Assembly (NCBI GenBank): GCA_014762635.1
Contig: JABURR010000047.1
Span: 1-64,000, forward strand
From: Paracoccaceae bacterium
GTDB taxonomy: Bacteria; Pseudomonadota; Alphaproteobacteria; Rhodobacterales; Rhodobacteraceae
Reading direction: 5' to 3'
DNA length: 64,000 bases
The notes below the pieces were generated by a model. It saw only the letters and a program-made list of their open reading frames with translations. It was not told the origin of the DNA and made no database searches. A program made the position numbers and the translations under genes. Every line of letters starts with the position of its first letter. Positions within the stretch are counted from its first letter, which is position 1. Of the stretch, positions 1 through 64,000 are shown piece by piece.

Positions 1-799
1 GCCAGCCGCCGAAGAACAGCAGCGTCGTCAGCGCGCACATCAGGAAGATGGCGATATATTCGCCGGCCATGAACAGCAGGAACGGCGTCGAGGAATATTC
101 GACCTGGTAGCCAGCGACCAGTTCGGATTCGGCCTCCGGAAGATCGAAGGGCGGTCGGTTGGTCTCGGCCAGGGCCGAGATGAAGAACAGGAAGACCATC
201 GGCAGGTGCGGCAGCCAGTACCACGAGAAGAAGCCCCAGTCGCCATCCTGCGCACGCACGATGTCACCGAAGTTCATCGAGCCAGTAGACAGGATCACCC
301 CGATGATGATCAAACCGATCGACACCTCGTAAGAGATCATCTGCGCCGCCGAGCGCAGGCTTCCCAAAAACGGGTATTTCGAGTTCGAGGCCCAGCCCCC
401 CATGATCACGCCGTAAACCTCGAGAGAGGAGACGGCGAAGACATAGAGGATCGCCACGTTCAGATCGGCCAGCACCCAGGTGTCGTTGAACGGGATCACC
501 GCCCAGGCCACCATCGCCAGCACGAAGGAAAGCAGCGGCGCCAGCAGGAACACCGTCTTGTCGGCGCCGGCCGGGATCACGATCTCCTTGACCACGTATT
601 TCAGCGCGTCGGCCACCGTCTGCAGAAGCCCGAAGACCCCCACGACGTTGGGGCCGCGCCGCATTTGCACCGCCGCCCAGATCTTCCGGTCGCCATAGAC
701 GAGGAAGAGCAGCGAAGTCATGACGAAGCCGATGACCAGCAGGCCTTGCGCCGCAATGGTCAGGGTCACGCCCAGGGGGGTTGTCAGGAATTCAGCCAT
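1..799 (-). CDS. nuoH: NADH-quinone oxidoreductase subunit H (partial)
   Basis: This is the membrane subunit of complex I that forms the quinone-entry channel with NuoB and NuoD. Reading down from an ATG at 799 gives [15 protein letters not shown] followed by several hydrophobic helices. Family motifs are visible: [17 protein letters not shown] near residue 35 and the loop [18 protein letters not shown] near residue 210. The gene runs off the left edge after about 266 codons, so the C-terminal third is missing. A GAGGA ribosome site lies just before the ATG. It follows nuoG in the same direction after a 202-bp gap in which I see no convincing gene. The identification is firm from the loop motif and the operon order. 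Confidence 0.96.
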
Positions 800-1001
800 T
801 CGTCCTCACACCGTCGGTCGTCCCAGTTCCTCGGGCCTGACCGTGTTTCCCGGTCGTCGTTCGGCCCATGTTGCGTGGCAGCGTTGGCGCTACCGTGTAA
901 ACAGTATCTGCGGTCCGATTGCCACCCTAATCCGGCGGGAATATCCCCTATTTCCCGGAAAAAAGCGGCTTGCGAACCTCCGTCTCAGTCGGCCATCCCG
1001 A

Positions 1002-3020
1002 TCACTCGGCCGCCAGCGCGCCATTGGCACGCGCCTGGGCATTTGCGGACAGCTCGGCCATCAGGGTCGAGGCCCGCGCGATCGGGTTGGTCAGGTAGAA
1101 ATCCTTCACGGCACCGGCGAAGTCGCCCTTGGCCAGCTTGCCGCCCTTGACCGGCTGCCATGCGTTTTCGGCAACCTCGTCGATCCGGCCCAGATGCGGC
1201 ACTTCGGCGATCAGCGCGCGGCGCAGGGCGGCCAGCGAGTCGTAGGGCAGCGTCGCGTCCAGCTCACCGGAAAGCGCCCGCAGGATCGCCCAGTTTTCCT
1301 TGGCTTCACCCGGCGCGAAACCCGCGCGAAGGGCAAGCTGCGGCCGACCTTCGGTATTAACGAAAAGGCCCTGCTCCTCGGTATAGGCCGCACCCGGCAG
1401 GATCACGTCGGCGCGATGCGCGCCGCGGTCGCCGTGGCTGCCCTGATAAATCACGAACGGCCCGGCGGCGATCTCGATCTCGTCGGCGCCGAGGTTGTAG
1501 ACCACCTCCGCCCCATCGAGCGCACCGAGAATGCCGTCCTCGTTCACCGCGCCCACATCCATCGCGCCGACGCGCGAAGCGGCGGTGTGGAGGACCATGA
1601 ACTTGGAGTTCGAGTTCTCGGCCAGTTGCATCGCCTCGGCCAGAACCGCGGCGCCATCCTCGCCGGTCAGGGCGCCCTGACCGATGATCACCACGGTGTT
1701 CTTGTCCTTGGCCTCGCCGATCTTCTTCTTCGCCAGATCGGCAAGCGCCGCCCGGTCGGTACCCACGTGGACGTAGTCGTAAGTCAGATCGACCGCCTCG
1801 CCCACCAGGCCCACGGTCGCGCCCTTGAGCCAGGCCTTGCGGATGCGGGCGTTCAGCACCGGCGCTTCGACCCGCGGGTTGGTGCCGATGAGCTGGATCA
1901 TCTCGGCATTGTCGATATCCTCGACCGTCGCCGTGCCCACATAGCCCGAGCGATTGCCCGCGGGCAGCTTGGCGCCATCGGTGCGGCATTCGACCGATCC
2001 GCCCTGCCCCTCGATCAGTTGCTTGAGGGCAAAGACAGCCTCGACCGGGGCCAGATCGCCCACAAGCCCGGCAACCTTCTTGCCCTTCATCGCCTTGGCG
2101 GCGGCGGAAAGCGCCTCGCCCCAGCTTGCGGGGCGCAGCTTGCCGTTTTCACGGATGTAGGGCCGGTCCAGACGCTGGCGGCGCAGACCGTCCCAGACGA
2201 AACGGGTCTTGTCCGAGATCCATTCCTCGTTCACGCCGTCATGGTTGCGCGGCAGGATCCGCATCACTTCGCGGCCCTTGGTGTCCACGCGGATGTTGGA
2301 CCCGAGCGCATCCATCACGTCGATGGTCTCGGTCTTGGTCAGTTCCCACGGACGCGCGGTAAACGCATAGGGCTTCGAGGTCAGCGCCCCAACGGGGCAC
2401 AGGTCGATGATGTTGCCCTGCATGTTGCTGTCGAGCGTCTGGTTCAGGTAGCTCGTGATCTCGGCATCCTCGCCGCGCCCGGTCTGGCCCATCTGGGTGA
2501 TCCCGGCGACCTCGGTCGTGAAGCGCACGCAGCGCGTGCAGGAAATGCAGCGAGTCATGTGGGTTTCGACAAGCGGGCCGAGGTTCAGGTCCTCGGTGGC
2601 GCGCTTGGGTTCGCGGTAGCGGCTGAAGTCCACGCCATAGGCCATCGCCTGGTCCTGCAGATCGCATTCGCCACCTTGGTCACAGATCGGGCAATCCAGC
2701 GGGTGGTTGATGAGCAGGAACTCCATCACCCCCTCGCGGGCCTTCTTGACCATGGGCGAGTTGGTCTTGACCACCGGCGGCTGACCTTCCGGCCCGGGGC
2801 GCAGGTCGCGCACCTGCATCGCGCAGGAGGCGGCGGGCTTCGGCGGACCGCCCACGACTTCCACAAGGCACATGCGGCAGTTGCCTGCGATCGACAGCCG
2901 CTCGTGATAGCAGAAACGAGGGATCTCGATCCCCGCCTGTTCACAGGCCTGGATCAAGGTCATCGCCGGATCGACCTCGATCTCTTTCCCGTCGATGATG
3001 ATCTTGCGCAAGTCGGACAT
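1002..3020 (-). CDS. nuoG: NADH-quinone oxidoreductase subunit G
   Basis: This is the peripheral-arm subunit that carries several iron-sulfur clusters between the NADH site and quinone. The 672-aa product starts [16 protein letters not shown]. Cysteines C37, C48, C51 and C66 fit the N-terminal [2Fe-2S] site. H106, C110, C113 and C119 fit the His-ligated [4Fe-4S] site. C158, C161, C164 and C208 fit a second [4Fe-4S] site. The remaining two-thirds is the molybdopterin-oxidoreductase-like fold. The length matches alphaproteobacterial and mitochondrial 75-kDa homologues rather than the longer E. coli form, and the extra N7 cluster motif is not evident. It lies between the DUF5333-like gene and nuoH. 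Confidence 0.97.
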
Positions 3021-3067
3021 TCAGACCCCTCGTGATTGGGCGGCGCCGAAGCGCCGCGCGCAGTTCC

Positions 3068-3496
3068 CTAGTGTTCCTTCAGCATCGTGCCCATGTAGGT
3101 CTCGGCCGCGATTTCCTCGCGCCCGAGGCGGCAGTAGCTTTCGCTATCCCCGCGCACCACGCCATTTTCCTTCAGATATTCGTCCCGCAGCCCGTTCATG
3201 CGGCGCTGCTCGACCTTCGAGTCAACGTAGGCCACGATTTCCTCGCGCGTGTAGCCCTGGTCCAGCGCGTAGCGTTCCAGCTCCCACTTGCGGCGCAGGA
3301 AGGTCACGTAACGCGGTGAAATCGACGGGCAGTTCTTGCGGATCTCGTCGCCGACGGCGGCCCCGAGAAGGCGGCTGTTGATATAGTCGTTCTCGCGCAG
3401 CGGCGGCGGTGTCTCGGCACGTGCCGCAGCCGGAGCAATCAGGGACGTTGCCAGCAGCGAAGCAAGCACGGTCGTGTTGATGAAACGGGCAATCAT
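3068..3496 (-). CDS. secreted DUF5333-like protein of the nuo operon
   Basis: A 142-aa protein of unknown function. Residues 1-27 form a clear Sec signal peptide (hydrophobic core TVLASLLATSLIAPAAA, likely cleavage after ARA), so it should act in the periplasm. The mature part is charged and helical (PRYVTFLRRKWELERYALDQ) and has two cysteines (the KNCPSI and SYCRLG segments) that could form a disulfide. From memory it resembles the DUF5333 family found between nuoF and nuoG in Rhodobacteraceae; that assignment was not checked by search. A GGAG site lies 8 nt before the ATG. The position suggests co-expression with complex I, but a periplasmic product cannot be part of the cytoplasmic arm. 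Confidence 0.8.
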   Translation of the reverse strand: MIARFINTTVLASLLATSLIAPAAARAETPPPLRENDYINSRLLGAAVGDEIRKNCPSISPRYVTFLRRKWELERYALDQGYTREEIVAYVDSKVEQRRMNGLRDEYLKENGVVRGDSESYCRLGREEIAAETYMGTMLKEH

Positions 3497-3674
3497 TGGA
3501 AAAACTCCGATCTGATCATTGCAATCTGGATCGAAGCTGGGGCTTTACCCGCTTGATATTCAATAACGACAGGGGCTGACGCAGCGTCATGCGCCAATCC
3601 CCGCGCAGCGGCGCATCCAACGGATGCCCCCTGCCCGGACGAATGACGGATATGCGTGGAAGCCCCCATCATAA

Positions 3675-4970
3675 TCACTCCGCCGCCACCGCGCTGACGC
3701 GCCCAGTGCGCTTGGCCTTGATGCGATCCTCGATCTCGTCACGGAAATGCCGGATCAGGCCCTGGATCGGCCAGGCCGCCGCGTCGCCAAGCGCACAGAT
3801 GGTGTGGCCCTCGACCTGCTTGGTGACGTCGAGCAGCATGTCGATTTCCTCTACCTCGGCCTCGCCCTTCACCAGACGGTCCATGACCCGCATCATCCAG
3901 CCCGTACCCTCGCGGCAGGGGGTGCACTGGCCGCAGCTTTCGTGCTTGTAGAATTTAGACAGGCGCCAGATCGCCTTGATGATATCGGTGGACTGATCCA
4001 TCACGATCACCGCCGCGGTGCCAAGGCCCGAGCGCTGCTCGCGCAGCCAGTCGAAATCCATGATCCCCTCGCGGATCACGTCCGCCGGAAGGCACGGCAC
4101 CGACGACCCGCCCGGGATCACGGCCTTCAGATTGTCCCAACCGCCACGAATGCCGCCGCAATGCTTTTCGATCAACTCCTCGAAGGTGATCGACATGGCC
4201 TCTTCCACGACACAGGGGTTATTCACATGGCCCGAGATCGCGAAAAGCTTGGTGCCCGCGTTGTTGGGGCGACCAAAGCCGGAAAACCAGTCCGCGCCGC
4301 GGCGCAGGATGGTCGGCACCACCGCGATGGATTCAACGTTGTTCACCGTGGTCGGGCAGCCATAGAGGCCTGCGCCTGCCGGGAACGGCGGCTTCATGCG
4401 GGGCATGCCCTTCCGGCCTTCGAGGCTTTCCAGAAGCGCGGTTTCCTCGCCGCAGATATAGGCGCCCGCGCCGTGGTGGAGGTAAAGGTCGAAATCCCAA
4501 CCCGACCCGGCGGCATTCTTGCCCAAAAGCCCGGCGTCATAGGCCTCATCGATGGCGGCCTGCAGCGCCTCGCGCTCGCGGATGTATTCGCCGCGGATGT
4601 AGATGTAGCAGGCATGCGCGTTCATCGCGAACGAAGCGATCAGGCAACCCTCGATCAGCGTGTGCGGATCGTGGCGCATGATCTCCCGGTCCTTGCAGGT
4701 GCCGGGTTCGGATTCGTCGGCATTGACCACCAGGTACGAGGGCCGGCCATCGCTTTCCTTCGGCATGAAGGACCACTTCAGCCCGGTCGGGAAGCCGGCG
4801 CCACCGCGCCCGCGCAATCCGCTGGCCTTCATCTCGTCGACGATCCAGTCGCGGCCCTTCTGGATGATCTTGGCGGTCCCGTCCCAATGGCCACGGGCCT
4901 TGGCGCCCGCAAGCGTGCGCTCGTGCATCCCGTAGAGATTGGTGAAGATCCGGTCCTGATCCTGCAGCAT
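3675..4970 (-). CDS. nuoF: NADH-quinone oxidoreductase subunit F
   Basis: This is the flavoprotein subunit that oxidises NADH through FMN and passes electrons to cluster N3. The 431-aa product has the FMN-binding glycine-rich segment [16 protein letters not shown] (residues 51-66). The NADH-binding motif [13 protein letters not shown] is at 167-179. The N3 [4Fe-4S] ligands are C346, C349, C352 (SCGQCTPC) and C392. The length matches the family. The ATG at 4970 follows the DUF5337-like gene by 6 nt. The stop is followed by a 178-bp gap before the DUF5333-like gene; the weak ORF in that gap is discussed under rejected items. Confidence 0.97.
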
Positions 4971-4976
4971 GTGGTG

Positions 4977-5207
4977 CTATCCCCGGTTATTCTGGCGCTT
5001 CCGCCAGATCTGGTAGGTGACGACCAGCGTCCAGAAGAACGCGGCCAGCGCGGCAAAGTCGAAGAGGAAGACGTAGCGCACCGGCAGGCCAAGCCTGCCG
5101 CCCAGCCATTGCGCCCCCATCCACAGGACCATGGTCGCCACCATGACAATCGCGACCATGCGCGCCTGCCTGGCAATCGCCATTTCCGTATCCTGGTCCT
5201 TCGACAT
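4977..5207 (-). CDS. small DUF5337-like membrane protein of the nuo operon
   Basis: A 76-aa protein starting MSKDQDTEMAIARQARM. It has a short charged N-terminus and two predicted membrane helices (about residues 17-34 and 42-65) with a basic C-terminus. I chose the ATG at 5207 over upstream starts because GAGGTGG sits at ideal distance before it and the upstream extension is not protein-like. From memory it matches the DUF5337 family of Rhodobacteraceae nuo operons; no function is known to me. It lies 6 nt before nuoF and 46 nt after the helix-hairpin-helix protein, so it is very likely co-transcribed. Confidence 0.8.
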   Translation of the reverse strand: MSKDQDTEMAIARQARMVAIVMVATMVLWMGAQWLGGRLGLPVRYVFLFDFAALAAFFWTLVVTYQIWRKRQNNRG

Positions 5208-5253
5208 TCCCACCTCTGTTTCAGCCCTAGCGCACGCTGGGGCCAGATATCGA

Positions 5254-5835
5254 CTATTTTGCAGCGAATTCCTTCGCCTGCCTGATCCATTCGTCCCGCT
5301 CGATGCGCCCCTTGAAGCTGAGTTGCTCATCCAACCACTCCACGTTCGCGGGCGTCAGCGCCGCGATCTGGCGGAAGTGGAAGATGCCCAGTCCGTTGAG
5401 CTTCTGCTCCAGCCCCGGTCCGATCCCCCGGATCTTCTTGAGATCATCCGGCATGCCGTCCGGACCGCTCAGAAGCTCCGGCTCTGCTCCGTCGCCACCG
5501 GTCGCAGGTGTTTCAGCCTTTTTCTCTGCCGCAGGGGCCGGTTCCGGTGCAGGGGCGGGTTCCTCTTTTGCCGGTTCCGCCGCCGGTTCGGGCGTTGCGG
5601 CCTTTGCCGGTTCGGAGGGAGCCGTCTGGGTGACCTGGGCCGCCCCGGGCGCCTCAGCTTTTCCCTGCAGCGCGAAATAGACGATGATCGCAACCACGAT
5701 CCCGACCAGAATGGCGATCAGAAGCGCGCCCCAGAACCCGAAGCCGCCGATGGCCATGAGCGCAATCAATGCGATCAGCGCCGCAACCCCGGCAATGATC
5801 GCGATCTGCTGAACGTTCACGTCTTTGTTTTCCAT
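5254..5835 (-). CDS. membrane-anchored helix-hairpin-helix-like protein, paralogous to the NuoE tail
   Basis: A 193-aa protein with two closely spaced N-terminal membrane helices (about residues 9-30 and 34-56), a Pro/Ala/Glu-rich linker (58-120) and a C-terminal domain at 130-190. That domain contains DDLKKIRGIGPGLEQKL and GRIERDEWIRQAK. It is strikingly similar to residues 288-349 of the adjacent NuoE, which reads [17 protein letters not shown] and [13 protein letters not shown]. The IxGIGP-type loop is the helix-hairpin-helix signature that in other proteins contacts nucleic acid or partner proteins. Here the anchor and the operon suggest tethering or assembly of complex I, which is inference. 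The start at 5835 has a GGAGGT site. Confidence 0.8.
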   Translation of the reverse strand: MENKDVNVQQIAIIAGVAALIALIALMAIGGFGFWGALLIAILVGIVVAIIVYFALQGKAEAPGAAQVTQTAPSEPAKAATPEPAAEPAKEEPAPAPEPAPAAEKKAETPATGGDGAEPELLSGPDGMPDDLKKIRGIGPGLEQKLNGLGIFHFRQIAALTPANVEWLDEQLSFKGRIERDEWIRQAKEFAAK

Positions 5836-5867
5836 CTGGCGGACCTCCTGTTGTCCCTAAAACGCGC

Positions 5868-6956
5868 TCAATATTTCGCGCGCTTCGAAAATTCCGTGGT
5901 ACCCCCTTCGGCCAGAACCTTGGCCTGCGCGACCCAATCGTCACGTTCGATGCGGCCGCGGAATTTCAGTTGGGTATCAACCCACGCGATCTGTTCGGAC
6001 GTCAGCGCAGCCACCTGATCATAATGCCAGATACCAAGATCGTTGAGTTTCTTCTCAAGCCCCGGTCCCACGCCCTTGATCATCTTCAGATCATCGGCCT
6101 TGCCATCGCGCGGCGCGTCCAGCGTGGCGGGCTTTTCCTCGGCCGCGGCGGGCGCTTCGGCTGTCTTCGCGGCAGGCGCCTTCTTGGGGGGCGCCTTGGC
6201 CTCGGCCTTGGGTTTCGGAGCCGCAGCGGCCTTCTTCGCCGCGCCCGACTTGTTCAGCCACGGCGTCAGCAGCGGCACCTCGGTGCCGTCGATCCGCTTG
6301 ACCGTGTCCCCGATCGAGGTCGCCAGGTGAACCGAGGCATTGCCGGTGGAGCGATCCTTGTCGAACTGCTGCAGGCTGGTCAGCCCGCCCGCGGGTTCCG
6401 AGGTGAAGCGCCCATTCTGCGGCCCCGGCACAGGCACCTTGCCAGCGGCGAGTTCGTCGATGATTTCACCCATCCGTGCGGCGGTCAGATCCTCGTAGTA
6501 GTCCTTGCCGATCTGGGCCATGGGCGCGTTGGCGCAGGCCCCGAGGCATTCAACCTCTTCCCAGCTGAACTTGCCGTCCGCCGACAGCTCATGCGGGTTC
6601 GCCGCGATCTTTTCCTTGCAAACGCCGATCAGGTCCTCGGCGCCGCAGATCATGCACGACGTGGTCCCGCAAACCTGGATATGCGCAACGGAGCCCACGG
6701 GTTGAAGCTGGAACATGAAATAGAAGGTCGCGACTTCCAGCGCCCGGATATAGGCCATGTCCAGCATCCCGGCGACATGCTCGATCGCCGGGCGGGTCAG
6801 CCAGCCTTCCTGCTCCTGTGCGCGCCACAGCAGCGGAATGATCGCGCTGGCCTGACGACCCTCAGGATACTTGGAAATCTGGGCCTCGGCCCATTTCTGG
6901 TTCGCCGGGGTGAAGGCGAAGCTCTCCGGCTGTTCTAGGTGGAGCCTTCTCAGCAT
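5868..6956 (-). CDS. nuoE: NADH-quinone oxidoreductase subunit E with a C-terminal extension
   Basis: This is the 24-kDa-type subunit carrying the N1a [2Fe-2S] cluster next to NuoF. Residues 1-180 hold the thioredoxin-like domain with ligands C96, C101, C137 and C141 (CX4C and CX3C). The protein is 362 aa, far longer than the roughly 170-240 aa usual for the subunit. Residues 235-285 form a Lys/Ala/Pro-rich linker, and 288-349 repeat the helix-hairpin-helix-like domain of the next gene. The extension, linker and order resemble other Rhodobacterales as I recall them. The ATG at 6956 lies directly after the stop of the 52-aa ORF, indicating coupled translation. Confidence 0.95.
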
Positions 6957-6957
6957 C

Positions 6958-7116
6958 TCAGATGAACCCCCTCAGAATCGACATGACAAGCGCCACGATC
7001 GCGCCGATCGCTGCCCCTTGCATCAGCCGGTTGCGGCCCCGCGCGCCCAGAACCGCGAACAGCCCGGCGACGGCACCGATCAGAAGTGTCCAGATCGAAA
7101 TGGTAATCGAACCCAT
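6958..7116 (-). CDS. 52-aa hydrophobic protein between nuoD and nuoE
   Basis: An open frame of 52 codons starts at an ATG that shares one base with the nuoD stop (TGATG) and ends 1 nt before the nuoE ATG. It therefore fills the gap exactly and is probably translated by coupling. The product [18 protein letters not shown]... has two predicted membrane helices (about residues 6-24 and 33-49) separated by a basic loop, [10 protein letters not shown] Gly/Ala-rich second helix suggests helix packing. Third codon positions are mostly G or C, as in neighbouring genes. I do not recognise a family. Rhodobacter capsulatus is known to carry unidentified frames inside its nuo operon, and this may be one of that class. 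Confidence 0.65.
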
Positions 7117-8333
7117 CAGCGGTCAATCTCCCCGAAAACGATGTCCATGGTGCCGATGATCGCAGCGACGTCGGCAAGCTGGTGTCCCTTGGCGATGTAA
7201 TCCATCGCCTGCAGGTGCAAAAAGCCCGGCGCGCGCAGCTTGGCGCGATAGGGCCGGTTCGAGCCGTCTGAGACCATGTAGACGCCGAATTCGCCCTTGG
7301 GCGCCTCGACGGCGGCATAGACCTCACCGGCGGGCACGTGGAAGCCCTCGGTATATAGCTTGAAGTGATGGATCAGCGCTTCCATCGAGGTCTTCATCTC
7401 ACCCCGTTTGGGTGGGCTGATCTTGCCGCGGGCCATCACGTCGCCCTGCCCTTCGGGCGCGCGCAGCTTCTCGCAGGCCTGCTTGATGATCTTCAGCGAC
7501 TCGCGCATCTCGGCCATGCGGACTAGGTAACGATCGTAGCAATCGCCGTTCTTGCCGACCGGGATCTGGAAGTCGAATTCGTCGTAGCACTCGTAGGGCT
7601 GGCTGCGGCGCAGATCCCAAGCAAGGCCCGAGCCACGCACCATCACGCCCGAGAAACCCCATTGCTGGATGTCTTCCTCGGTCACCACGCCGATCTCGGC
7701 ATTGCGCTGCTTGAAGATGCGGTTCTCGGTCAGCAGTTCGTCGATGTCGTTCAGGACATTCGGGAAGGTATCCGCCCAGGCGTCAATGTCGTCGATCAGC
7801 GCGGGCGGCAGATCCTGGTGCACACCGCCGGGCCGGAAATAGGCCGCATGAAGCCGCGCGCCGCAGGCCCGTTCATAGAAGACCATCAGCTTTTCGCGCT
7901 CTTCGAACCCCCAGAGCGGCGGCGTCAGCGCGCCCACGTCCATGGCCTGCGTGGTCACGTTCAGCAGATGGTTCAGGATGCGCCCGATCTCGGAATAAAG
8001 CACCCGGATCAACGAGGCGCGGCGCGGAACCTCGGTGCCGGTCAGCTTCTCGATGGCCAGGCACCAAGCATGTTCCTGGTTCATCGGCGCCACGTAATCG
8101 AGACGGTCCAGATAGGGCAGGTTCTGCAGGTAGGTGCGGCTCTCCATCAGCTTTTCGGTACCGCGGTGCAACAGCCCGATATGAGGGTCACACCGCTCGA
8201 CGATCTCGCCGTCCAGCTCCAGCACCAAGCGCAGCACGCCGTGGGCCGCCGGGTGCTGGGGCCCGAAGTTGATGTTGAAGTTCCGGATCTTCTGCTCGCC
8301 GGTGAGCGCGTCGTCGAACTTGCCGTCCATCAT
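7116..8333 (-). CDS. nuoD: NADH-quinone oxidoreductase subunit D
   Basis: This 49-kDa-type subunit forms the quinone-binding cavity with NuoB. The 405-aa product has the N-terminal motif [14 protein letters not shown], which carries the quinone-site histidine region. It also has the conserved [12 protein letters not shown] and [14 protein letters not shown]-type segments (here [14 protein letters not shown]). The start is one of two adjacent ATGs. I chose 8333 because AAGGTG lies at good spacing; 8330 is equally possible. The upstream neighbour is a sulfotransferase gene instead of nuoC, which is unusual, and the gap is only 1 nt. The stop overlaps the start of the 52-aa gene. Confidence 0.97.
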
Positions 8334-8334
8334 C

Positions 8335-9210
8335 TCACACCTTCTGGTATTCTGTCCGCCACGCGGGTGGCAGCGCGCCGATCTCGGCACGGACATAGTC
8401 GTATTGCGGGGCCAGCCAATCGCGCGCGGCGCGCCGTTGGGCGGGCGTCATCTGCAGCGGTGGGCTCACATGAATGCGCCGCGCAGTATCGGGCGCCACG
8501 AAATCGAGCCCGAGGAAGGCGCAGAGGCGGCGCATGCCGTCGCCCGAGACCATTTCCTCGTAAAACATGATGCAAAGCCGCTTGGGGTCCACCGCGCGGC
8601 GCAACTTCTCGATCGCGGCGCGATAGTCGCTGCGCTTGGCAATACCCTCTTCTCGGCCCGCGATGGTGCCGTCGAGCAGGTCCGCCGCCGTTTCGGCATC
8701 AGCCGCCCCATCCGGAGAATTGCGCCCGGCCAGCATCCGCACATGGCTCCAGAGCCGCTCTACCGGATCGCGCAACAGATAGACGAAGCGCACGTCGGGC
8801 AGCAGGCCTGCCATGGCCTTCAGCCGCTCGGTCGACAACAGCCCATAGGCTGGCGTCATATCCGCCACCAGCTGCTGCCCGGCGCCCTGCCCGCCCGTCA
8901 GGTAGGCAAGATAGGCGCTGCGGTCTTCCCGCCCCCGCGCGATGACACTGGCCCATTCGAGCCGATCCGCCACCTGACGCGCCAGGTTCAGCACGCGCGG
9001 TCCCTGCGCGGTGGGCATCTGGCCCTCGAACCGCTCGCGTTCCCGCGCAAGGCGCTTCAACTGCCCCTCGGCCCCGCCGAAATCCAGCGCGTCGAAATAA
9101 TGCAGTTCCTTTATGGCGCGCAGGTGACACTGCGGATGATCGCTCAGAAAGCGGTGGAGCCAGCTGGTCCCCGCCTTCGTCGCGCCAACGCAGAAAAGCA
9201 GTGTCGTCAC
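8335..9210 (-). CDS. sulfotransferase-family protein inserted in the nuo operon
   Basis: A 291-aa protein with the two PAPS-binding signatures of cytosolic/Golgi-type sulfotransferases. The 5'-phosphosulfate loop is [14 protein letters not shown] at residues 9-22. The 3'-phosphate segment is [14 protein letters not shown] at 147-160, with R147 and S155. The segment KELHYFD at 34-40 is also typical. It should transfer sulfate from PAPS to a hydroxyl or amine acceptor that the sequence does not reveal. It has no signal peptide. The gene is in phase with the operon, 16 nt after the 69-aa membrane protein and 1 nt before nuoD. No role in complex I is known to me; co-transcription is inferred from spacing. 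Confidence 0.88.
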
Positions 9211-9226
9211 CTCAGCGCCCCCGCCT

Positions 9227-9436
9227 TCAGGACTTTCCGGCCGGGCCGGTCAGCTCGTCCCGGAATGCCATGACCCACAGAAGCACCAGCGCCACGATCG
9301 GGATGATCGTCGCGATGGAAACCCAGTTCGGAATCCCGAACCGCGGTAGCAACCGCCAGAACGGGATGATGACGAGCAGCGCATACAGCAGCCCAAGGCC
9401 GCCCATGCCCCCCACGCCGAAATCGTTGCCCATCAT
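9227..9436 (-). CDS. 69-aa membrane protein after nuoC
   Basis: A 69-aa product starting [15 protein letters not shown] with two predicted membrane helices (about residues 14-30 and 39-57) and a short polar C-terminus. Its start overlaps the nuoC stop by 4 nt, which strongly suggests translational coupling within the nuo operon. Coding bias agrees with its neighbours. I do not recognise the family. It could be a small accessory or assembly factor for the membrane arm, or it could serve the sulfotransferase gene that follows 16 nt later; both are inference. A second reading frame over the same bases encodes an arginine-rich shadow and was discarded. Confidence 0.72.
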
Positions 9437-10041
9437 TTCGACGCCTCCGCCTTGTCATCGCCCGGAAGGATGTATTCCGCACCTTCCCACGGCGACATGA
9501 AGTCGAACTGTCGGTATTCCTGCACCAGCTTCACTGGTTCGTAGACGACGCGCTTCTGTTCTTCGTCATAGCGCACCTCGGTATAGCCCGTGGTCGGGAA
9601 ATCCTTGCGCAGCGGATAGCCGCGGAACCCGTAATCCGTGAGAATGCGGCGCAGGTCCGGGTGGCCGGTGAAGAGGATGCCGAACATGTCGAACACCTCG
9701 CGCTCGAACCAGTTGGCCGAGGGGTGAACCGGGATGATCGAGGGGACCATCTCATCCTCGCGCACGGCAACCTTCACGCGGATGCGCTGGTTCTGGTACA
9801 TCGACAGGAAGTGGTAGACCACGTCGAAGCGCGCGTCGCGCTCGGGGTGGTCGATGCCGGTGATATCGACGAGGGTCGAGAACTTGCAGGTCCGGTCATT
9901 CCTCAGGAAGTCGATGAAATCGACCAGCCCGTTCAGCGTCACGTTCACGGTCAGCTCGTCATGGGCGATGTCCCAGCCGATCACGCAGTCGCTGCGTTTC
10001 AGCTCGATATGGGTGCCCAGTTCTTGCAGTGCCTCGGTCAT
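9433..10041 (-). CDS. nuoC: NADH-quinone oxidoreductase subunit C
   Basis: This 30-kDa-type subunit of the connecting module is 202 aa long, the usual size for a stand-alone NuoC (not the NuoCD fusion of E. coli). The family signature is present: [14 protein letters not shown] at about residues 108-121, followed by [23 protein letters not shown]. The ATG at 10041 lies 3 nt after the nuoB stop. The frame ends in a 4-nt overlap with the 69-aa membrane protein, not next to nuoD. The identification is certain from the signature and the order. Confidence 0.97.
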
Positions 10042-10044
10042 GGG

Positions 10045-10934
<890 letters not shown>

Positions 10935-10979
10935 ACTGGCTCCTTTCACGCGCCCAAGGCGCGCCGTTTGGCTGCCCTT

Positions 10980-11008
10980 GGCTTACTCCCGCACCCCGGC
11001 ATGGTCAA
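10980..11008 (-). promoter_or_regulatory. possible nuo operon promoter
   Basis: In the 148-bp gap before nuoA, the minus strand carries TTGACC (11008-11003), a 17-nt spacer and TAAGCC (10985-10980). The -35 element and the spacing are good, while the -10 is poor. This is the best sigma-70-like match I see between the glutathione transferase gene and nuoA. A short palindrome CATACA-GA-TGTATG lies upstream at 11057-11070 and could be an operator. Confidence 0.3.
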
Positions 11009-11082
11009 CCGAGGGACCGGGATTTCCCCGTGATTCCATTAGTGGAAACGCCAAGGCATACATCTGTATGCAAAATGGGGCC

Positions 11083-11739
11083 TCACGTATCCCAGACTGG
11101 ATAAAATGGCCTCTTGTAAATTCCCGAACCCTCGGGCGGAAGCGAGTCGCGGAACGCCTTCCGCTCCTCCAACCGCCCGTACCAGGCCGAGAGATTCGGC
11201 AGCGAGTCGGTCTCGGCGAAATGGCGGGCCATGTAGATCGCCTGCCCGACCGAGACATCCGCCGCGGAAAACCCCGAGGTGAGAAGATAATCGCGCCCGT
11301 CAGCCAGCGCGCCCTCGACGGCCTCGTAGCATTTCCCCAGCCGCTTGGTCTCGATCTTCATCACCGTAGGGCTGCGCATGTGATCCTCGTAGAGCACCAC
11401 GTGCTGTTGCGTCAGTGCCGCCGCATGCTGGCTGATGGTCTCGCAGAAATGCACCCAGGTCAGCCACTCGGCCCGTTCGGGATGGCCCGGCCCGCGGCCC
11501 ATGCCCGCATCGGGGTAAAGCTCGCACAGGTATTCGGTGATCGCACCGCTTTCCCACATGACGGTGTCGCCGATCTCGATCGCGGGAACCCGACCCGCCG
11601 GGTTCAGGCCAAGGAATTCTTCCGAGCGCAGGGTCTTGTCGAACGGATAGACCTTGAGCCGAAAGTCGACCCCGAGTTCGTTCAGCAGCCAGAGCGACCG
11701 CATGGACCGGGTCTGGTGGCAATGGTGCAGCGTGATCAT
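11083..11739 (-). CDS. glutathione S-transferase family protein
   Basis: A 218-aa protein with the two-domain glutathione transferase layout. A thioredoxin-like N-terminal domain starts ITLHHCHQTRSMRSLWLLNELG. It contains the cis-proline/GSH segment GRVPAIEIGDTVMWESGAI (about residues 49-67), where the glutamate-serine pair binds glutathione. The remainder is an all-alpha domain with the N-capping-box-like segment SAADVSVGQA. The substrate cannot be inferred. It lies alone between nuoA and the LprI-like gene, both on the same strand, with 148 bp to nuoA, so it is probably a separate unit. Confidence 0.9.
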   Translation of the reverse strand: MITLHHCHQTRSMRSLWLLNELGVDFRLKVYPFDKTLRSEEFLGLNPAGRVPAIEIGDTVMWESGAITEYLCELYPDAGMGRGPGHPERAEWLTWVHFCETISQHAAALTQQHVVLYEDHMRSPTVMKIETKRLGKCYEAVEGALADGRDYLLTSGFSAADVSVGQAIYMARHFAETDSLPNLSAWYGRLEERKAFRDSLPPEGSGIYKRPFYPVWDT

Positions 11740-11767
11740 CCGGCCCTCCCTTCGGTTGGCGCGGACC

Positions 11768-12283
11768 CTACAGCCCTTCCATCCAGTCTTCCAGCGCCAG
11801 CGCCTGCCGACCGGTCATCACCATCAGGCAAGAGGCCTCGGCCGGCCCGGCGCCGGACCCGTTGGTCCACCGGGCCCGCTCGTAGGCGCAAGAGGCATCG
11901 CGGAACGGAATCCAGGCGCGCTGCATCTCGCGCAGGGCCTCGGCGACCGAAGACACCTGGGTGCCATCGGCGGCAAGTTCCGCATCCATGGTCTTTTCCT
12001 GTGCCATCAACTCTCCGTAGGCCACGTTCAGGCGATCATCCCAGTACTCGAGTTCCAGGCGGATGCACGCGTTCATTCCCATCGTGGAATAGCCGCCCGG
12101 GCTGTCCTCCATGCACAGTTCGGCCGATTGCCCGACACAGCCGTTCCGATCCCCGGATTCGGCAAGGCACTCTTCGGTCGCGGCGGGCGAAAACGTCATG
12201 TCCTGCGCGGATGCAGCAGGCACGAAAGCCCCCCCGGCGAAACAGGCGGAAAGCAACAGGATCGGGGCAGAACGGCGGATCAT
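11768..12283 (-). CDS. secreted LprI/DUF1311-like protein
   Basis: A 171-aa exported protein. Residues 1-26 form a signal peptide ending ASA before QDMTF. The mature protein has the pattern of the lysozyme-inhibitor LprI N-terminal (DUF1311) domain: several cysteines (EECLAESG, NGCVGQS, LCMED, NACIRLE, ASCAYE, ASCLMV) and the motif YWDDRLNVAYGELM, which is diagnostic. The start at 12283 has GAGGTC upstream; longer frames to 12421 would bury the signal peptide. A role in resisting lysozyme-like enzymes is the family suggestion only. It is divergent from the oligopeptidase gene. Confidence 0.82.
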   Translation of the reverse strand: MIRRSAPILLLSACFAGGAFVPAASAQDMTFSPAATEECLAESGDRNGCVGQSAELCMEDSPGGYSTMGMNACIRLELEYWDDRLNVAYGELMAQEKTMDAELAADGTQVSSVAEALREMQRAWIPFRDASCAYERARWTNGSGAGPAEASCLMVMTGRQALALEDWMEGL

Positions 12284-12459
12284 TTGGACCTCATGAGGTT
12301 GGACCCTGACCACACGACGCCAAAGCCGCCCGCCGGTCAAGCCCCAGCCGGTCGCAACGCGCCGGCCGCGCCCCCCTGTGTTGCCCCAGCCCCCCTGACC
12401 GGCGCCTGCGCGTTTGGGCACGTGAGGCCGGATATTTCCAAACAGAAGAAGCCACGGCC

Positions 12460-12489
12460 TTGCACTGGCCCGAGCGAAGCGCCTATCTC
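12460..12489 (+). promoter_or_regulatory. candidate promoter of the M3 peptidase gene
   Basis: TTGCAC (12460-12465) is followed by 18 nt and TATCTC (12484-12489), placing the transcription start near 12496, about 20 nt before the ATG. A very similar element, TTGCACTGG with a TATC -10, precedes yceD at 21,410, which supports a common housekeeping promoter type in this genome. Confidence 0.45.
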
Positions 12490-12516
12490 GGGACTAGCAA
12501 TCAATGAGAGGGTTAC

Positions 12517-14340
12517 ATGCTGAGTTCCGACAAGACACCGCTGTTCGACGCCGATGCCTCGGGGGGCAAGGAACTGGGGAAACTGCCGGACTGGGATCTC
12601 AGCGATCTTTACACGGGCGAGGACGCGCCGGAACTCAAGCGCGACATGGAGTGGCTCGAGGGCGCCTGCGCCGGGTTCGCAGCCGATTACGAAGGCAAGC
12701 TGGCGGGCCTCGATGCCGGGCAGATGCTGGAATGCGTGCTGCGCTACGAGAAAATCGACACGGTGGCCGGGCGCATCATGTCCTTCGCGGGTCTGCGTTA
12801 TTACCAGAACACCACGGACGCGGGCCGCGCCAAGTTCATGTCCGACTGCCAGGACAGGATCACCACGTTCACCACGCCGCTGGTGTTCTTCACGCTCGAG
12901 CTCAACCGGATCGAGGATGACAAGCTCGACGCCCTGTTTGCCGCGGATGCGGACCTCGCGCGGTTCAAGCCGATCTTCGAGCGGATGCGCGCCATGCGGC
13001 CGCACCAGCTTTCGGACGAGTTGGAGAAATTCCTGCATGACCAGTCGGTCGTGGGCGCCTCGGCCTGGAACAAGCTTTTCGACGAGACAATCGCGGGCCT
13101 GAGCTTCACCGTGGATGGCGAGGAGCTTGGCATCGAGGGCACGCTGAACCTTCTGACCGAACAGGATCGCGCCAAGCGCGAGGCGGGCGCGCGGGAACTG
13201 GCACGGGTCTTTGGCGAGAACGTCAAGCTCTTCGCGCGCGTCCACAACACGCTCGCCAAGGAAAAGGAGGTCGAGGACCGCTGGCGCAAGATGCCCACCC
13301 CTCAGCATGGCCGCCACCTGGCGAACCACGTGGAGCCCGAGGTGGTGGAGGCCCTGCGCAATGCGGTGGTGGCCGCCTACCCGCGCCTGTCGCACCGCTA
13401 CTACGAGCTGAAGCGCAAGTGGCTGGGCCTCGATACGCTGGAGGTCTGGGACCGCAACGCGCCGCTGCCGATGGAAGAAACCCGGCTGGTGGCCTGGCCC
13501 GAGGCACGCGAAACGGTGATGAACGCCTATTCGGAATTCGACCCGAAGATGGCCGAGATCGCCGAGCCCTTCTTCGACAAGGGCTGGATCGACGCGGGCG
13601 TGAAGCCCGGCAAGGCGCCGGGCGCTTTCGCCCACCCCACCGTGGCCGAGGTGCACCCTTACGTGATGCTGAACTACCTGGGCAAGCCGCGCGACGTCAT
13701 GACACTGGCGCATGAGTTGGGCCACGGGGTTCACCAGGTTCTGGCCGCGGGCCAGGGGGAACTGCTGTCTTCGACCCCGCTGACGCTGGCCGAAACCGCC
13801 TCGGTCTTTGGCGAGATGCTCACGTTCCGCCGCCTGCTGGCCAATGCCAAGAACGATGCCGAGCGCAAGGTCCTGCTCGCGGGCAAGGTCGAGGACATGA
13901 TCAACACGGTCGTGCGCCAGATCGCCTTCTACGACTTCGAATGCAAGCTGCACGCGGCCCGGCGCGAAGGGGAACTGACGCCCGAGGATATCAACGCGCT
14001 CTGGATGAGCGTGCAGGCCGAAAGCCTTGGCCCGGTGTTCAACTTCATGGAGGGCTACGAGACATTCTGGGCCTATATCCCGCATTTCGTCCACTCGCCC
14101 TTCTACGTCTACGCCTATGCCTTCGGCGACGGGCTGGTGAACGCGCTCTATGCGGTCTACGAGGAAGGCCGCCCCGGCTTCCAGGAGCAGTATTTCGAGA
14201 TGCTGAAAGCGGGCGGTTCCAAGCACCACAAGGAGCTTCTGGCACCCTTCGGCCTGGATGCCACGGACCCGGCCTTCTGGGACAAGGGGCTGAGCATGAT
14301 CTCGGGCCTCATCGACCAGCTGGAGGCGCTGGAAAGCTAG
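12517..14340 (+). CDS. pepF: M3-family oligoendopeptidase (PepF-like)
   Basis: A cytoplasmic zinc peptidase that cuts short peptides. The 607-aa product shows the thimet-oligopeptidase signature AHELGHGVHQ with zinc ligands H399 and H403 and catalytic E400. The downstream glutamate is in LTLAETASVFGEM near residue 428. The C-terminal motif HFVHSPFYVYAYAFGDGLV is typical of the PepF/M3 clade. The start ATG at 12517 follows GAGAGGG. The gene is monocistronic: it has its own promoter-like element upstream and a strong terminator at 14,373. Substrate range is not deducible. Confidence 0.94.
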   Translation: MLSSDKTPLFDADASGGKELGKLPDWDLSDLYTGEDAPELKRDMEWLEGACAGFAADYEGKLAGLDAGQMLECVLRYEKIDTVAGRIMSFAGLRYYQNTTDAGRAKFMSDCQDRITTFTTPLVFFTLELNRIEDDKLDALFAADADLARFKPIFERMRAMRPHQLSDELEKFLHDQSVVGASAWNKLFDETIAGLSFTVDGEELGIEGTLNLLTEQDRAKREAGARELARVFGENVKLFARVHNTLAKEKEVEDRWRKMPTPQHGRHLANHVEPEVVEALRNAVVAAYPRLSHRYYELKRKWLGLDTLEVWDRNAPLPMEETRLVAWPEARETVMNAYSEFDPKMAEIAEPFFDKGWIDAGVKPGKAPGAFAHPTVAEVHPYVMLNYLGKPRDVMTLAHELGHGVHQVLAAGQGELLSSTPLTLAETASVFGEMLTFRRLLANAKNDAERKVLLAGKVEDMINTVVRQIAFYDFECKLHAARREGELTPEDINALWMSVQAESLGPVFNFMEGYETFWAYIPHFVHSPFYVYAYAFGDGLVNALYAVYEEGRPGFQEQYFEMLKAGGSKHHKELLAPFGLDATDPAFWDKGLSMISGLIDQLEALES

Positions 14341-14372
14341 GCCCGGATCGCGAGGAACCGCAGGAAAACAAA

Positions 14373-14410
14373 CGCCCGGTCACTTGTCGTGGCCGGGCGA
14401 TTTCTTTTTT
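14373..14410 (+). terminator. rho-independent terminator after the M3 peptidase
   Basis: An 11-bp stem (CGCCCGGTCAC paired with GTGGCCGGGCG, one G-T pair) with the loop TTGTC is followed by ATTTCTTTTTT. It starts 32 nt after the stop codon and ends just before the convergent DUF4389-like gene. Confidence 0.9.
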
Positions 14411-14422
14411 CACACCGTCAGG

Positions 14423-14689
14423 TCACGACCAAGGAAACGGCTTCTTCTCGGTGCTGCCGGTCTGGAACTTCGCCACGGCGGCGAGCCACGGCGCGAGTTT
14501 CTCGCCGAAATCCGAGATCGCCTTGTTCTTTTCCCGCGCGAACAGCATCCAGCCGAACTGGAGCACGGTCAGCACGAACAGCACCGTCTCGGCGATGGCG
14601 AAAAGCACGGCGAAGACAAGCATCGCAAGGCCCCGCATCAGGACATTGTTGCGCTGGTCGTCGGTGTAGGTTTCTTCAGGTGTCGTCAT
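14423..14689 (-). CDS. DUF4389-like small membrane protein
   Basis: An 88-aa protein starting MTTPEETYTDDQRNNVLMRG. A long hydrophobic stretch (about residues 22-47, LAMLVFAVLFAIAETVLFVL) makes one or two membrane helices, followed by FGEKLAPWLAAVAKFQTG. This order of elements matches the DUF4389 family as I remember it. I chose the ATG at 14689 because AAGGAGG lies 5 nt upstream. The function is unknown. It sits 17 nt after the host-attachment-type gene on the same strand, so the two probably form a small operon. Confidence 0.78.
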   Translation of the reverse strand: MTTPEETYTDDQRNNVLMRGLAMLVFAVLFAIAETVLFVLTVLQFGWMLFAREKNKAISDFGEKLAPWLAAVAKFQTGSTEKKPFPWS

Positions 14690-14706
14690 GGCCCCCTCCT
14701 TGGGGT

Positions 14707-15153
14707 TCAAAATGCAGCCACATCCTGAAAATGGGGTGCCAGGTTGCGCGCTTCAATATTTGCGAGGTCCTTGGGCAGATCGGCCTGCAGCGCGGCACGC
14801 AGGGTCTGCGGCAGCTTCTCGCGCAGGACGCCCAGCATCTTGGGCGGCGCGGCCATGATCAGACGGTCGTAATTGCCGCCATCCCAACGCTGCTGCGCGC
14901 GTGCGACCACGTGATCGGCAAAGGCCACGCGCATCTGCTCACGCTCATCGGAATGCGGCTCCATCCCGTGCTGCGCCATGCCCGGCGCGGCGCTGGAGCG
15001 GCCGCGCTGGTCGGCGAACCGGATCTCGCTGCCCGGAACGTCGTCCTTGTCCACGGTCTCGACCTCTTCCAGACCGGCACCGACGCCCGCGTTTTCCAAA
15101 AGACGCATGCGGCCTTCGCTGGCGACGAGAACAAGCGTGCGCACTGGTTTCAT
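14707..15153 (-). CDS. host-attachment-type protein
   Basis: A 148-aa soluble protein starting MKPVRTLVLVASEGRMRLLEN. The N-terminal strand, the AFADHVVARAQQ helix and the segment YDRLIMAAPPKMLGVLREKL fit the bacterial host-attachment protein family (PF10116), first described in plant-associated bacteria. In most genomes its molecular role is unclear, and the fold suggests a relative of release-factor/RNA-binding domains. The start at 15153 has GGAGGGG 5 nt upstream. It is followed by the DUF4389-like gene. Confidence 0.82.
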   Translation of the reverse strand: MKPVRTLVLVASEGRMRLLENAGVGAGLEEVETVDKDDVPGSEIRFADQRGRSSAAPGMAQHGMEPHSDEREQMRVAFADHVVARAQQRWDGGNYDRLIMAAPPKMLGVLREKLPQTLRAALQADLPKDLANIEARNLAPHFQDVAAF

Positions 15154-15221
15154 GATTGCCCCTCCGAGTTCAAATACCGGGGGACCCTGCCACGAAAGCC
15201 TTGCCGGGACCTTGACCTGCC

Positions 15222-16187
15222 TCAAGCGGCGGCGAAAACCATGTCGATCATCCGCTGGGTGCCGCGTGCATCCTCGAGCGTCCAGGGATAGGGCGCGCCA
15301 TCGCGGATCGAGCGGCCGAATGCCTCCACCTGCCGAACGTATTGCTGCGCCTCGGTGAACCGCTCCACGGTGGCGCGTTGGCCCTCACCCACGAGTTCCA
15401 GCCGCGCCTCGCCATAGCTGCCGGCGTTGAACGGCGCGGTGAGCCGCAGGATCCCGTTCTCACCATGGAACACCATCTCCTGCCGCAGATGCAGGCGCAT
15501 GCTGGTCATGGCCGAGAGCGTGAAGGAGGGGAACTGGGCGATCACCTGGGCATAGACGTCGACCTCGTTCTCCCAGCGGATATTGGCGCACAGGATGCGC
15601 TCGGGCTCCTCGCCGGTCACGAACCGGGTCGCGCCATAGGGATAGACGCCGATGTCCCGGATGCCACCGCCGCCGGTCTCGGGCCGGTTGCGGATGTTCG
15701 AGGCATCAGCATTGAAATAACTGAAAGCCCCGTCCACGTGGATCAGCTTCCCGATCGCGCCCTCGCGGTAAAGCTCCCGCGCGCGCTGCCATTGCGGGTG
15801 ATGCACGATCATATAGGCCTCGGCGGCCAGCAGCCCCGCCTTGTCGCGGGCCGCGATCAACTCGTCGATCTCCTCGGCGTTCAGCGCGATGGGCTTTTCC
15901 GTCAGAACATGCTTGCCGGCCAGAAGCGCCTTCTTCGTCCACTCCACGTGCAGGTGGTTCGGAAGCGGAACGTAGACCGCGTCGATCGCCGGATCGTCCA
16001 GCAGCGCATCGTAGCTGTCGTAAAGCTCCAACCCCGGCGCGAAGGCCTGGAACGGCGCCGCCTTCTCGGCTGACGATGCCGCCAGCCCGGCCAGCACCGC
16101 ACCCTCGGCGGCGTGGATCGCCCGGCCCATGTGCTGCTGGGCAAATTTCGCCGCGCCAAGGATTCCCCAGCGGATCGGTTGCGTCAT
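15222..16187 (-). CDS. Gfo/Idh/MocA-family oxidoreductase
   Basis: A 321-aa NAD(P)-dependent dehydrogenase. The Rossmann start is RWGILGAAKFAQQHM (nucleotide loop GAAKFA). The family signature at about residues 91-99 is HVLTEKPIA, whose lysine takes part in catalysis. The C-terminal domain contains GGGGIRDIGVYP, a conserved catalytic/substrate region. The start at 16187 has GGGAGG 7 nt upstream. The family acts on sugars, inositols, dihydrodiols and biliverdin, and the substrate here is open. It is divergent from the PLP decarboxylase gene with a 102-bp gap. Confidence 0.92.
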   Translation of the reverse strand: MTQPIRWGILGAAKFAQQHMGRAIHAAEGAVLAGLAASSAEKAAPFQAFAPGLELYDSYDALLDDPAIDAVYVPLPNHLHVEWTKKALLAGKHVLTEKPIALNAEEIDELIAARDKAGLLAAEAYMIVHHPQWQRARELYREGAIGKLIHVDGAFSYFNADASNIRNRPETGGGGIRDIGVYPYGATRFVTGEEPERILCANIRWENEVDVYAQVIAQFPSFTLSAMTSMRLHLRQEMVFHGENGILRLTAPFNAGSYGEARLELVGEGQRATVERFTEAQQYVRQVEAFGRSIRDGAPYPWTLEDARGTQRMIDMVFAAA

Positions 16188-16289
16188 GATCTTGCCTCCC
16201 TGATTTGCCCGGCAGCATAGCCGAATAATCCTTCCAGGCCAGCGATCTGCACTTGCGGGGCGTACGTGTCGCATGGCCTTATCCGTCCC

Positions 16290-17681
16290 ATGAATCACGA
16301 CGATCTCCGAGATTGGGCCAAGCGCGCCGCCGATTGGGTCCACGGCTATTACGCAAGCCTGCGCGACCACCCGGTCCGCGCCCAGGTGCAACCGGGCGAG
16401 GTGGCCGCGCAACTGCCCGACACCGCCCCCGAAGCCGCCGAACCGATGGAGGCGATCTTCGCGGATTTCGAGGCCATCGTCCCCGGCGCCATGACCCATT
16501 GGCAGCACCCGCGCTTCTTCGCCTATTTCCCGGCCAATGCCGCGCCCGCCTCGATCCTGGCCGAGCAACTCACCGCCGCCATGGCCGCGCAGGGGATGCT
16601 CTGGCAGACCTCCCCCGCCGCGACCGAGATCGAACAGGTTATGATCCGCTGGCTGCGCGACGCGCTGGGGCTGGCCCCGCATTTCACCGGCACGATCCAC
16701 GACAGCGCCACCACCGCCACGCTCTGCGCGGTGCTGACCATGCGCGAACGCGCCCTTGGGTGGGAGGGCCTAGACAAGGGCCTGAGCACCAGCCCCCGGC
16801 TTCGGCTCTATGCCTCGAACCAGGGCCATTCCTCGATCGACAAGGCGGCGCGGCTGGCGGGCATCGGTCAGGCGAACCTGGTGAAGGTGCCCACCGACAA
16901 GACGCTCTCGATGGACCCCTGGGCGCTGGACGAGGCGATCCGCGCCGACATCGCCAACGGCTATACCCCCGCGGGCGTGATCCTGTCCGTGGGCGGCACC
17001 GGCGTCGGCGCCTCGGACCGGATCGGCCCCTGCCTTGCGGTTGCCCGTGCGCATGGCCTCTATACCCATGTGGACGCCGCCTGGGCGGGCTCCGCGATGA
17101 TCTGCCCCGAGTTCCGCCCACTCTGGCAGGGCGTCGATGGCGCCGACAGCATCGTCTTCAACCCGCACAAATGGCTCGGCGCACAGTTCGACTGCGCGGT
17201 ACAGTTCCTCGCCGACCCCACGCCGCAGGTGCGGACCCTCGGCCTGCGCCCGGATTACCTTGAGACCCTCGGCACCTCCGAGATCACCAATTTCAACGAA
17301 TGGACCGTGCCGCTGGGCCGCCGCTTCCGGGCGCTGAAACTCTGGTTCGTGCTGCGCGCCTACGGGCTCGAGGGGTTGCGGAGCCGCATCCGCAACCACG
17401 TCGCCTGGGCCGAGGAACTGTGCGAGGCCATCGCCGCCCTACCGGGGTTTGAGATCGTCACGCCCCCGGCCCTGTCGCTCTTCACCTTCCGCTACGGCGA
17501 CGACGCCGCGACCGAGGCGCTGCTGACCCGCATCAATGACGACGGCCGCATCTACCTGACCCAGACCCGCCACGACGGCCAGTTCGTCATCCGCGTCCAG
17601 GTCGGCCAGTTCGACTGCACCCGCGAGGACGTCATGAGCGTGCTGGATGTGGTGAGGGAGTTGGCCTCACCGCCCCCGTAG
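16290..17681 (+). CDS. group II PLP-dependent amino acid decarboxylase
   Basis: A 463-aa member of the aromatic-L-amino-acid/glutamate/histidine decarboxylase family. The PLP lysine is K294 in NPHKWLGAQFD. The aspartate pairing with the pyridine nitrogen is in HVDAAWAGS, and HDSATTATL is the phosphate-side loop. PRFFAYFPANAAPASILAE near residue 75 is the substrate-entry segment typical of aromatic amino acid decarboxylases. The likely product is an arylamine such as tryptamine, tyramine or phenethylamine, but substrate choice is not certain. The ATG at 16290 lacks a clear ribosome site; a GTG at 16266 would add eight residues. Confidence 0.9.
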   Translation: MNHDDLRDWAKRAADWVHGYYASLRDHPVRAQVQPGEVAAQLPDTAPEAAEPMEAIFADFEAIVPGAMTHWQHPRFFAYFPANAAPASILAEQLTAAMAAQGMLWQTSPAATEIEQVMIRWLRDALGLAPHFTGTIHDSATTATLCAVLTMRERALGWEGLDKGLSTSPRLRLYASNQGHSSIDKAARLAGIGQANLVKVPTDKTLSMDPWALDEAIRADIANGYTPAGVILSVGGTGVGASDRIGPCLAVARAHGLYTHVDAAWAGSAMICPEFRPLWQGVDGADSIVFNPHKWLGAQFDCAVQFLADPTPQVRTLGLRPDYLETLGTSEITNFNEWTVPLGRRFRALKLWFVLRAYGLEGLRSRIRNHVAWAEELCEAIAALPGFEIVTPPALSLFTFRYGDDAATEALLTRINDDGRIYLTQTRHDGQFVIRVQVGQFDCTREDVMSVLDVVRELASPPP

Positions 17682-17711
17682 GCCGGGCTTCAGCCCGGCA
17701 CCTCGGTGCCA
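17680..17711. repeat. REP-like palindrome downstream of the decarboxylase
   Basis: Arms GCCGGGCT (17682-17689) and AGCCCGGC (17692-17699) are separated by TC. A second small hairpin GGCAC-CTCG-GTGCC (17697-17710) overlaps its end. The sequence begins at the stop codon of the decarboxylase gene. The GGGCTTCAGCCC core resembles short palindromic repeats scattered between genes in many proteobacteria; copy number in this genome is unknown. Confidence 0.55.
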
Positions 17712-17783
17712 GACCAGAAGTCCGATGAAAGTCCGATAGTATTCCGGTGGTTTTCCGATTTGGAAATCGCGCCGCCGGGGCGG

Positions 17784-19607
17784 TCAGCCCGCGGCCTTTT
17801 CCTCGAGCGTCAGCCACTCTTCCTCGGCGGCCTCAAGCGCCGTTTGGCGTTGGGACAGGGCCTCGGTGGCCTTCTGCGCCTTCACCGGTTCGCGGGTGAA
17901 AAGATCGGCGTCCGACAGCAGCTCCGAGAGCTTGGCGATCTCGGCTTCCAGCCGTTCGATCAGGGCCGGAAGTTCTTCAAGCCGATGCTTTTCGGTGAAG
18001 GACAAGCCTTTGGAAGGCTTTTGTTTCTCCCCCTTCTCGCGGGGCTTCCCGGGGGCCGGTTTGTTCGTCGCGTCGGTTTTTTCAGAGGCCGTGGGCCCCT
18101 CGGCCCGCTGCGCCTGATAATCGCTCCAGCCACCGGCATAGGCGGTGACCTTCCCGTCGCCCTCCATCGCCAGCGTCACCGTCGCCACCCGGTCGAGGAA
18201 ATCGCGGTCGTGGCTCACCAGCAGCACGGTGCCGTCGAAGTCGGACAGCAGTTCCTGCAACAGGTCCAAAGTCTCGATATCCAGGTCGTTCGTCGGCTCG
18301 TCCAGCACCAGCAAATTCGCCGGTTGCGCCATGATCTTGGCGAGCAGCAGCCGCGCCTTCTCGCCCCCTGAAAGCGAGCGCACGGGGGCGCGGGCCTGGG
18401 CCTCGGAGAACAGGAAATCCTTAAGATAACCAACCACATGGCGCGGTGCGCCGCGCACCATCACCTGATCCGCCCGGCCCGAAACGCGCAGGTCCTTGTC
18501 GCCGGTCAGGCTTTCCCAGAGGCTCATCTCCGGGTCCAGCGCCGCGCGGTTCTGGTCGAAGACCGCAAGCTCCAGGTTGGTGCCCTGTTCGACCGTGCCG
18601 GTGTCGGGCGCCAGTTCGCCGGTCAGCATCTTCAGCAGAGTCGTCTTGCCCACGCCGTTCGGACCCACCAGCGCGACGCGATCCCCCCGCGCCACACGCA
18701 GCGAGAAATCCTTCACGATGGCCTTTCCGGCGAAATTCTTCGAGATGCCCTTGGCTTCGATCACCCGCTTGCCGGATTTCGGCGCCGCCTCCAGCGCCAT
18801 TTCGGCGGCGCCCTGGCGGCGGATCATCGCGGCCCGTTCAGAGCGCAGGTCCGCCAGCGCCCGCACCCGCCCCTGGTTGCGCTTGCGCCGGGCCGAGATG
18901 CCTTCGACCGCCCAACGCGCCTCGGCCTTGATCTTGCGGTCGAGCTTGTGCCGGGCGAGGTCTTCTTCCTCCCAGAGCTTGTCGCGCCAGTCCTCGAAGG
19001 CGTCGAAGCCCTGCTCCATCCGTCGCACCACGCCCCGGTCGATCCAGAGCGTTGCCCGCGCCAGCGCCCTGAGCACCGCGCGGTCGTGCGAGATCAGCAC
19101 AAAGGCCGCCTGTGTGGTCTTGAGCTCGTTCTCGAGCCAGGCGATGGCGCGGATGTCGAGGTGGTTCGTCGGTTCGTCCAGCAGCATCAGCTCGGGTGCC
19201 TCGGCCAAGAGCTTGGCCAGCGCCGCGCGCCGCCTTTCCCCGCCAGAGGCGGTTGAGACAGGCCGCGCCGGGTCGAAATCCAGACCTTCAGCCGCCATTT
19301 CGACGCGATAGGCCTCGGACGGTTCCAGCGCCGAGAGGGCAAAATCCCCCAGCGTGGCAAAGCCCGTCATCACCGGGTCCTGCTCCATGTAGCCGACTGA
19401 GACGCCCGTGGGCACCACGCGCTCGCCGCCATCGGGCTCCACCAGACCGGCCATCACCTTCATCAGCGTGGACTTGCCTGAGCCGTTGCGCCCCACCAGC
19501 GCCAGCCGGTCGCCGGGCTGGATCACCAAGTCGAGCCCGGAAAACACCGGGTCCCCGCCGAAGGTGAGGTGAATGTCGGAAAGCTGGAGAAGGGGTGCGC
19601 GTGCCAT
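17784..19607 (-). CDS. uup: ABC-F family ATPase (Uup-like)
   Basis: A soluble protein with two ATP-binding cassettes and no membrane segments; this family works on ribosomes or DNA and not in transport. The 607-aa product has a first Walker A GRNGSGKST (39-47) with signature ASGGERRR, and a second Walker A GPNGVGKTT with signature LSGGEKARL. Both cassettes have LLDEPTNHLD or VLDEPTNDLD Walker B motifs. The linker between cassettes is highly charged, and the C-terminal 70 residues form a coiled coil (LPALIERLEAEIAKL), as in Uup. The OlsB-like gene lies 9 nt downstream of the stop in map terms but is transcribed first, so the two are probably co-transcribed. Confidence 0.9.
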   Translation of the reverse strand: MARAPLLQLSDIHLTFGGDPVFSGLDLVIQPGDRLALVGRNGSGKSTLMKVMAGLVEPDGGERVVPTGVSVGYMEQDPVMTGFATLGDFALSALEPSEAYRVEMAAEGLDFDPARPVSTASGGERRRAALAKLLAEAPELMLLDEPTNHLDIRAIAWLENELKTTQAAFVLISHDRAVLRALARATLWIDRGVVRRMEQGFDAFEDWRDKLWEEEDLARHKLDRKIKAEARWAVEGISARRKRNQGRVRALADLRSERAAMIRRQGAAEMALEAAPKSGKRVIEAKGISKNFAGKAIVKDFSLRVARGDRVALVGPNGVGKTTLLKMLTGELAPDTGTVEQGTNLELAVFDQNRAALDPEMSLWESLTGDKDLRVSGRADQVMVRGAPRHVVGYLKDFLFSEAQARAPVRSLSGGEKARLLLAKIMAQPANLLVLDEPTNDLDIETLDLLQELLSDFDGTVLLVSHDRDFLDRVATVTLAMEGDGKVTAYAGGWSDYQAQRAEGPTASEKTDATNKPAPGKPREKGEKQKPSKGLSFTEKHRLEELPALIERLEAEIAKLSELLSDADLFTREPVKAQKATEALSQRQTALEAAEEEWLTLEEKAAG

Positions 19608-19616
19608 GAGCGCGAG

Positions 19617-20378
19617 CTATAGGCCGCTCGCGCCCTCGTCAACGGGGGCCGCACCCTCGGCCGCCAATTCCCTGAGCAACCGTGCCCGGGAAGGCGGCAC
19701 CCGGGCGACCTCGAGCCCGGTGAAAACGTGGAGCGTGCCAAGCCCCCGGTCGATCACCGCGTGATCGCTGACCCATCCGCCCATCGCCAGGTAGCTGCGC
19801 AGAAGCGGCGGCAGCCCCGCCAGCGCGTGCCGGGGATCGACGGGGCCGCCGCCGGGCAGCGGAACGCTCTGTGCGGCCTTCACCGAGGGCCGCCAGTCGT
19901 CCGGACCCAGGTGGCGCTGGGCCAGCAGCGCCAGCGACTCGGCATGGGCCTCCGGATCGGTCCCGGGAAACGAGGAGCACCCGAACAGAAGCCGCGTGCC
20001 GGTCTGATCCACGATCCGCGTCAGCGCCGCCCAGGCCAGCCGCAGGATCTCGGGGTCGCGCGCCTCGGGGTGCAGGCAGAACCGCCCGACCTCGGCCACC
20101 GGGCCGGGGAAACGCGCCAAACGTGAAAGCCCGTAGACCTGCGCGGAATAGCTGCGCCCGATCTGGCCTGCATCGGGCAAAAGCAGCACCCGGCAGCAGC
20201 CCAGAAGCCGCCCGGCCGCATCCTCGACCAGCAGATGCCGGCAGATCGCGTCAAAGTGATCGGCGTCCAGCCCCTCGCCCCCGAAGAAACAGAAATGCCG
20301 CAAATGCTGGGCCTTTTCGACCTCTGCCGGGGTCTCGGCGAGGCGCGCAATGTAACGGCCCTTGCGCAGCATCCGCAT
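19617..20378 (-). CDS. olsB: OlsB-like L-ornithine N-acyltransferase
   Basis: A 253-aa GNAT-superfamily acyltransferase. The N-terminus GRYIARLAETPAEVEKAQHLRHFCFF is the characteristic start of the OlsB/hemolysin-like acyltransferases that transfer a 3-hydroxyacyl group from ACP to ornithine, the first step of ornithine lipid synthesis. EVGRFCLHPEARD is the acetyltransferase-core region. C-terminal RSYLAMGGWVSDHAVID is also conserved in the family. An OlsA partner is not in the window. It precedes the uup-like gene by 9 nt on the same strand and is divergent from msrB. OlsB specificity against other acyl-homoserine or ornithine-type acyltransferases is inferred. Confidence 0.78.
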   Translation of the reverse strand: MRMLRKGRYIARLAETPAEVEKAQHLRHFCFFGGEGLDADHFDAICRHLLVEDAAGRLLGCCRVLLLPDAGQIGRSYSAQVYGLSRLARFPGPVAEVGRFCLHPEARDPEILRLAWAALTRIVDQTGTRLLFGCSSFPGTDPEAHAESLALLAQRHLGPDDWRPSVKAAQSVPLPGGGPVDPRHALAGLPPLLRSYLAMGGWVSDHAVIDRGLGTLHVFTGLEVARVPPSRARLLRELAAEGAAPVDEGASGL

Positions 20379-20482
20379 CCGGCCCCTTCTCTTGCCTTGG
20401 CTGATCGGTAACAGCGGCCTAGGTATGGGCCGAACCGGGCGGATCGCGCAAGATCCTTGCCCCGCAAGGAAAGGGAAACCGC

Positions 20483-20878
20483 ATGGACAAGGTGGTGAAA
20501 TCCGACGCCGAGTGGCGCGCGCAGCTTTCGGACCTGGCCTACAAGGTCACCCGCAAGCACGGGACCGAACGCGCCTTCACCCATGACGACTTCCCCAAGG
20601 ACCCCGGCGTCTATCACTGCGTCTGCTGCGGCGCGCCCCTGTTCGACCAGGGCGACAAGTACGACTCCGGTTCGGGCTGGCCCAGCTTCACCCGCCCCGC
20701 GAACCCCGAGATGATCGGCGAGAAGACCGACCGCAGTTTCTTCATGCGCCGCACCGAGGTCCACTGCGCCCGCTGCGAGGCGCACCTGGGCCACGTCTTC
20801 CCCGACGGCCCCGAACCCACCGGCCTGCGCTACTGCATCAACGGAGTGGCGCTGACGTTCGAGGGGGAAGAGGAGTAA
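20483..20878 (+). CDS. msrB: peptide-methionine (R)-S-oxide reductase
   Basis: Repairs oxidised methionine (R form) in proteins. The 131-aa product has the zinc site C46/C49 and C95/C98 (CVCC and CARC) and the catalytic cysteine C118 in RYCINGVAL. The signature [10 protein letters not shown] is at 63-72 and [10 protein letters not shown] at 101-110. An AAGGAAA-type ribosome site precedes the ATG at 20483. No MsrA domain is fused. It is convergent with bamE. Confidence 0.97.
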
Positions 20879-20926
20879 AGGCGGGTTTTCTGCCCACTCC
20901 CCCGAGCGCGGTGCGCCGAGCGGCCA

Positions 20927-21391
20927 TCAAAGCCCCTGCTCTCCACCAAGGAACTGGCCCGCATCGAGACGGCCGAAGTTGCCGAAAATCTGGCGCAGCA
21001 GGGAAATATCGTCGGTATTGCTGTCCGTGACCCGGCGCGAAAGCGCCACGACCCGGCCGTCCTCCAGCCCGTAGCGGGTAATGTTGGTCACCACGCCCCC
21101 GCGCGAGAAGGTGATCGCAACGACCTCGCGGCTGATCTCTTCCGGCGCCTGCCAGGCGTAGTGGCGGAAGCGGCTTTTCACGTAGTAATAGCCACCCTCG
21201 TCCAGCACCCCCGAGGATCCCGGGGCGCCGATCTTCTCGGCCACGGTGGCGCGGGTGTCGCGGCCCACGGCGACCTGGGCCAGCACGTCATCGGGGGGAA
21301 CGTAGCCGTGGTTGCGGAACTGCGCCACGCACCCCGCGAGAAGAGTCAGCAGGGCGACTGCCCAAATGGCCTTGGCTGCGCTGGTCCGCAT
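20927..21391 (-). CDS. bamE: outer membrane assembly lipoprotein BamE (SmpA/OmlA)
   Basis: A 154-aa lipoprotein of the beta-barrel assembly machinery. A lipobox LLAGC places the lipidated cysteine at residue 21. The mature part has the BamE features HGYVPPDDVLAQVAVGRDTRATVAEKIG and GGYYYVKSRFR. I took the ATG at 21391 because GGGGAG precedes it and because upstream residues would hide the signal peptide. It is divergent from yceD with an 88-bp shared control region, an arrangement I recall from other Rhodobacteraceae. Confidence 0.9.
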   Translation of the reverse strand: MRTSAAKAIWAVALLTLLAGCVAQFRNHGYVPPDDVLAQVAVGRDTRATVAEKIGAPGSSGVLDEGGYYYVKSRFRHYAWQAPEEISREVVAITFSRGGVVTNITRYGLEDGRVVALSRRVTDSNTDDISLLRQIFGNFGRLDAGQFLGGEQGL

Positions 21392-21409
21392 GGTCACTCC
21401 CCAACCCTC

Positions 21410-21438
21410 TTGCACTGGCGCCGCGCGCCACCTATCCC
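21410..21438 (+). promoter_or_regulatory. candidate promoter of yceD
   Basis: TTGCAC (21410-21415), a 17-nt spacer and TATCCC (21433-21438) stand about 40 nt before the yceD ATG. The shared TTGCACTGG core with the peptidase promoter at 12,460 makes chance less likely. Confidence 0.45.
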
Positions 21439-21479
21439 GCTTATCGAAGGATCCGACGCTGTTCAAGAATGGAGCCCAC

Positions 21480-22025
21480 ATGACCCGGCCCCCCTATTGC
21501 CACCCGATCCGCCTTTCCGACCTGTCCGACCGTCAGGCGACCGAGATCGAACTGGTGCCCGAACGGGCCGAGCTTGACGCCATTGCCCAGGACCTGGAGC
21601 TTCTGGGCCTGCGCAAGGTGCGGCTGAAGGTACGGCTTTCGCCCGTGGGCAAGCGCGATTGGAAGCTGACCGGAAAGCTGGGCGCGACCGTGTTGCAGCC
21701 CTGCGTCGCCACGCTGGCCCCGGTCACCACCCGGATCGACGAGCCGGTGGAGAGGCTTTACCTGACCAAGATGCCCCAGCCCGAGGCGGGTTCGGAGATC
21801 GAGATGGACGACGACTCGGTCGAGCCGCTGGGCGAGACGATCGACCTTGGCGCGGTGCTGACCGAGGCGCTGGCGCTGGCGCTTCCGCTCTACCCTCGGG
21901 CCGAGGAACCCGGGGCTGGGGATATCTCGGTCACGGAACCCGGCAAGACCCCGCTGACCGACGAGGATGTCAAACCTTTCGCGGGCCTTGCATCCCTGCG
22001 CGACAAGCTGCAAAAGGGCGAGTGA
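21480..22025 (+). CDS. yceD: YceD/DUF177 family protein
   Basis: A 181-aa acidic protein starting MTRPPYCHPIRLSDLSDRQ. It has the family core LRLKVRLSPVGKRDWKLTGKL-type strand (here RKVRLKVRLSPVGKRDW) and the segment TVLQPCVATLAPV. The C-terminus carries PLTDEDVKPFAGLASLRDKL, conserved in DUF177. The family is linked to 23S rRNA accumulation and is almost always found upstream of rpmF, as here (154 bp). The ATG at 21480 is the only start before the conserved N-terminus. Confidence 0.9.
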   Translation: MTRPPYCHPIRLSDLSDRQATEIELVPERAELDAIAQDLELLGLRKVRLKVRLSPVGKRDWKLTGKLGATVLQPCVATLAPVTTRIDEPVERLYLTKMPQPEAGSEIEMDDDSVEPLGETIDLGAVLTEALALALPLYPRAEEPGAGDISVTEPGKTPLTDEDVKPFAGLASLRDKLQKGE

Positions 22026-22043
22026 AACCGGGCTAGAAAACAC

Positions 22044-22071
22044 TTGCGCCGCGCCGGAATCGCAGTATGTT
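22044..22071 (+). promoter_or_regulatory. possible rpmF promoter
   Basis: TTGCGC (22044-22049), 16 nt and TATGTT (22066-22071) occur in the 154-bp gap between yceD and rpmF, giving an mRNA leader of about 100 nt. The match is moderate and unsupported by other data. Confidence 0.3.
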
Positions 22072-22179
22072 CCCGGCCTCGTTTACACGATGGGTTGGAC
22101 ATGCGGCGCCAAAGCGCGTAAGAGCCCGTCAGACTGATGAAAAACAGGGGCCCTGCCCCAAGAATCCCGAGGTTGTGAC

Positions 22180-22386
22180 ATGGCTGTCCCTCAGAATAAA
22201 GTTACCCGTTCGCGCCGCAACATGCGTCGTTCGCATGATGCGCTTGTGGCGGGCAACCCTGCCGAGTGCCCGAACTGCGGCGAACTGAAGCGCCCGCATC
22301 ACGTGTGTGGTGCCTGCGGTCACTACGCTGACCGTGAAGTGGTCGCTCAGGCCGACGAGATCGATATCGACGAAGACGCGGCGTAA
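22180..22386 (+). CDS. rpmF: 50S ribosomal protein L32
   Basis: A 68-aa ribosomal protein with the invariant start [20 protein letters not shown] and a zinc-ribbon arrangement of cysteines C30, C33, C43 and C46, so this is the zinc-binding form. Residues 58-68 are an acidic tail typical of alphaproteobacteria. It lies 23 nt before plsX, the classical rpmF-plsX-fabH order that couples ribosome and phospholipid synthesis. Confidence 0.98.
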
Positions 22387-22409
22387 GCCCGTCGTCCGGC
22401 TCCGCGGCC

Positions 22410-23513
22410 ATGACGGCAACAGCCCCTCATAACGCCAAAGAAGCCGGTTTGACGGTGATTTCCGTCGATGCCATGGGAGGCGACCGCGGTCCTGCCGCGG
22501 TCGTTGCTGGTATGGCATTGTCCGCGGCGCAAAACCCCGAGATAGGGTTCATCGTCCACGGACCGAAATCCGAACTTGATGCGCTGATCGAAAAGCGCCG
22601 GGAACTCGCCGGTCGCTGCGAGGTCCGTCATGCCGACGGCGTCGTGGCGATGACCGACAAGCCCAGCCACGTGATGCGCAATGGCAAGAACACCTCCATG
22701 TGGTCGGCCATCGAAGCGGTGCGCGAGGGCGCGGCGGATGTCTGCGTCTCCTGCGGGAACACCGGCGCGCTGATGGCGGTGTCCATGGTGCGCCTGCGCA
22801 AGATCGAGGGCGTGAACCGCCCCGCGATCGCCTGCCTCTGGCCCAGCCGCAACCCGCACGGGTTCAACGTCATGCTGGACGTGGGTGCCGATATCCGCGC
22901 CGATGAGGGCGACCTTCTGCAATATGCACTGATGGGCGCCTCTTACGCGCGCAACGGCCTGGGGCTGGAGCGTCCGCGCATCGGCCTGCTGAACGTGGGC
23001 ACCGAGGAACACAAGGGCCGCGCGGAACTGAAGGCCGCCAACGACCTGATCACCGAGGCCGCGAAGGGCGCCAATTTCGACTACATCGGATTCGTCGAAG
23101 GCGGCGACATCCCCTCGGCCCGCGTCGACGTGATCGTGACCGACGGGTTCACCGGGAACATCGCGCTGAAGACCGGCGAAGGCACCGCGAGCCTGATCCG
23201 TGATTTCCTGCGCGAGGCGTTCCGCGCCACCCCCCTCAGCAAGATCGCGGCGCTGCTGGCGATTACCTCGCTGCGGCGCCTGAGCAAGCGGATCGATCCG
23301 CGCCGGGTCAACGGCGGGGTGTTCCTCGGCCTCAACGGCACGGTCGTCAAAAGCCACGGCAGTGCCGATGCCACCGGCGTTTCGGCGGCGATCAAGCTTG
23401 CCTTCACCCTCGCCCAGTCGGGCTTCACCCAACGTCTGGCCGCCCGGGTTGCATCCACCATGGTCGCGGTCCAAGATAATCTCGAGAGCAGCGGAAGCGG
23501 TAATACAGAATGA
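22410..23513 (+). CDS. plsX: phosphate acyltransferase PlsX
   Basis: Converts acyl-ACP and phosphate to acyl-phosphate, the first committed donor for phospholipid synthesis through PlsY. The 367-aa product contains ISVDAMGGDRGP near the N-terminus, SCGNTGALMA and RPAIACLWP in the middle, and VTDGFTGNIALKTGEGT. The fold is shared with phosphotransacetylases. The C-terminus extends past the usual end by roughly 15 residues. The stop overlaps the fabH start by 4 nt (ATGA), so the two are translationally coupled. Confidence 0.97.
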   Translation: MTATAPHNAKEAGLTVISVDAMGGDRGPAAVVAGMALSAAQNPEIGFIVHGPKSELDALIEKRRELAGRCEVRHADGVVAMTDKPSHVMRNGKNTSMWSAIEAVREGAADVCVSCGNTGALMAVSMVRLRKIEGVNRPAIACLWPSRNPHGFNVMLDVGADIRADEGDLLQYALMGASYARNGLGLERPRIGLLNVGTEEHKGRAELKAANDLITEAAKGANFDYIGFVEGGDIPSARVDVIVTDGFTGNIALKTGEGTASLIRDFLREAFRATPLSKIAALLAITSLRRLSKRIDPRRVNGGVFLGLNGTVVKSHGSADATGVSAAIKLAFTLAQSGFTQRLAARVASTMVAVQDNLESSGSGNTE

Positions 23514-24481
23514 CAATACGCGCCGTCGTCAAAGGTGTCGGGCACTACCTGCCCGAGCGAGTTGTTCCCAACTCGGAATTCGAGAAGATGATCGACACCA
23601 GTGACGAGTGGATCCGCTCCCGCAGCGGGATCGAACGTCGTCATTTCGCCGCCGAAGGGCAGACCACCTCGGATCTTGCGGTCCGCGCCGCCAAGGCCGC
23701 GCTGGAGGATGCGGGGCTTGAGGCGAACGATATCGACGCGATCATCGTCGCGACCTCCACCGCCGACCTGACCTTCCCCTCGGCCGCGACCATGGTCCAG
23801 AACGGGCTTGGCATGACCAACGGCTTCGCCTTCGACGTGCAGGCGGTCTGCGCGGGCTTCGTCTTTGCGCTGTCCAATGCCAACGCGCTGATCGTCTCAG
23901 GCCAGGCCAAGCGGGCGCTGGTGATCGGGGCCGAGACCTTCTCGCGCATCCTGGACTGGGAAGATCGCGGAACCTGTGTGCTGTTCGGCGATGGTGCCGG
24001 GGCGCTGATTCTCGAGGCCGCCGAAGGCGAGGGCACGAACGAAGATCGCGGCATCCTTGCGGTCGATCTGAACTCCGACGGCCGCTACCGCGACATCCTT
24101 TACGTGGATGGCGGGGTCTCGACCCAGAATACCGGCTTCCTGCGGATGCAGGGCAAGGAGGTGTTCCGCCACGCCGTCGAGAAGCTGGCCGCCACCGCCC
24201 ATACCGCCCTTGGAAAGGTCGGTCTCAGCGGCGAAGACGTGGACTGGATCGTGCCGCACCAGGCGAACCTGCGCATCATCAAGGCGACCGCTCAGAAGAT
24301 GGGCGTGCCGATGGATCGCGTCGTGGTGACGGTGCAGGATCATGGCAATACCTCTGCCGCATCGATTCCCCTCGCGCTGTCTGTTGGCAAGGAACGCGGG
24401 CAGATCAAGCCCGGCGACCTGGTCGTGACCGAGGCAATCGGGGGTGGTCTGGCCTGGGGATCGGTGGTTTTGCGGTGGTAA
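23510..24481 (+). CDS. fabH: 3-oxoacyl-ACP synthase III
   Basis: Starts fatty acid chains by condensing acetyl-CoA with malonyl-ACP. The 323-aa product has the catalytic triad C114 (QAVCAGFVFAL), H250 (PHQANLRI) and N280 (DHGNTSAASIP), and the start IRAVVKGVGHYLPERVVPN. The length is standard. It is coupled to plsX and followed by ihfA after 87 bp. Confidence 0.98.
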   Translation: MTIRAVVKGVGHYLPERVVPNSEFEKMIDTSDEWIRSRSGIERRHFAAEGQTTSDLAVRAAKAALEDAGLEANDIDAIIVATSTADLTFPSAATMVQNGLGMTNGFAFDVQAVCAGFVFALSNANALIVSGQAKRALVIGAETFSRILDWEDRGTCVLFGDGAGALILEAAEGEGTNEDRGILAVDLNSDGRYRDILYVDGGVSTQNTGFLRMQGKEVFRHAVEKLAATAHTALGKVGLSGEDVDWIVPHQANLRIIKATAQKMGVPMDRVVVTVQDHGNTSAASIPLALSVGKERGQIKPGDLVVTEAIGGGLAWGSVVLRW

Positions 24482-24568
24482 TCGGCCTTTAGCGCCGCTT
24501 TCCAAGCCCTTGATATTGACTCGGAAATTCAAGCGGATCATCCTTTGCCCCGAAAACAGGGGGAAACG

Positions 24569-24871
24569 ATGAGCGAAAATACTCTGACACGGATGGATCT
24601 CAGCGAGGCCGTATTCCGCGAGGTCGGCCTTTCACGAAACGAATCCGCGCAGCTGGTCGAAAGTGTCCTCGACAGTATCTCGGAGGCGCTGGTGCGCGGC
24701 GAGACGGTCAAGATCTCATCCTTCGGCACGTTCAGCGTCCGCGACAAGGCGGCCCGCGTCGGCCGAAACCCCAAGACCGGAGAAGAGGTTCCGATCTCTC
24801 CGCGTCGTGTCCTCAGCTTCCGGCCTTCGCACCTGATGAAGGACCGCGTCGCGGCGGGCAACAAGAGCTAA
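24569..24871 (+). CDS. ihfA: integration host factor alpha subunit
   Basis: A DNA-bending protein of the HU/IHF family, 100 aa. It has the beta-arm and signature [27 protein letters not shown], including the intercalating proline in [11 protein letters not shown]. The N-terminus [22 protein letters not shown] is alpha-type. I chose the ATG at 24569 because AGGGGG stands 6 nt upstream. The 87-bp gap after fabH could hold its own promoter. It is followed 12 nt later by a MerR regulator gene, as in many Rhodobacterales. Confidence 0.96.
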
Positions 24872-24883
24872 CTTCTCAGGACC

Positions 24884-25441
24884 ATGGAAAAATCCCCAGA
24901 GGCGTTCCGCACCATCTCGGAGGTGGCAGAGTGGCTGGGAACGCCCACCCACGTGCTGCGTTTCTGGGAGAGCCGGTTCACACAGGTCAAACCCGTGAAG
25001 CGGGCGGGCGGCAGGCGCTATTACCGTCCATCCGACATGGAGCTTCTGGGGGGTATCAAGAAGCTGGTCCATGAAGAGGGTATGACGATCCGCAGTGTAC
25101 AACAGATGCTGCGCGAAGAAGGCGTGCGCCATGTGGCGGCCTTTTCCCAGCCTCTGGAATTCGAGGCTTCCGAGCATCAGGACCACGCGCCAGAAGCACC
25201 TATGGTCACCGACGTGGAGGCGCCCGAACGCGACAGTGGCACGGTGGTTCAGTTCGATCCGTCAGCCGCCCCGCTGGGTGATGCTGCGGCGCAGGTGGAA
25301 TTCACCTTCGATTCGCCCTCGCCCGCCCCGGAACCTAAGGCCGTTCCGGACCGGCTCGCGCTGCTGCGCGAATTGTACGACAGGTTGATCGCGCTGCGCG
25401 ACCGGATGGACGCGGCAGACGCGAAGTCCCAGGAAGGTTGA
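24884..25441 (+). CDS. MerR-family transcriptional regulator
   Basis: A 185-aa protein with an N-terminal winged helix-turn-helix of the MerR type (residues 10-80): [25 protein letters not shown], then [26 protein letters not shown] and [12 protein letters not shown]. The middle (90-150) is acidic and disordered, and the C-terminus has a short coiled coil ([19 protein letters not shown]) probably for dimerisation. It has no metal-binding cysteines. It follows ihfA by 12 nt; this ihfA-merR pair is conserved, but the target genes are unknown to me. Confidence 0.9.
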
Positions 25442-25465
25442 GCGGAATTTCATGCGCTTTCCCGC

Positions 25466-25493
25466 TTGCCCCACCCCCGAAATCCGGTGTAGG
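25466..25493 (+). promoter_or_regulatory. possible tRNA-Pro promoter
   Basis: TTGCCC (25466-25471), 16 nt and TGTAGG (25488-25493) stand just ahead of the tRNA gene and would start transcription about 5 nt before its 5' end. The gap between merR and the tRNA is only 63 bp, so a promoter must lie here if the tRNA is not read through from ihfA-merR. Confidence 0.35.
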
Positions 25494-25504
25494 AGACACC
25501 CCGG

Positions 25505-25581
25505 CGGGCTATGGCGCAGCCTGGTAGCGCGTCCGTCTGGGGGACGGAAGGTCGCAGGTTCGAGTCCTGCTAGCCCGACCA
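25505..25581 (+). tRNA. tRNA-Pro (anticodon GGG)
   Basis: A 77-nt cloverleaf. The acceptor stem is CGGGCTA paired with TAGCCCG, the discriminator is A and the CCA end is encoded. The anticodon stem TCCGT/ACGGA encloses CTGGGGG, giving anticodon GGG (reads CCC/CCU). The T arm is GCAGG-TTCGAGT-CCTGC. All stems pair. Confidence 0.97.
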
Positions 25582-25591
25582 TTTCATGAAA

Positions 25592-25622
25592 CGCCCGACG
25601 CCCCGGCGGCTCGGGCGTTTTG
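25592..25622 (+). terminator. terminator after tRNA-Pro
   Basis: Arms CGCCCGA (25592-25598) and TCGGGCG (25611-25617) enclose a GC-rich loop and are followed by TTTTG. It lies 10 nt after the tRNA and 15 nt before the next gene. Confidence 0.75.
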
Positions 25623-25636
25623 TATGAGGGAGACCC

Positions 25637-26722
25637 ATGACCGAAAAGACCGGCGTCCTTCCCAGCCAAATGATTTCCAAGATGATCGCGGACGGCACGA
25701 TCGGGGCCGAGCCGAAGGTCATTCCCGAACAGATTCAGCCTGCCTCGCTTGACCTGCGCCTGGGCTACACCGCCTATCGCGTGCGCGCCTCGTTCCTGGC
25801 CGGGGCTGGTCGCACCGTGGCCGAACGGCTGGAGGAGTTCGAGATGCACCGGGTCGACCTGACCCAGGGCGCCGTGCTGGAAAAGGGCTGCGTCTACGTG
25901 GTGCCGCTGATGGAGAGCCTGAGCCTGCCCGAGGGGATCCAGGCCGTGGCCAACGCCAAATCCTCCACCGGGCGGCTCGACCTGCTGACCCGCACGATCA
26001 CCGATGGCGGGGTGGAGTTCGACCGGATCGCGCCGGGCTATTCGGGGCCGCTTTACGCCGAGATCTGCCCACGCTCGTTCTCGGTGCTCGTGCGGCCCGG
26101 AATGCGGCTCAACCAGATCCGGTTCCGCCAGGGCCAGGCGGTCCTTTCGGACGCGGCCCTGCGGGAGCTTCACAAGGAGGTCGGCCTCGTCTCGGGCGAG
26201 GCTGTGATCGGGGATGGCCTGGGCTTCTCGGTCGATCTGCGGCCCGAAACGGGCAACCTTGTCGGTTACCGCGCCAAGCCGCACACGGGCGTCATCGACC
26301 TCGACAATATCGGCCATTACGACCCGGCCGATTACTGGGAGGAAATCCGCACCACCGAGGGGCGGATCATCCTCGACCCCGGCGCGTTTTACATCCTTGT
26401 CAGCCAGGAGGCCGTGACGATCCCCCCCGACCACGCCGCCGAGATGGCACCCTATCTTGCCATGGTGGGCGAGTTCCGCGTCCATTACGCGGGCTTCTTC
26501 GACCCGGGCTTCGGCTATGCCGAGGCCGGCGGCGCGGGCTCGCGCGGGGTGCTGGAAGTGCGCTGCCACGAAGCCCCCTTCGTGCTGGAGCACGGGCAGG
26601 TCGTCGGACGGCTGGTCTACGAGACCATGGCCGAGCGCCCGGATCAGCTTTATGGCACCGGGATCGCCTCGAACTACCAGGGCCAGGGGCTGAAACTCTC
26701 CAAGCATTTCCGCGCGCCCTGA
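25637..26722 (+). CDS. dcd: 2'-deoxycytidine 5'-triphosphate deaminase (double-length form)
   Basis: Converts dCTP to dUTP for thymidylate supply. At 361 aa it is about twice the length of the E. coli enzyme, and it appears to contain two dCTP-deaminase/dUTPase-like halves. The first has QIQPASLDLRLG (about 32-43) and KSSTGRLDLLTRTITDGG (108-125). The second has GRIILDPGAFYILVSQEAVTIP and VVGRLVYETM. The long form is the usual one in Rhodobacteraceae as I recall. It is preceded by a terminator, and GAGGGAGACC before the ATG serves as ribosome site. Confidence 0.9.
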   Translation: MTEKTGVLPSQMISKMIADGTIGAEPKVIPEQIQPASLDLRLGYTAYRVRASFLAGAGRTVAERLEEFEMHRVDLTQGAVLEKGCVYVVPLMESLSLPEGIQAVANAKSSTGRLDLLTRTITDGGVEFDRIAPGYSGPLYAEICPRSFSVLVRPGMRLNQIRFRQGQAVLSDAALRELHKEVGLVSGEAVIGDGLGFSVDLRPETGNLVGYRAKPHTGVIDLDNIGHYDPADYWEEIRTTEGRIILDPGAFYILVSQEAVTIPPDHAAEMAPYLAMVGEFRVHYAGFFDPGFGYAEAGGAGSRGVLEVRCHEAPFVLEHGQVVGRLVYETMAERPDQLYGTGIASNYQGQGLKLSKHFRAP

Positions 26723-26790
26723 TCCAATCCGGCAATAGCGCAGGCCGCGACTCGTGCTAGCATCGCCACGGATGCTTGCGGGAGGGGCCA

Positions 26791-27581
26791 ATGGCGGACG
26801 ACATCATGACGACAGCGCGCGCGGGCATGGATGCCAACCTGCGCGGGTTCTGGGGGCCATATGGCCGGGCGCCGGGCAGTTCCTGCCTTTCGTCCCGGCA
26901 CGACCTGATGATCTTCACCGGGATCCCGCATCCGCTGTTCAACGGCGCCTATATCGCGGACGGGCACGCCCGCGATATCCAGAGTTTCCACGACCGCCTG
27001 CAAGCCGAACAGGCTGAAACCCCGGTTCCCGCCATGTGGTGGGTGAACGAGGCGGCCGTGACGGACACTCTGGCGGCCCAGCGCTTGGCTTGGGCGACGG
27101 AGGCCGCGTCCCAGCCATGGCCGCCGATCTTGGGCAGATGCCGGAAGACCCCCTGCCGAAAGGCCTTGAGATCACCCAGGTCCAGAGTGAGCAGGATCGC
27201 GTCCTGTGGGGCGAACTCGCCGCCCGCTGCATCGGCGCCCCTGAGGCCGTTGCCTCGGCGCTGGGACAGGTCGAGGCCGGGATCGAGGATTGCGAGCTGG
27301 ACGGCTGCCGACGCTACCTTGCGTTTCATGACGGAACCCCGGTCGGCACGGCCTCGCTGGTGCTCACGCCGCATGTGGCCGGGCTCTATGCGGTCGGCAC
27401 CCAGCCCGACCAGCGCGGCAAGGGTATCGGGCGGGCGCTGACGCTCCACGCCCTGAACCACGCCCGCCACGCGGACTGTCGCGTCGGTGTCCTGCAAGCT
27501 TCGAGCATGGGGAAACCACTTTACGAGAAGCTCGGGTTCCGAACCCTTTTCGACTACGTGATCTACGTCCAGACCCCGTGA
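26791..27581 (+). pseudogene. GNAT acetyltransferase interrupted by a frameshift
   Basis: The N-terminal half reads well from the ATG at 26791 (GGAGGGG before it): MADDIMTTARAGMDANLRGFW through MWWVNEAAVTDTLAAQ near 27,080. The C-terminal half reads well only in the next frame, from about 27,100: VPAMAADLGQMPEDPLPKGL and the acetyl-CoA-binding segment YAVGTQPDQRGKGIGRALTLHAL, ending at 27581. The shift lies in a 20-nt window near 27,075-27,100 and fits a single-base deletion. Together the halves make a normal-length GNAT protein of about 263 residues. I see no classical slippery heptamer. It could be a real pseudogene or a sequencing error. Confidence 0.75.
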
Positions 27582-27593
27582 GAAACCGTCACC

Positions 27594-27806
27594 TCAGCGC
27601 CCGATCCGGCGGGCAAGGCGCGATGCCTGCCCCGCGCGTTTGACGCTCTCGCGGGTGCGAGCAGCGGCTTCGTGGTCTTCCTCGGTCATCTCTTCACGCC
27701 GCTTGCCGCGCCGCGTGGCATAGTCGATCCCCGCGTTCACCCCGCGGCGCACAAGCTGCCGAGTGATCTGGCGGATGATCATGTTGATCAATTGGTTGGC
27801 GTTCAT
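27594..27806 (-). CDS. small basic conserved-type protein
   Basis: A 70-aa protein, MNANQLINMIIRQITRQLVRRG..., rich in arginine, with an amphipathic N-terminal helix and a long charged C-terminal helix (EEDHEAAARTRESVKRAGQ). It has no membrane segment or metal motif. A GGAGACG site precedes the ATG. It is 21 nt beyond the scpB stop on the same strand, so it may be the last gene of that operon. I recall similar short proteins in this family of bacteria, but no function. Confidence 0.65.
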   Translation of the reverse strand: MNANQLINMIIRQITRQLVRRGVNAGIDYATRRGKRREEMTEEDHEAAARTRESVKRAGQASRLARRIGR

Positions 27807-27827
27807 GGCTCGTCTCCTGCCCCCGGA

Positions 27828-28469
27828 TCAATCCTCGTCGAACATTTCGCTCTGGCTGTCCTCGCCCTCGCCGTCCTCGTCGTCCTGAAGCCCCGTTCCC
27901 GGCGGCGGTCGGTTCTCCAGCAGGCCGGCGGCGCGCAATTCCTTGAGTCCCGGAAGATCGCGTGCCGATTCCAACCCGAAATGATCAAGAAACCCTTGCG
28001 TCACCACGAAGGTGACAGGCCGACCCGGCGTCATCTTGCGGCGCCCGAAGCGGATCCATTCCAGCTCAAGCAGCAGGTCGATGGTGCCGCGGCTGACGCT
28101 GACGCCGCGGATTTCCTCGATCTCGGCGCGAGTCACCGGCTGGTGATAGGCCACGATCGCCAAAGTCTCGATCGCCGCGCGCGAAAGCTTGCGCACCTCG
28201 ACCGTTTCCTTCTGCATCAGGAACCCCAGGTCCGGCGCCGTGCGCATGGCCCAGGCGTCACCCACCTTGACCAGGTGCACGCCGCGCCCCTCGTAGCGCT
28301 TGCGCAGGTGGACAAGCGCCTCAGCCGCGTCGGCGCCATGGGGCATCCGCGCGTTCAGCTCGGCCACGCTCACGGGCTCGGCCGAGGCGAAAAGGATCGC
28401 CTCCACCATCCGCTCCTGCTCGCCCATGGGCGGGGCTTCGAACAAGCTCTGTTCGGGATCTTCAGCCAT
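27828..28469 (-). CDS. scpB: segregation and condensation protein B
   Basis: Partner of ScpA and Smc in chromosome condensation. The 213-aa product contains winged-helix domains with MVEAILFASAEPVSVAELNARM, the conserved ETLAIVAYHQPVTRAEIEEIRGV and a TLLELEWI-like region (here DLLLELEWIRFGRR). I chose the ATG at 28469, which overlaps the end of scpA by 8 nt. The C-terminus has an acidic tail (DDEDGEGEDSQSE). Confidence 0.95.
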   Translation of the reverse strand: MAEDPEQSLFEAPPMGEQERMVEAILFASAEPVSVAELNARMPHGADAAEALVHLRKRYEGRGVHLVKVGDAWAMRTAPDLGFLMQKETVEVRKLSRAAIETLAIVAYHQPVTRAEIEEIRGVSVSRGTIDLLLELEWIRFGRRKMTPGRPVTFVVTQGFLDHFGLESARDLPGLKELRAAGLLENRPPPGTGLQDDEDGEGEDSQSEMFDED

Positions 28470-29256
28470 CTGTCGGTTTCCTGCGTATCGTGATCGGCGA
28501 GAAGGTCTCACCCTGCCGGATTTCGATCTTGCCTTCCTTGGCCAATTCCAGCGAAGCCGCGAAGGTCGCCGCGGTAGCGGAGCGGCGACGCTGCGGGTCG
28601 GCCTCCCAGCCCTCGGGCAGGAAGGTCACAAGGTCCGCCCAGTCGCCCGCATAGCCGATCAGCCCGCGCATCCGGTCAAGTGCCTGCTCCATGGTCAGCA
28701 CATGGTCGCGGTCCATGACATAGGGGCGGAAATCGTCGCGGGTGCGGATCCGGGCATAGCCCTGCATAAGGTCGAGCAGCGTGGCCGTGTACTTGACCTT
28801 GCGCACCCGGGTGACGTCTTCGGGCACGCCCCGGGCGAAGAAGTCGCGGCCCTTCTGATCACGCCCCATGAGCCGGGCCGCCACGTCGCGCATCGCCTCC
28901 AGCCGTTCAAGCTGGAAGGCCAGGTGCGCGGCCAGTTCCTCGCCCGAGGGGCCTTCGTCCTCGGGGTCGGGCGGCAGCAGCAGGCGCGATTTCAGGAAGG
29001 CGAGCCAGGCGGCCATCACCAGGTAATCAGCGGCCAGTTCGATCCGAAGCTGCTTGGCCTTCTCGACAAAGACCAGGTACTGCTCGGCAAGCTGCAACAC
29101 GCTGATCCGGCGCAGATCCACCTTCTGCGTGCGCGACAGCGTCAACAGCAGGTCGAGCGGACCCTCGAACCCGTCCACGTCGACGATCAGCGCCTCGGCC
29201 GCCAGCCGGGCCTCGACGCTTGTCACGTTGCTTGTATCGACCTGTTCTTCAGACAT
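28462..29256 (-). CDS. scpA: segregation and condensation protein A
   Basis: The kleisin subunit of bacterial condensin. The 264-aa product has the N-terminal signature VDVDGFEGPLDLLLTLSRTQKVDL (about residues 24-47) and the central AADYLVMAAWLAFLKSRLLLP. The C-terminal winged helix is RRSATAATFAASLELAKEGKI. The ATG at 29256 overlaps the nagZ stop by 8 nt; longer starts run into nagZ. The chain SPOR-nagZ-scpA-scpB is linked by overlaps throughout. Confidence 0.95.
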   Translation of the reverse strand: MSEEQVDTSNVTSVEARLAAEALIVDVDGFEGPLDLLLTLSRTQKVDLRRISVLQLAEQYLVFVEKAKQLRIELAADYLVMAAWLAFLKSRLLLPPDPEDEGPSGEELAAHLAFQLERLEAMRDVAARLMGRDQKGRDFFARGVPEDVTRVRKVKYTATLLDLMQGYARIRTRDDFRPYVMDRDHVLTMEQALDRMRGLIGYAGDWADLVTFLPEGWEADPQRRRSATAATFAASLELAKEGKIEIRQGETFSPITIRRKPTDG

Positions 29257-30256
29257 TACCCGTCTCGCCCAGAAGCCCCGAAAGTTCGGCTTCCAGCGCG
29301 TCAATGTCAATGGGGTCCGGGGTTCGGCGCGCGGCGATCGCGGCATCCGCACGGGCCTGCGCGGCGGCAGTCATGGCGCCAGCGGCGGCGACCACCGCCT
29401 CCATCTCGGGCATCTCGCCGTTGCAATGCAGGATCACGTCACAGCCCGCGGCGATGGACTGGGCGGACAGATCGCCCACCCCCCCCTTCAGCGCCTTCAT
29501 CGAGATGTCGTCGGTCATGAGCAGGCCCGACACGCCCATCTCTTGGCGGATAAGCGAGATCATCCGGGGCGAAAGCGTCGCCGGAGCCTCGTCGAAGGCC
29601 GGGTAGACGATATGCGCGGTCATGGCCAGCGGCAGGTCCCCGAGGGCCTTGAACGGGGTGAAGTCATGGGACCAAAGTTCATCGGCGCTTTCTGAAACCG
29701 TGGGCAGGTCCAGGTGGCTGTCAACGGTAGCGCGGCCATGGCCCGGAACGTGTTTCAGCACCGGCAGGACGCCGCCCGCCAGAAGCCCGTCGGACACGGC
29801 GCGCGCGAGCGTTGCCACGGTCTCAGGTTCCTCGCCATAACAGCGGTTCTTCAGGAAGGGATGCGTGGCGGGTTCGGCAATATCAGCCATTGGCGCGCAG
29901 TTCACGTCGATGCCCAGGTCGCGCAGTTCCGCCGCGATCAGACGATACCGCAGCCAGAGCGACCGTTCCGCCCCCGCGCCCGCCCGCGCCACCTGGTCCA
30001 ACGGCGGCAGCCATTGTCGCCAGTGCGGCGGGGTCAGGCGCTGCACCCGGCCGCCTTCCTGGTCGATCAGGATAGGCGCGTCGCGGCCCACGGCCTCACG
30101 CAATTCAGCGCAAAGCGCCCGCAGTTGATCCGGCGCCTCGATGTTACGCGCGAACAGGATAAAGCCCCAGGGCTGCGCCTCGGCAAAGAACGCGCGTTCG
30201 CGCGGCGTCAGCCGCAGTCCTTCGCAGCCAAGGATGTAGGCACCCTGCCCGCTCAA
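29249..30256 (-). CDS. nagZ: beta-N-acetylhexosaminidase (GH3)
   Basis: A cytoplasmic enzyme of peptidoglycan recycling that removes N-acetylglucosamine from anhydro-muropeptides. The 335-aa product has the GH3 signature KHVPGHGRATVDSHLDLP (168-185) with the catalytic His of the Asp-His dyad at H173, and the nucleophile aspartate in MTDDISM (D249 or D250). It has no signal peptide, as expected. The start at 30256 overlaps the SPOR gene stop by 4 nt. Confidence 0.95.
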   Translation of the reverse strand: MSGQGAYILGCEGLRLTPRERAFFAEAQPWGFILFARNIEAPDQLRALCAELREAVGRDAPILIDQEGGRVQRLTPPHWRQWLPPLDQVARAGAGAERSLWLRYRLIAAELRDLGIDVNCAPMADIAEPATHPFLKNRCYGEEPETVATLARAVSDGLLAGGVLPVLKHVPGHGRATVDSHLDLPTVSESADELWSHDFTPFKALGDLPLAMTAHIVYPAFDEAPATLSPRMISLIRQEMGVSGLLMTDDISMKALKGGVGDLSAQSIAAGCDVILHCNGEMPEMEAVVAAAGAMTAAAQARADAAIAARRTPDPIDIDALEAELSGLLGETGNV

Positions 30257-31149
30257 CGGGTCAGGACCGGGATGCAGGCGGCCTTCTCGGCCATCAGGGT
30301 GGAACAGAACCGGCGCGCATCGTCCAGGTCGTCAAAGCCCATGGCGCGCAGCCGGAAGAAGGTCTTGCCGCCCGAGGCCGTCTCCTCGATCACCCGGTTC
30401 TTGCCAGCAAAGACATTGTCGAACCGCGTGACGATCCGGTCCCATTCCTGACGTGCGATCGCCGGGGTCTCGAAGGCGCCGAGTTGCACAAGCCGGGTCC
30501 CGGCGGGCACGTCTGCGGGGGCCACGTCCAGCCCCCAACCAGCGCCGGACACGGCAAAATCGCCCTGAGGCCGCGGCTCCGGGCGCAGGGACCGGCTGAC
30601 GCCGGCGACCTCGACCGGGATGATCCCATCGGCTGCAGGTTCGGGTTCGGCCATCGCCTCTGTCAGGGCCGAGGCCACGGCATTGTCCATGACGGGTGCA
30701 GGCTCTTCCACGGGTGCAGGAACCGGCGCGGGTCGTGGGTCGGCTACGGCTTCGACACGGGGTGCCGCAGGGGGCACGGCCACCTCTTCGACCGGCACCA
30801 CCGGCACATCCTCTTCGGTCAGGCGCACGGGTTGCGGGGCCAGAACCAGCCTCTCGGCCGGAGGTTCCGCCTCACCCTTGGCAGGGATGCGGTTCACCGC
30901 AAGCCCTTGGTAATTCGACGCGACACCGCCCGGATCTTCGGGAGCAACGCGCATCGGCCCTTCCAGCGCGCGCACCACCGGAACACCGGTAACGTCGCGC
31001 AGCACCAGCTTGTAGCCCCAGACCGCCAATCCGATGATCAATGCCAGAGAGGTCAACGCCCCGAACCAATTCGCAGCGTTCTCAAAACCGCCGGAACCCT
31101 GGGAAGACTCCCCAAAGCCGTCGACCGTATCAAAGTCGAAATCCGCCAT
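30253..31149 (-). CDS. SPOR-domain membrane protein
   Basis: A 298-aa single-pass protein. The cytoplasmic N-terminus is acidic (MADFDFDTVDGFGESSQGS) and the membrane helix lies at about residues 36-56 (FGALTSLALIIGLAVWGYKL). A long Pro/Val/Glu-rich linker follows. The C-terminal SPOR domain (about residues 215-298) contains GTRLVQLGAFETPAIARQEW and TFFRLRAMGFDDLDDARRFC. SPOR domains bind denuded glycan strands at the septum, so a role in cell division or wall remodelling is likely. It lies upstream of nagZ with a 4-nt overlap and 80 nt after argS. Confidence 0.92.
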   Translation of the reverse strand: MADFDFDTVDGFGESSQGSGGFENAANWFGALTSLALIIGLAVWGYKLVLRDVTGVPVVRALEGPMRVAPEDPGGVASNYQGLAVNRIPAKGEAEPPAERLVLAPQPVRLTEEDVPVVPVEEVAVPPAAPRVEAVADPRPAPVPAPVEEPAPVMDNAVASALTEAMAEPEPAADGIIPVEVAGVSRSLRPEPRPQGDFAVSGAGWGLDVAPADVPAGTRLVQLGAFETPAIARQEWDRIVTRFDNVFAGKNRVIEETASGGKTFFRLRAMGFDDLDDARRFCSTLMAEKAACIPVLTR

Positions 31150-31229
31150 TCTGCCCCATCCGCCGCCACCCAAACGGGCTTGCGACCTTGCCTTGACTGC
31201 TCAACACGTCCCGGCAGGCTGGCTTGTTT

Positions 31230-32954
31230 TCAGCGCATTTCTTCTGCCGGAGTGACCCCTAGGATACCAAGACCAGCGGAAATAACAACGGCAACGGCAC
31301 GTGGCAGGGCAATTTTCGCCGCAGATGCCGCCGGATTGCCATCCTGAAGGAAGCGCAACTCGGGTTTTTCGTTGCCCTTGTTCCACAGAGCGTGGAATTC
31401 GGACGCCAGTTCATAGAGGTAGAAGGCCACCCGGTGCGGCTCGTGCCCGCGCGCGGCGATCTCGACCAGGCGCGGCCATTCGGCCAGCTTCTTGGCCACG
31501 GCGATCTCGGCCTCGTCGGTCAGATCGGCGGCGTCGGTCAGGGTCACACCCATCTCCTCTGCCTTGCGCAGCACCGAGCGGACCCGGGCGTGGGCATATT
31601 GCACGTAGAAGACCGGGTTGTCCTTGGATTGCTCCAGAACCTTGTCGAAGTCGAAATCCAGCGGCGCATCGTTCTTGCGCGTGAGCATGACGAAACGGGT
31701 CACGTCCGGGCCCACCTGCTCGACCACGTCGCGCAGCGTCACGAAGTTCCCTGCCCGCTTGGACATCTTGAACGGCTCACCGTTCTTGTAGAGCTTCACC
31801 AGCTGCGTGAGCTTGATGTCCAGCGGCACCTTGCCATCGCTGAGCGCGGCCACCGCCGCCTTCATCCGCTTCACGTAGCCGCCATGATCAGCGCCGAAGA
31901 CGTCGATCAACTGATCGTAGCCGCGGCTCACCTTGTCGTAGTGATAGGCGATATCCGGGGCGAAATAGGTCCAGCTGCCGTCGGATTTCTTCACCGGGCG
32001 GTCCACGTCGTCGCCATGGGCGGTAGAGCGGAACAGCGTCTGTTCGCGCGGCTCCCAATCCTCGGGCACCTTGCCCTTGGGCGGCTCCAGCACGCCCTGG
32101 TAGATCAGGCCCTTGTCATCCAGCGCCTTCAGCGCCTTCTCGATCAGACCCGTGCCATAGAGCGACTTTTCCGAGAAGAACTTGTCCATGGTGACGCCAA
32201 GCGCCGCCAGATCCTCGCGGATCATCTCGAGCATCCGCTCGGTGGCGAAATCGCGCACGTCGTCCAGCCAGTCGGCCTCGGGCTTGTCCAGCAGGCTTTC
32301 GCCGTATTTTTCCTTCAGCGCCTCACCGACGGGCACGAGGTAGTCGCCGGGGTAAAGCCCCTCGGCGATCTCGGGCGCATGGCCGCAAGCCTCGCGGTAG
32401 CGTTCATAGGCCGAGCGCGCCAGCACATCGACCTGCGCGCCGCCGTCGTTGATGTAATATTCCCGCGTGACGTCATAGCCGGCAAAATCCAACAAGCTCG
32501 CCAGCGCATCCCCGAAGACCGCGCCCCGGGTATGGCCCACGTGCAGCGGGCCCGTCGGGTTGGCCGAGACATATTCGACGTTGACGCTTTGGCTCTGCCC
32601 CATGAGGGAGCGGCCGAAATCCGTCCCGGCGGAGAGCACCTTGGTTACCACATCCGCCCAGACGGCTGCACCCAGGCGCAGGTTGATAAAGCCCGGCCCG
32701 GCGACTTCGGCCACCTCGATACGCCCGTCCTCGCAGAGTTTCGCGACCAGCACCTCGGCGATGTCGCGCGGCTTTTTCCCGGCGGGCTTGGCCAGCACCA
32801 TCGCGGCATTGGTCGCCATGTCGCCATGGGCGGCATCGCGCGGCGGCTCCACCGCCACGTTGGCGAAATCGAGACCCTCGGGCAGCACGCCCTCGGATAC
32901 CATCTGGTCAAGGCTCTGGACGACCAGAGCCCGGATATCTGCAAAGAGGTTCAT
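31230..32954 (-). CDS. argS: arginyl-tRNA synthetase
   Basis: Charges tRNA-Arg. The 574-aa product has the class I motifs HVGHTRG (HIGH-type, residues 138-144) and [10 protein letters not shown] (KMSKS-type). It also has the N-terminal additional domain [18 protein letters not shown] and the C-terminal DALR anticodon-binding domain ([17 protein letters not shown]). It is the first gene of the argS-SPOR-nagZ-scpAB cluster, and dgt lies 62 bp upstream on the same strand. Confidence 0.98.
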
Positions 32955-33016
32955 GTCGTGATCCTTACGGCTTGGGCCGGGTTTACCACGCGGGGACCGA
33001 AGGTCAACGGGGCCCG

Positions 33017-34195
33017 TCAGCCCGCCTCGAAAGCCCCCACGGGCGGCGGTGGTTCGATCCCGCCGATAAGCCGCTGATGCTCCTGCAAGGCAAAGCGGTC
33101 GGTCATGCCCGAGATGTAATCGCAGACGATCCGCGCAAGCGCCGTTTCATCCTGCGCCTCAGCCACGTCCTTGCGCCATTGCTTGGGCAGAAGTTCGGTG
33201 CGCTCCATGAACAGCGGGAACAACTCGTCCACCACCTGCGTCACGTGCTTGCGCATCTCGACGACCGCGGGCGCGCGGTACATGCGGCGGAACAGGAACT
33301 CGCGGATGACGTTCAGATCGCGCCAGAGCGGTTCGGTGAACCGCACCACGGGCCGCCCGGCAAGGCGCACATCCATGGCGCTTTCCGGGCCGATCTCGCC
33401 CAGGATGCGGCGACACTCGTCGATCACGTCCTCGACCAGAATGCCGAAGAAACGACGCAAGGCCTCATGCCGACGGCGGTAGTAGTTGAGGTCGGGATAC
33501 TTTCTGTCCACCTCGGCAAAGCACCGGTCGAGGATCGGAAGCTCCGCCAGTTCGTCGGTCGAGAACAGTTCCGCCCTGAGCCCGTCATGCAGGTCGTGAT
33601 GATTATAGGCCACGTCATCGGCGATGGCGGCGACCTGCGCCTCGGCACTGGCATAGGTGTGCAGTTCCAGGTCATGGCGCGCGTTATACTCGGCCAGCGA
33701 ATAGGGCAGATCGCCAGTCACCGGGCCGTTGTGCTTGGCGATGCCTTCGAGCGTCTCCCATGTCAGGTTCAGCCCGTCGAATTCGGCGTAATGCCGCTCC
33801 AGCGAGGTCACGATGCGGATCGCCTGCGCGTTGTGGTCGAACCCGCCATGGGGCGCCATCAAGCGCTCCAACGCATCCTCGCCGGTGTGGCCGAAAGGCG
33901 GATGGCCCAGGTCATGGGCCAGCGCCACGGCTTCGGTCAACTCGCTGTTCAGGCCCAACGTCCCGGCAATGGTGCGCGCCACCTGCGCCACCTCGATCGA
34001 ATGGGTCAGCCGGGTGCGGTAATAATCGCCCTCATGCTCGATGAAGACCTGGGTCTTGTGCTTGAGGCGCCGGAAGGCCGAGGCATGGATGATCCGGTCC
34101 CGATCCCGCTGAAAGCAGGAGCGGAAGGTGCTTTCCTCCTCCGGGAAAAGCCGCCCACGGCTGACGCCGGGATGCGACGCATAGGGTTGAAGCAT
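33017..34195 (-). CDS. dgt: deoxyguanosinetriphosphate triphosphohydrolase-like protein
   Basis: An HD-domain dNTP triphosphohydrolase. The 392-aa product has the metal-binding residues in [14 protein letters not shown] (first His) and [16 protein letters not shown] (HD pair plus His). A further aspartate is in [14 protein letters not shown]. The start [15 protein letters not shown] at 34195 and [27 protein letters not shown] match the dgt-like family of alphaproteobacteria. It is divergent from erpA with a 74-bp gap. Confidence 0.93.
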
Positions 34196-34269
34196 GACTG
34201 CCTGTCCTTGTCGGCCTGTTTCCTCACCCTTATATTGCAGGGACGAGCAATGCAAAGCGACGGGACGTC

Positions 34270-34602
34270 ATGGACCTGAACCTGCCACCGAAAGTCACCC
34301 CGCGCGCCTTCGCGCGGCTGGCCGAGATCAACGAAGCCACCGGCGAAACCAAGGCGCTGCGCGTCGCCGTGGATGGCGGCGGCTGCTCGGGCTTTCAATA
34401 TGACATCCGCCTTGACGACCCGGCCGAGGACGATCTGGTGATGGAACAGGACGGGCAAAAGGTCATCGTGGACAGCATCTCGCTGCCGTTCCTGGCAAAT
34501 GCCACCATCGACTTCACCGAGGAGCTGATCGGCGCGCGCTTTGTCATCGAGAACCCCAACGCCACCTCGAGCTGCGGCTGCGGCACGTCCTTCTCCATGT
34601 GA
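34270..34602 (+). CDS. erpA: A-type iron-sulfur carrier protein (ErpA/IscA family)
   Basis: Delivers iron-sulfur clusters to target enzymes. The 110-aa product has the three conserved cysteines C39 (GGGCSGFQY), C102 and C104 (SSCGCGTSF). The C-terminal CGCG-S-F ending is typical of ErpA and IscA; the two are hard to separate by eye. The ATG at 34270 is close to the dgt start, so they share a promoter region. The window also contains iron-sulfur clients such as ispG and the nuo genes. Confidence 0.92.
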   Translation: MDLNLPPKVTPRAFARLAEINEATGETKALRVAVDGGGCSGFQYDIRLDDPAEDDLVMEQDGQKVIVDSISLPFLANATIDFTEELIGARFVIENPNATSSCGCGTSFSM

Positions 34603-34606
34603 CACC

Positions 34607-34674
34607 CGCGCGCTGCGGCCGGGACGAGGCGAAAATTTTTCCGGAAAAATTTTGACCCCTGGCCGCAGCGCGCG
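34607..34674. terminator. nested palindrome, probable bidirectional terminator between erpA and queF
   Basis: Outer arms CGCGCGCTGCGGCC (34607-34620) and its exact reverse complement (34661-34674) enclose a perfect 22-bp palindrome at 34632-34653 that reads A4T5-CCGG-A5T4. The unit starts 4 nt after the erpA stop and ends 1 nt before the queF stop codon, filling the convergent gap. An A/T tract next to a GC stem on both strands suits termination in both directions. Confidence 0.75.
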
Positions 34675-34675
34675 C

Positions 34676-35137
34676 TCAGCCCCGGCCGCGGTAGGGTTGC
34701 ACGCCCTGGTCCGGTGCCCAGGTGCCCTGTGGCAGGTCACCATCCTGCCAGAACACGTCGATCGGGATGCCCCCGCGCGGATACCAGTAGCCGCCGATCC
34801 TGAACCAGCGCGGCGCCAGAAGCTCCACCAACCGTTTGCCGATGGCCACCGTGCAATCCTCGTGGAAGGCGCCGTGGTTGCGGAACGAGGTCAGGAACAG
34901 CTTCAGCGACTTCGACTCCACCAGCCACTGGTCCGGCACGTAGTCGATCACCAGATGCGCGAAATCGGGCTGCCCCGTCACCGGGCAGAGCGAGGTGAAC
35001 TCGGGCGCGGTGAACCGCGCCACGTAATTCGTGTCGGGATGCGGGTTCGGCACCCGGTCCAGCACCGCCTCTTCCGGGCTTTGCGGGATCGGGCTGTCCT
35101 GGCCCAGCATCGTCACGTGATCTTCCACTCCGCTCAT
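34676..35137 (-). CDS. queF: NADPH-dependent 7-cyano-7-deazaguanine reductase
   Basis: Reduces preQ0 to preQ1 in queuosine synthesis. The 153-aa product is the short, unimodular QueF with the catalytic cysteine in [18 protein letters not shown] and the family motif [15 protein letters not shown] (E and S bind substrate). [12 protein letters not shown] carries the conserved His-Glu. The ATG at 35137 overlaps the transporter stop by 4 nt (ATGA), indicating coupled translation. The matching tRNA-guanine transglycosylase gene (tgt) is at 49,430. Confidence 0.96.
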
Positions 35138-35706
35138 GCGGGCACCTCCAGTCCAAGACGCTCTTCCCGGCGGCGGAACCACTGGATGAGCGGGATCGCG
35201 AGCAGCACCATCCAGCCCTTGCCGACGATCTGACCCCAGATATAGCTGAGATCCCCGAAGGCAAGTTGCAGGAAGATCGCCGAGTCCACCACGAGCCCGA
35301 CCACCGACGAGGCCACAACAGCCGTCACCAGCCCACGCTTCTGAAGCGGGGTGTAGACGGCAAGGTCGGCGAACTCCGACAGCAGGAACGCGGCGACCGA
35401 GGCCACCACCAGCGCGGGCGGCGCGACGAAGCCCGACAGCGCCCCGCCCACGAGGATCGCGGCGATGGCCCAGTAAAGCCCAAGGCGGCGCTGCACGAGG
35501 TCACGTAGCACCAGTGCCGCGCCGATCATCAGAACCCCGCTGGGCGCCATCAGGCCGGGACCGACGGGGATCAGGCAGGGACTTTCGGGCGGGCAGACGG
35601 TGCCCAGGTTTCCGATCATCCAGTTCGCGAGCGGGATGGTTGCGGCAAAGGCCGCCAAGTAGAAAAAGCCCTCGCGCCTTTGGCGCGCGGCAAGAGAGGT
35701 ATTCAT
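35134..35706 (-). CDS. VUT/YhhQ-family queuosine precursor transporter
   Basis: A 190-aa integral membrane protein with five or six predicted helices. It has the family features [42 protein letters not shown] and [11 protein letters not shown]. The VUT family (formerly DUF165, E. coli YhhQ) imports preQ0/preQ1. The direct coupling to queF supports preQ0 as cargo here; that part is inference. An AAGGAGAC site precedes the ATG at 35706. Confidence 0.9.
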
Positions 35707-35800
35707 GTCATGTCTCCTTCAGGCTGACAGGCGAAACAGGCCTGGGCCGGCGCCTGCCATAGCCGAGGATGCGCCTCCGCTCAATGCCTGATATCGACGC

Positions 35801-36928
35801 CTATTCGGCAGCCTGGGCGGCGTTCTCCGCCTCGATCTCGGCGGCACGCTTCTCAACCAGTTCCACGATGTGATCGACCATCTGCTCGTTCGACATCTTG
35901 TGGGACTGTTTGCCCGCCAGGTAGACCATGCCGTGCCCTGCCCCGCCGCCGGTGAAGCCCACATCGGTCATCAGCGCCTCGCCCGGGCCGTTCACCACGC
36001 AGCCGATGATGCTGAGGCTCATGGGCGTCTTCACATGTTCCAGACGTTTCTCGAGGATCTCGACCGTCTTGATCACGTCGAACCCCTGCCGCGCGCAGGA
36101 GGGGCAGGAGATGACGTTGACGCCGCGATGGCGCAGGCCAAGGCCCTTCAGGATCTCGTATCCCACCTTCACCTCTTCCACCGGGTCGGCAGAAAGCGAG
36201 ACCCGTAGCGTGTCCCCGATCCCCATCCAGAGCAGGTTGCCCAGCCCGATCGCGGATTTGACCGTGCCGGTCGTGAGCCCCCCGGCCTCGGTGATGCCCA
36301 GGTGGATCGGCGCGTCGGTCGCCTCGGCAATGCCCTGGTAGGCGGCGGCGGCGAGGAACACGTCGCTGGCCTTCACGCTGATCTTGAACTCGTGGAAGTC
36401 GTTGTCCTGCAGGATGCGGATATGATCTAGCCCGCTTTCCACCATCGCCTCGGGGCACGGCTCGCCGTATTTCTCGAGAAGGTCCTTTTCGAGCGACCCC
36501 GCATTGACGCCAATGCGGATCGAGCAACCGTGGTCGCGGGCGGCACGGATCACCTCTTTCACACGGCTGTCGTCGCCGATGTTGCCCGGGTTGATCCGCA
36601 GGCAGGCGGCCCCGGCCTCGGCGGCCTCGATGGCGCGTTTGTAGTGGAAATGGATGTCGGCCACAATCGGCACCGGGCTTTCGGCGACGATCTCTTTCAG
36701 CGCCTTGGTCGAGGCCTCGTCCGGGGTCGAAACACGGACGATATCCGCCCCGGCCTCGGCGCAGCGCAGCACCTGGTCGACCGTGGCCTTCACGTCCGAG
36801 GTGATTGTGTTGGTCATCGTCTGCACCGAGATTGGCGCATCGCCCCCTACCGGAACGTTGCCCACCATGATCTGACGGGATTTCCGACGCTCGATGCTGC
36901 GCCAGGGACGGACGTGATTTATGGACAT
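35801..36928 (-). CDS. ispG: 4-hydroxy-3-methylbut-2-enyl-diphosphate synthase
   Basis: Penultimate step of the MEP isoprenoid pathway, a [4Fe-4S] enzyme. The 375-aa product has cluster ligands C275 and C278 (SCPSCARQG), C310 (GCVVNGPGE) and the fourth ligand E317. The TIM-barrel start [21 protein letters not shown] and [10 protein letters not shown] are standard. The short form without the insert domain is the usual bacterial one. It follows the RodZ-like gene by 73 bp on the same strand. Confidence 0.98.
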
Positions 36929-37001
36929 GGCTCTCGCCCTCTGTCAGCCGGTTTCAGCGCAGAGATAGGGGGAAGTGCTGCCGGAGACAACCGGCAGCCG
37001 G

Positions 37002-38165
37002 TCAGTCTGCCTTGGCCTCGGCCACCGCGACGAAGCGGGCAAGGGCGTCGTCCTTGCTCAGATCGGCGGTCTGGTAGGTTCCCGTCAGCCCCTCGGGCGT
37101 CAGCTCAAGGTTCTTGACGACAGAGGGGCCGACACCTGCCGGTCCGTAGGTCTCACCGGCCACTTCGAAGTAGACGGACCCGGCGTTGCCGATCCGCCCA
37201 ACCGCTGTGCCAGCATCAAGCGGCACCTCGTAACGCTCCCCCGCGTCGAGGATCTTTTCGAAGATAACTGTACCGGACTGGTCTTGCACCTGAACCCAGC
37301 TCGCGCGCACGGCCAGAAGCTCAACCGTCGGCGCCGCGGCCTCAACCACCTGGATCGAGTCAGTGGCCAGATCCAGCTCAGGCGCAACGCGCGAGGCCAG
37401 CATTCCCTCTTCCGACGAAGGTGCAAGAGCACCCACGGAATTCGGGTCAATCGTGGAGATCGGACCGTCCCGGGCAACCATGACAGGAACGTCAAGCGCC
37501 TTGGGGCGGTACAGGCGGTCCGGCTCCGGGGCGGTCACATCAAGCTCGGCAACGGTCACGTCCTGGCCTACACCAGACATGGGCTCAAGCGTCGCGACCA
37601 CGCCCGGCGCTTGGTCGACCGGGGTAAATTGCACCTTCTGGATTTCGTGGAAAACCGTCCAGCCACCATACCCCATAGCCATGACGAGCGCGAAAACCAC
37701 GGCGACCGAGCCATATGCGCTCGGGTCCACATTGGACAGGAAGCTACCCTGCCCCGGTGAAAACGGCGTCGCCGAGCCGGAAATCGGATCGCTAGGGGCA
37801 ATCGCGTCACGCCGTGTTGCCGGTTTTGCCCCGGCCGCAGCCGAGGACATTCCATGCGCGACGACGAAGCCGCATTCATCCGAAAATTTCTTGAAGGCCC
37901 AATCGGGGTCCATTTCAAGATAGCGCGCATAGGAACGCACGTAACCCGCGACGAACCCCGGCGTATCGAAGGCCGACGGATCCGCATTTTCGATCGCTGC
38001 GATATAGGCCGCCTTGATCTTCAGTTCGCGCTGAACATCCAGAAGAGATTTTCCGAGAGTTGCGCGCTCGCCGCGCATCAGGTCGCCAAGGCGGACATCA
38101 TAATCGTCAAAGCCCATAGGCTTTGCATCGTCATCCGCCGGTGGCTTGGTACGCCGCCCGATCAT
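37002..38165 (-). CDS. RodZ-like helix-turn-helix membrane protein
   Basis: A 387-aa bitopic protein. Residues 17-85 form a RodZ-type helix-turn-helix (LRGERATLGKSLLDVQREL-like: MRGERATLGKSLLDVQREL, then KAAYIAAIENADPSAFDTPG and GYVRSYARYLEMD). A single membrane helix lies near residue 145-163 (VAVVFALVMAMGYGGWTVF). The periplasmic C-terminus has a DUF4115 domain (VRASWVQVQDQSGTVIFEKIL). RodZ links MreB to wall synthesis, and this architecture suggests the same. It lies upstream of ispG, as in many alphaproteobacteria. I took the ATG at 38165. Confidence 0.88.
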   Translation of the reverse strand: MIGRRTKPPADDDAKPMGFDDYDVRLGDLMRGERATLGKSLLDVQRELKIKAAYIAAIENADPSAFDTPGFVAGYVRSYARYLEMDPDWAFKKFSDECGFVVAHGMSSAAAGAKPATRRDAIAPSDPISGSATPFSPGQGSFLSNVDPSAYGSVAVVFALVMAMGYGGWTVFHEIQKVQFTPVDQAPGVVATLEPMSGVGQDVTVAELDVTAPEPDRLYRPKALDVPVMVARDGPISTIDPNSVGALAPSSEEGMLASRVAPELDLATDSIQVVEAAAPTVELLAVRASWVQVQDQSGTVIFEKILDAGERYEVPLDAGTAVGRIGNAGSVYFEVAGETYGPAGVGPSVVKNLELTPEGLTGTYQTADLSKDDALARFVAVAEAKAD

Positions 38166-38289
38166 CTTGCCTGCCCCGTTGTGTTCGTCTCGTCCCCTGG
38201 GCCATGGGTTCGATTGATTCGAGCAATCGAACCACAGCCTGTGGATAAAAGCTAACACGCGCTGCGTTGCCGCGCACGGAAAGTTTATT

Positions 38290-39513
38290 TTACGCGGACA
38301 ATTCGGCGCGATTCAGCGCACAGTGCGACCAGAGGGCATCCAGCGCCTTGACCAAGGCGTCCATTTCACCCGGGCCATGCACCGGCGACGGGGTGAAGCG
38401 CAGCCGCTCGGTCCCGCGCGGAACGGTCGGGAAGTTGATGGGCTGAACGTAGATCCCGTATTGATCCAGCAGCATGTCCGACATCATCTTGGTGTGGACC
38501 GGATCGCCCACGATCAGCGGAACGATGTGGCTGCCATGGTCGATGATCGGCAGGCCCATGCCCTTCAGGCGGGTCTTGAGGATCTTGGCCTGGGTCTGGT
38601 GCTGGTCGCGCAGTTCCTGGTCGGTCTTCAGGTGACGGACCGAGGCTGCCGCGCCCGCCGCCACTGCCGGCGGCAGCGAGGTGGTGAAGATGAAGCCCGG
38701 CGCGTAGGAGCGGATCGCGTCACACATCTTCGCAGATGCAGCAATATAGCCGCCCATCACGCCATAGGCCTTGGCCAGCGTTCCGTTGATGATGTCCAGA
38801 CGGTGCATCAGGTTGTCACGCTCGGCCACGCCCGCGCCGCGGGGGCCGTACATGCCAACGGCGTGCACTTCGTCGATATAGGTCAGGGCGCCGAACTCGT
38901 CGGCCAGGTCGCAGATCGCCTCGATCGGGCCGAAATCGCCATCCATCGAGTAGACCGATTCAAACGCGATCAACTTCGGAGCGGCCGGGTCGTCGGCCTC
39001 GATCAGTTCGCGCAGGTGTTCAACGTCGTTGTGACGGAAGATGCGCTTGGCACCGCCGTTGCGGCGAACGCCCTCGATCATCGAGGCGTGGTTCAGCGCA
39101 TCCGAATAGATGATGAGGCCCGGGAACAGCTTCGGCAGGGTCGAGAGCGTCGCGTCATTGGCGATATAGGCCGAGGTAAACAGCAGCGCCGCCTCTTTCT
39201 GATGAAGATCGGCAAGCTCCGCCTCGAGGCGCTTGTGATAGACCGTGGTGCCGGAGATGTTGCGCGTCCCGCCCGAACCTGAACCAGTGGCGTCAAGCGC
39301 CTCGTGCATGGCATCAAGGACAACGGCTTTCTGCCCCATGCCAAGGTAGTCGTTGCCGCACCACACGGTTACCGGCGTTTGCGAGCCATCCGGACGATTC
39401 CACACCGCGTGGGGGAAATTCCCACGCTTGCGCTCGATATCGATGAAGGTGCGATACCGCCCTTCATCATGAAGGCGTTGCAACGCTGCATCCAGTTGGG
39501 CGGTGTAGTCCAC
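38290..39513 (-). CDS. hemA: 5-aminolevulinate synthase (C4 pathway)
   Basis: Condenses glycine and succinyl-CoA, the first step of haem and tetrapyrrole synthesis in alphaproteobacteria. The 407-aa product has the PLP lysine K248 ([12 protein letters not shown]), D214 in YIDEVHAVG and the glycine-rich loop [14 protein letters not shown] (77-90). The start codon is GTG at 39513, preceded by GGAGAG 6 nt upstream. The upstream region shared with the dipeptidase gene holds several TGTCCA-type half-sites; I found no convincing FNR box. Confidence 0.97.
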
Positions 39514-39625
39514 TTTGTACTCTCCAGGTCACTCGTAGTGGCTCTGTTGATGAATCAGAACCAATCCGTCTTCATACATAGTGCAAAAGTGTCCAATTTT
39601 TGACCCCCTTTTGACAGAGGGTAAA

Positions 39626-39653
39626 TTGTCACATTCTCGCGATGCGATATGTT
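39626..39653 (+). promoter_or_regulatory. candidate promoter of the M20 dipeptidase gene
   Basis: TTGTCA (39626-39631), 16 nt and TATGTT (39648-39653) predict a start near 39,660. That start lies inside the palindrome at 39,656-39,681, so a protein bound there would block transcription. Confidence 0.4.
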
Positions 39654-39655
39654 GA

Positions 39656-39681
39656 ACTGTCCACCCTTCGCACTGGACAGT
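39656..39681. promoter_or_regulatory. operator-like inverted repeat ACTGTCCA-N10-TGGACAGT
   Basis: Perfect 8-bp arms (39656-39663 and 39674-39681) with a 10-bp spacer put the half-site centres 18 bp apart, the spacing of a dimeric repressor. A third TGTCCA half-site lies at 39,590-39,595, closer to hemA. A smaller repeat TTGACA...TTGTCA lies at 39,611-39,631. Confidence 0.5.
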
Positions 39682-39729
39682 GCCATGCCCGGTGATACCC
39701 TTCCAGTCAATTGTTAACTGGAGGAATTC

Positions 39730-41103
39730 ATGTCACTCGATGCCGTTCTCTCGAAAATCGACGAAGATCTGGAGCAGGCCACCGACCGCCTTTTCGAGCT
39801 TTTGCGAATTCCTTCGATCTCCACCGACCCCGCCTTCAAGGGCGATTGCGACCGGGCAGCGGATTGGCTGGTGAAGGATTTGGAATCCCTCGGGTTTTCG
39901 GCCGCCAAACGGGCCACCCCGGGGCATCCGATGGTGGTGGGCCACAGCGGCCAGAACGGGCCGCACGTGCTTTTCTACGGGCATTACGACGTGCAGCCGG
40001 TGGACCCGCTGAACCTCTGGCATCGCGACCCGTTCGATCCGGCGGTCGAGGAAACGCCCGCTGGCAAGGTGATCCGCGGGCGCGGATCCTCGGACGACAA
40101 GGGCCAGTTGATGACTTTCGTCGAGGCCTGCCGAGCCTGGAAAGCGGTGCACGGCACCCTGCCCGGCCGCATCTCGATCTTCTTCGAGGGGGAAGAAGAA
40201 TCCGGCTCGCCATCCCTGATTCCCTTCCTGAAAGACAATGCCGAGGAGTTGAAAGCCGATATCGCGCTCATCTGCGACACTGGGCTTTTCGACCGGGATA
40301 CGCCCGCGATCACCACCATGCTGCGCGGGTTGCTGGGCGAGGAAATCGTCATCACCGGCCCCGACAAGGACCTGCATTCGGGCATGTACGGCGGCGCGGC
40401 GATCAACCCGGTGCGCGTGCTGGCCAGGATCATCGCGGGCCTGCACGACGACACCGGCCGCATCACCGTGCCGGGCTTCTACGACGGGGTGGCCGAAACC
40501 CCGGACGAGATCCGCGCCCAGTGGGAGGCGCTCGGCTTCGATGCAGACGGCTTCCTTGCCGACGTGGGCCTGTCGAAACCTGCGGGCGAAGAAGGGCGCT
40601 CGGTGCTCGAGATGATCTGGGCCCGCCCCACCTGCGAGGTGAACGGCATCGCGGGCGGCTACGCGGGCGACGGGTTCAAGACCGTGCTGCCAAGCGAGGC
40701 CCGCGCCAAGATCAGCTTCCGCCTTGTCGGCACCCAGGACCCGCTGAATATCCGCGAAAACTTCCGCGCCTACGTGCGGTCCATGCTGCCGCCCGATTGC
40801 ACTGTCGAGTTCCATGACCACGGCGCCGGTCCGGCCTCGGTCATGGCCACGGATGATCCGGCATTCGAGACCGCGCGCCAGGCGCTATCCGACGAATGGC
40901 CGCGCGAGGCCGCCTTCATCGGTTCCGGCGGCTCGATCCCGGTGGCGGGCTATTTCAAGGAAATCCTCGGCATGGATTCGATGCTGATCGGCTTCGGGCT
41001 CGACAACGACCTGATCCATTCTCCGAACGAGAAATACGACCTGCGCAGCTTCCACAAGGGGATCAGAAGCTGGGCGCGCATCCTGCACGCCTTGAATTCG
41101 TGA
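39730..41103 (+). CDS. M20-family dipeptidase/peptidase
   Basis: A 457-aa zinc metallopeptidase of the carnosinase/dipeptidase group. The first metal motif is LFYGHYDVQP (H85, D87) and the bridging aspartate is in GRGSSDDKGQL. The catalytic glutamate pair is in FFEGEEESGS (E155/E156), and the dimerisation-domain histidine is in DLHSGMYGGAAINP. It has no signal peptide, so it acts in the cytoplasm. The ATG at 39730 has GGAGG 7 nt upstream. It is divergent from hemA and followed by a tRNA cluster on the other strand. Confidence 0.93.
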   Translation: MSLDAVLSKIDEDLEQATDRLFELLRIPSISTDPAFKGDCDRAADWLVKDLESLGFSAAKRATPGHPMVVGHSGQNGPHVLFYGHYDVQPVDPLNLWHRDPFDPAVEETPAGKVIRGRGSSDDKGQLMTFVEACRAWKAVHGTLPGRISIFFEGEEESGSPSLIPFLKDNAEELKADIALICDTGLFDRDTPAITTMLRGLLGEEIVITGPDKDLHSGMYGGAAINPVRVLARIIAGLHDDTGRITVPGFYDGVAETPDEIRAQWEALGFDADGFLADVGLSKPAGEEGRSVLEMIWARPTCEVNGIAGGYAGDGFKTVLPSEARAKISFRLVGTQDPLNIRENFRAYVRSMLPPDCTVEFHDHGAGPASVMATDDPAFETARQALSDEWPREAAFIGSGGSIPVAGYFKEILGMDSMLIGFGLDNDLIHSPNEKYDLRSFHKGIRSWARILHALNS

Positions 41104-41114
41104 TCTGGAAGAAG

Positions 41115-41191
41115 TGGCGCGGTTGACGGGGCTCGAACCCGCGACCCCCGGCGTGACAGGCCGGTACTCTAACCAACTGAGCTACAACCGC
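41115..41191 (-). tRNA. tRNA-Asp (GTC), copy 1 by map order
   Basis: A 77-nt cloverleaf on the minus strand. The acceptor is GCGGTTG/CAACCGC, with discriminator G and encoded CCA. The anticodon loop is CTGTCAC in stem CCGGC/GCCGG, giving GTC. It is identical to the two copies to its right and is probably the last of the three to be transcribed. It begins 11 nt after the dipeptidase stop. Confidence 0.97.
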
Positions 41192-41217
41192 GCATGGTCG
41201 TATGTATCTTGCAGCGG

Positions 41218-41294
41218 TGGCGCGGTTGACGGGGCTCGAACCCGCGACCCCCGGCGTGACAGGCCGGTACTCTAACCAACTGAGCTACAACCGC
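41218..41294 (-). tRNA. tRNA-Asp (GTC), copy 2
   Basis: Identical in sequence to copies 1 and 3. The repeat period is 103 bp, and the 26-bp spacers on both sides are identical too, so the array grew by recent tandem duplication. Confidence 0.97.
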
Positions 41295-41320
41295 GCATGG
41301 TCGTATGTATCTTGCAGCGG

Positions 41321-41397
41321 TGGCGCGGTTGACGGGGCTCGAACCCGCGACCCCCGGCGTGACAGGCCGGTACTCTAACCAACTGAGCTACAACCGC
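41321..41397 (-). tRNA. tRNA-Asp (GTC), copy 3
   Basis: Identical tRNA gene and the first to be transcribed. Its upstream flank differs from the spacers of the other two, so it marks the promoter-proximal edge of the array. No strong promoter hexamers were evident upstream. Confidence 0.97.
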
Positions 41398-41567
41398 CCA
41401 CTGCAAATCCGAAGCATCGCCCCGGACGTGGGCTGCGTTCTATGACCGCCCGCTCGCCCCGTCAAGCCGAATGGCACGCGGTTTTGCGGAAATATCTGCC
41501 CGGGGTGATCGCGGCGCCGGTTCCGCGAAAAACCGCGGACAAGAAACTCCGGATTCGATGGAGGAAA

Positions 41568-41643
<76 letters not shown>

Positions 41644-41696
41644 GTCGCGCGGGGTTTAGCGTCCCTTTGCCGGGAAAGGCAAGAGGGCACGCACAG

Positions 41697-42125
41697 TCAG
41701 GCTGGCTTTTCCACCATGTAGGCTGCCGCGGCGGCGCGGATGTCGTCGGGGATCGGCTCGGCGCGGCGGGTTTTCAGGTTCAGGCAAACGCTGCGGAACT
41801 CGGATTCGAAGGCCAGCGTGCCATCCTCCACCCGGATCAGCCTGTGGTGAAACAGTGCCGATTTCGTCCCAAGCGAGAGGATCCCCGTCTCCATCTCCAT
41901 CACGTCGCCCGCCAGCAGTTCAGCCCGGAAATCGCTCTCCGCATGGACCACGGCGAAAGACAGCGCCCGCTCCCCCGCAACCGCCGAGCGCCCCAGCCCC
42001 AGAGCCGTCTGGATCGCGAACATCGCATCCGAACAGGCCGCGAAATAGCGCGAGACGTTCATATGGCCCAGGTGATCGCAATCAGTCGCATTCACCGCGG
42101 CTCGGTAGGTGGGGAGATAGGGCAT
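41697..42125 (-). CDS. acyl-CoA thioesterase (4HBT hotdog fold)
   Basis: A 142-aa hotdog-fold thioesterase. The motif NATDCDHLGHMNVSRYFAACSDAMF (about residues 12-36) is the 4-hydroxybenzoyl-CoA-thioesterase type, with D and H at the active-site positions. LLAGDVMEMETGILSLGTKSA is the central strand pair. The ATG at 42125 follows GGAGG at 6-nt spacing. The substrate is unknown. It sits between the tRNA-Val (TAC) gene and a low-GC membrane protein gene. Confidence 0.87.
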   Translation of the reverse strand: MPYLPTYRAAVNATDCDHLGHMNVSRYFAACSDAMFAIQTALGLGRSAVAGERALSFAVVHAESDFRAELLAGDVMEMETGILSLGTKSALFHHRLIRVEDGTLAFESEFRSVCLNLKTRRAEPIPDDIRAAAAAYMVEKPA

Positions 42126-42267
42126 CAAAGTCCTCCGTTCAGGCCCGGCCACCCTGTCCCGCCAGGCCGAAAAACAAAAGACTTGGGGGTGGGAAAAACC
42201 AAGAGCTCGACGAATCCAGAAGATCTGGCTTGCCGCATGACGCCCAAGGAGGCGTGGCATTTCGCGG

Positions 42268-42630
42268 CTAATCGTCGACTACTTCCACACTCAAAGATTC
42301 GCCCATGAAAGTCAGAGCGACAGCCCAGAACGCTCCGAAAAAGACTACCGACGCGATGATTATTGCCGCCCATTTCAGGGCTTGACGCGCCAAAGTATCC
42401 GTCGGCTTCATAGGGAAAAATAGGAAGAGCAGGTCGACGAACAGGCCGATAACAACAATTAAAACTATCAACGATGCACATATCAAAGACGGTAGATAGA
42501 TGGGTGTCCACGGCCCCATATCCTGCGAAAGGCTTGGAATCGTTCGAATGAGAAGCCCACCTATGGCCGAAAGACCAGACGCCTTCAAAACGAGTTCGGC
42601 TGCTCGCTCTGCCTTCGATCTTTCCGTCAT
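42268..42630 (-). CDS. low-GC membrane protein of unknown function
   Basis: A 120-aa product starting MTERSKAERAAELVLKASGLS with three predicted membrane helices (about residues 17-30, 45-72 and 83-108). I took the ATG at 42630; an upstream ATG would add 32 unlikely residues. No family is recognised. The base composition from about 42,270 to 42,750 is clearly more AT-rich than its surroundings and A/T-ending codons are common, which suggests acquisition. It lies between two tRNA-Val genes, typical landing sites for integrative elements, but no integrase or repeat is seen. Confidence 0.6.
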   Translation of the reverse strand: MTERSKAERAAELVLKASGLSAIGGLLIRTIPSLSQDMGPWTPIYLPSLICASLIVLIVVIGLFVDLLFLFFPMKPTDTLARQALKWAAIIIASVVFFGAFWAVALTFMGESLSVEVVDD

Positions 42631-42753
42631 ATTTAGACTTCCCGCAAAATTCAAAAAGCACACACAGATGAACCTAGAGCGTTTCGCCCCTAAAACATTA
42701 TTTGGAAAGCTACTAAGATGCGCCATCCAAACCCAAAATGGTTATAGAAAGCT

Positions 42754-42828
42754 TGGTGGGTGATAAGAGATTCGAACTCCTGACATCTTCGATGTGAACG
42801 AAGCGCTCTACCACTGAGCTAATCACCC
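42754..42828 (-). tRNA. tRNA-Val (CAC)
   Basis: A 75-nt gene. The acceptor is GGGTGAT/ATCACCC with discriminator A and CCA encoded. The anticodon loop TTCACAT in stem CTTCG/CGAAG gives CAC, reading GUG. The D loop is one base shorter than in the TAC isoacceptor at 41,568. Confidence 0.96.
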
Positions 42829-42906
42829 AACGCCGCGCTCTTTAGCGGGTGCGGCGGGTGTGATCAAGGGGGCAAAACCGCGAAATTGCGCCCGGGAAAC
42901 GAGAAA

Positions 42907-42928
42907 GGGCGGACCTGTTGGCCCGCCC
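42907..42928 (-). terminator. probable terminator of lon
   Basis: Arms GGGCGG and CCGCCC enclose a small loop with two extra C-G pairs. On the minus strand the stem is followed by TTTCTCG. It lies 24 nt beyond the lon stop. Confidence 0.55.
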
Positions 42929-42951
42929 CTCTCTGTCTTGTTGTCCGGCGC

Positions 42952-45360
42952 TCAGTGCGCGGTGGCGTTGGAGCCGTTGTCGCCCGCCAGCGCTGCCTTG
43001 GCGGCGGCGGCTTCCTCGGCCTCGGGGTCCCATTCGATGGCCTCGGGTTCCCGCACCAGCGCGTGTTTCAGAACCTCGCGCACATGGCCCACCGGGATGA
43101 TCTCGAGCCCCTCCTTCACGTTGTCGGGGATCTCGGGCAGGTCCTTGGCGTTTTCTTCCGGGATCAGCACCGTCTTGACGCCGCCCCGCAGAGCCGCGAG
43201 CAGCTTCTCTTTCAGCCCGCCGATCGCCAGCACGTTGCCGCGCAGGGTCACCTCGCCGGTCATGGCGATGTCCTTGCGGACCGGGATCTGGGTCAGCACC
43301 GAGACGATCGAGGTGACCATGCCCACGCCGGCCGAGGGGCCGTCCTTGGGCGTGGCGCCCTCGGGTACGTGGACGTGGATGTCGAGCTTGTCGAACACCG
43401 TCGGCTTCACCCCGATCTGCGGCGCGATGGAGCGCACGAAGCTTGAGGCCGCGTCGATGGATTCCTTCATCACGTCGCCCAGCTTGCCGGTGGTCTTCAT
43501 CCGGCCCTTGCCCGGCAGGCGCAGCGCCTCGATCGACAGCAGGTCGCCGCCGACGCTGGTCCAGGCAAGGCCCGTGACCACCCCGAGCTGGTCCTCGGCC
43601 TCGGCCAGGCCGTAGCGGAAGCGCTTGACGCCCAGGAACTCCTCGAGGTTTTCCGGCGTCACCTCGACGCTTTCGACCTCTTTCTTCACCAGCTTCGTGA
43701 CCGCCTTGCGCGCCAGCTTGGCCAGTTCGCGTTCCAGGTTCCGCACGCCCGCCTCGCGGGTGTAGGTGCGGATCATCTCCTGCAGCGCCGCGTCGGTGAC
43801 GGTGAACTCGCCCTTCCTCAGGCCGTGGTTCTTCATCACCTTGGGCAGCAGGTGCTGCTTGGCGATCTCGCGCTTCTCGTCCTCGGTGTAGCCCGCCAGC
43901 GGAATGATCTCCATCCGGTCCAGAAGCGGCCCGGGCATGTTGTAGGAGTTCGCCGTGGTCAGGAACATCACGTTCGAGAGGTCGTATTCCACCTCGAGGT
44001 AATGGTCCACGAAGGTCGAGTTCTGTTCCGGGTCCAGAACCTCGAGCATCGCGCTGGCCGGGTCACCGCGGAAGTCCTGGCCCATCTTGTCGATCTCGTC
44101 GAGCAGAATGAGCGGGTTCGTGGTCTTGGCCTTCTTCAGCGCCTGGATGATCTTGCCCGGCATGGAGCCGATATAGGTCCGGCGGTGGCCGCGGATCTCG
44201 GATTCATCCCGCACGCCGCCGAGGCTGATGCGGATGAACTCGCGCCCCGTGGCCTTGGCGACCGACCGGCCCAGCGAGGTCTTACCCACGCCCGGAGGGC
44301 CGACGAGGCACATGATCGGGCCTTTCAGCTTCTTCGAGCGTTGCTGCACGGCCAGATATTCGACGATCCGCTCCTTGACCTTCTCGAGGCCATAGTGATC
44401 GTCGTCGAGCACCTTCTGCGCCTTGTGCAGGTCCTTCTTGACGCGAGACTTCACGCCCCACGGGATCGACAGCATCCAGTCGAGATAGTTCCGCACCACC
44501 GTGGCCTCGGCCGACATGGGCGACATGGACTGCAGCTTCTTGAGCTCGGCCTCGGCCTTTTCCTTGGCTTCCTTGGAAAGCTTGGTGGCCTCGATCTTGT
44601 CTTCGAGCTCGTTGATCTCGTTCTGGCCCTCTTCCCCGTCGCCGAGTTCCTTCTGAATGGCCTTCATCTGCTCATTCAGGTAGTATTCGCGCTGGGTCCG
44701 CTCCATCTGGCTTTTGACGCGGGTCTTGATCTTCTTCTCGACCTGCAGGACCGACATTTCGCCCTGCATCTGACCATAGATCTTCTCCAGCCGCTCGGCG
44801 ATGGAGAGCGTTTCGAGCAATTCCTGCTTCTCGTGAACCTCGATACCCAGGTGACCAGCCACGAGGTCGGCCAGCTTCGCGGGCTCGGTCGTGTCCGACA
44901 CGGTGGCAAGCGCCTCTTCGGGGATGTTCTTCTTGATCTTGGCGTAGCGCTCGAATTCTTCCGATACCGAACGCACGAGGGCCGCCACGGCGTCCTCGTC
45001 GCCGGTTTCCTCGGCCAGGAACTCGGCGCGCGCCTCGAAGAAATTCTCGTTCTCCAGGAATTCGGTGATCCGTACACGGCCACGCCCTTCGACCAGCACC
45101 TTCACGGTGCCGTCGGGCAGTTTAAGCAATTGCAGCACGTTGGCCAGCACACCGGTCTTGTAGATGCCGTCGTCCGTCGGCTCGTCCACGCCCGGATCGA
45201 TCTGGCTCGACAGCAGGATCTGCTTGTCATCCGCCATCACCTCTTCCAGCGCGCGCACCGACTTCTCGCGTCCCACAAAGAGCGGCACGATCATGTGGGG
45301 AAATACCACGATGTCGCGCAGCGGCAGGACGGGATAGGAGGTGCTCAATTGTTCTTCCAT
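42952..45360 (-). CDS. lon: ATP-dependent protease Lon
   Basis: A cytoplasmic AAA+ serine protease that degrades misfolded and regulatory proteins. The 802-aa product has the substrate-binding N-domain, a coiled-coil region ([20 protein letters not shown]), Walker [10 protein letters not shown] (354-362) and sensor elements. The catalytic dyad is S676 ([10 protein letters not shown]) and K719 ([10 protein letters not shown]). I chose the ATG at 45360 because AGAGGA stands 6 nt before it; an ATG six bases upstream overlaps that site. The 443-bp upstream region is AT-rich. An acidic/alanine-rich tail follows the protease domain. Confidence 0.98.
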
Positions 45361-45803
45361 GCTCATTCCTCTGTATCGCAAAAGAGCCCCGGCCCCGATA
45401 TTCGGCAGCGCCCGGCCCTCTCCGGTCTGGACTATCTAGTTGGGGGCAGTCGCGACGGTTTTCAATCGCTCCCCGCGTCGCGATCAGTCTGCACCCGACC
45501 GGCAGCGGCCACAAGGGAAGAACGGCGTGTCCAGACGCACGAATCTCACCCTGACCAAACGTCAATTGTGCAATGATTCAAATGATTCAACTTTCACTTG
45601 TACAACCGTCGTCGAGGCAGTTCGCGATGAAAATGTGGCGGACAACCTGCTGTTTTCGGGACAAATAATGCTAATTTGTCATTTTGTCCTTTGAATTTGA
45701 TCAATTTTGAATATTAGTGGCATTCAGGTGCAATTTTCGGTTTACTGAAACACGAACGTGCAAGCCGAATTTGAAAATGCGAACAGGACCTTAGCGAACC
45801 ACC
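45361..45803. other. AT-rich intergenic region between lon and an orphan membrane protein gene
   Basis: No gene is evident. A 9-bp tandem direct repeat AATGATTCA (45572-45580, 45581-45589) lies in the lon upstream region. Further right is a perfect inverted repeat GACAAAT-N7-ATTTGTC (45660-45666, 45674-45680) and an overlapping GGACAAA...TTTGTCC pair (45659-45689). The palindrome TTGATCAA is at 45697-45704. A heat-shock-type promoter for lon would be expected here, but I could not fit one with confidence. Confidence 0.5.
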
Positions 45804-46670
45804 ATGCGTTGGATCGATATCAAAAGACGCCTCTACAGGGATCGGCGCCGCCTCGTCTTCGTGACCGGGATGGCGGCCATTGCGTTCTTCGTCGTGTTCC
45901 GCGGGATCGACCTGATCGTGCTCGGCCTGCCGCTGCCTATATTTGCGGCGCTGGTGGGCTCTGTCTTCGTATTCTCGTTGGAGCTCTTCGTCCTTCGCGT
46001 CATTCCGCACATCCGCTTTTCGGCTGAAATCCTGGCGGTCACCGGAACAACCGCCTTCTTCATGATCGCCCTCTGTCCACCAGCACGCCAACTCGCCCTG
46101 AATGAGCCCTCGCTGATGGCGATTCTGATCGCCCTGGCCACCTTCCTGCTCTATCAGCTTGTCTACGGGCGCTGGTCTGACCTGGTGCTGTCCAAGGTGA
46201 CGCAGACCGACCGGGCCACATCCGTCACCAGCCTCGACCTCGAGACCGTCTGGACCTCGTTCATCCCGATCCCGGGCAAGCCCGAATTTCACTATGACCG
46301 CACGGTGAAGGAAATCGTCGCTGACCCGTCGGACCCCGACGTGATCTACATGCACCACCACTTCCCCAGCGGTTGGCGCATGACCCGCCGCGTGTTCATC
46401 GACTATACCGAGCCGCTGAAATTCTACAAATGCCTCGTCAGCATCGAGGGGGCCCGCGACGGGCGTGAAGTTCCGCAGGTCATCACCCTGATCTTCGAGG
46501 AATATGACGGCAAGGTCTGCGTTCACATGCGGATCACCCGCTCGCATATGCCGCGCCGCAAGATCCTCATGCGCTGGATGGATGATTACGCGGGCCGTGT
46601 CCTCGATGACATCCTCTCACGGATCGAGATCCAGGCCGAAAAACACGAAGCTCAGGCCGGCAGGGGCTGA
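45804..46670 (+). CDS. orphan four-helix membrane protein with a soluble C-terminal domain
   Basis: A 288-aa protein. The N-terminus is basic (MRWIDIKRRLYRDRRRL), followed by four predicted membrane helices within residues 17-121. A soluble cytoplasmic domain of about 160 residues follows (LDLETVWTSFIPIPGKPEF ... VFIDYTEPLKFYKCLVSIEG ... DDYAGRVLDDILSRIE). The pattern of the second part loosely resembles an SRPBCC/START-like cavity, but I would not assign it. No ribosome site is obvious. Its 3' end overlaps the convergent Hint gene by 19 nt. Confidence 0.7.
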   Translation: MRWIDIKRRLYRDRRRLVFVTGMAAIAFFVVFRGIDLIVLGLPLPIFAALVGSVFVFSLELFVLRVIPHIRFSAEILAVTGTTAFFMIALCPPARQLALNEPSLMAILIALATFLLYQLVYGRWSDLVLSKVTQTDRATSVTSLDLETVWTSFIPIPGKPEFHYDRTVKEIVADPSDPDVIYMHHHFPSGWRMTRRVFIDYTEPLKFYKCLVSIEGARDGREVPQVITLIFEEYDGKVCVHMRITRSHMPRRKILMRWMDDYAGRVLDDILSRIEIQAEKHEAQAGRG

Positions 46671-47716
46671 GCATCCGACCGGGTCGCCGCCGCAACCCTC
46701 GCCGCCAGCAATCGACCTTCTTCCGCCTTCAGGCTCGGCAGAGCGTCGGGCCGTCCGATCATCGCATCCCCCCCATGGGCGGCAATCACCGCCTGCAGGG
46801 CGCGCCGCATCTCCGGGTTAAGCCGCGACATCGCATAGGCGCCCGGCTGGTAACTCTCCGAGGCAAGGCCGTTGGACACGAGCAACTCGTGATCTTCCAG
46901 CAGCAGGTGATGATAGACCACCTCCCCCGTGGGCGCCCCCGAGCGCGCAAGCGCCCCGAGCAGGTGCTTGGCCGCAACCAGGACCCGCGGCGCCCCGAAC
47001 AGCATCTCCGGGACGGCTCCTTCGATCACCACCCGATGCTGAGCCGAGACCGAAAGATCGCGTTCGGGCAGTCGCGGCGCCAGGGCTCCGGCCGGGATCG
47101 TCACCGGCCATTGCTCGGGATGGTCGCGCAGACGCTCCCGCGATAGCCGCGTAAGACCCGTCCAGATCAGCGGTTTCGCCGCGCCCGAGGCCGTCAGCAC
47201 CATATCCCCCGCCGCAAGATCCTCGACCGGGCGCTCTCCATCTGGCGTGGCGATCATCGTACCCGAACAGAAACAGATCAGGACCGGGTCGACCGGCATA
47301 TCGTTGAAATTGTCAATTGAATGGGCGCCGTTCGGAAAGGCCTCCATGATCGTGAAGGTGCCTGTCCCATCGGTCAGGAAGAAGAAGCGCTGCGTTTCTC
47401 CCACCGCCGGGTAGTCGACGACCGAGATGACAATGATCTCCTTCCCCCGTATGTCCGCCCCCGCGACATTGCTCAGCTTGTTTGTAAGCGGCAAGGTTCC
47501 AACAAACTGGACCGAAAAGTCATAGCTTGTCCCGCCGATGATCACCGAGGTGTTCGTGTCGATCCCGCCGCCATTGTAGTCCAGCTTCACATCGCCGGTC
47601 GCGCCGCTGTCGAAGGTCAATTGCGTGGTCGGCGTGGTATTGGTGCCCTCAACGTTCAGCGCGGGGTTGTTCGCCCCGCTATTGTCGCCTCGCGCCCAGA
47701 AACTGATCGTGGTCAT
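46652..47716 (-). CDS. Hint-domain (hedgehog/intein-type) protein
   Basis: A 354-aa protein. Residues 1-145 form a beta-rich N-terminal domain rich in G, N and T. A Hint domain starts at the cysteine C150 in FCSGTMIATPDGERPVEDLAAGD, the standard form in Rhodobacteraceae, and includes SVSAQHRVVIEG as the block B histidine segment. The C-terminal 100 residues follow the Hint fold. The intein-type C-terminal Asn plus nucleophile is not seen, so cleavage or cross-linking rather than splicing is more likely (inference). It has no signal peptide; export through a type I system is a common suggestion for such proteins. Confidence 0.85.
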   Translation of the reverse strand: MTTISFWARGDNSGANNPALNVEGTNTTPTTQLTFDSGATGDVKLDYNGGGIDTNTSVIIGGTSYDFSVQFVGTLPLTNKLSNVAGADIRGKEIIVISVVDYPAVGETQRFFFLTDGTGTFTIMEAFPNGAHSIDNFNDMPVDPVLICFCSGTMIATPDGERPVEDLAAGDMVLTASGAAKPLIWTGLTRLSRERLRDHPEQWPVTIPAGALAPRLPERDLSVSAQHRVVIEGAVPEMLFGAPRVLVAAKHLLGALARSGAPTGEVVYHHLLLEDHELLVSNGLASESYQPGAYAMSRLNPEMRRALQAVIAAHGGDAMIGRPDALPSLKAEEGRLLAARVAAATRSDAQPLPA

Positions 47717-47982
47717 CGCATACCCTTTCGCCGTCGCGGCGATCCTGCCTTGGGAAAAAGGTTATCCGATGGCGCAGTTCCGGGCAATTCCCACGACAGG
47801 GCGTTTCGGAAATCGCCCGATAACCCGGGGCAGGTCTCTCGGCTGCCAAGAGTGGTATCCCCGCAACATCGGCTTCTCCATTCAGGCCAAACGAGGCCGC
47901 CGCCTTGCATGACGCCGATCACGCGTGATCCTGCGTCTGAGGGGGTGACGTCTTTTGATCAGACCCAGAAGGAGAAAACCCG

Positions 47983-48537
47983 ATGATCTTCAACAGACTA
48001 CCAGCGATGGCGCTTGTCCTAGCCACCCTGCTGGCCAGCCCCGCATCCGCCCAGTTCTTCGGCTGGGGCGGCGGCTATGTCGGCGGCAGCGTCGGCTCGA
48101 CCAGCTTCGAAGAGGCATCCGGCAGTCCGGTCGGCGAAGGCGCGTCCATTGCCCTTCACGGCGGCTTCAACGTCGCGGTCATCCCGAACGTGGTCTTCGG
48201 CGGTGAGCTGTCGCTATCGCCCACGGTGCTGGAGGATTCGACGACGCCGTCCGAGACCTTCGGCTACATGACTACGCTGAGAGCGCGGGCCGGTTTCACG
48301 ATGGACAACATCCTGATCTACGGCGCCTTGGGCTATGCTGCTGCGGTCTACGACAACGGTCTGGGTACGGACGCCGGAAACGGAACGATGTACGCCTACG
48401 GGGCGGAGTACAAGTTCACCCCGCTGACCAGTGTGCGACTCGAGGTATCCCATACCAAGATCGACGACTTCGTAGCCCTGCCGACTACCTCCTTCGAAAC
48501 AGACACGATTTCGCTGGGCGCCTCGCTCCACTTCTAG
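47983..48537 (+). CDS. small outer membrane beta-barrel protein
   Basis: A 184-aa protein with a signal peptide (residues 1-23, ending ASA before QFFGW), followed by alternating strands such as GGYVGGSVGSTSF and LRARAGFTMDNILIYGALGYAAAVY. It ends in phenylalanine (LGASLHF), the mark of an outer membrane barrel. The pattern resembles the Omp25/OmpA-like porin family with eight strands. GAAGGAGAA precedes the ATG. It is divergent from the Hint gene with a 266-bp gap. Confidence 0.85.
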   Translation: MIFNRLPAMALVLATLLASPASAQFFGWGGGYVGGSVGSTSFEEASGSPVGEGASIALHGGFNVAVIPNVVFGGELSLSPTVLEDSTTPSETFGYMTTLRARAGFTMDNILIYGALGYAAAVYDNGLGTDAGNGTMYAYGAEYKFTPLTSVRLEVSHTKIDDFVALPTTSFETDTISLGASLHF

Positions 48538-48582
48538 GCCCACGGGCTCGCCTACCGACTCTGCAAAGGCAGAAACGCGAAA

Positions 48583-48617
48583 AGAGTGCCGCCGAAACCC
48601 GGCGGCACTTTCCTTTC
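48583..48617 (+). terminator. terminator after the first beta-barrel gene
   Basis: Ten-base arms AGTGCCGCCG (48585-48594) and CGGCGGCACT (48600-48609) around AAACC, extended by two weaker pairs, are followed by TTCCTTTC. Confidence 0.8.
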
Positions 48618-48792
48618 GGGTCGCCCGGTCGCGCTATGCGGACAGGCGAACGATCTCGGGCAACCTGACATGGTGGCAAGTCCGGAAATCCGTGAGGCGA
48701 AACCTCGACTTGGGGCCCTCCGGTCATCTTTCCCTGACTGTGTCGGGACCAACAGCCCCACTAGCCTTCATGCATACGAGGGAGGATGGCAG

Positions 48793-49425
48793 ATGGTCAG
48801 GCATTTCCGATTTGTTCTGGCGGTGGCCCTCGGCGGCCTCGCCCCGATGGCGACCCTGGCGCAGTCCCGCGCGGGGGGTGACAACTACGTCTACGTTGGC
48901 ATCAGCCATGCCGCCCACGAGTTCGACTATTCCGAAACCCCCTATTTCTCGGACGTGACGACCACCGGCAGCGGTGCGGGCGAGGCGTTCGGCCTCTACG
49001 GCGGCGCGCTGGGGTTCTTTCCGATGCCGGAAACCGGGAACCAGGTCCGGCTGGCGATGGGGGTGGAGCTTCAATACACCCCCAACGCCCTGTCCTTCGA
49101 CAGCGGCTCCAATGCGTATTTCGGACCGGAAGTCGCCCTGCTGTTTCGATTGGGGGTCGAGTGGCGCAACATCCTGCTCTACGCCAGCCTTGGGGAGGGG
49201 ATGGCCGACGCCCGCGGCGCCTCGGAATCCTACCTCGTCAGCGGCGGGTTCCGGGCCGTGGGACTGGAATACAACCTTCCCGGCGGGCTCAGCGCCCGTG
49301 TCGAGGCCGCCTCGCACAGCTACAGCAACAGCCAGAACATGTTCCTCTGCATCTTTTGCACACCACCGCCCGACCTTAGGGTCTCGGGCGAGCGGGTCAC
49401 GGCGGGGCTGTCCTACCGGTTCTGA
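48793..49425 (+). CDS. second small outer membrane beta-barrel protein
   Basis: A 210-aa protein with a signal peptide (MVRHFRFVLAVALGGLAPMATLAQS) and a barrel-like mature part with alternating hydrophobic strands (LLFRLGVEWRNILLYASLGEG) and C-terminal LSYRF. I chose the ATG at 48793 because GGAGGAT lies 6 nt upstream; longer frames bury the signal peptide. A loop near the C-terminus has two cysteines (MFLCIFCTPPP). It lies 255 bp after the first barrel gene and is separated from it by a terminator. Both may be surface or porin-like proteins; the function is unknown. Confidence 0.8.
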   Translation: MVRHFRFVLAVALGGLAPMATLAQSRAGGDNYVYVGISHAAHEFDYSETPYFSDVTTTGSGAGEAFGLYGGALGFFPMPETGNQVRLAMGVELQYTPNALSFDSGSNAYFGPEVALLFRLGVEWRNILLYASLGEGMADARGASESYLVSGGFRAVGLEYNLPGGLSARVEAASHSYSNSQNMFLCIFCTPPPDLRVSGERVTAGLSYRF

Positions 49426-49429
49426 GGGG

Positions 49430-50557
49430 TCAGATCGGCTCGATATCCCCATCCGCCCTTTGCGCATGGAACTCCGCCTCGAAGGCGTCGAACCGGCCTT
49501 CCGCGATCGCGTCGCGCAGGCCCTGCATCAACTCTTGGTAATAATGCAGGTTGTGCCAGGTCAGCAGCATGGAGGAGATGATCTCTCCGGCGCGGAAGAC
49601 GTGGTGCAGGTAGGCGCGCGAATAGTTCCGGCAGGCGGGGCAAGCGCAGTGCTCGTCCAGCGGGCGCGGGTCGTCCATGTGGCGGGCGTTCTTGATGTTG
49701 ACCACGCCGCGCCGGGTAAAGGCCTGCCCCGTTCGGCCGGAACGCGACGGCAGCACGCAATCCATCATGTCGATGCCGCGTTTGACGGCGCCGACGATAT
49801 CGTCGGGTTTGCCCACCCCCATCAGGTAGCGCGGCTTGTCCTCGGGCAGGAATCCCGGCGCATAGTCGAGGCAGCCGAACATCGCCTCCTGCCCCTCGCC
49901 TACGGCAAGGCCGCCCACGGCGTAGCCCTCAAAGCCGATCTGCTTCAGCGCCTCGGCGCTTTCCTCGCGCAGGTCACGCTCCAGCCCGCCCTGCATGATC
50001 CCGAAGAGCGCGTGTCCGGGCCGGTCACCAAACGCATCGCGCGAGCGTTGCGCCCAGCGCATCGACAGCCGCATGGACTCGGCGATCCGGTCGCGGTCGG
50101 CGGGCAGCGCGGGGCATTCATCGAAGGCCATCACGATGTCCGAGCCCAACAGCCGCTGGATCTCCATCGAGCGTTCGGGCGTCAGCGTGTGGCGCGAGCC
50201 GTCGATATGGCTGCGGAAGGTCACGCCCTCTTCGGTCAGCTTGCGCAGCTCGGCGAGGCTCATCACCTGGAACCCGCCCGAGTCCGTCAGGATCGGCCGC
50301 TCCCAGTTCATGAAGCGGTGCAACCCGCCCAGCCGCTCGATCCGCTCGGCGGTGGGGCGCAGCATCAGGTGATAGGTATTGCCCAGCAAGATGTCGGCGC
50401 CCGTCGCGCGGACACTTTCGGGCATCATCGCCTTCACCGTCGCCGCCGTGCCCACGGGCATGAAGGCAGGCGTGCGGATCTCACCGCGCGGGGTAGAGAT
50501 CACACCGGTCCGCGCCGCGCCATCGGTGCCGAGAATCTTGTAGGAAAACGTGCTCAT
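49430..50557 (-). CDS. tgt: queuine tRNA-ribosyltransferase (tRNA-guanine transglycosylase)
   Basis: Exchanges guanine 34 for preQ1 in tRNAs with GUN anticodons, such as the tRNA-Asp encoded at 41,115-41,397. The 375-aa product has the catalytic aspartate in [13 protein letters not shown], the nucleophile region [14 protein letters not shown] and the zinc site [17 protein letters not shown]. The start is [13 protein letters not shown] at 50557. It is convergent with the second barrel gene, 4 bp apart. Confidence 0.97.
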
Positions 50558-50609
50558 CGCGCGGTGATTAGCCCCATGCCGCGCGCAAGGGCAAGCCCCG
50601 ACGCCAGGT

Positions 50610-51458
50610 TCAGGCCGGGCCGGTGGCCGAAAAGAGGTTCATCACCGCCGGGATACGCACCTCGCCGCCGGTCTCGTAGCCGCGAAAGACATCGGCGATA
50701 TCCGCCTCGATCGCCGCGATCTGGGCGGCATCGGCCTGGTAGACCGAGATCAACCGCACCGCCGGGCCAAGCCGCGTTGCCAACCGGGCCACATCTTCAG
50801 GGCTTCCCTCCGGCGTCAGGTGAAGCGCCACCGGGTCACAGCGAACCTCCCAACCCGCGCGGGTCAGCATATCGCAAACCCGGACCTCATCCCCGAAGGC
50901 CAGCGCGCCCGGGGCATCGGGGTTGGTGGGCTCATCCCCCAGATGCGACACCGCGACCTGGCGGGGAAGCGAGAACCAAGGGTTGTCCTCCCCCCGCCGC
51001 CAGCAGATCAGCGCCATGGTCCCACCGGGCGCAACCGCGGCGCGGATATTGGCGCAGGCCGCCACCGGGTCTTCGAAGAACATCGACCCGAGACGCGAGA
51101 TCACCCGGTCGAAGCAGGCCGAACCCAGATCATCAACCTGCGCATCCGCGCAAAGATACGAGATCGGCGCGGCTTCCCCGCCCGCCTGCACGGAACGCGC
51201 ATGTGCCAGCAGCGGCTCGGAGATATCGACGCCGGTTACCCGCCCCCCTGCCCCGGCCATGCGCGCCGCCTCGCGGGTCGTCGCACCGGTGCCGCATCCC
51301 AGGTCGAGCACCCGGCTTCCCGCACTGATCCCCGACCGCGCCATCAGCGTCTCGGTCACCTCGCGCTGCATCACTTCCAGCTGTTGGTCGTAGCGGACCC
51401 ATTTCGCCCCGCTGGCCGAGTTCCAATAGGCGCGCTGGTCGGCATTGACGTCAGCCAT
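50610..51458 (-). CDS. class I SAM-dependent methyltransferase
   Basis: A 282-aa methyltransferase with the SAM-binding motif [15 protein letters not shown], followed by [15 protein letters not shown] (acidic residue binding the ribose) and [16 protein letters not shown]. The fold is of the UbiE/Coq5-like group, and the substrate is unknown. The ATG at 51458 follows GGAGACGG. Its leader and start codon lie at the edge of the first copy of the 0.33-kb direct repeat and are exactly repeated before the 84-aa gene at 52,871. Confidence 0.9.
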
Positions 51459-51776
51459 GATCCGTCTCCGTTGCAGAAATTGCACAGGCGGCGGATGCTG
51501 CGCGCGCGGCCTGTGGCATGTGACCCTTGCCTCTCATATATCGCGGCCAGACAACTGGCGAATCTTTCCATGACCGATACTGAACAAATGCCCTTCCGGC
51601 TTGGCTGGGAGGAATGGGTGGCGCTTCCGGGGCTGAAGGCGAAGGTGGATACCGGCGCGCGGACCTCGGCGCTGCACGCCTCCGAGATCGAGCCCTTTGG
51701 CCCGGCAAGCCGCCCCCGCGTCCGCTTCCTGGTGCATCCGGTGCCTGGGCGCACGGACGTGGCGATCCCCTGCTCG
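51454..51776. repeat. direct repeat copy 1 (323 bp)
   Basis: This block contains the methyltransferase start codon and leader, the divergent intergenic region (51459-51569) and the first 207 nt of the RimB-RimK gene. By eye it is identical to 52867-53204 except that it lacks 15 bp present there at 53048-53062. Similarity stops abruptly at both ends. Confidence 0.92.
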
Positions 51777-51827
51777 ACCACCGAACCGTCCGCCGCCGTA
51801 ACCACCTTGCCGATCCGGCGTTGGTGA
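51570..51827 (+). pseudogene. truncated 5' copy of the RimB-RimK fusion gene
   Basis: The frame starts [21 protein letters not shown] as in the full gene at 52983 and continues to VAIPCS (51776). It then switches to unrelated sequence and stops after 16 foreign residues, 85 codons in all. The five residues LGLPA are missing by an in-frame 15-bp deletion. Only the start of the protease-like domain remains, so it is almost certainly non-functional, though it still has the duplicated promoter and could be expressed. Confidence 0.85.
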
Positions 51828-51860
51828 ACTTGGCTGGCGCGGATTGGCGGTGCGTCGTTT

Positions 51861-52610
51861 CTATTGGTATTGCGGGCCGGAGTCCGTGTAGATCGCGCAG
51901 CGGTCTACCTTGCGGTGAACGAAGTAATCCTCGACCGGGATGCCGATCTTCTCGATGTATTCGCAGACGATGTTTCGGTTGAAACGATCCCTGACCAGCC
52001 TGTTCTCGTAATATTCGAGGTTTTCCCAAGGCAACGGTTCACCGGATTGGCGAAACTTGTACCGGACCGGCTTGCCCTCGGCCTGATTGTCGTAGTCTAG
52101 CCAAGCCTCGATAGCTCGTCCGGGGTTCCAGATCGAGTGCAGGCTCGGATCGAAGACAGACATGGAATTGTAAAATGCCTTTTGAGGATCGCCATCTGGA
52201 AATGCGATATCGCTGCGAAACTCCATCGTTCGCAGACCAGCATCACGATGTATCTCAAGCGATCCAAAGACGCAGTGTATGTTTGCCTCAGGCCCCTCGA
52301 TCACGGTCAGGCCGCTGGTGCCGACGGGTTTTGACACACGCACTGCACCGAAGGGAAACCCCTTCGTCCATTCCGGGTTCGCTTTGAAATATCGCTGATG
52401 CACATAGGCGATCGCCGGGGTGCGAAAGAGATCGATGCCCTCTCTTTTGATGAAAGGCTGGATCAGATAGGGAAAATAATCATCGACAGGCCTGGCGTTC
52501 CATCCGTCGAAGTAGCCGTCGTAGAATTTGATCACGTCTTCATATTCTGCCTCGACAATCAGGATTTCCAGTCGCGGCAAATGCGGCAGGCATGTGTTTG
52601 CAGGTTTCAT
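51861..52610 (-). CDS. cassette protein of unknown function (249 aa)
   Basis: A soluble 249-aa protein starting MKPANTCLPHLPRLEILIVEAEY. It is acidic, rich in aromatic residues (DVIKFYDGYFDGWNARPVDDYF) and has no signal peptide, membrane helix or motif I can place. The ATG at 52610 has a strong GGAGGTGA site 6 nt upstream; the TGA stop of the 84-aa gene lies inside that site, so the two are coupled. GC content and codon use are visibly lower-GC than the flanking genes, a sign of transfer. It lies entirely between the two direct repeats. Confidence 0.75.
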   Translation of the reverse strand: MKPANTCLPHLPRLEILIVEAEYEDVIKFYDGYFDGWNARPVDDYFPYLIQPFIKREGIDLFRTPAIAYVHQRYFKANPEWTKGFPFGAVRVSKPVGTSGLTVIEGPEANIHCVFGSLEIHRDAGLRTMEFRSDIAFPDGDPQKAFYNSMSVFDPSLHSIWNPGRAIEAWLDYDNQAEGKPVRYKFRQSGEPLPWENLEYYENRLVRDRFNRNIVCEYIEKIGIPVEDYFVHRKVDRCAIYTDSGPQYQ

Positions 52611-52616
52611 GTCAAC

Positions 52617-52871
52617 TCACCTCCGAGCCCGGCCGATCTGCCAGCCCAAATATGCCGCACCTTCGCCCGCGGCCTCGGCCCCCCGCAGCATGACCATGCC
52701 CTTCATGAAATTGAAAGATGCCATGCCTAGCCTGAAGAATTCTTCCAGCATATGATGAGTGCGGCCAAGGAAGTGATATTGCAGGTCGGGCTGACAGGTG
52801 CTGATCTGGCGTTCTTCTCTATTGACCTGACGCTGGTTGACGCGGATCGACAGCAGATCGATCGCCGCCAT
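52617..52871 (-). CDS. cassette protein of unknown function (84 aa), start codon inside the repeat
   Basis: An 84-aa product, [21 protein letters not shown]... ending [14 protein letters not shown]. Its ATG, first GC bases, ribosome site (GGAGACGG) and leader are those of the methyltransferase gene copied in repeat copy 2. Only the coding part from the second codon on is unique. The stop overlaps the ribosome site of the 249-aa gene. There are 84 codons with no stop in a lower-GC sequence, a weak argument for coding. The C-terminal half is hydrophobic ([15 protein letters not shown]), possibly one membrane-associated helix. No family is recognised. Confidence 0.55.
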
Positions 52872-53204
52872 GATCCGTCTCCGTTGCAGAAATTGCACAG
52901 GCGGCGGATGCTGCGCGCGCGGCCTGTGGCATGTGACCCTTGCCTCTCATATATCGCGGCCAGACAACTGGCGAATCTTTCCATGACCGATACTGAACAA
53001 ATGCCCTTCCGGCTTGGCTGGGAGGAATGGGTGGCGCTTCCGGGGCTCGGGCTTCCGGCGCTGAAGGCGAAGGTGGATACCGGCGCGCGGACCTCGGCGC
53101 TGCACGCCTCCGAGATCGAGCCCTTTGGCCCGGCAAGCCGCCCCCGCGTCCGCTTCCTGGTGCATCCGGTGCCTGGGCGCACGGACGTGGCGATCCCCTG
53201 CTCG
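52867..53204. repeat. direct repeat copy 2 (338 bp)
   Basis: The second copy is 15 bp longer than copy 1. It begins 2 bp before the ATG of the divergent gene and ends inside the RimB-RimK gene. The 15 bp (53048-53062) encode LGLPA, which fits the usual family sequence ahead of [11 protein letters not shown]. This copy is therefore the parental form, and copy 1 has lost the segment, probably by slippage between CTTCCGG repeats. Confidence 0.92.
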
Positions 53205-54386
53205 GCCGAGGTGACGGACCGGCGCGAGGTGACCAGCTCCAACGGTGAATCCGAGTGGCGCTATGTCATCACGTCCGAAATCGAGATCGGCGGCCGTCGC
53301 TGGCCCATCGAGCTGACGCTGACCGACCGGGGCAGCATGGCCTACCGGATGTTGCTGGGCCGCCAGGCCCTGGGCGAGGATATCGTCGTGGCCCCCGGCG
53401 ACAGTTTCTGTCAGCCGCAGCTTGGCTACGACGTCTACCACTCCTCGGACCTGCGCAGCGCCCAACCAGACCGCGCCCTGCGCATCGCGGTCCTCTCGCG
53501 CGAGGCGCATAGCTATTCGACCCGGCGCCTGGTCAGCGAAGGCGAAAAGCGTGGCCACGTGGTCGAGGTGATCGACACCACCCGCTGCTACATGGCGATC
53601 GACGCAATCGCGCCGGGCGTCCATTACGATGGCAAGCGCCTGCCCCGCTATGACGCGGTGATCCCGCGCATCGGCGCATCGGTCACCACCTATGGCACCG
53701 CCGTGATCCGCCAGTTCGAGACTATCGGCACCTATTGCGTGAACGGCTCGGATGGGATCATCGCCAGCCGCGACAAGCTGCAGGCGCATCAGATCCTCGC
53801 CCGCCACGGGATCGGGATGCCCACCACCGCCTTTGCCTATTCACCCAAGGATACCGACAACCTGATCGGTCTTGTGGGGGGCGCGCCGCTGATCCTGAAA
53901 CTGCTGGAATCGACGCAAGGAAAAGGCGTCGTGCTGGCCGAGACCAAGAAGGCCGCGCAATCGGTGATCTCGGCCTTCCGGGGGCTGAAGGCCAGTTTCC
54001 TGGTGCAGCATTTCGTCAAGGAAGCCGCCGGAGAAGACATCCGCTGCCTTGTCATCGGCGGCAAGGTCGTGGGCGCCATGCGCCGGGTCGCGGCCCCGGG
54101 GGAGTTCCGCTCGAACCTGCACCAGGGCGGCACGGCGGAACCCGTGCGCATCACCAAGGAAGAACGCGACACCGCGATCCGCGCCGCGCGGGCGTTTCGG
54201 CTGAACCTTGCGGGCGTGGACCTGCTGCGATCCGAGGACGGGCCGAAGGTGCTGGAGGTGAACTCCTCACCGGGTTTTGAGGGGATCGAGACCTCCTCGC
54301 GCAAGAACATCGCCGGGCTGCTCTATGGCGAGATCGAGAAGAAGGTCCGCCCCGCCCCGGTGCGGAAACCGAGGAAGGGGAAGTGA
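52983..54386 (+). CDS. RimB-like protease domain fused to RimK-type ATP-grasp ligase
   Basis: A 467-aa fusion. Residues 10-155 are an ATP-dependent zinc protease/RimB-type domain (PF05618), a retropepsin-like fold with the motif [15 protein letters not shown] (DTGA at 32-35). Residues 170-455 are a RimK-type ATP-grasp ligase with the ATP-binding segments [39 protein letters not shown] and the metal-binding [14 protein letters not shown]. RimK adds glutamates to the C-terminus of ribosomal protein S6, and RimB-type proteases modulate such modification; here both are in one chain. The ATG at 52983 lies inside repeat copy 2. Confidence 0.9.
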
Positions 54387-54490
54387 GCGGCCCCAAGTAT
54401 GAAAAGGGAGGCAAGCAGAAGAAATTCTTTCCGCTTGAGTTCGAGAGCCTGCGAGGTGTGGCTGGCCCCAATGAGGCCAGCCATCGCGAG

Positions 54491-54772
54491 TTAGATCGAA
54501 TGATCAGTAATGAACCGATATGTCTTCTTTCGAATGGGCTCACCCTTGAACTGGAGAAGCTTGCTGCCCTGAGCCGCCTTTCGCATGGATTCTTGGAGGC
54601 TCAGTTTAGCCTGTTCCGTCACAAAAGCCTTTACTTCTTTGACAACGTTTTCACGCGTGTCACTGCGTCCGCAGTTGGGACAAGAAAAAACGTTGTCGTC
54701 TTTTCCATCCGAAGGGCCCTCAATCGGTACGCGACAAGTGCCACAAAGAATGTTTTGGATATCGCCACTCAT
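54491..54772 (-). CDS. small zinc-ribbon protein coupled to the GIY-YIG gene
   Basis: A 93-aa protein with two CxxC knuckles (C10/C13 and C31/C34) forming a CX2C-X17-CX2C zinc ribbon, followed by a basic helical tail (NVVKEVKAFVTEQAKLSLQESMRKAAQ). It could bind nucleic acid or act as a partner of the nuclease-like protein encoded just upstream. The start shares bases with that gene's stop (TAATG), so translation is coupled. The composition is more AT-rich than in neighbouring genes. No named family is recognised. Confidence 0.75.
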   Translation of the reverse strand: MSGDIQNILCGTCRVPIEGPSDGKDDNVFSCPNCGRSDTRENVVKEVKAFVTEQAKLSLQESMRKAAQGSKLLQFKGEPIRKKTYRFITDHSI

Positions 54773-55122
54773 TAGCGGAAACCTCCCAAAACGTTCTGGG
54801 CATTGGCAACAGGATTCAAACCGTGTCGAAGATCAGTTTCAATGCGCAAGCGCTCGGCTTCGCCAGCCACGACAAGCACAGCGATATGGGTCATACCGCG
54901 ACGAGCGGCCCGACCGTAGCCATCGTGAGAGTGAATACCAACATTCAATCTTTGTTCGAAGGACTGGGTTTCACCAACGTAGAGCGCTTCCCAACTCCCA
55001 GGAGTAATCTGTCGACAGAAGATATAGACACCTGAGACCGCGTTGAACTGCGTCCCGTTGGGGTACGCTTCGAAGGTGTACGATTTACCGCTCGCACCGC
55101 GCCAAGAAATATTGAAAGCCAT
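54772..55122 (-). CDS. stand-alone GIY-YIG nuclease-like protein
   Basis: A 116-aa protein. GVYIF (31-35) and LYVGET (47-52) are the GIY and YIG strands with Y33 and Y48. R58 in SFEQRL and E95 in RIETDLRH match the catalytic arginine and metal-binding glutamate of the family. N103 in GLNPVANAQ is the usual conserved Asn. All key residues are present, so it is probably active. It has no DNA-binding domain of its own, and the zinc-ribbon gene that follows may supply one (inference). AAGGAG precedes the ATG but is folded into a hairpin. Confidence 0.85.
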   Translation of the reverse strand: MAFNISWRGASGKSYTFEAYPNGTQFNAVSGVYIFCRQITPGSWEALYVGETQSFEQRLNVGIHSHDGYGRAARRGMTHIAVLVVAGEAERLRIETDLRHGLNPVANAQNVLGGFR

Positions 55123-55126
55123 TTTG

Positions 55127-55142
55127 GGCTCCTTTTGGAGCC
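55127..55142 (-). promoter_or_regulatory. hairpin masking the GIY-YIG ribosome site
   Basis: On the minus-strand mRNA, GGCTCC-AAAA-GGAGCC forms a perfect 6-bp stem. The Shine-Dalgarno bases AAGGAG span its loop and 3' arm, ending 6 nt before the ATG at 55122. Translation should depend on opening this stem. Confidence 0.5.
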
Positions 55143-55152
55143 GCAGGATGGC

Positions 55153-55181
55153 TTGACGATTTCGCTGAATCAGTGGATAAT
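55153..55181 (+). promoter_or_regulatory. strong sigma-70 promoter for the candidate small RNA
   Basis: TTGACG (55153-55158), 17 nt and GATAAT (55176-55181) make the best consensus promoter in the accessory region, with a start near 55,188. The palindrome ACGAATTCGT (55188-55197) sits at the start point and could be an operator. Confidence 0.6.
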
Positions 55182-55187
55182 ATCAGC

Positions 55188-55266
55188 ACGAATTCGTACA
55201 AATCTGCCTTCCTACGGCAGGTCAATTTTGAGGCGACGGGTCTAGCCACCCGTCGCCTTTTCTATT
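55188..55266 (+). ncRNA. candidate small RNA of about 75 nt
   Basis: Predicted transcript from the promoter at 55,153 to an intrinsic terminator. A first hairpin CTGCC-N7-GGCAG (55204-55220) exposes TTCCTAC in its loop. The terminator stem GGCGACGGGT (55232-55241)/ACCCGTCGCC (55248-55257), loop CTAGCC, is followed by TTTTCTATT. No open frame of note occurs. The only upstream plus-strand gene ends 770 bp away, so the terminator needs a local transcript. Expression is unproven. Confidence 0.5.
55197..55225 (-). promoter_or_regulatory. possible promoter of the GIY-YIG/zinc-ribbon pair
   Basis: On the minus strand TTGACC (55225-55220), 17 nt and TTTGTA (55202-55197) would start near 55,190, giving a leader of about 65 nt that includes the masking hairpin. 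It overlaps the small-RNA gene head-to-head. Confidence 0.35.
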
Positions 55267-55338
55267 GTACCTGATTCGTTCGCTACAGCATAGAGTTTGT
55301 GGCGAAAATATGGCGTTATACAAAATATGTTAGATCGC

Positions 55339-55366
55339 ACGAGGTTCGAATCCCCGCTCCGCTAGC
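55339..55366 (+). other. tRNA 3'-end-like fragment at the edge of the AT-rich island
   Basis: The bases CGAGG-TTCGAAT-CCCCG resemble a T arm (one mismatch), followed by an acceptor-like CTCCGCT, with AT-rich sequence before and GC-rich sequence after. No matching 5' half is present. Such fragments are left when elements integrate into tRNA genes, so this may be an attachment-site remnant. Confidence 0.35.
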
Positions 55367-55494
55367 CGACCGGCCCCGCCATGATGCTCTGTCTAATCAT
55401 ACATGACGGCTTTCCTGTCCCGGTGCGGCAGACTGATTCCCGACGAACACCTAAACCCCAAACCGTCAAATTTGCTCCGTAAGACCATAAAGCA

Positions 55495-55520
55495 AAGGCG
55501 CGGGGTCTCCCCCGCGCCTT
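55495..55520. terminator. terminator of the aldehyde dehydrogenase gene, possibly bidirectional
   Basis: Perfect 11-bp arms AAGGCGCGGGG (55495-55505) and CCCCGCGCCTT (55510-55520) enclose TCTC. TTTGCTTTA follows on the minus strand and TCCGTTT on the plus strand. It begins 20 nt after the dehydrogenase stop. Confidence 0.8.
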
Positions 55521-55540
55521 TCCGTTTCCGCGGGTCCCGC

Positions 55541-56989
55541 TCAGAACGGGTAGTGCTGGTGCGGGTCCTCGATGGTGATCCAGCGCAGTTCGGTGAACTC
55601 ATCCACGCCGGCCGAGCCGCCGAAGCGACCGTAACCGGAGTTCTTCACCCCGCCGAAGGGCATCTGCGCCTCGTCATGCACCGTGGGGCCGTTGATGTGG
55701 CAAATGCCGCTCTCGATCCGCTTGGCCAGCTTCAGCGCCTTCTGCACGTCGCCGCTGTAGATCGAAGCCGACAGCCCGTATTCGGTGTCATTGGCCAGTT
55801 CCACCGCGTGATCGGCGTCCTTCGCGCGGACGATGCAGACCACCGGGCCAAAGCTTTCCTCGCGGAAGAGCCGCATGTCCTGCGTGACCTTGTCGACAAT
55901 GGTCGCGGGCATGATCGTGCCCGCCTCGGGCCCGCCGGTGACCAGCACGCCCCCCTTGGAAAGCGCGTCGTCAATCAGCCCGTCCACCTTGTCGATGGTC
56001 GCCCGATCGATGACCGAGCCCAGAACGACCGGCTCGCGCGGGTCGCCATGGGGTAGATCGGCGGCCTTCTTGGCGAATTTCTCGACGAAGGCATCGGCGA
56101 CCTTCTCATCCACGATGATGCGCTCGGTCGACATGCAGATCTGGCCCTGGTTCATGAAGGCGCCGAAGGCCGCGCCGTTCACCGCCGCGTCCAGATCGGC
56201 GTCGTCCAGCACCAGCATCGGGGCCTTGCCGCCCAGTTCCAGCAGCACCGGTTTCAGATGCTTCGCCGCCGTCTCGGCGATGATCCGGCCCACGCGGGTG
56301 GAGCCGGTGAAGTTGATGCGCTTGACCTTCGGATGCTCGATCAGGCGCGTCACCACCTCGGGCGCGTCCTCGGCGGCATGGGTCACGATGTTGATTACGC
56401 CCTTGGGCAGCCCAGCTTCCTCGAAGCATTCGGCGATCATCAGGTGCAGGTGCGGGCACATCTCGCTGGCTTTCAGCACTACGGTGTTGCCGCAGGCGAT
56501 GGGCATGGCGACCGCGCGCATCCCCAGGATAACCGGCGCGTTCCAGGGCGCCATGCCCACCAGAACGCCCACCGGCTGACGCACCGCCATTGCGAAGTTG
56601 CCGGGCTTGTCGGAAGGCACGATCTCGCCCTTGATCTGGGTGGTCATCGCCGCCGCCTCGCGCAGGACCTTGGCGGCGAACATCACGTTGAAGCCGATCC
56701 AGGGACCGGTGGCGCCGGTTTCGGCCACGCCGACCTCGATGAACCTGGGCGTCTTTTCTTCCAGGATATCGGCCGCCTTCATCAGGATCTCGCGCCGCTT
56801 GCCGGGGCCTTCCTCGGACCAGTCCGGGAACGCCTTCGCCGCCGCCTCGACCGCGCGGTCCACGTCCACGGCCTTCGCCGCGGGCGCCTTGGTCGCGACC
56901 TCGCCGGTCACCGGATCCCTGCGCTCGAAAACCGTCTTGTCCTTGGCGGCACTCTGCTTGCCGCCGATCAACAGCTCGATCTCAGCCAT
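55541..56989 (-). CDS. aldehyde dehydrogenase (aromatic/vanillin-salicylaldehyde type)
   Basis: A 482-aa NAD(P)-dependent aldehyde dehydrogenase with N150 (APWNAPVILG), general base E251 (LLELGGKAP) and nucleophile C285 (FMNQGQICMSTER). MNQGQICMST and WIGFNVMFAAKVLREAA resemble enzymes for vanillin, salicylaldehyde or benzaldehyde. I chose the ATG at 56989, which has GAGGAGG 9 nt upstream. It is divergent from a ThDP-dependent decarboxylase-like gene, which suggests it oxidises the aldehyde that enzyme releases (inference). Confidence 0.9.
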   Translation of the reverse strand: MAEIELLIGGKQSAAKDKTVFERRDPVTGEVATKAPAAKAVDVDRAVEAAAKAFPDWSEEGPGKRREILMKAADILEEKTPRFIEVGVAETGATGPWIGFNVMFAAKVLREAAAMTTQIKGEIVPSDKPGNFAMAVRQPVGVLVGMAPWNAPVILGMRAVAMPIACGNTVVLKASEMCPHLHLMIAECFEEAGLPKGVINIVTHAAEDAPEVVTRLIEHPKVKRINFTGSTRVGRIIAETAAKHLKPVLLELGGKAPMLVLDDADLDAAVNGAAFGAFMNQGQICMSTERIIVDEKVADAFVEKFAKKAADLPHGDPREPVVLGSVIDRATIDKVDGLIDDALSKGGVLVTGGPEAGTIMPATIVDKVTQDMRLFREESFGPVVCIVRAKDADHAVELANDTEYGLSASIYSGDVQKALKLAKRIESGICHINGPTVHDEAQMPFGGVKNSGYGRFGGSAGVDEFTELRWITIEDPHQHYPF

Positions 56990-57144
56990 CTGCAGTTTCC
57001 TCCTCATTCGACAGTTTCACCCTTTGATCTGCTCTTCGCACGGGCGGGGACAATTGACAATGTTCACCAAACCCCGTGTCAAAGCCACGAAAATGCGTTA
57101 TGTTCCATGTTTGGCGCGGGAAGAGGACGCCGAGGAGGACGGTC

Positions 57145-58878
57145 ATGAAAGACACCACACAGCCGGTGCCCGAAGAGGCCGGAACGCTCACCGCCGGCGG
57201 CGCGATCTTCAGCCGCCTCAAGGCGCTTGGCGTCGACTACGTCTTCACCAACTCCGGCACCGATTTTCCCCCGATCATCGAGGGCCTGGCCGAGGCCGAC
57301 GCCAAGGGCATCGACCTGCCCCGCGCGCTGGTCATCCCGCATGAACACGCCGCGATGGGCATGGCGCATGGCTATTACCTGATGACGGGCCGCGCCCAGT
57401 CGGTGATGCTGCACACCAACGTGGGCCTGGCCAACGGCGCCATCGGCGCGATCAACGCGGCCTGTGAGCATATCCCGATGCTGCTCATGTCGGGCCGCAC
57501 ACCCGTGACCGAAAAGGATCGCCTTGGCGCGCGCACCGTTCCCATCGCCTGGGGACAGGAAATGCGCGACCAGACAGCGCTGGTGCGCGAAAGCTGCAAG
57601 TGGGACTATGAACTGCGCTTCCCCGAACAGATCGGCGAGGTGCTGGACCGCGCCGCCGCCATCGCCAATTCCACGCCCAAGGGGCCGGTCTACCTGTCGC
57701 TCCCGCGCGAGGTGCTGTGCGAGGAGATCGACGAAAGCGTCATCGCCGGGCCGCCGTCCATGACGCCCGTCACCGGCGCGCCCAACCCCGCCGACATCGC
57801 CCGCGCGGCGGACCTGCTGGCGGGGGCGGAAAAACCGCTCATCATCTCGCAGCGCGGGGTGGGTGACGCCGACAGCTTCGCCGCCTTCGCCGACTGGGTG
57901 CAGGACTGGGGCATCGGCGTCTGCAGCTGGTGGGCCACGCATCTGTCGATCTCGACCGAGCACCCCTGCCACATCGGCCCGAACCCCAAGCGCCACCTGG
58001 AAGAGGCCGACGTGGTTCTGGTGATCGACAGCCTCGCGCCCTGGTGGCCGGATGAGCACCCGGTCCCGGCGGACACCAAGGTCATCCACATCGGCCCCGA
58101 TCCACTGTTTTCCCGATTCCCGGTGCGCAATTTCCGCGCCGATATCGCCATCGCGGGCGAAAGTCGCCTGACGATCCCCGCGCTGATCGCCGCGATGGAG
58201 GGTCTGCCCCGCAACGACGAGAGCATCCGCACCCGCCGCCGCGCGCTGGAAGAGGCCTCGACCGGAACCCGCAAGGGGATGCGCTGGTACGCCGCCTCGC
58301 GCAACGGGATCGGCATCACGAAAGAGTGGTTCTCGACCCGTCTCGGCAAGGCGCTTGAACCCCACACCTCCAGCGTCTTTTCCGAGCTTGGAACGATGCT
58401 GGGGATGCTCTCCCGGACCGAGCACAAATCTTGGTTCCAGGAGCCCCATTCCGGCGGGCTGGGCTGGTCCTTCCCCACGGCACTCGGCGCGCAACTGGCC
58501 GAACCCGATCGCGTCTGCGTGGCCACCATGGGCGACGGCTCCTACATGTTCGCCAACCCCACCGTCTGCCACCAGATCGCCGAGGCGCTGGAGCTTCCGG
58601 TGCTGGTCATCGTGCTCAACAACGAGGAATGGGGCGCGGTGCGCAAATCCGTGACCGACCTCTACCCCCGCGGCCATGCCGCGCGCGCCAACCGGATGCC
58701 GCTCACGGCGCTCGCCCCCTCGCCCGACTTCACGCTGACCGCCCAGGCCAGCCGCGCCTGGACGAAAAAGATCACCCGCGCCGACGAGGTCGACGAGGCC
58801 CTGGCCGAGGCGTTGAACGTCGTCACCCAAGAGCGCCGCCAGGTCCTGCTGGAAGTGAAAACGCTACCGGGGTTCTGA
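57145..58878 (+). CDS. thiamine pyrophosphate-dependent decarboxylase-like enzyme
   Basis: A 577-aa member of the acetolactate synthase/benzoylformate decarboxylase superfamily. The cofactor glutamate is E67 (IPHEHAAMGMAHGYY). The ThDP/Mg motif starts at G463 (GDGSYMFANPT) and continues to the conserved NN of VLNNEEWGA. The central domain (PLIISQRGVGD) is the variable one. The start at 57145 has GAGGAGG 6 nt upstream. The substrate is unknown; the divergent aldehyde dehydrogenase points to a 2-oxo acid giving an aldehyde, such as phenylglyoxylate, but an acyl-CoA or sulfo-substrate lyase is also possible. Confidence 0.87.
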   Translation: MKDTTQPVPEEAGTLTAGGAIFSRLKALGVDYVFTNSGTDFPPIIEGLAEADAKGIDLPRALVIPHEHAAMGMAHGYYLMTGRAQSVMLHTNVGLANGAIGAINAACEHIPMLLMSGRTPVTEKDRLGARTVPIAWGQEMRDQTALVRESCKWDYELRFPEQIGEVLDRAAAIANSTPKGPVYLSLPREVLCEEIDESVIAGPPSMTPVTGAPNPADIARAADLLAGAEKPLIISQRGVGDADSFAAFADWVQDWGIGVCSWWATHLSISTEHPCHIGPNPKRHLEEADVVLVIDSLAPWWPDEHPVPADTKVIHIGPDPLFSRFPVRNFRADIAIAGESRLTIPALIAAMEGLPRNDESIRTRRRALEEASTGTRKGMRWYAASRNGIGITKEWFSTRLGKALEPHTSSVFSELGTMLGMLSRTEHKSWFQEPHSGGLGWSFPTALGAQLAEPDRVCVATMGDGSYMFANPTVCHQIAEALELPVLVIVLNNEEWGAVRKSVTDLYPRGHAARANRMPLTALAPSPDFTLTAQASRAWTKKITRADEVDEALAEALNVVTQERRQVLLEVKTLPGF

Positions 58879-58908
58879 GAGGGCGAAGGGCGTTGAGGGG
58901 CGTGAGCC

Positions 58909-59751
58909 TCAGAAAAAAGTGACCTGCACCTCTTCGTACCGTTGCTTCAGGTCGGCAATTTCACCGTCTGTAAGGGCAATTCCATCAAGCCAGAGGCGCT
59001 TGAGCGATGGCAATTTCGCAATCCGTGGGAGGACGCCCTTGGCGGTCAGCACCTCCTGTTCATCGCAGCCTCCGACGGACAGGTATTCCAGATTCGTCAG
59101 TGCCGCCAGCATGTCGAGGTCGCTTTCCCGGATATCCAGCGCCCAGATATCCAGTTCTTTCAGTTGGGTCATCTGGCAGATGTGCCGCAGACCTGCCGGC
59201 CCGACGCGGGTCGCGCCGATGTCGAGGCGGACTATGTTTTGCGATGTCGCCAAGTCCTTGGCCATGTCGTCGTCGAGGGTCGAGCCTTCCAGATCCAGGT
59301 CCGTCAAGCTTTCGATTGCAAGAATTCTATTCAGAGCCCCGCTTGAAAGCTTCGCGTATTCGGCGCTCAGCGCGACAAGGTTCGGCAGGTCCGCGATATG
59401 CAGCAAGTCGGTACGCGCGGGCCAACCGCATGCGAAACGGTGCAGGTTGGCGGGGCGCGGCATCCCATTCAGCGAGCCGTGGTCATGCAGGCTGGAAACG
59501 TAGATGTCCTGCAGCCCCGGCGTTGCCAAAAGTTCGCGCAGCGCGGCCCGGGTCGTCTTGCTCCACAGCACGATCTTTCGAACGGACTGCCAACCCGATA
59601 TTTCGCGAGCCAGTTTCACGTTGAAAACACGTCCCGAGGAAATGTGCAGTTCATCCAAGGGGGTGTGAGGGTTCAGCGCACGGAGCTGTCTTGTGGAGGA
59701 CAGCGCGTCAATCGAGAGCCGGGAGTGTTCTGGTGTCTGCGCGTCGCCCAT
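58909..59751 (-). CDS. leucine-rich-repeat-type protein
   Basis: A 280-aa protein with repeated hydrophobic LRR-like units: LPNLVALSAEYAKLSS, IESLTDLDLEGSTLDDD, SQNIVRLDIGATRVG, MTQLKELDIWALDIRES, LTNLEYLSVGGCDEQE and LPSLKRLWLDGIALTDGE. These fit a curved ligand-binding solenoid. No signal peptide or membrane helix is visible, so it is probably cytoplasmic. I chose the ATG at 59751, which has no ribosome site but lies exactly where transcription should start. The codon use is less GC-rich than in its neighbours. The target is unknown. Confidence 0.75.
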   Translation of the reverse strand: MGDAQTPEHSRLSIDALSSTRQLRALNPHTPLDELHISSGRVFNVKLAREISGWQSVRKIVLWSKTTRAALRELLATPGLQDIYVSSLHDHGSLNGMPRPANLHRFACGWPARTDLLHIADLPNLVALSAEYAKLSSGALNRILAIESLTDLDLEGSTLDDDMAKDLATSQNIVRLDIGATRVGPAGLRHICQMTQLKELDIWALDIRESDLDMLAALTNLEYLSVGGCDEQEVLTAKGVLPRIAKLPSLKRLWLDGIALTDGEIADLKQRYEEVQVTFF

Positions 59752-59757
59752 GACCAA

Positions 59758-59785
59758 ATTATAGTGGCGTCGCGATGCCGCGTAA
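59758..59785 (-). promoter_or_regulatory. promoter placing a leaderless start at the LRR gene
   Basis: On the minus strand TTACGC (59785-59780), 16 nt and a consensus TATAAT (59763-59758) predict initiation about 7 nt downstream, at the A of the ATG at 59751. Confidence 0.5.
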
Positions 59786-59878
59786 ATGGTTGGAAAACAG
59801 TGTGTCCGGTGCGAGTTCTTGCCCGTGAGAGACACACCTCCAATCGCAGGCGGCAGGGCCGCTGCGGTGATCTGGCGG

Positions 59879-60808
59879 CTACAGCCCCTGCGCCGCCTTG
59901 AGCCGGGCCAGCGCCACCAGCGCGGCGTCGCGGCGGGCGGTGAGGGTCTCGCGGTCCTGGCTGTCGAGTTCGCGCTCCACCCCTTCGACCAGCGCCGCCT
60001 TGACCTCGTCGGTCAGCGCCGGGTGGCCCAGCGCCTTCCAGCGTTCCTCTTGCGTGGGGCCCAGGTGATCGAGATACCCGCGATAGCCCCCGGCCCCGCC
60101 GCCCATGTGATAGGTCAGGTGCGGCCCCATCAGCGCCCAGCGCATCCCCGGCCCGTAAGCGATTGCTTTGTCGACGCTTTCCACATCGGCAATCCCCTCG
60201 GCCACCAGGTAGACCGCCTCGCGGTAGAGCGCCGAGGTCAGCCGGTTCGCAAGGTGGCCCGGGACCTCTTTCTTCACCCGGATCGGCACCCGGCGCATCT
60301 GTTCGTAAAACCGTTCCGCCGCCTGCAGCGCGGCCTCGGTGGTGGCCTTGCCGGCCACCAGCTCGACCATCGGCACCAGGTGCGGCGGGTTCATCGGGTG
60401 CGCCACCAGGATGCGCCCGGGATGGCGCGCATCGCGCTGGATGTCGCTGGCCTTGAGCGAGGAGGTGCTGGAGGCGATCACAACCTCAGGGGCAATGACC
60501 TCTTCCAGCTGGCCCACGATCCGGCGCTTCATGTCGATCTTCTCGGGGCCGTTTTCCTGGATGAATTCGACATCCTTCAGCGCGGCCAGATCGGCCGAAA
60601 CCGTGGCCGCGCGCGGCGTGTCTTCCTGCGTCAGGCCAAGGTCGCGCAGATGCGGCCAGGCCGCGGCCACGAACCCTTCCAGCCGCGCGGGCGTCCCGGG
60701 GTCCGGGTCCACCACCGTGACCTCCATCCCTCGCGCAAGAAACAGGCTCGCCCAGCTCATCCCGATGAGCCCGCCGCCCACGATCCCGACCTTCCGAAAC
60801 TCCGCCAT
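59879..60808 (-). CDS. 3-hydroxyacyl-CoA dehydrogenase-family protein (lambda-crystallin/L-gulonate dehydrogenase-like)
   Basis: A 309-aa NAD-dependent dehydrogenase. The Rossmann loop is GIVGGGLIGMSWA. The central segments EFIQENGPEKIDMKRRI, IASSTSSLKASDIQ and HPMNPPHLVPMVELV match the lambda-crystallin/carnitine dehydrogenase group more closely than fatty acid beta-oxidation enzymes. The C-terminal helical domain has GYRGYLDHLG. The start is an ATG at 60808; one at 60823 would add five residues. It is divergent from the glycosyltransferase-like gene. The substrate may be L-gulonate, carnitine or a hydroxyacyl-CoA. Confidence 0.85.
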   Translation of the reverse strand: MAEFRKVGIVGGGLIGMSWASLFLARGMEVTVVDPDPGTPARLEGFVAAAWPHLRDLGLTQEDTPRAATVSADLAALKDVEFIQENGPEKIDMKRRIVGQLEEVIAPEVVIASSTSSLKASDIQRDARHPGRILVAHPMNPPHLVPMVELVAGKATTEAALQAAERFYEQMRRVPIRVKKEVPGHLANRLTSALYREAVYLVAEGIADVESVDKAIAYGPGMRWALMGPHLTYHMGGGAGGYRGYLDHLGPTQEERWKALGHPALTDEVKAALVEGVERELDSQDRETLTARRDAALVALARLKAAQGL

Positions 60809-60940
60809 CCCGCGACCCCGCATCTTGTCCAGCCCCGGTGATCGACTTTTTCGCAAGGGGGCGCAAGGGCGCGGGAAAGGCGCTTCCACCCCGCCCGGCC
60901 CGAAGCTAGTCTGATCGGGCAGAAGGGACCGCGCAGAAGC

Positions 60941-61942
60941 ATGGCACAACGGGCCGGACAGCCGGAAAAGTTCAACGTGATGGTGGTGGGCCAGCGCGGG
61001 CGCGTGGGGTTCGAGGCGTTGCTGTTCGCGGCCTCGTTCCGGCGGTTCAATCCCGACTTCCCTGGCCGGCTGATCGTGGCCGAGCCACAGCCCGGGCCCC
61101 TTTGGCCCAGTGACCCGCGAATGCCGGAATTCCTGCGCGATGCGCTGGCGGATTTCGGCGCCGAGGTGGTCCCCTTCGAAAGCCGCCTCTTCGGCCACGC
61201 CTATCCCCACGGCAACAAGATCGAAGGCCTCGCCGCCCTGCCCGAGGGTGAGTCGTTCCTGTTCTTAGACAGCGATACCTTGGTGACCGGGGACCTTGGA
61301 AAGATCCCGTTCGATTTCAACCGCCCCTCGGCCTCCATGCGGCGGTCGAACACCTGGCCGGTGATCGAGCTTTACGGGCCGGGATATACCAAGACCTGGA
61401 AAGCGCTTTACGACCGGTTCGGGCTGGAGTTCGAAACCAGTCTCGACCTGTCGAAGCCGGATGAATACTGGGAGCGGTATCTCTACTTCAACGCGGGCTG
61501 GTTCTTCGGCCCCTGCCCGCGCAAGTTCGGCCAGCGCTTTGCGGAATATGCCGCCAGCATCCGCGACGACCCGCCGCCGGAGCTGGTGTGCCAGCCGCTT
61601 TATCCCTGGCTCGACCAGATCGCCCTGCCGCTGGTGATCCATGCCTTGGGCGGCGGTCGCCCCGACGCGCGGCTGCGCGTGCTGGACGGGGGCGCGGCCT
61701 GCCACTACCGGGCGATCCCGCTGCTTTACGCCTGGGGGAGCGACGCGCAGGTGGACCTGCTGGAAGAGATCACCGCGCCCAACAAGCTGAAGAAAGTGCT
61801 GAAGGAGCACGAGCCCTTCAAGCGGATGATCTACCAGGGACGGGGCCGCAAGGCGCGGGCGCTTTTCGACCGCAACGCCCTGCCCCGCCGCGAACAGGCG
61901 ATCCGCAACACCTTGAAACGAAACGGCTTCTGGATGCGCTAG
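60941..61942 (+). CDS. glycosyltransferase-like protein (GT-A fold, DxD motif)
   Basis: A 333-aa protein with strands and a DxD metal/nucleotide-sugar motif in FLFLDSDTLVTGDLGKIPF (about residues 106-124), as in GT8-like enzymes. LYFNAGWFFGPCPRKFG and YPWLDQIALPLVIHALGGG fit the acceptor side. It has no membrane helix. The C-terminus is basic. The donor and acceptor are unknown. Its stop overlaps that of the convergent DegT gene by the 4 bp CTAG, so the genes end on each other. Confidence 0.72.
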   Translation: MAQRAGQPEKFNVMVVGQRGRVGFEALLFAASFRRFNPDFPGRLIVAEPQPGPLWPSDPRMPEFLRDALADFGAEVVPFESRLFGHAYPHGNKIEGLAALPEGESFLFLDSDTLVTGDLGKIPFDFNRPSASMRRSNTWPVIELYGPGYTKTWKALYDRFGLEFETSLDLSKPDEYWERYLYFNAGWFFGPCPRKFGQRFAEYAASIRDDPPPELVCQPLYPWLDQIALPLVIHALGGGRPDARLRVLDGGAACHYRAIPLLYAWGSDAQVDLLEEITAPNKLKKVLKEHEPFKRMIYQGRGRKARALFDRNALPRREQAIRNTLKRNGFWMR

Positions 61943-63156
61943 GCGTTGGCCTTGACGCCGGAGGCCTGGAACACGGTTGAGACCTCGGCCCGGATGATCC
62001 GGGCGATGAGCGCGCAATCCTCGAGGCTGAAGGTCAGCGGCAGGCGCATGTCCACCAGCCCATCCAGAATCCGGTCGGTCCTGGGCAGCGGTTCGGGCGC
62101 GGCATAGCGCCAATGGGCATAACGCGAGGTGAACCCGGCGGGCGCCTCGGCCCCGAACCATTTCAGATCCACGCCCCGCGCACTGCACCGGCGGACAACC
62201 TCGTCCACCGCCTGCCCGGCCCAGTCCAGCAGCAGGAACTGGATCGAGGAGCCGACGAACTCTTCCGCCCCTGGGCGTTCGATCACCGTGAGGCCCGGCG
62301 TTTCGCGCAGGCCGCCTTCGATCACCCGGTAACGTTCGGTCCAGGCGTCGCATTGGGCCTGAAGCTTGCGAAGCTGCGGGCGCAGGATCGCCGCGCGCAG
62401 GTTGTCCATCCGGCCCGAGATGTTGGGCGTGTCGTATTTCACCCGCTCGAACGCCTCGGCAGGCGGGGCGGCGCGGTGGCGATCGTAATGCATGTAGGAT
62501 CCCGACAGCAGGATCGCCCGGGCCATCAGCTCGTCGTCGTCGCACACGAGGAACCCGCCCTCGCCCGCGTTCATGTGCTTGTAGGTCTGGTTCGAATAGC
62601 AGCCGAACACCCCGTGCCGCCCGGACGCCACCCCGCGCCAGCGCGCGCCCATGGTGTGGGCGCAATCTTCGACCACGCGGATGCCCGCGAGATTACAGAT
62701 CGTCATCAGCCGGTCCATGTCGCAGATATGGCCGCGCATGTGGCTCAGCAGCAGGACCCGCGCGCCGCTGGTGGCGATCTTGCGCTGCAGGTCGTCAAGG
62801 TCGATGGTCAGCGCCTCGGTCATCTCGACGAAGACCGGCACCGCGCCGACACTGACAATGGCGCCCGGCACCGGGGCCAGCGTGAAAGCGTTCGACAGGA
62901 CCTTGTCGCCGGGCCTGACGCCCAGCGCCCGCAGCGCGGTGGACATGGCGTAGCCGCCCGAGGCCACCGCAAGGCAATAGCGCGCCTCCATCGCGGCGGC
63001 GAATTCCTCTTCCAGCAGCGCGGTCTCACCCGCCTCGCCGGGGGCAAGGTTGTAGCGGTGCAGCCGCCCGTGGCGCATAACCTCGAGCGCGGCGGCGATC
63101 CCCTCGTCGGGGATCGGCTCCTGCTGAGTGAAACTGCCCTTGAAGACCTCGGTCAT
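61939..63156 (-). CDS. DegT/DnrJ/EryC1/StrS-family aminotransferase
   Basis: A 405-aa PLP-dependent enzyme of the sugar aminotransferase family. The catalytic lysine is K193 in SNQTYKHMNAGEGGF, the cofactor aspartate is D164 in VVEDCAHTMGARW, and CLAVASGGYAMSTALRALG binds the phosphate. The usual product is an amino sugar for polysaccharide or antibiotic synthesis. The ATG at 63156 is preceded by GGGAGAG. The HAD gene upstream (43 bp) and the glycosyltransferase-like gene facing it could belong to a small surface-sugar group, which is inference. Confidence 0.87.
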   Translation of the reverse strand: MTEVFKGSFTQQEPIPDEGIAAALEVMRHGRLHRYNLAPGEAGETALLEEEFAAAMEARYCLAVASGGYAMSTALRALGVRPGDKVLSNAFTLAPVPGAIVSVGAVPVFVEMTEALTIDLDDLQRKIATSGARVLLLSHMRGHICDMDRLMTICNLAGIRVVEDCAHTMGARWRGVASGRHGVFGCYSNQTYKHMNAGEGGFLVCDDDELMARAILLSGSYMHYDRHRAAPPAEAFERVKYDTPNISGRMDNLRAAILRPQLRKLQAQCDAWTERYRVIEGGLRETPGLTVIERPGAEEFVGSSIQFLLLDWAGQAVDEVVRRCSARGVDLKWFGAEAPAGFTSRYAHWRYAAPEPLPRTDRILDGLVDMRLPLTFSLEDCALIARIIRAEVSTVFQASGVKANA

Positions 63157-63199
63157 GTTGGCTCTCCCAACCGAAATGTGCAGCGGCGGCGGCCCGGCG

Positions 63200-63868
63200 T
63201 CAATCGCCCAGAAGCCCGGCGGCAAGGTCCGGCAAGTCGTCATAGTGATCCAGAAGCGCCTCGGGCGTCATCCGCGAGACGCCCGGCCCGTCCGGCCCGA
63301 AGGTGACCAGGACCGAGGGCACGCCTGCGTTGCGCGCGGTTTCGCGGTCGGTCTCGGTATCGCCGATCAGGAAGGACCGCTCGACCGCGCCGCCCGCCAG
63401 TTCCACCGACTTGCGATAGGGCAGCGGGTCAGGCTTGCGCACCGGGTAGGTATCGGCCCCCACCATCGAGGCGAACATGCTACGCACCCCGAGACGGGTC
63501 AGCAGGGTTTCGGCCAGCCCCTCGGGCTTGTTGGTGCAGACGCCCACACAAAACCCCTTGCTGCGCAGGGCCTCCACCGCCCGTTCGACGCCGGGATAAA
63601 GCCGGGTGTGGCGGTCGATATCGGCCTCATACGCCTGCAGAAGAACCGGGTATCCGCGGTCCACGTCCGCCTCGGACCAGTCCGCGCCCAGCCGCGAAAA
63701 GCCCAGCCGCAGCATCGCGCGCCCGCCACGAAAAGCGGTGCGTTGATCGGCGGCAGGGTCCAGCAGATCGCCATGGCCCAGCGACCGGAACGCCGCGTTC
63801 GCCGCCGCGATCAGGTCGCCCGAAGTATCGGCGAGGGTTCCGTCGAGATCGAAGATGACCGTCCGCAT
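63200..63868 (-). CDS. gph: HAD-family phosphatase (phosphoglycolate phosphatase-like)
   Basis: A 222-aa HAD hydrolase. The nucleophile motif is FDLDGTLADTS (D7, D9), motif II is VCTNKPEG, and the motif III/IV segment is YRKSVELAGG with FLIGDTETDRETA. The cap domain (residues 15-80) is helical, as in phosphoglycolate phosphatase (Gph/CbbZ). In Rhodobacteraceae such genes serve 2-phosphoglycolate salvage; specificity is not provable here. I chose the ATG at 63868 with GGGGAAA upstream. The last 132 bp of the window contain no gene I can support. Confidence 0.85.
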   Translation of the reverse strand: MRTVIFDLDGTLADTSGDLIAAANAAFRSLGHGDLLDPAADQRTAFRGGRAMLRLGFSRLGADWSEADVDRGYPVLLQAYEADIDRHTRLYPGVERAVEALRSKGFCVGVCTNKPEGLAETLLTRLGVRSMFASMVGADTYPVRKPDPLPYRKSVELAGGAVERSFLIGDTETDRETARNAGVPSVLVTFGPDGPGVSRMTPEALLDHYDDLPDLAAGLLGD

Positions 63869-64000
63869 TTCATTTCCCCGGCAATTTCCCGCCACATGCT
63901 GTAACCTGGCGTAAAGACATTTGATGCGCCCCGCCCTTGCGGGCACACGGCCCTTGGGTAAAACGGCAGCCACAGAAGATAAAGAGCAGACCATGCCAAC

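Follow-up and report, generated by a model that had tools for sequence, protein, structure and literature searches.

A putative antisense RNA gene divergent from a standalone GIY-YIG nuclease gene, and its carriage by transposons in two relatives

Upstream of the gene for a small GIY-YIG protein in a Paracoccaceae genome, and pointing away from it, lie a promoter-like sequence and an intrinsic terminator. This raises the question of whether they delimit a gene for a small RNA and, if so, what such an RNA would do to the nuclease beside it. The locus was analysed within a 64,000-nucleotide stretch of contig JABURR010000047.1 (hereafter the window) and compared with loci encoding homologous nucleases. 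The reading that we favour, and hold to be moderately probable, is a mobile module in which a standalone GIY-YIG nuclease is accompanied by a divergent cis-antisense RNA of approximately 75-80 nt, complementary to the leader of the nuclease mRNA.

The RNA gene and its surroundings in the window

A sequence-only reading of this DNA had proposed that a small RNA gene, equipped with a promoter and an intrinsic terminator of its own, diverges from the GIY-YIG gene, a proposal that is supported here and whose layout recurs in relatives. The elements considered are:

54491..54772, minus strand: Zn-ribbon-like ORF, 93 aa, overlapping the nuclease stop; family matches all below curated cut-offs
54772..55122, minus strand: GIY-YIG nuclease, 116 aa; matched by Pfam GIY-YIG with E 0.0039, short of the curated cut-off
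55153..55181, plus strand: RNA promoter TTGACG-N17-GATAAT (TTGACG 55153-55158, GATAAT 55176-55181)
55188..55262, plus strand: candidate antisense-like RNA, ~75 nt, predicted +1 at 55188, from fold, shared layout and strand tests
55188..55197, no strand: perfect 10-bp palindrome ACGAATTCGT, the predicted +1 to +10, from the comparison of 14 loci (7/14)
55202..55222, plus strand: middle hairpin ATCTGCC-TTCCTAC-GGCAGGT with 7-nt loop TTCCTAC, from the inner-part fold and G.U count
55230..55263, plus strand: intrinsic terminator with 12-pair stem, 6-nt loop and T-rich tail (stem-loop 55230-55259, tail TTCTATT)
55269-55264, minus strand: TACAAT, a candidate for the -10 box of the nuclease mRNA, past the terminator; -35 weak, best ATGCTG with a 16-nt spacer

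On re-reading of the sequence, promoter, hairpin and terminator lie at the positions first given for them, no gene intervenes between promoter and terminator, and the terminator stem described as 10 bp proves slightly better, with 12 pairs (11 Watson-Crick and one outer G.U). Of the triplets ATG, GTG and TTG, the RNA contains a single instance, TTG at 55228. The fold energy of the predicted RNA, -33.1 kcal/mol (z -5.7), is equalled by 0 of 200 shuffles, and a slightly longer stretch gives z -6.1. When both strands of the 64 kb were scanned for a -35-like hexamer matching at least 5/6, a -35 and -10 jointly matching at least 9/12, and a hairpin 60-104 nt further on, 8 sites were returned, among which the RNA locus alone reaches 10/12 promoter matches; its hairpin, at -23.0 kcal/mol, is also the only one under -17 kcal/mol, the second strongest having -16.8. 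Searches of Rfam 15 returned nothing at the gathering score for the window RNA or for the RNAs of 13 other loci, and with a permissive E gave sub-threshold matches only, all of them off the RNA.

The predicted model of the nuclease (pLDDT 90) matches the GIY-YIG domain of UvrC over 81 residues (Z 10.3, 1.9 A) and T4 EndoII with Z 8.0, and the VIA-align matches listed for it include, among GIY-YIG kinds, UvrC, T4 EndoII, and the Eco29kI and PD-T4-3 restriction enzymes. Across 12 members of the nuclease family, G31, Y33, Y48, G50 and E95 are invariant and R58 is nearly so. Judged from its residues and its predicted model, the window protein has both the superfamily motifs, including the catalytic Arg and Glu, and the GIY-YIG fold (for a survey of GIY-YIG proteins, see PMC1564403).

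Genes for a RimK/Zn-protease fusion and for an aldehyde dehydrogenase lie further out from the RNA; DNA of the aldehyde dehydrogenase flank, used for an empty-site comparison, has matches in 5 of 61 genomes, its own included. No methyltransferase gene adjoins the nuclease in the window, the closest methyltransferase-like ORF among those scanned being at 50610-51485 with other genes between. A direct repeat of ~325 bp with 97-100% identity (51454-51779 and 52867-53207) duplicates part of the start of the RimK/Zn-protease fusion gene, the upstream copy being truncated according to the ORF list. On the RNA's other flank, at 55343-55364, is a tRNA-like scrap GGTTCGAATCCCCGCTCCGCTA comprising only the 3' part (T-arm and acceptor), which is possibly an integration scar; with up to 3 mismatches allowed, no second match to it, and hence no source, was found in its own genome.

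Recurrence of the layout among nuclease homologues

The RNA is present in single copy in its own genome, adjoining the nuclease, and its sequence was not found by DNA search in the 294 other genomes of the family: 3 of 295 genomes gave matches, namely its own and two others (L003 and L004), in which matches of 22 and 27 nt (E 0.005-0.009) are of a size expected by chance given the number of genomes. Relatives were sought through the nuclease instead. Counting the source genome each time, the family search gave homologues in 9 of 394 genomes and the class search in 43 of 385 (E 0.001; 45 matches); at E 1e-7 they were present in 9 of 390 order and 6 of 398 phylum genomes. The class-level matches include 24 of 45 in open frames of at least 594 aa, which are probably UvrC, and 15 of the 45 were left out of the locus comparison. 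Four further loci came from genome contigs and eight from viral contigs; plasmid and phage collections, searched as DNA or protein, gave a single distant plasmid homologue (L072) lacking the layout. A search for extra copies in the genera of two relatives gave one genome out of 9 in the first and the sole genome in the second, both with loci already known.

From these, 33 distinct loci were counted. Outside the count are copies or same places (L050, L051, L056-L058, L069, L065, L010, L019, L085, L087-L089), longer stretches of counted loci (L073-L078), a near copy of L022 in a different genome (L064), loci that are truncated or have no start codon (L012/L060, L021, L024), other architectures (L017, L018, L032, L034/L068), and open frames of at least 594 aa that are UvrC-like in appearance (L035-L048). 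L070 and L071 were rejected as spurious; the domain in L086 is a distant one and does not show the layout.

The layout was defined as an away-strand TTGAC (on the strand reading away from the nuclease) 20-64 nt from the start codon, with a strong hairpin 64-100 nt beyond. It is present in 14 of the 33 loci (the window, L006, L049, L007, L011, L008, L052, L059, L009, L015, L016, L020, L014 and L055), which were first recognised by eye, the definition being written afterwards; L059 was found later and fitted. In the 14 loci, 26-56 nt separate the TTGAC box from the start codon of the nuclease and the hairpin lies 73-95 nt further (distances in L014, whose match is interrupted by a stop and lacks a start codon, being measured from the frame opening), and a -10-like hexamer follows TTGAC by 15-18 nt. 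Promoters at the anchored TTGAC beat shuffles with a combined p of 8e-14, the anchor itself being selected. All nine loci whose nuclease is more than 50% identical to that of the window have the layout. It is missing from 19 of 33, with nuclease identities of 25-42%, an absence that is weaker for several loci with an uncertain start codon (e.g. L028, L033, L063, L066, L067). The sequence-only reading had staked its proposal on a promoter and terminator conserved in relatives with the GIY-YIG gene, and these counts do not refute it. On the homologue tree the trait needs 5 changes, and at least 3, so that the layout is either old, with losses, or moves.

Consensus matches at single loci are common, but chance matches to a promoter and terminator upstream of the gene are an extremely improbable explanation given recurrence at fixed position in so many homologue loci as against 0 of 99 control genes; shuffles yielded the layout in 10 of 2100 cases at a looser hairpin energy limit. 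Taken as patterns in DNA, these comparisons suggest that the recurrent RNA is probably a genuine regulator of the enzyme and no accident.

The length of the RNA, as measured in 10 of the 14 loci, is 77-81 nt, and the inner part containing the middle hairpin folds better than the shuffle mean in all 14, several barely (z -0.1 to -2.8). Near-constant length, a three-part architecture and attachment to one protein family would suit a structured partner of the nuclease (a type III-like inhibitor, a cofactor or a guide) in place of an antisense regulator. The absence of the RNA upstream of L013 (in G284) would suit it too, as it does the antisense reading: this homologue is 42% identical, its YIG, Arg and Glu are replaced (by eye), and it is possibly, from its sequence, an inactive, domesticated copy, although this co-loss of residues and RNA is one case on a long branch. 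Against a partner of this kind, an alignment of 10 loci retains, TTGAC aside, just four invariant single columns despite several relatives' nucleases being 76-79% identical to that of the window, and the position of the RNA over the mRNA leader is accounted for without binding. We regard such a partner as rather unlikely. Type III toxin-antitoxin RNAs are as a rule made of repeats; none was noticed by eye in the 75-nt RNA, and inspection of the RNAs by eye for the loop motif YUNR gave nothing consistent. Very improbable, in our estimate, is the stronger version in which the RNA is obligate, binding the GIY-YIG protein and directing or licensing its cutting as part of a transposon-borne GIY-YIG ribonucleoprotein.

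Promoter, length and terminator would also fit a free small RNA acting in trans on targets elsewhere in the genome. No common seed was seen in the alignments, however, and the sole genomic copy sits beside the nuclease, which makes this quite improbable. The divergence of the RNA bears on the same point. Between the window and L006, L011 and L007 the RNA is 67-72% identical (chance being ~60% under the same gapped alignment) as against 78-82% for coding DNA, and drift beyond that of coding DNA fits a cis-antisense RNA whose target changes with it and argues against a fixed trans target. The pattern is not uniform, and the argument does not extend to every pair: RNA identity exceeds coding identity in L052-L059 (78 vs 60%), L011-L059 (77 vs 68%), L006-L049 (90 vs 87%) and further such pairs.

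Strand, start site and the nuclease leader

By raw energy the away strand is the more stable of the two in 11 of the 14 loci (the nuclease strand being favoured in L011, L059 and L016), and against dinucleotide shuffles of the same sequences it is favoured in all 14 (Wilcoxon p 1.2e-4). MAFFT did not align the stems of the relatives' RNAs, and pairs were therefore counted by position and not through a covariance model. Since stems enter such a count by virtue of their pairing, how many types of pair they show is no independent evidence; the asymmetry between G.U and A.C alone is. In stems chosen strand-blind in the 14 loci, G.U cells outnumber A.C cells 20 to 4 (p 0.0015), an asymmetry still not fully independent, as L006/L049 and L052/L059 are near relatives, and in the middle hairpin the wobbles are 9 G.U vs 0 A.C. 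By eye, the wobbles of L061 point to the opposite strand. The wobble asymmetry and the shuffle-controlled energies together indicate an RNA directed away from the nuclease. The 8 nt past the hairpin hold a mean of 4.1 T on the away side vs 2.0 on the other; this T-run is weak in L006, L049, L007, L014 and L016, and is equally readable as the A-rich 5' start of the nuclease mRNA.

These tests also bear on a reading in which what is conserved is a structure of the DNA or 5' UTR, an mRNA hairpin plus operator that the nuclease perhaps binds or cuts, with no functional plus-strand RNA. Binding or cutting of such a site by the nuclease itself would have precedent in I-TevI or in the Ssn nucleases, the latter, in a 2025 report, reportedly being GIY-YIG ssDNA nucleases. 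Three loci (L023, L026 and L027) keep a hairpin near the nuclease gene with no TTGAC box or RNA gene, and the palindrome is exact and constant in position, as such a structure would predict, but a TTGAC with a -10 at fixed distance, and plus-strand wobbles and energies, would then be unexpected, and we consider the reading unlikely. In L027 and L023 a TATAAT- or TATAAG-like box was seen by eye just ahead of the hairpin on the nuclease strand.

In 7 of the 14 loci a perfect palindrome of 10 bp or more has its centre 39-41 nt past the first T of TTGAC, with one of 8 bp in an eighth, as compared with 1 in ~3290 positions elsewhere in the same stretches; their sequence varies (ACGAATTCGT, GTGATATCAC, GTGAGCTCAC, GTTATATAAC) while their position is constant. 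The simplest reading of this pattern would be an operator over the RNA start, the alternative a self-pairing RNA end. Loci without a palindrome at +1 have, by eye, inverted repeats around the -10.

The minus-strand promoter proposed earlier within the RNA gene, TTGACC-N17-TTTGTA, is present as written (55225-55197), but its -10 hexamer is poor and it is unconserved, toward-strand TTGAC occurring inside the RNA gene in 3 of the 14, with offsets that bear no relation to one another. Judged by sequence, the site past the terminator would be the better candidate for the nuclease promoter. Promoter-like sequence on the toward strand ahead of the hairpin beats shuffles over the 14 loci (combined p 1.3e-4), a result driven by L009, where the candidate is TTGACG-N17-GACAAT, and L007; in the window alone p is 0.30, and the candidate is weak there and in several other loci. 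We infer that both transcripts exist and that the nuclease mRNA starts past the terminator, in which case the RNA would be complementary to its leader. The earlier suggestion was that two opposed transcripts would exclude each other; with such a start they would instead be sense and antisense to one another along the full length of the RNA, which goes beyond mere exclusion, and they may form the 'switch' for the nuclease then suggested.

On the antisense reading, transcription of the RNA would begin at the TTGAC-type promoter that immediately precedes the ribosome-binding site of the nuclease, proceed in the direction opposite to the nuclease gene and end at the RNA's own terminator. The nuclease mRNA, probably initiating past that terminator, would carry a leader exactly complementary to the RNA along its full length. 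If RNA and leader paired, or the two transcriptions collided, little nuclease would be made until some factor, perhaps a dimeric protein on the +1 palindrome, shut off the RNA promoter. We infer antisense repression, and the palindrome as operator, in this scheme; repression by leader pairing or opposing transcription is proposed by analogy with known cases (PMC3874152 and PMC5415839). A ribosome-binding site hidden in the leader was considered as well and rejected, leader folds being -11.3 vs -11.6 kcal/mol in 99 control genes and the unpaired probability 0.47 (13 loci) vs 0.47 (51 controls).

Mobility and relation to known systems

In two relatives the module is carried by an IS1595-type transposon with 24-bp inverted ends and perfect 8-bp duplications on both sides, as in IS1595-family elements with passenger genes: in L007, from Roseovarius, at 2782-6085 (duplication GGCTTCTG), and in L008, from a Hyphomicrobiales metagenome assembly, at 2605-5863 (duplication TATTTTTA). 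The L007 transposase is DDE_Tnp_IS1595, and that of L008 is its homologue, split in two ORFs. The L007 transposon has as its cargo a DUF6471 protein, the transposase, the RNA, the GIY-YIG nuclease, a Zn-ribbon protein and a 122-aa ORF, and by eye seems to interrupt a prophage DNA-methylase gene; its Zn-ribbon protein, 71% identical to that of the window, follows the nuclease within the element. An IS1595-type transposase adjoins the gene in L055 and in L076 (the L016 locus), and a tyrosine integrase and tRNA-Leu adjoin it in L009. Ends of the L007/L008 type were not found in the 11 other relative loci searched; in the window the best match to them within 53801-57000 is 14/24, and none of 8 neighbouring ORFs scanned is a transposase. 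A 103-aa ORF opposite in strand to the nuclease and downstream of it is conserved in L006 (5439-5750), L049 (3439-3750) and L074 (5229-5540), the L006 copy having no Pfam family match; L006 also has a SAM/SAH riboswitch match above the gathering score at 10217-10265. At the level of sequence, comparison of the loci establishes the layout, the strand, the structure, the palindrome position and IS1595-type carriage in two relatives.

Transposon-borne antisense RNAs of ~70 nt directed at a 5' leader control the transposase in IS10 (RNA-OUT) and IS200, whereas here the RNA lies on a cargo nuclease and not on the transposase. Antisense RNAs that overlap a toxin mRNA at its 5' end, usually shorter than 80 nt, are described in PMC3874152, and cis-antisense RNAs are generally tied to plasmids, phages and transposons (PMC5415839). 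On the antisense reading the present RNA would act in the manner of symE-symR or of the EcoRI and Eco29kI reverse promoters. In the type I toxin-antitoxin pair symE-symR, too, a reverse promoter yields a short antisense RNA, complementary there to a long toxin-mRNA leader (PMC3874152); the present module differs in that the candidate toxin is a GIY-YIG nuclease, that a palindrome is present at +1, and that the RNA promoter is upstream of the start codon and not within the gene. Reverse promoters and antisense RNA also act on the restriction-modification genes of EcoRI (Rna0, 88 nt; PREV) and Eco29kI, in systems whose convergent promoters are mutually exclusive (PMC3874152), and Eco29kI is likewise a GIY-YIG enzyme, according to the titles of structures 3mx4/3nic. 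Unlike in these systems, the nuclease here has no methyltransferase gene adjoining it, and the RNA forms a unit of its own that precedes the gene and recurs over distant homologues. Within the titles and abstract openings searched, from which subscription literature is mostly absent, no GIY-YIG module with a small, antisense or guide RNA is described and no IS1595 cargo of GIY-YIG plus RNA was found, the sole text naming both GIY-YIG and IS1595 concerning casposons.

Because the RNA layout is kept while the sequence varies widely, libraries of RNA families miss this RNA, and the locus is a worked case of RNA genes found through their position relative to a protein family. If the antisense reading is true, the module would be a test case for restriction-like control by a reverse promoter without a methyltransferase, and an antisense-controlled solitary GIY-YIG nuclease would join the RNA-regulated modules of transposons and prophages.
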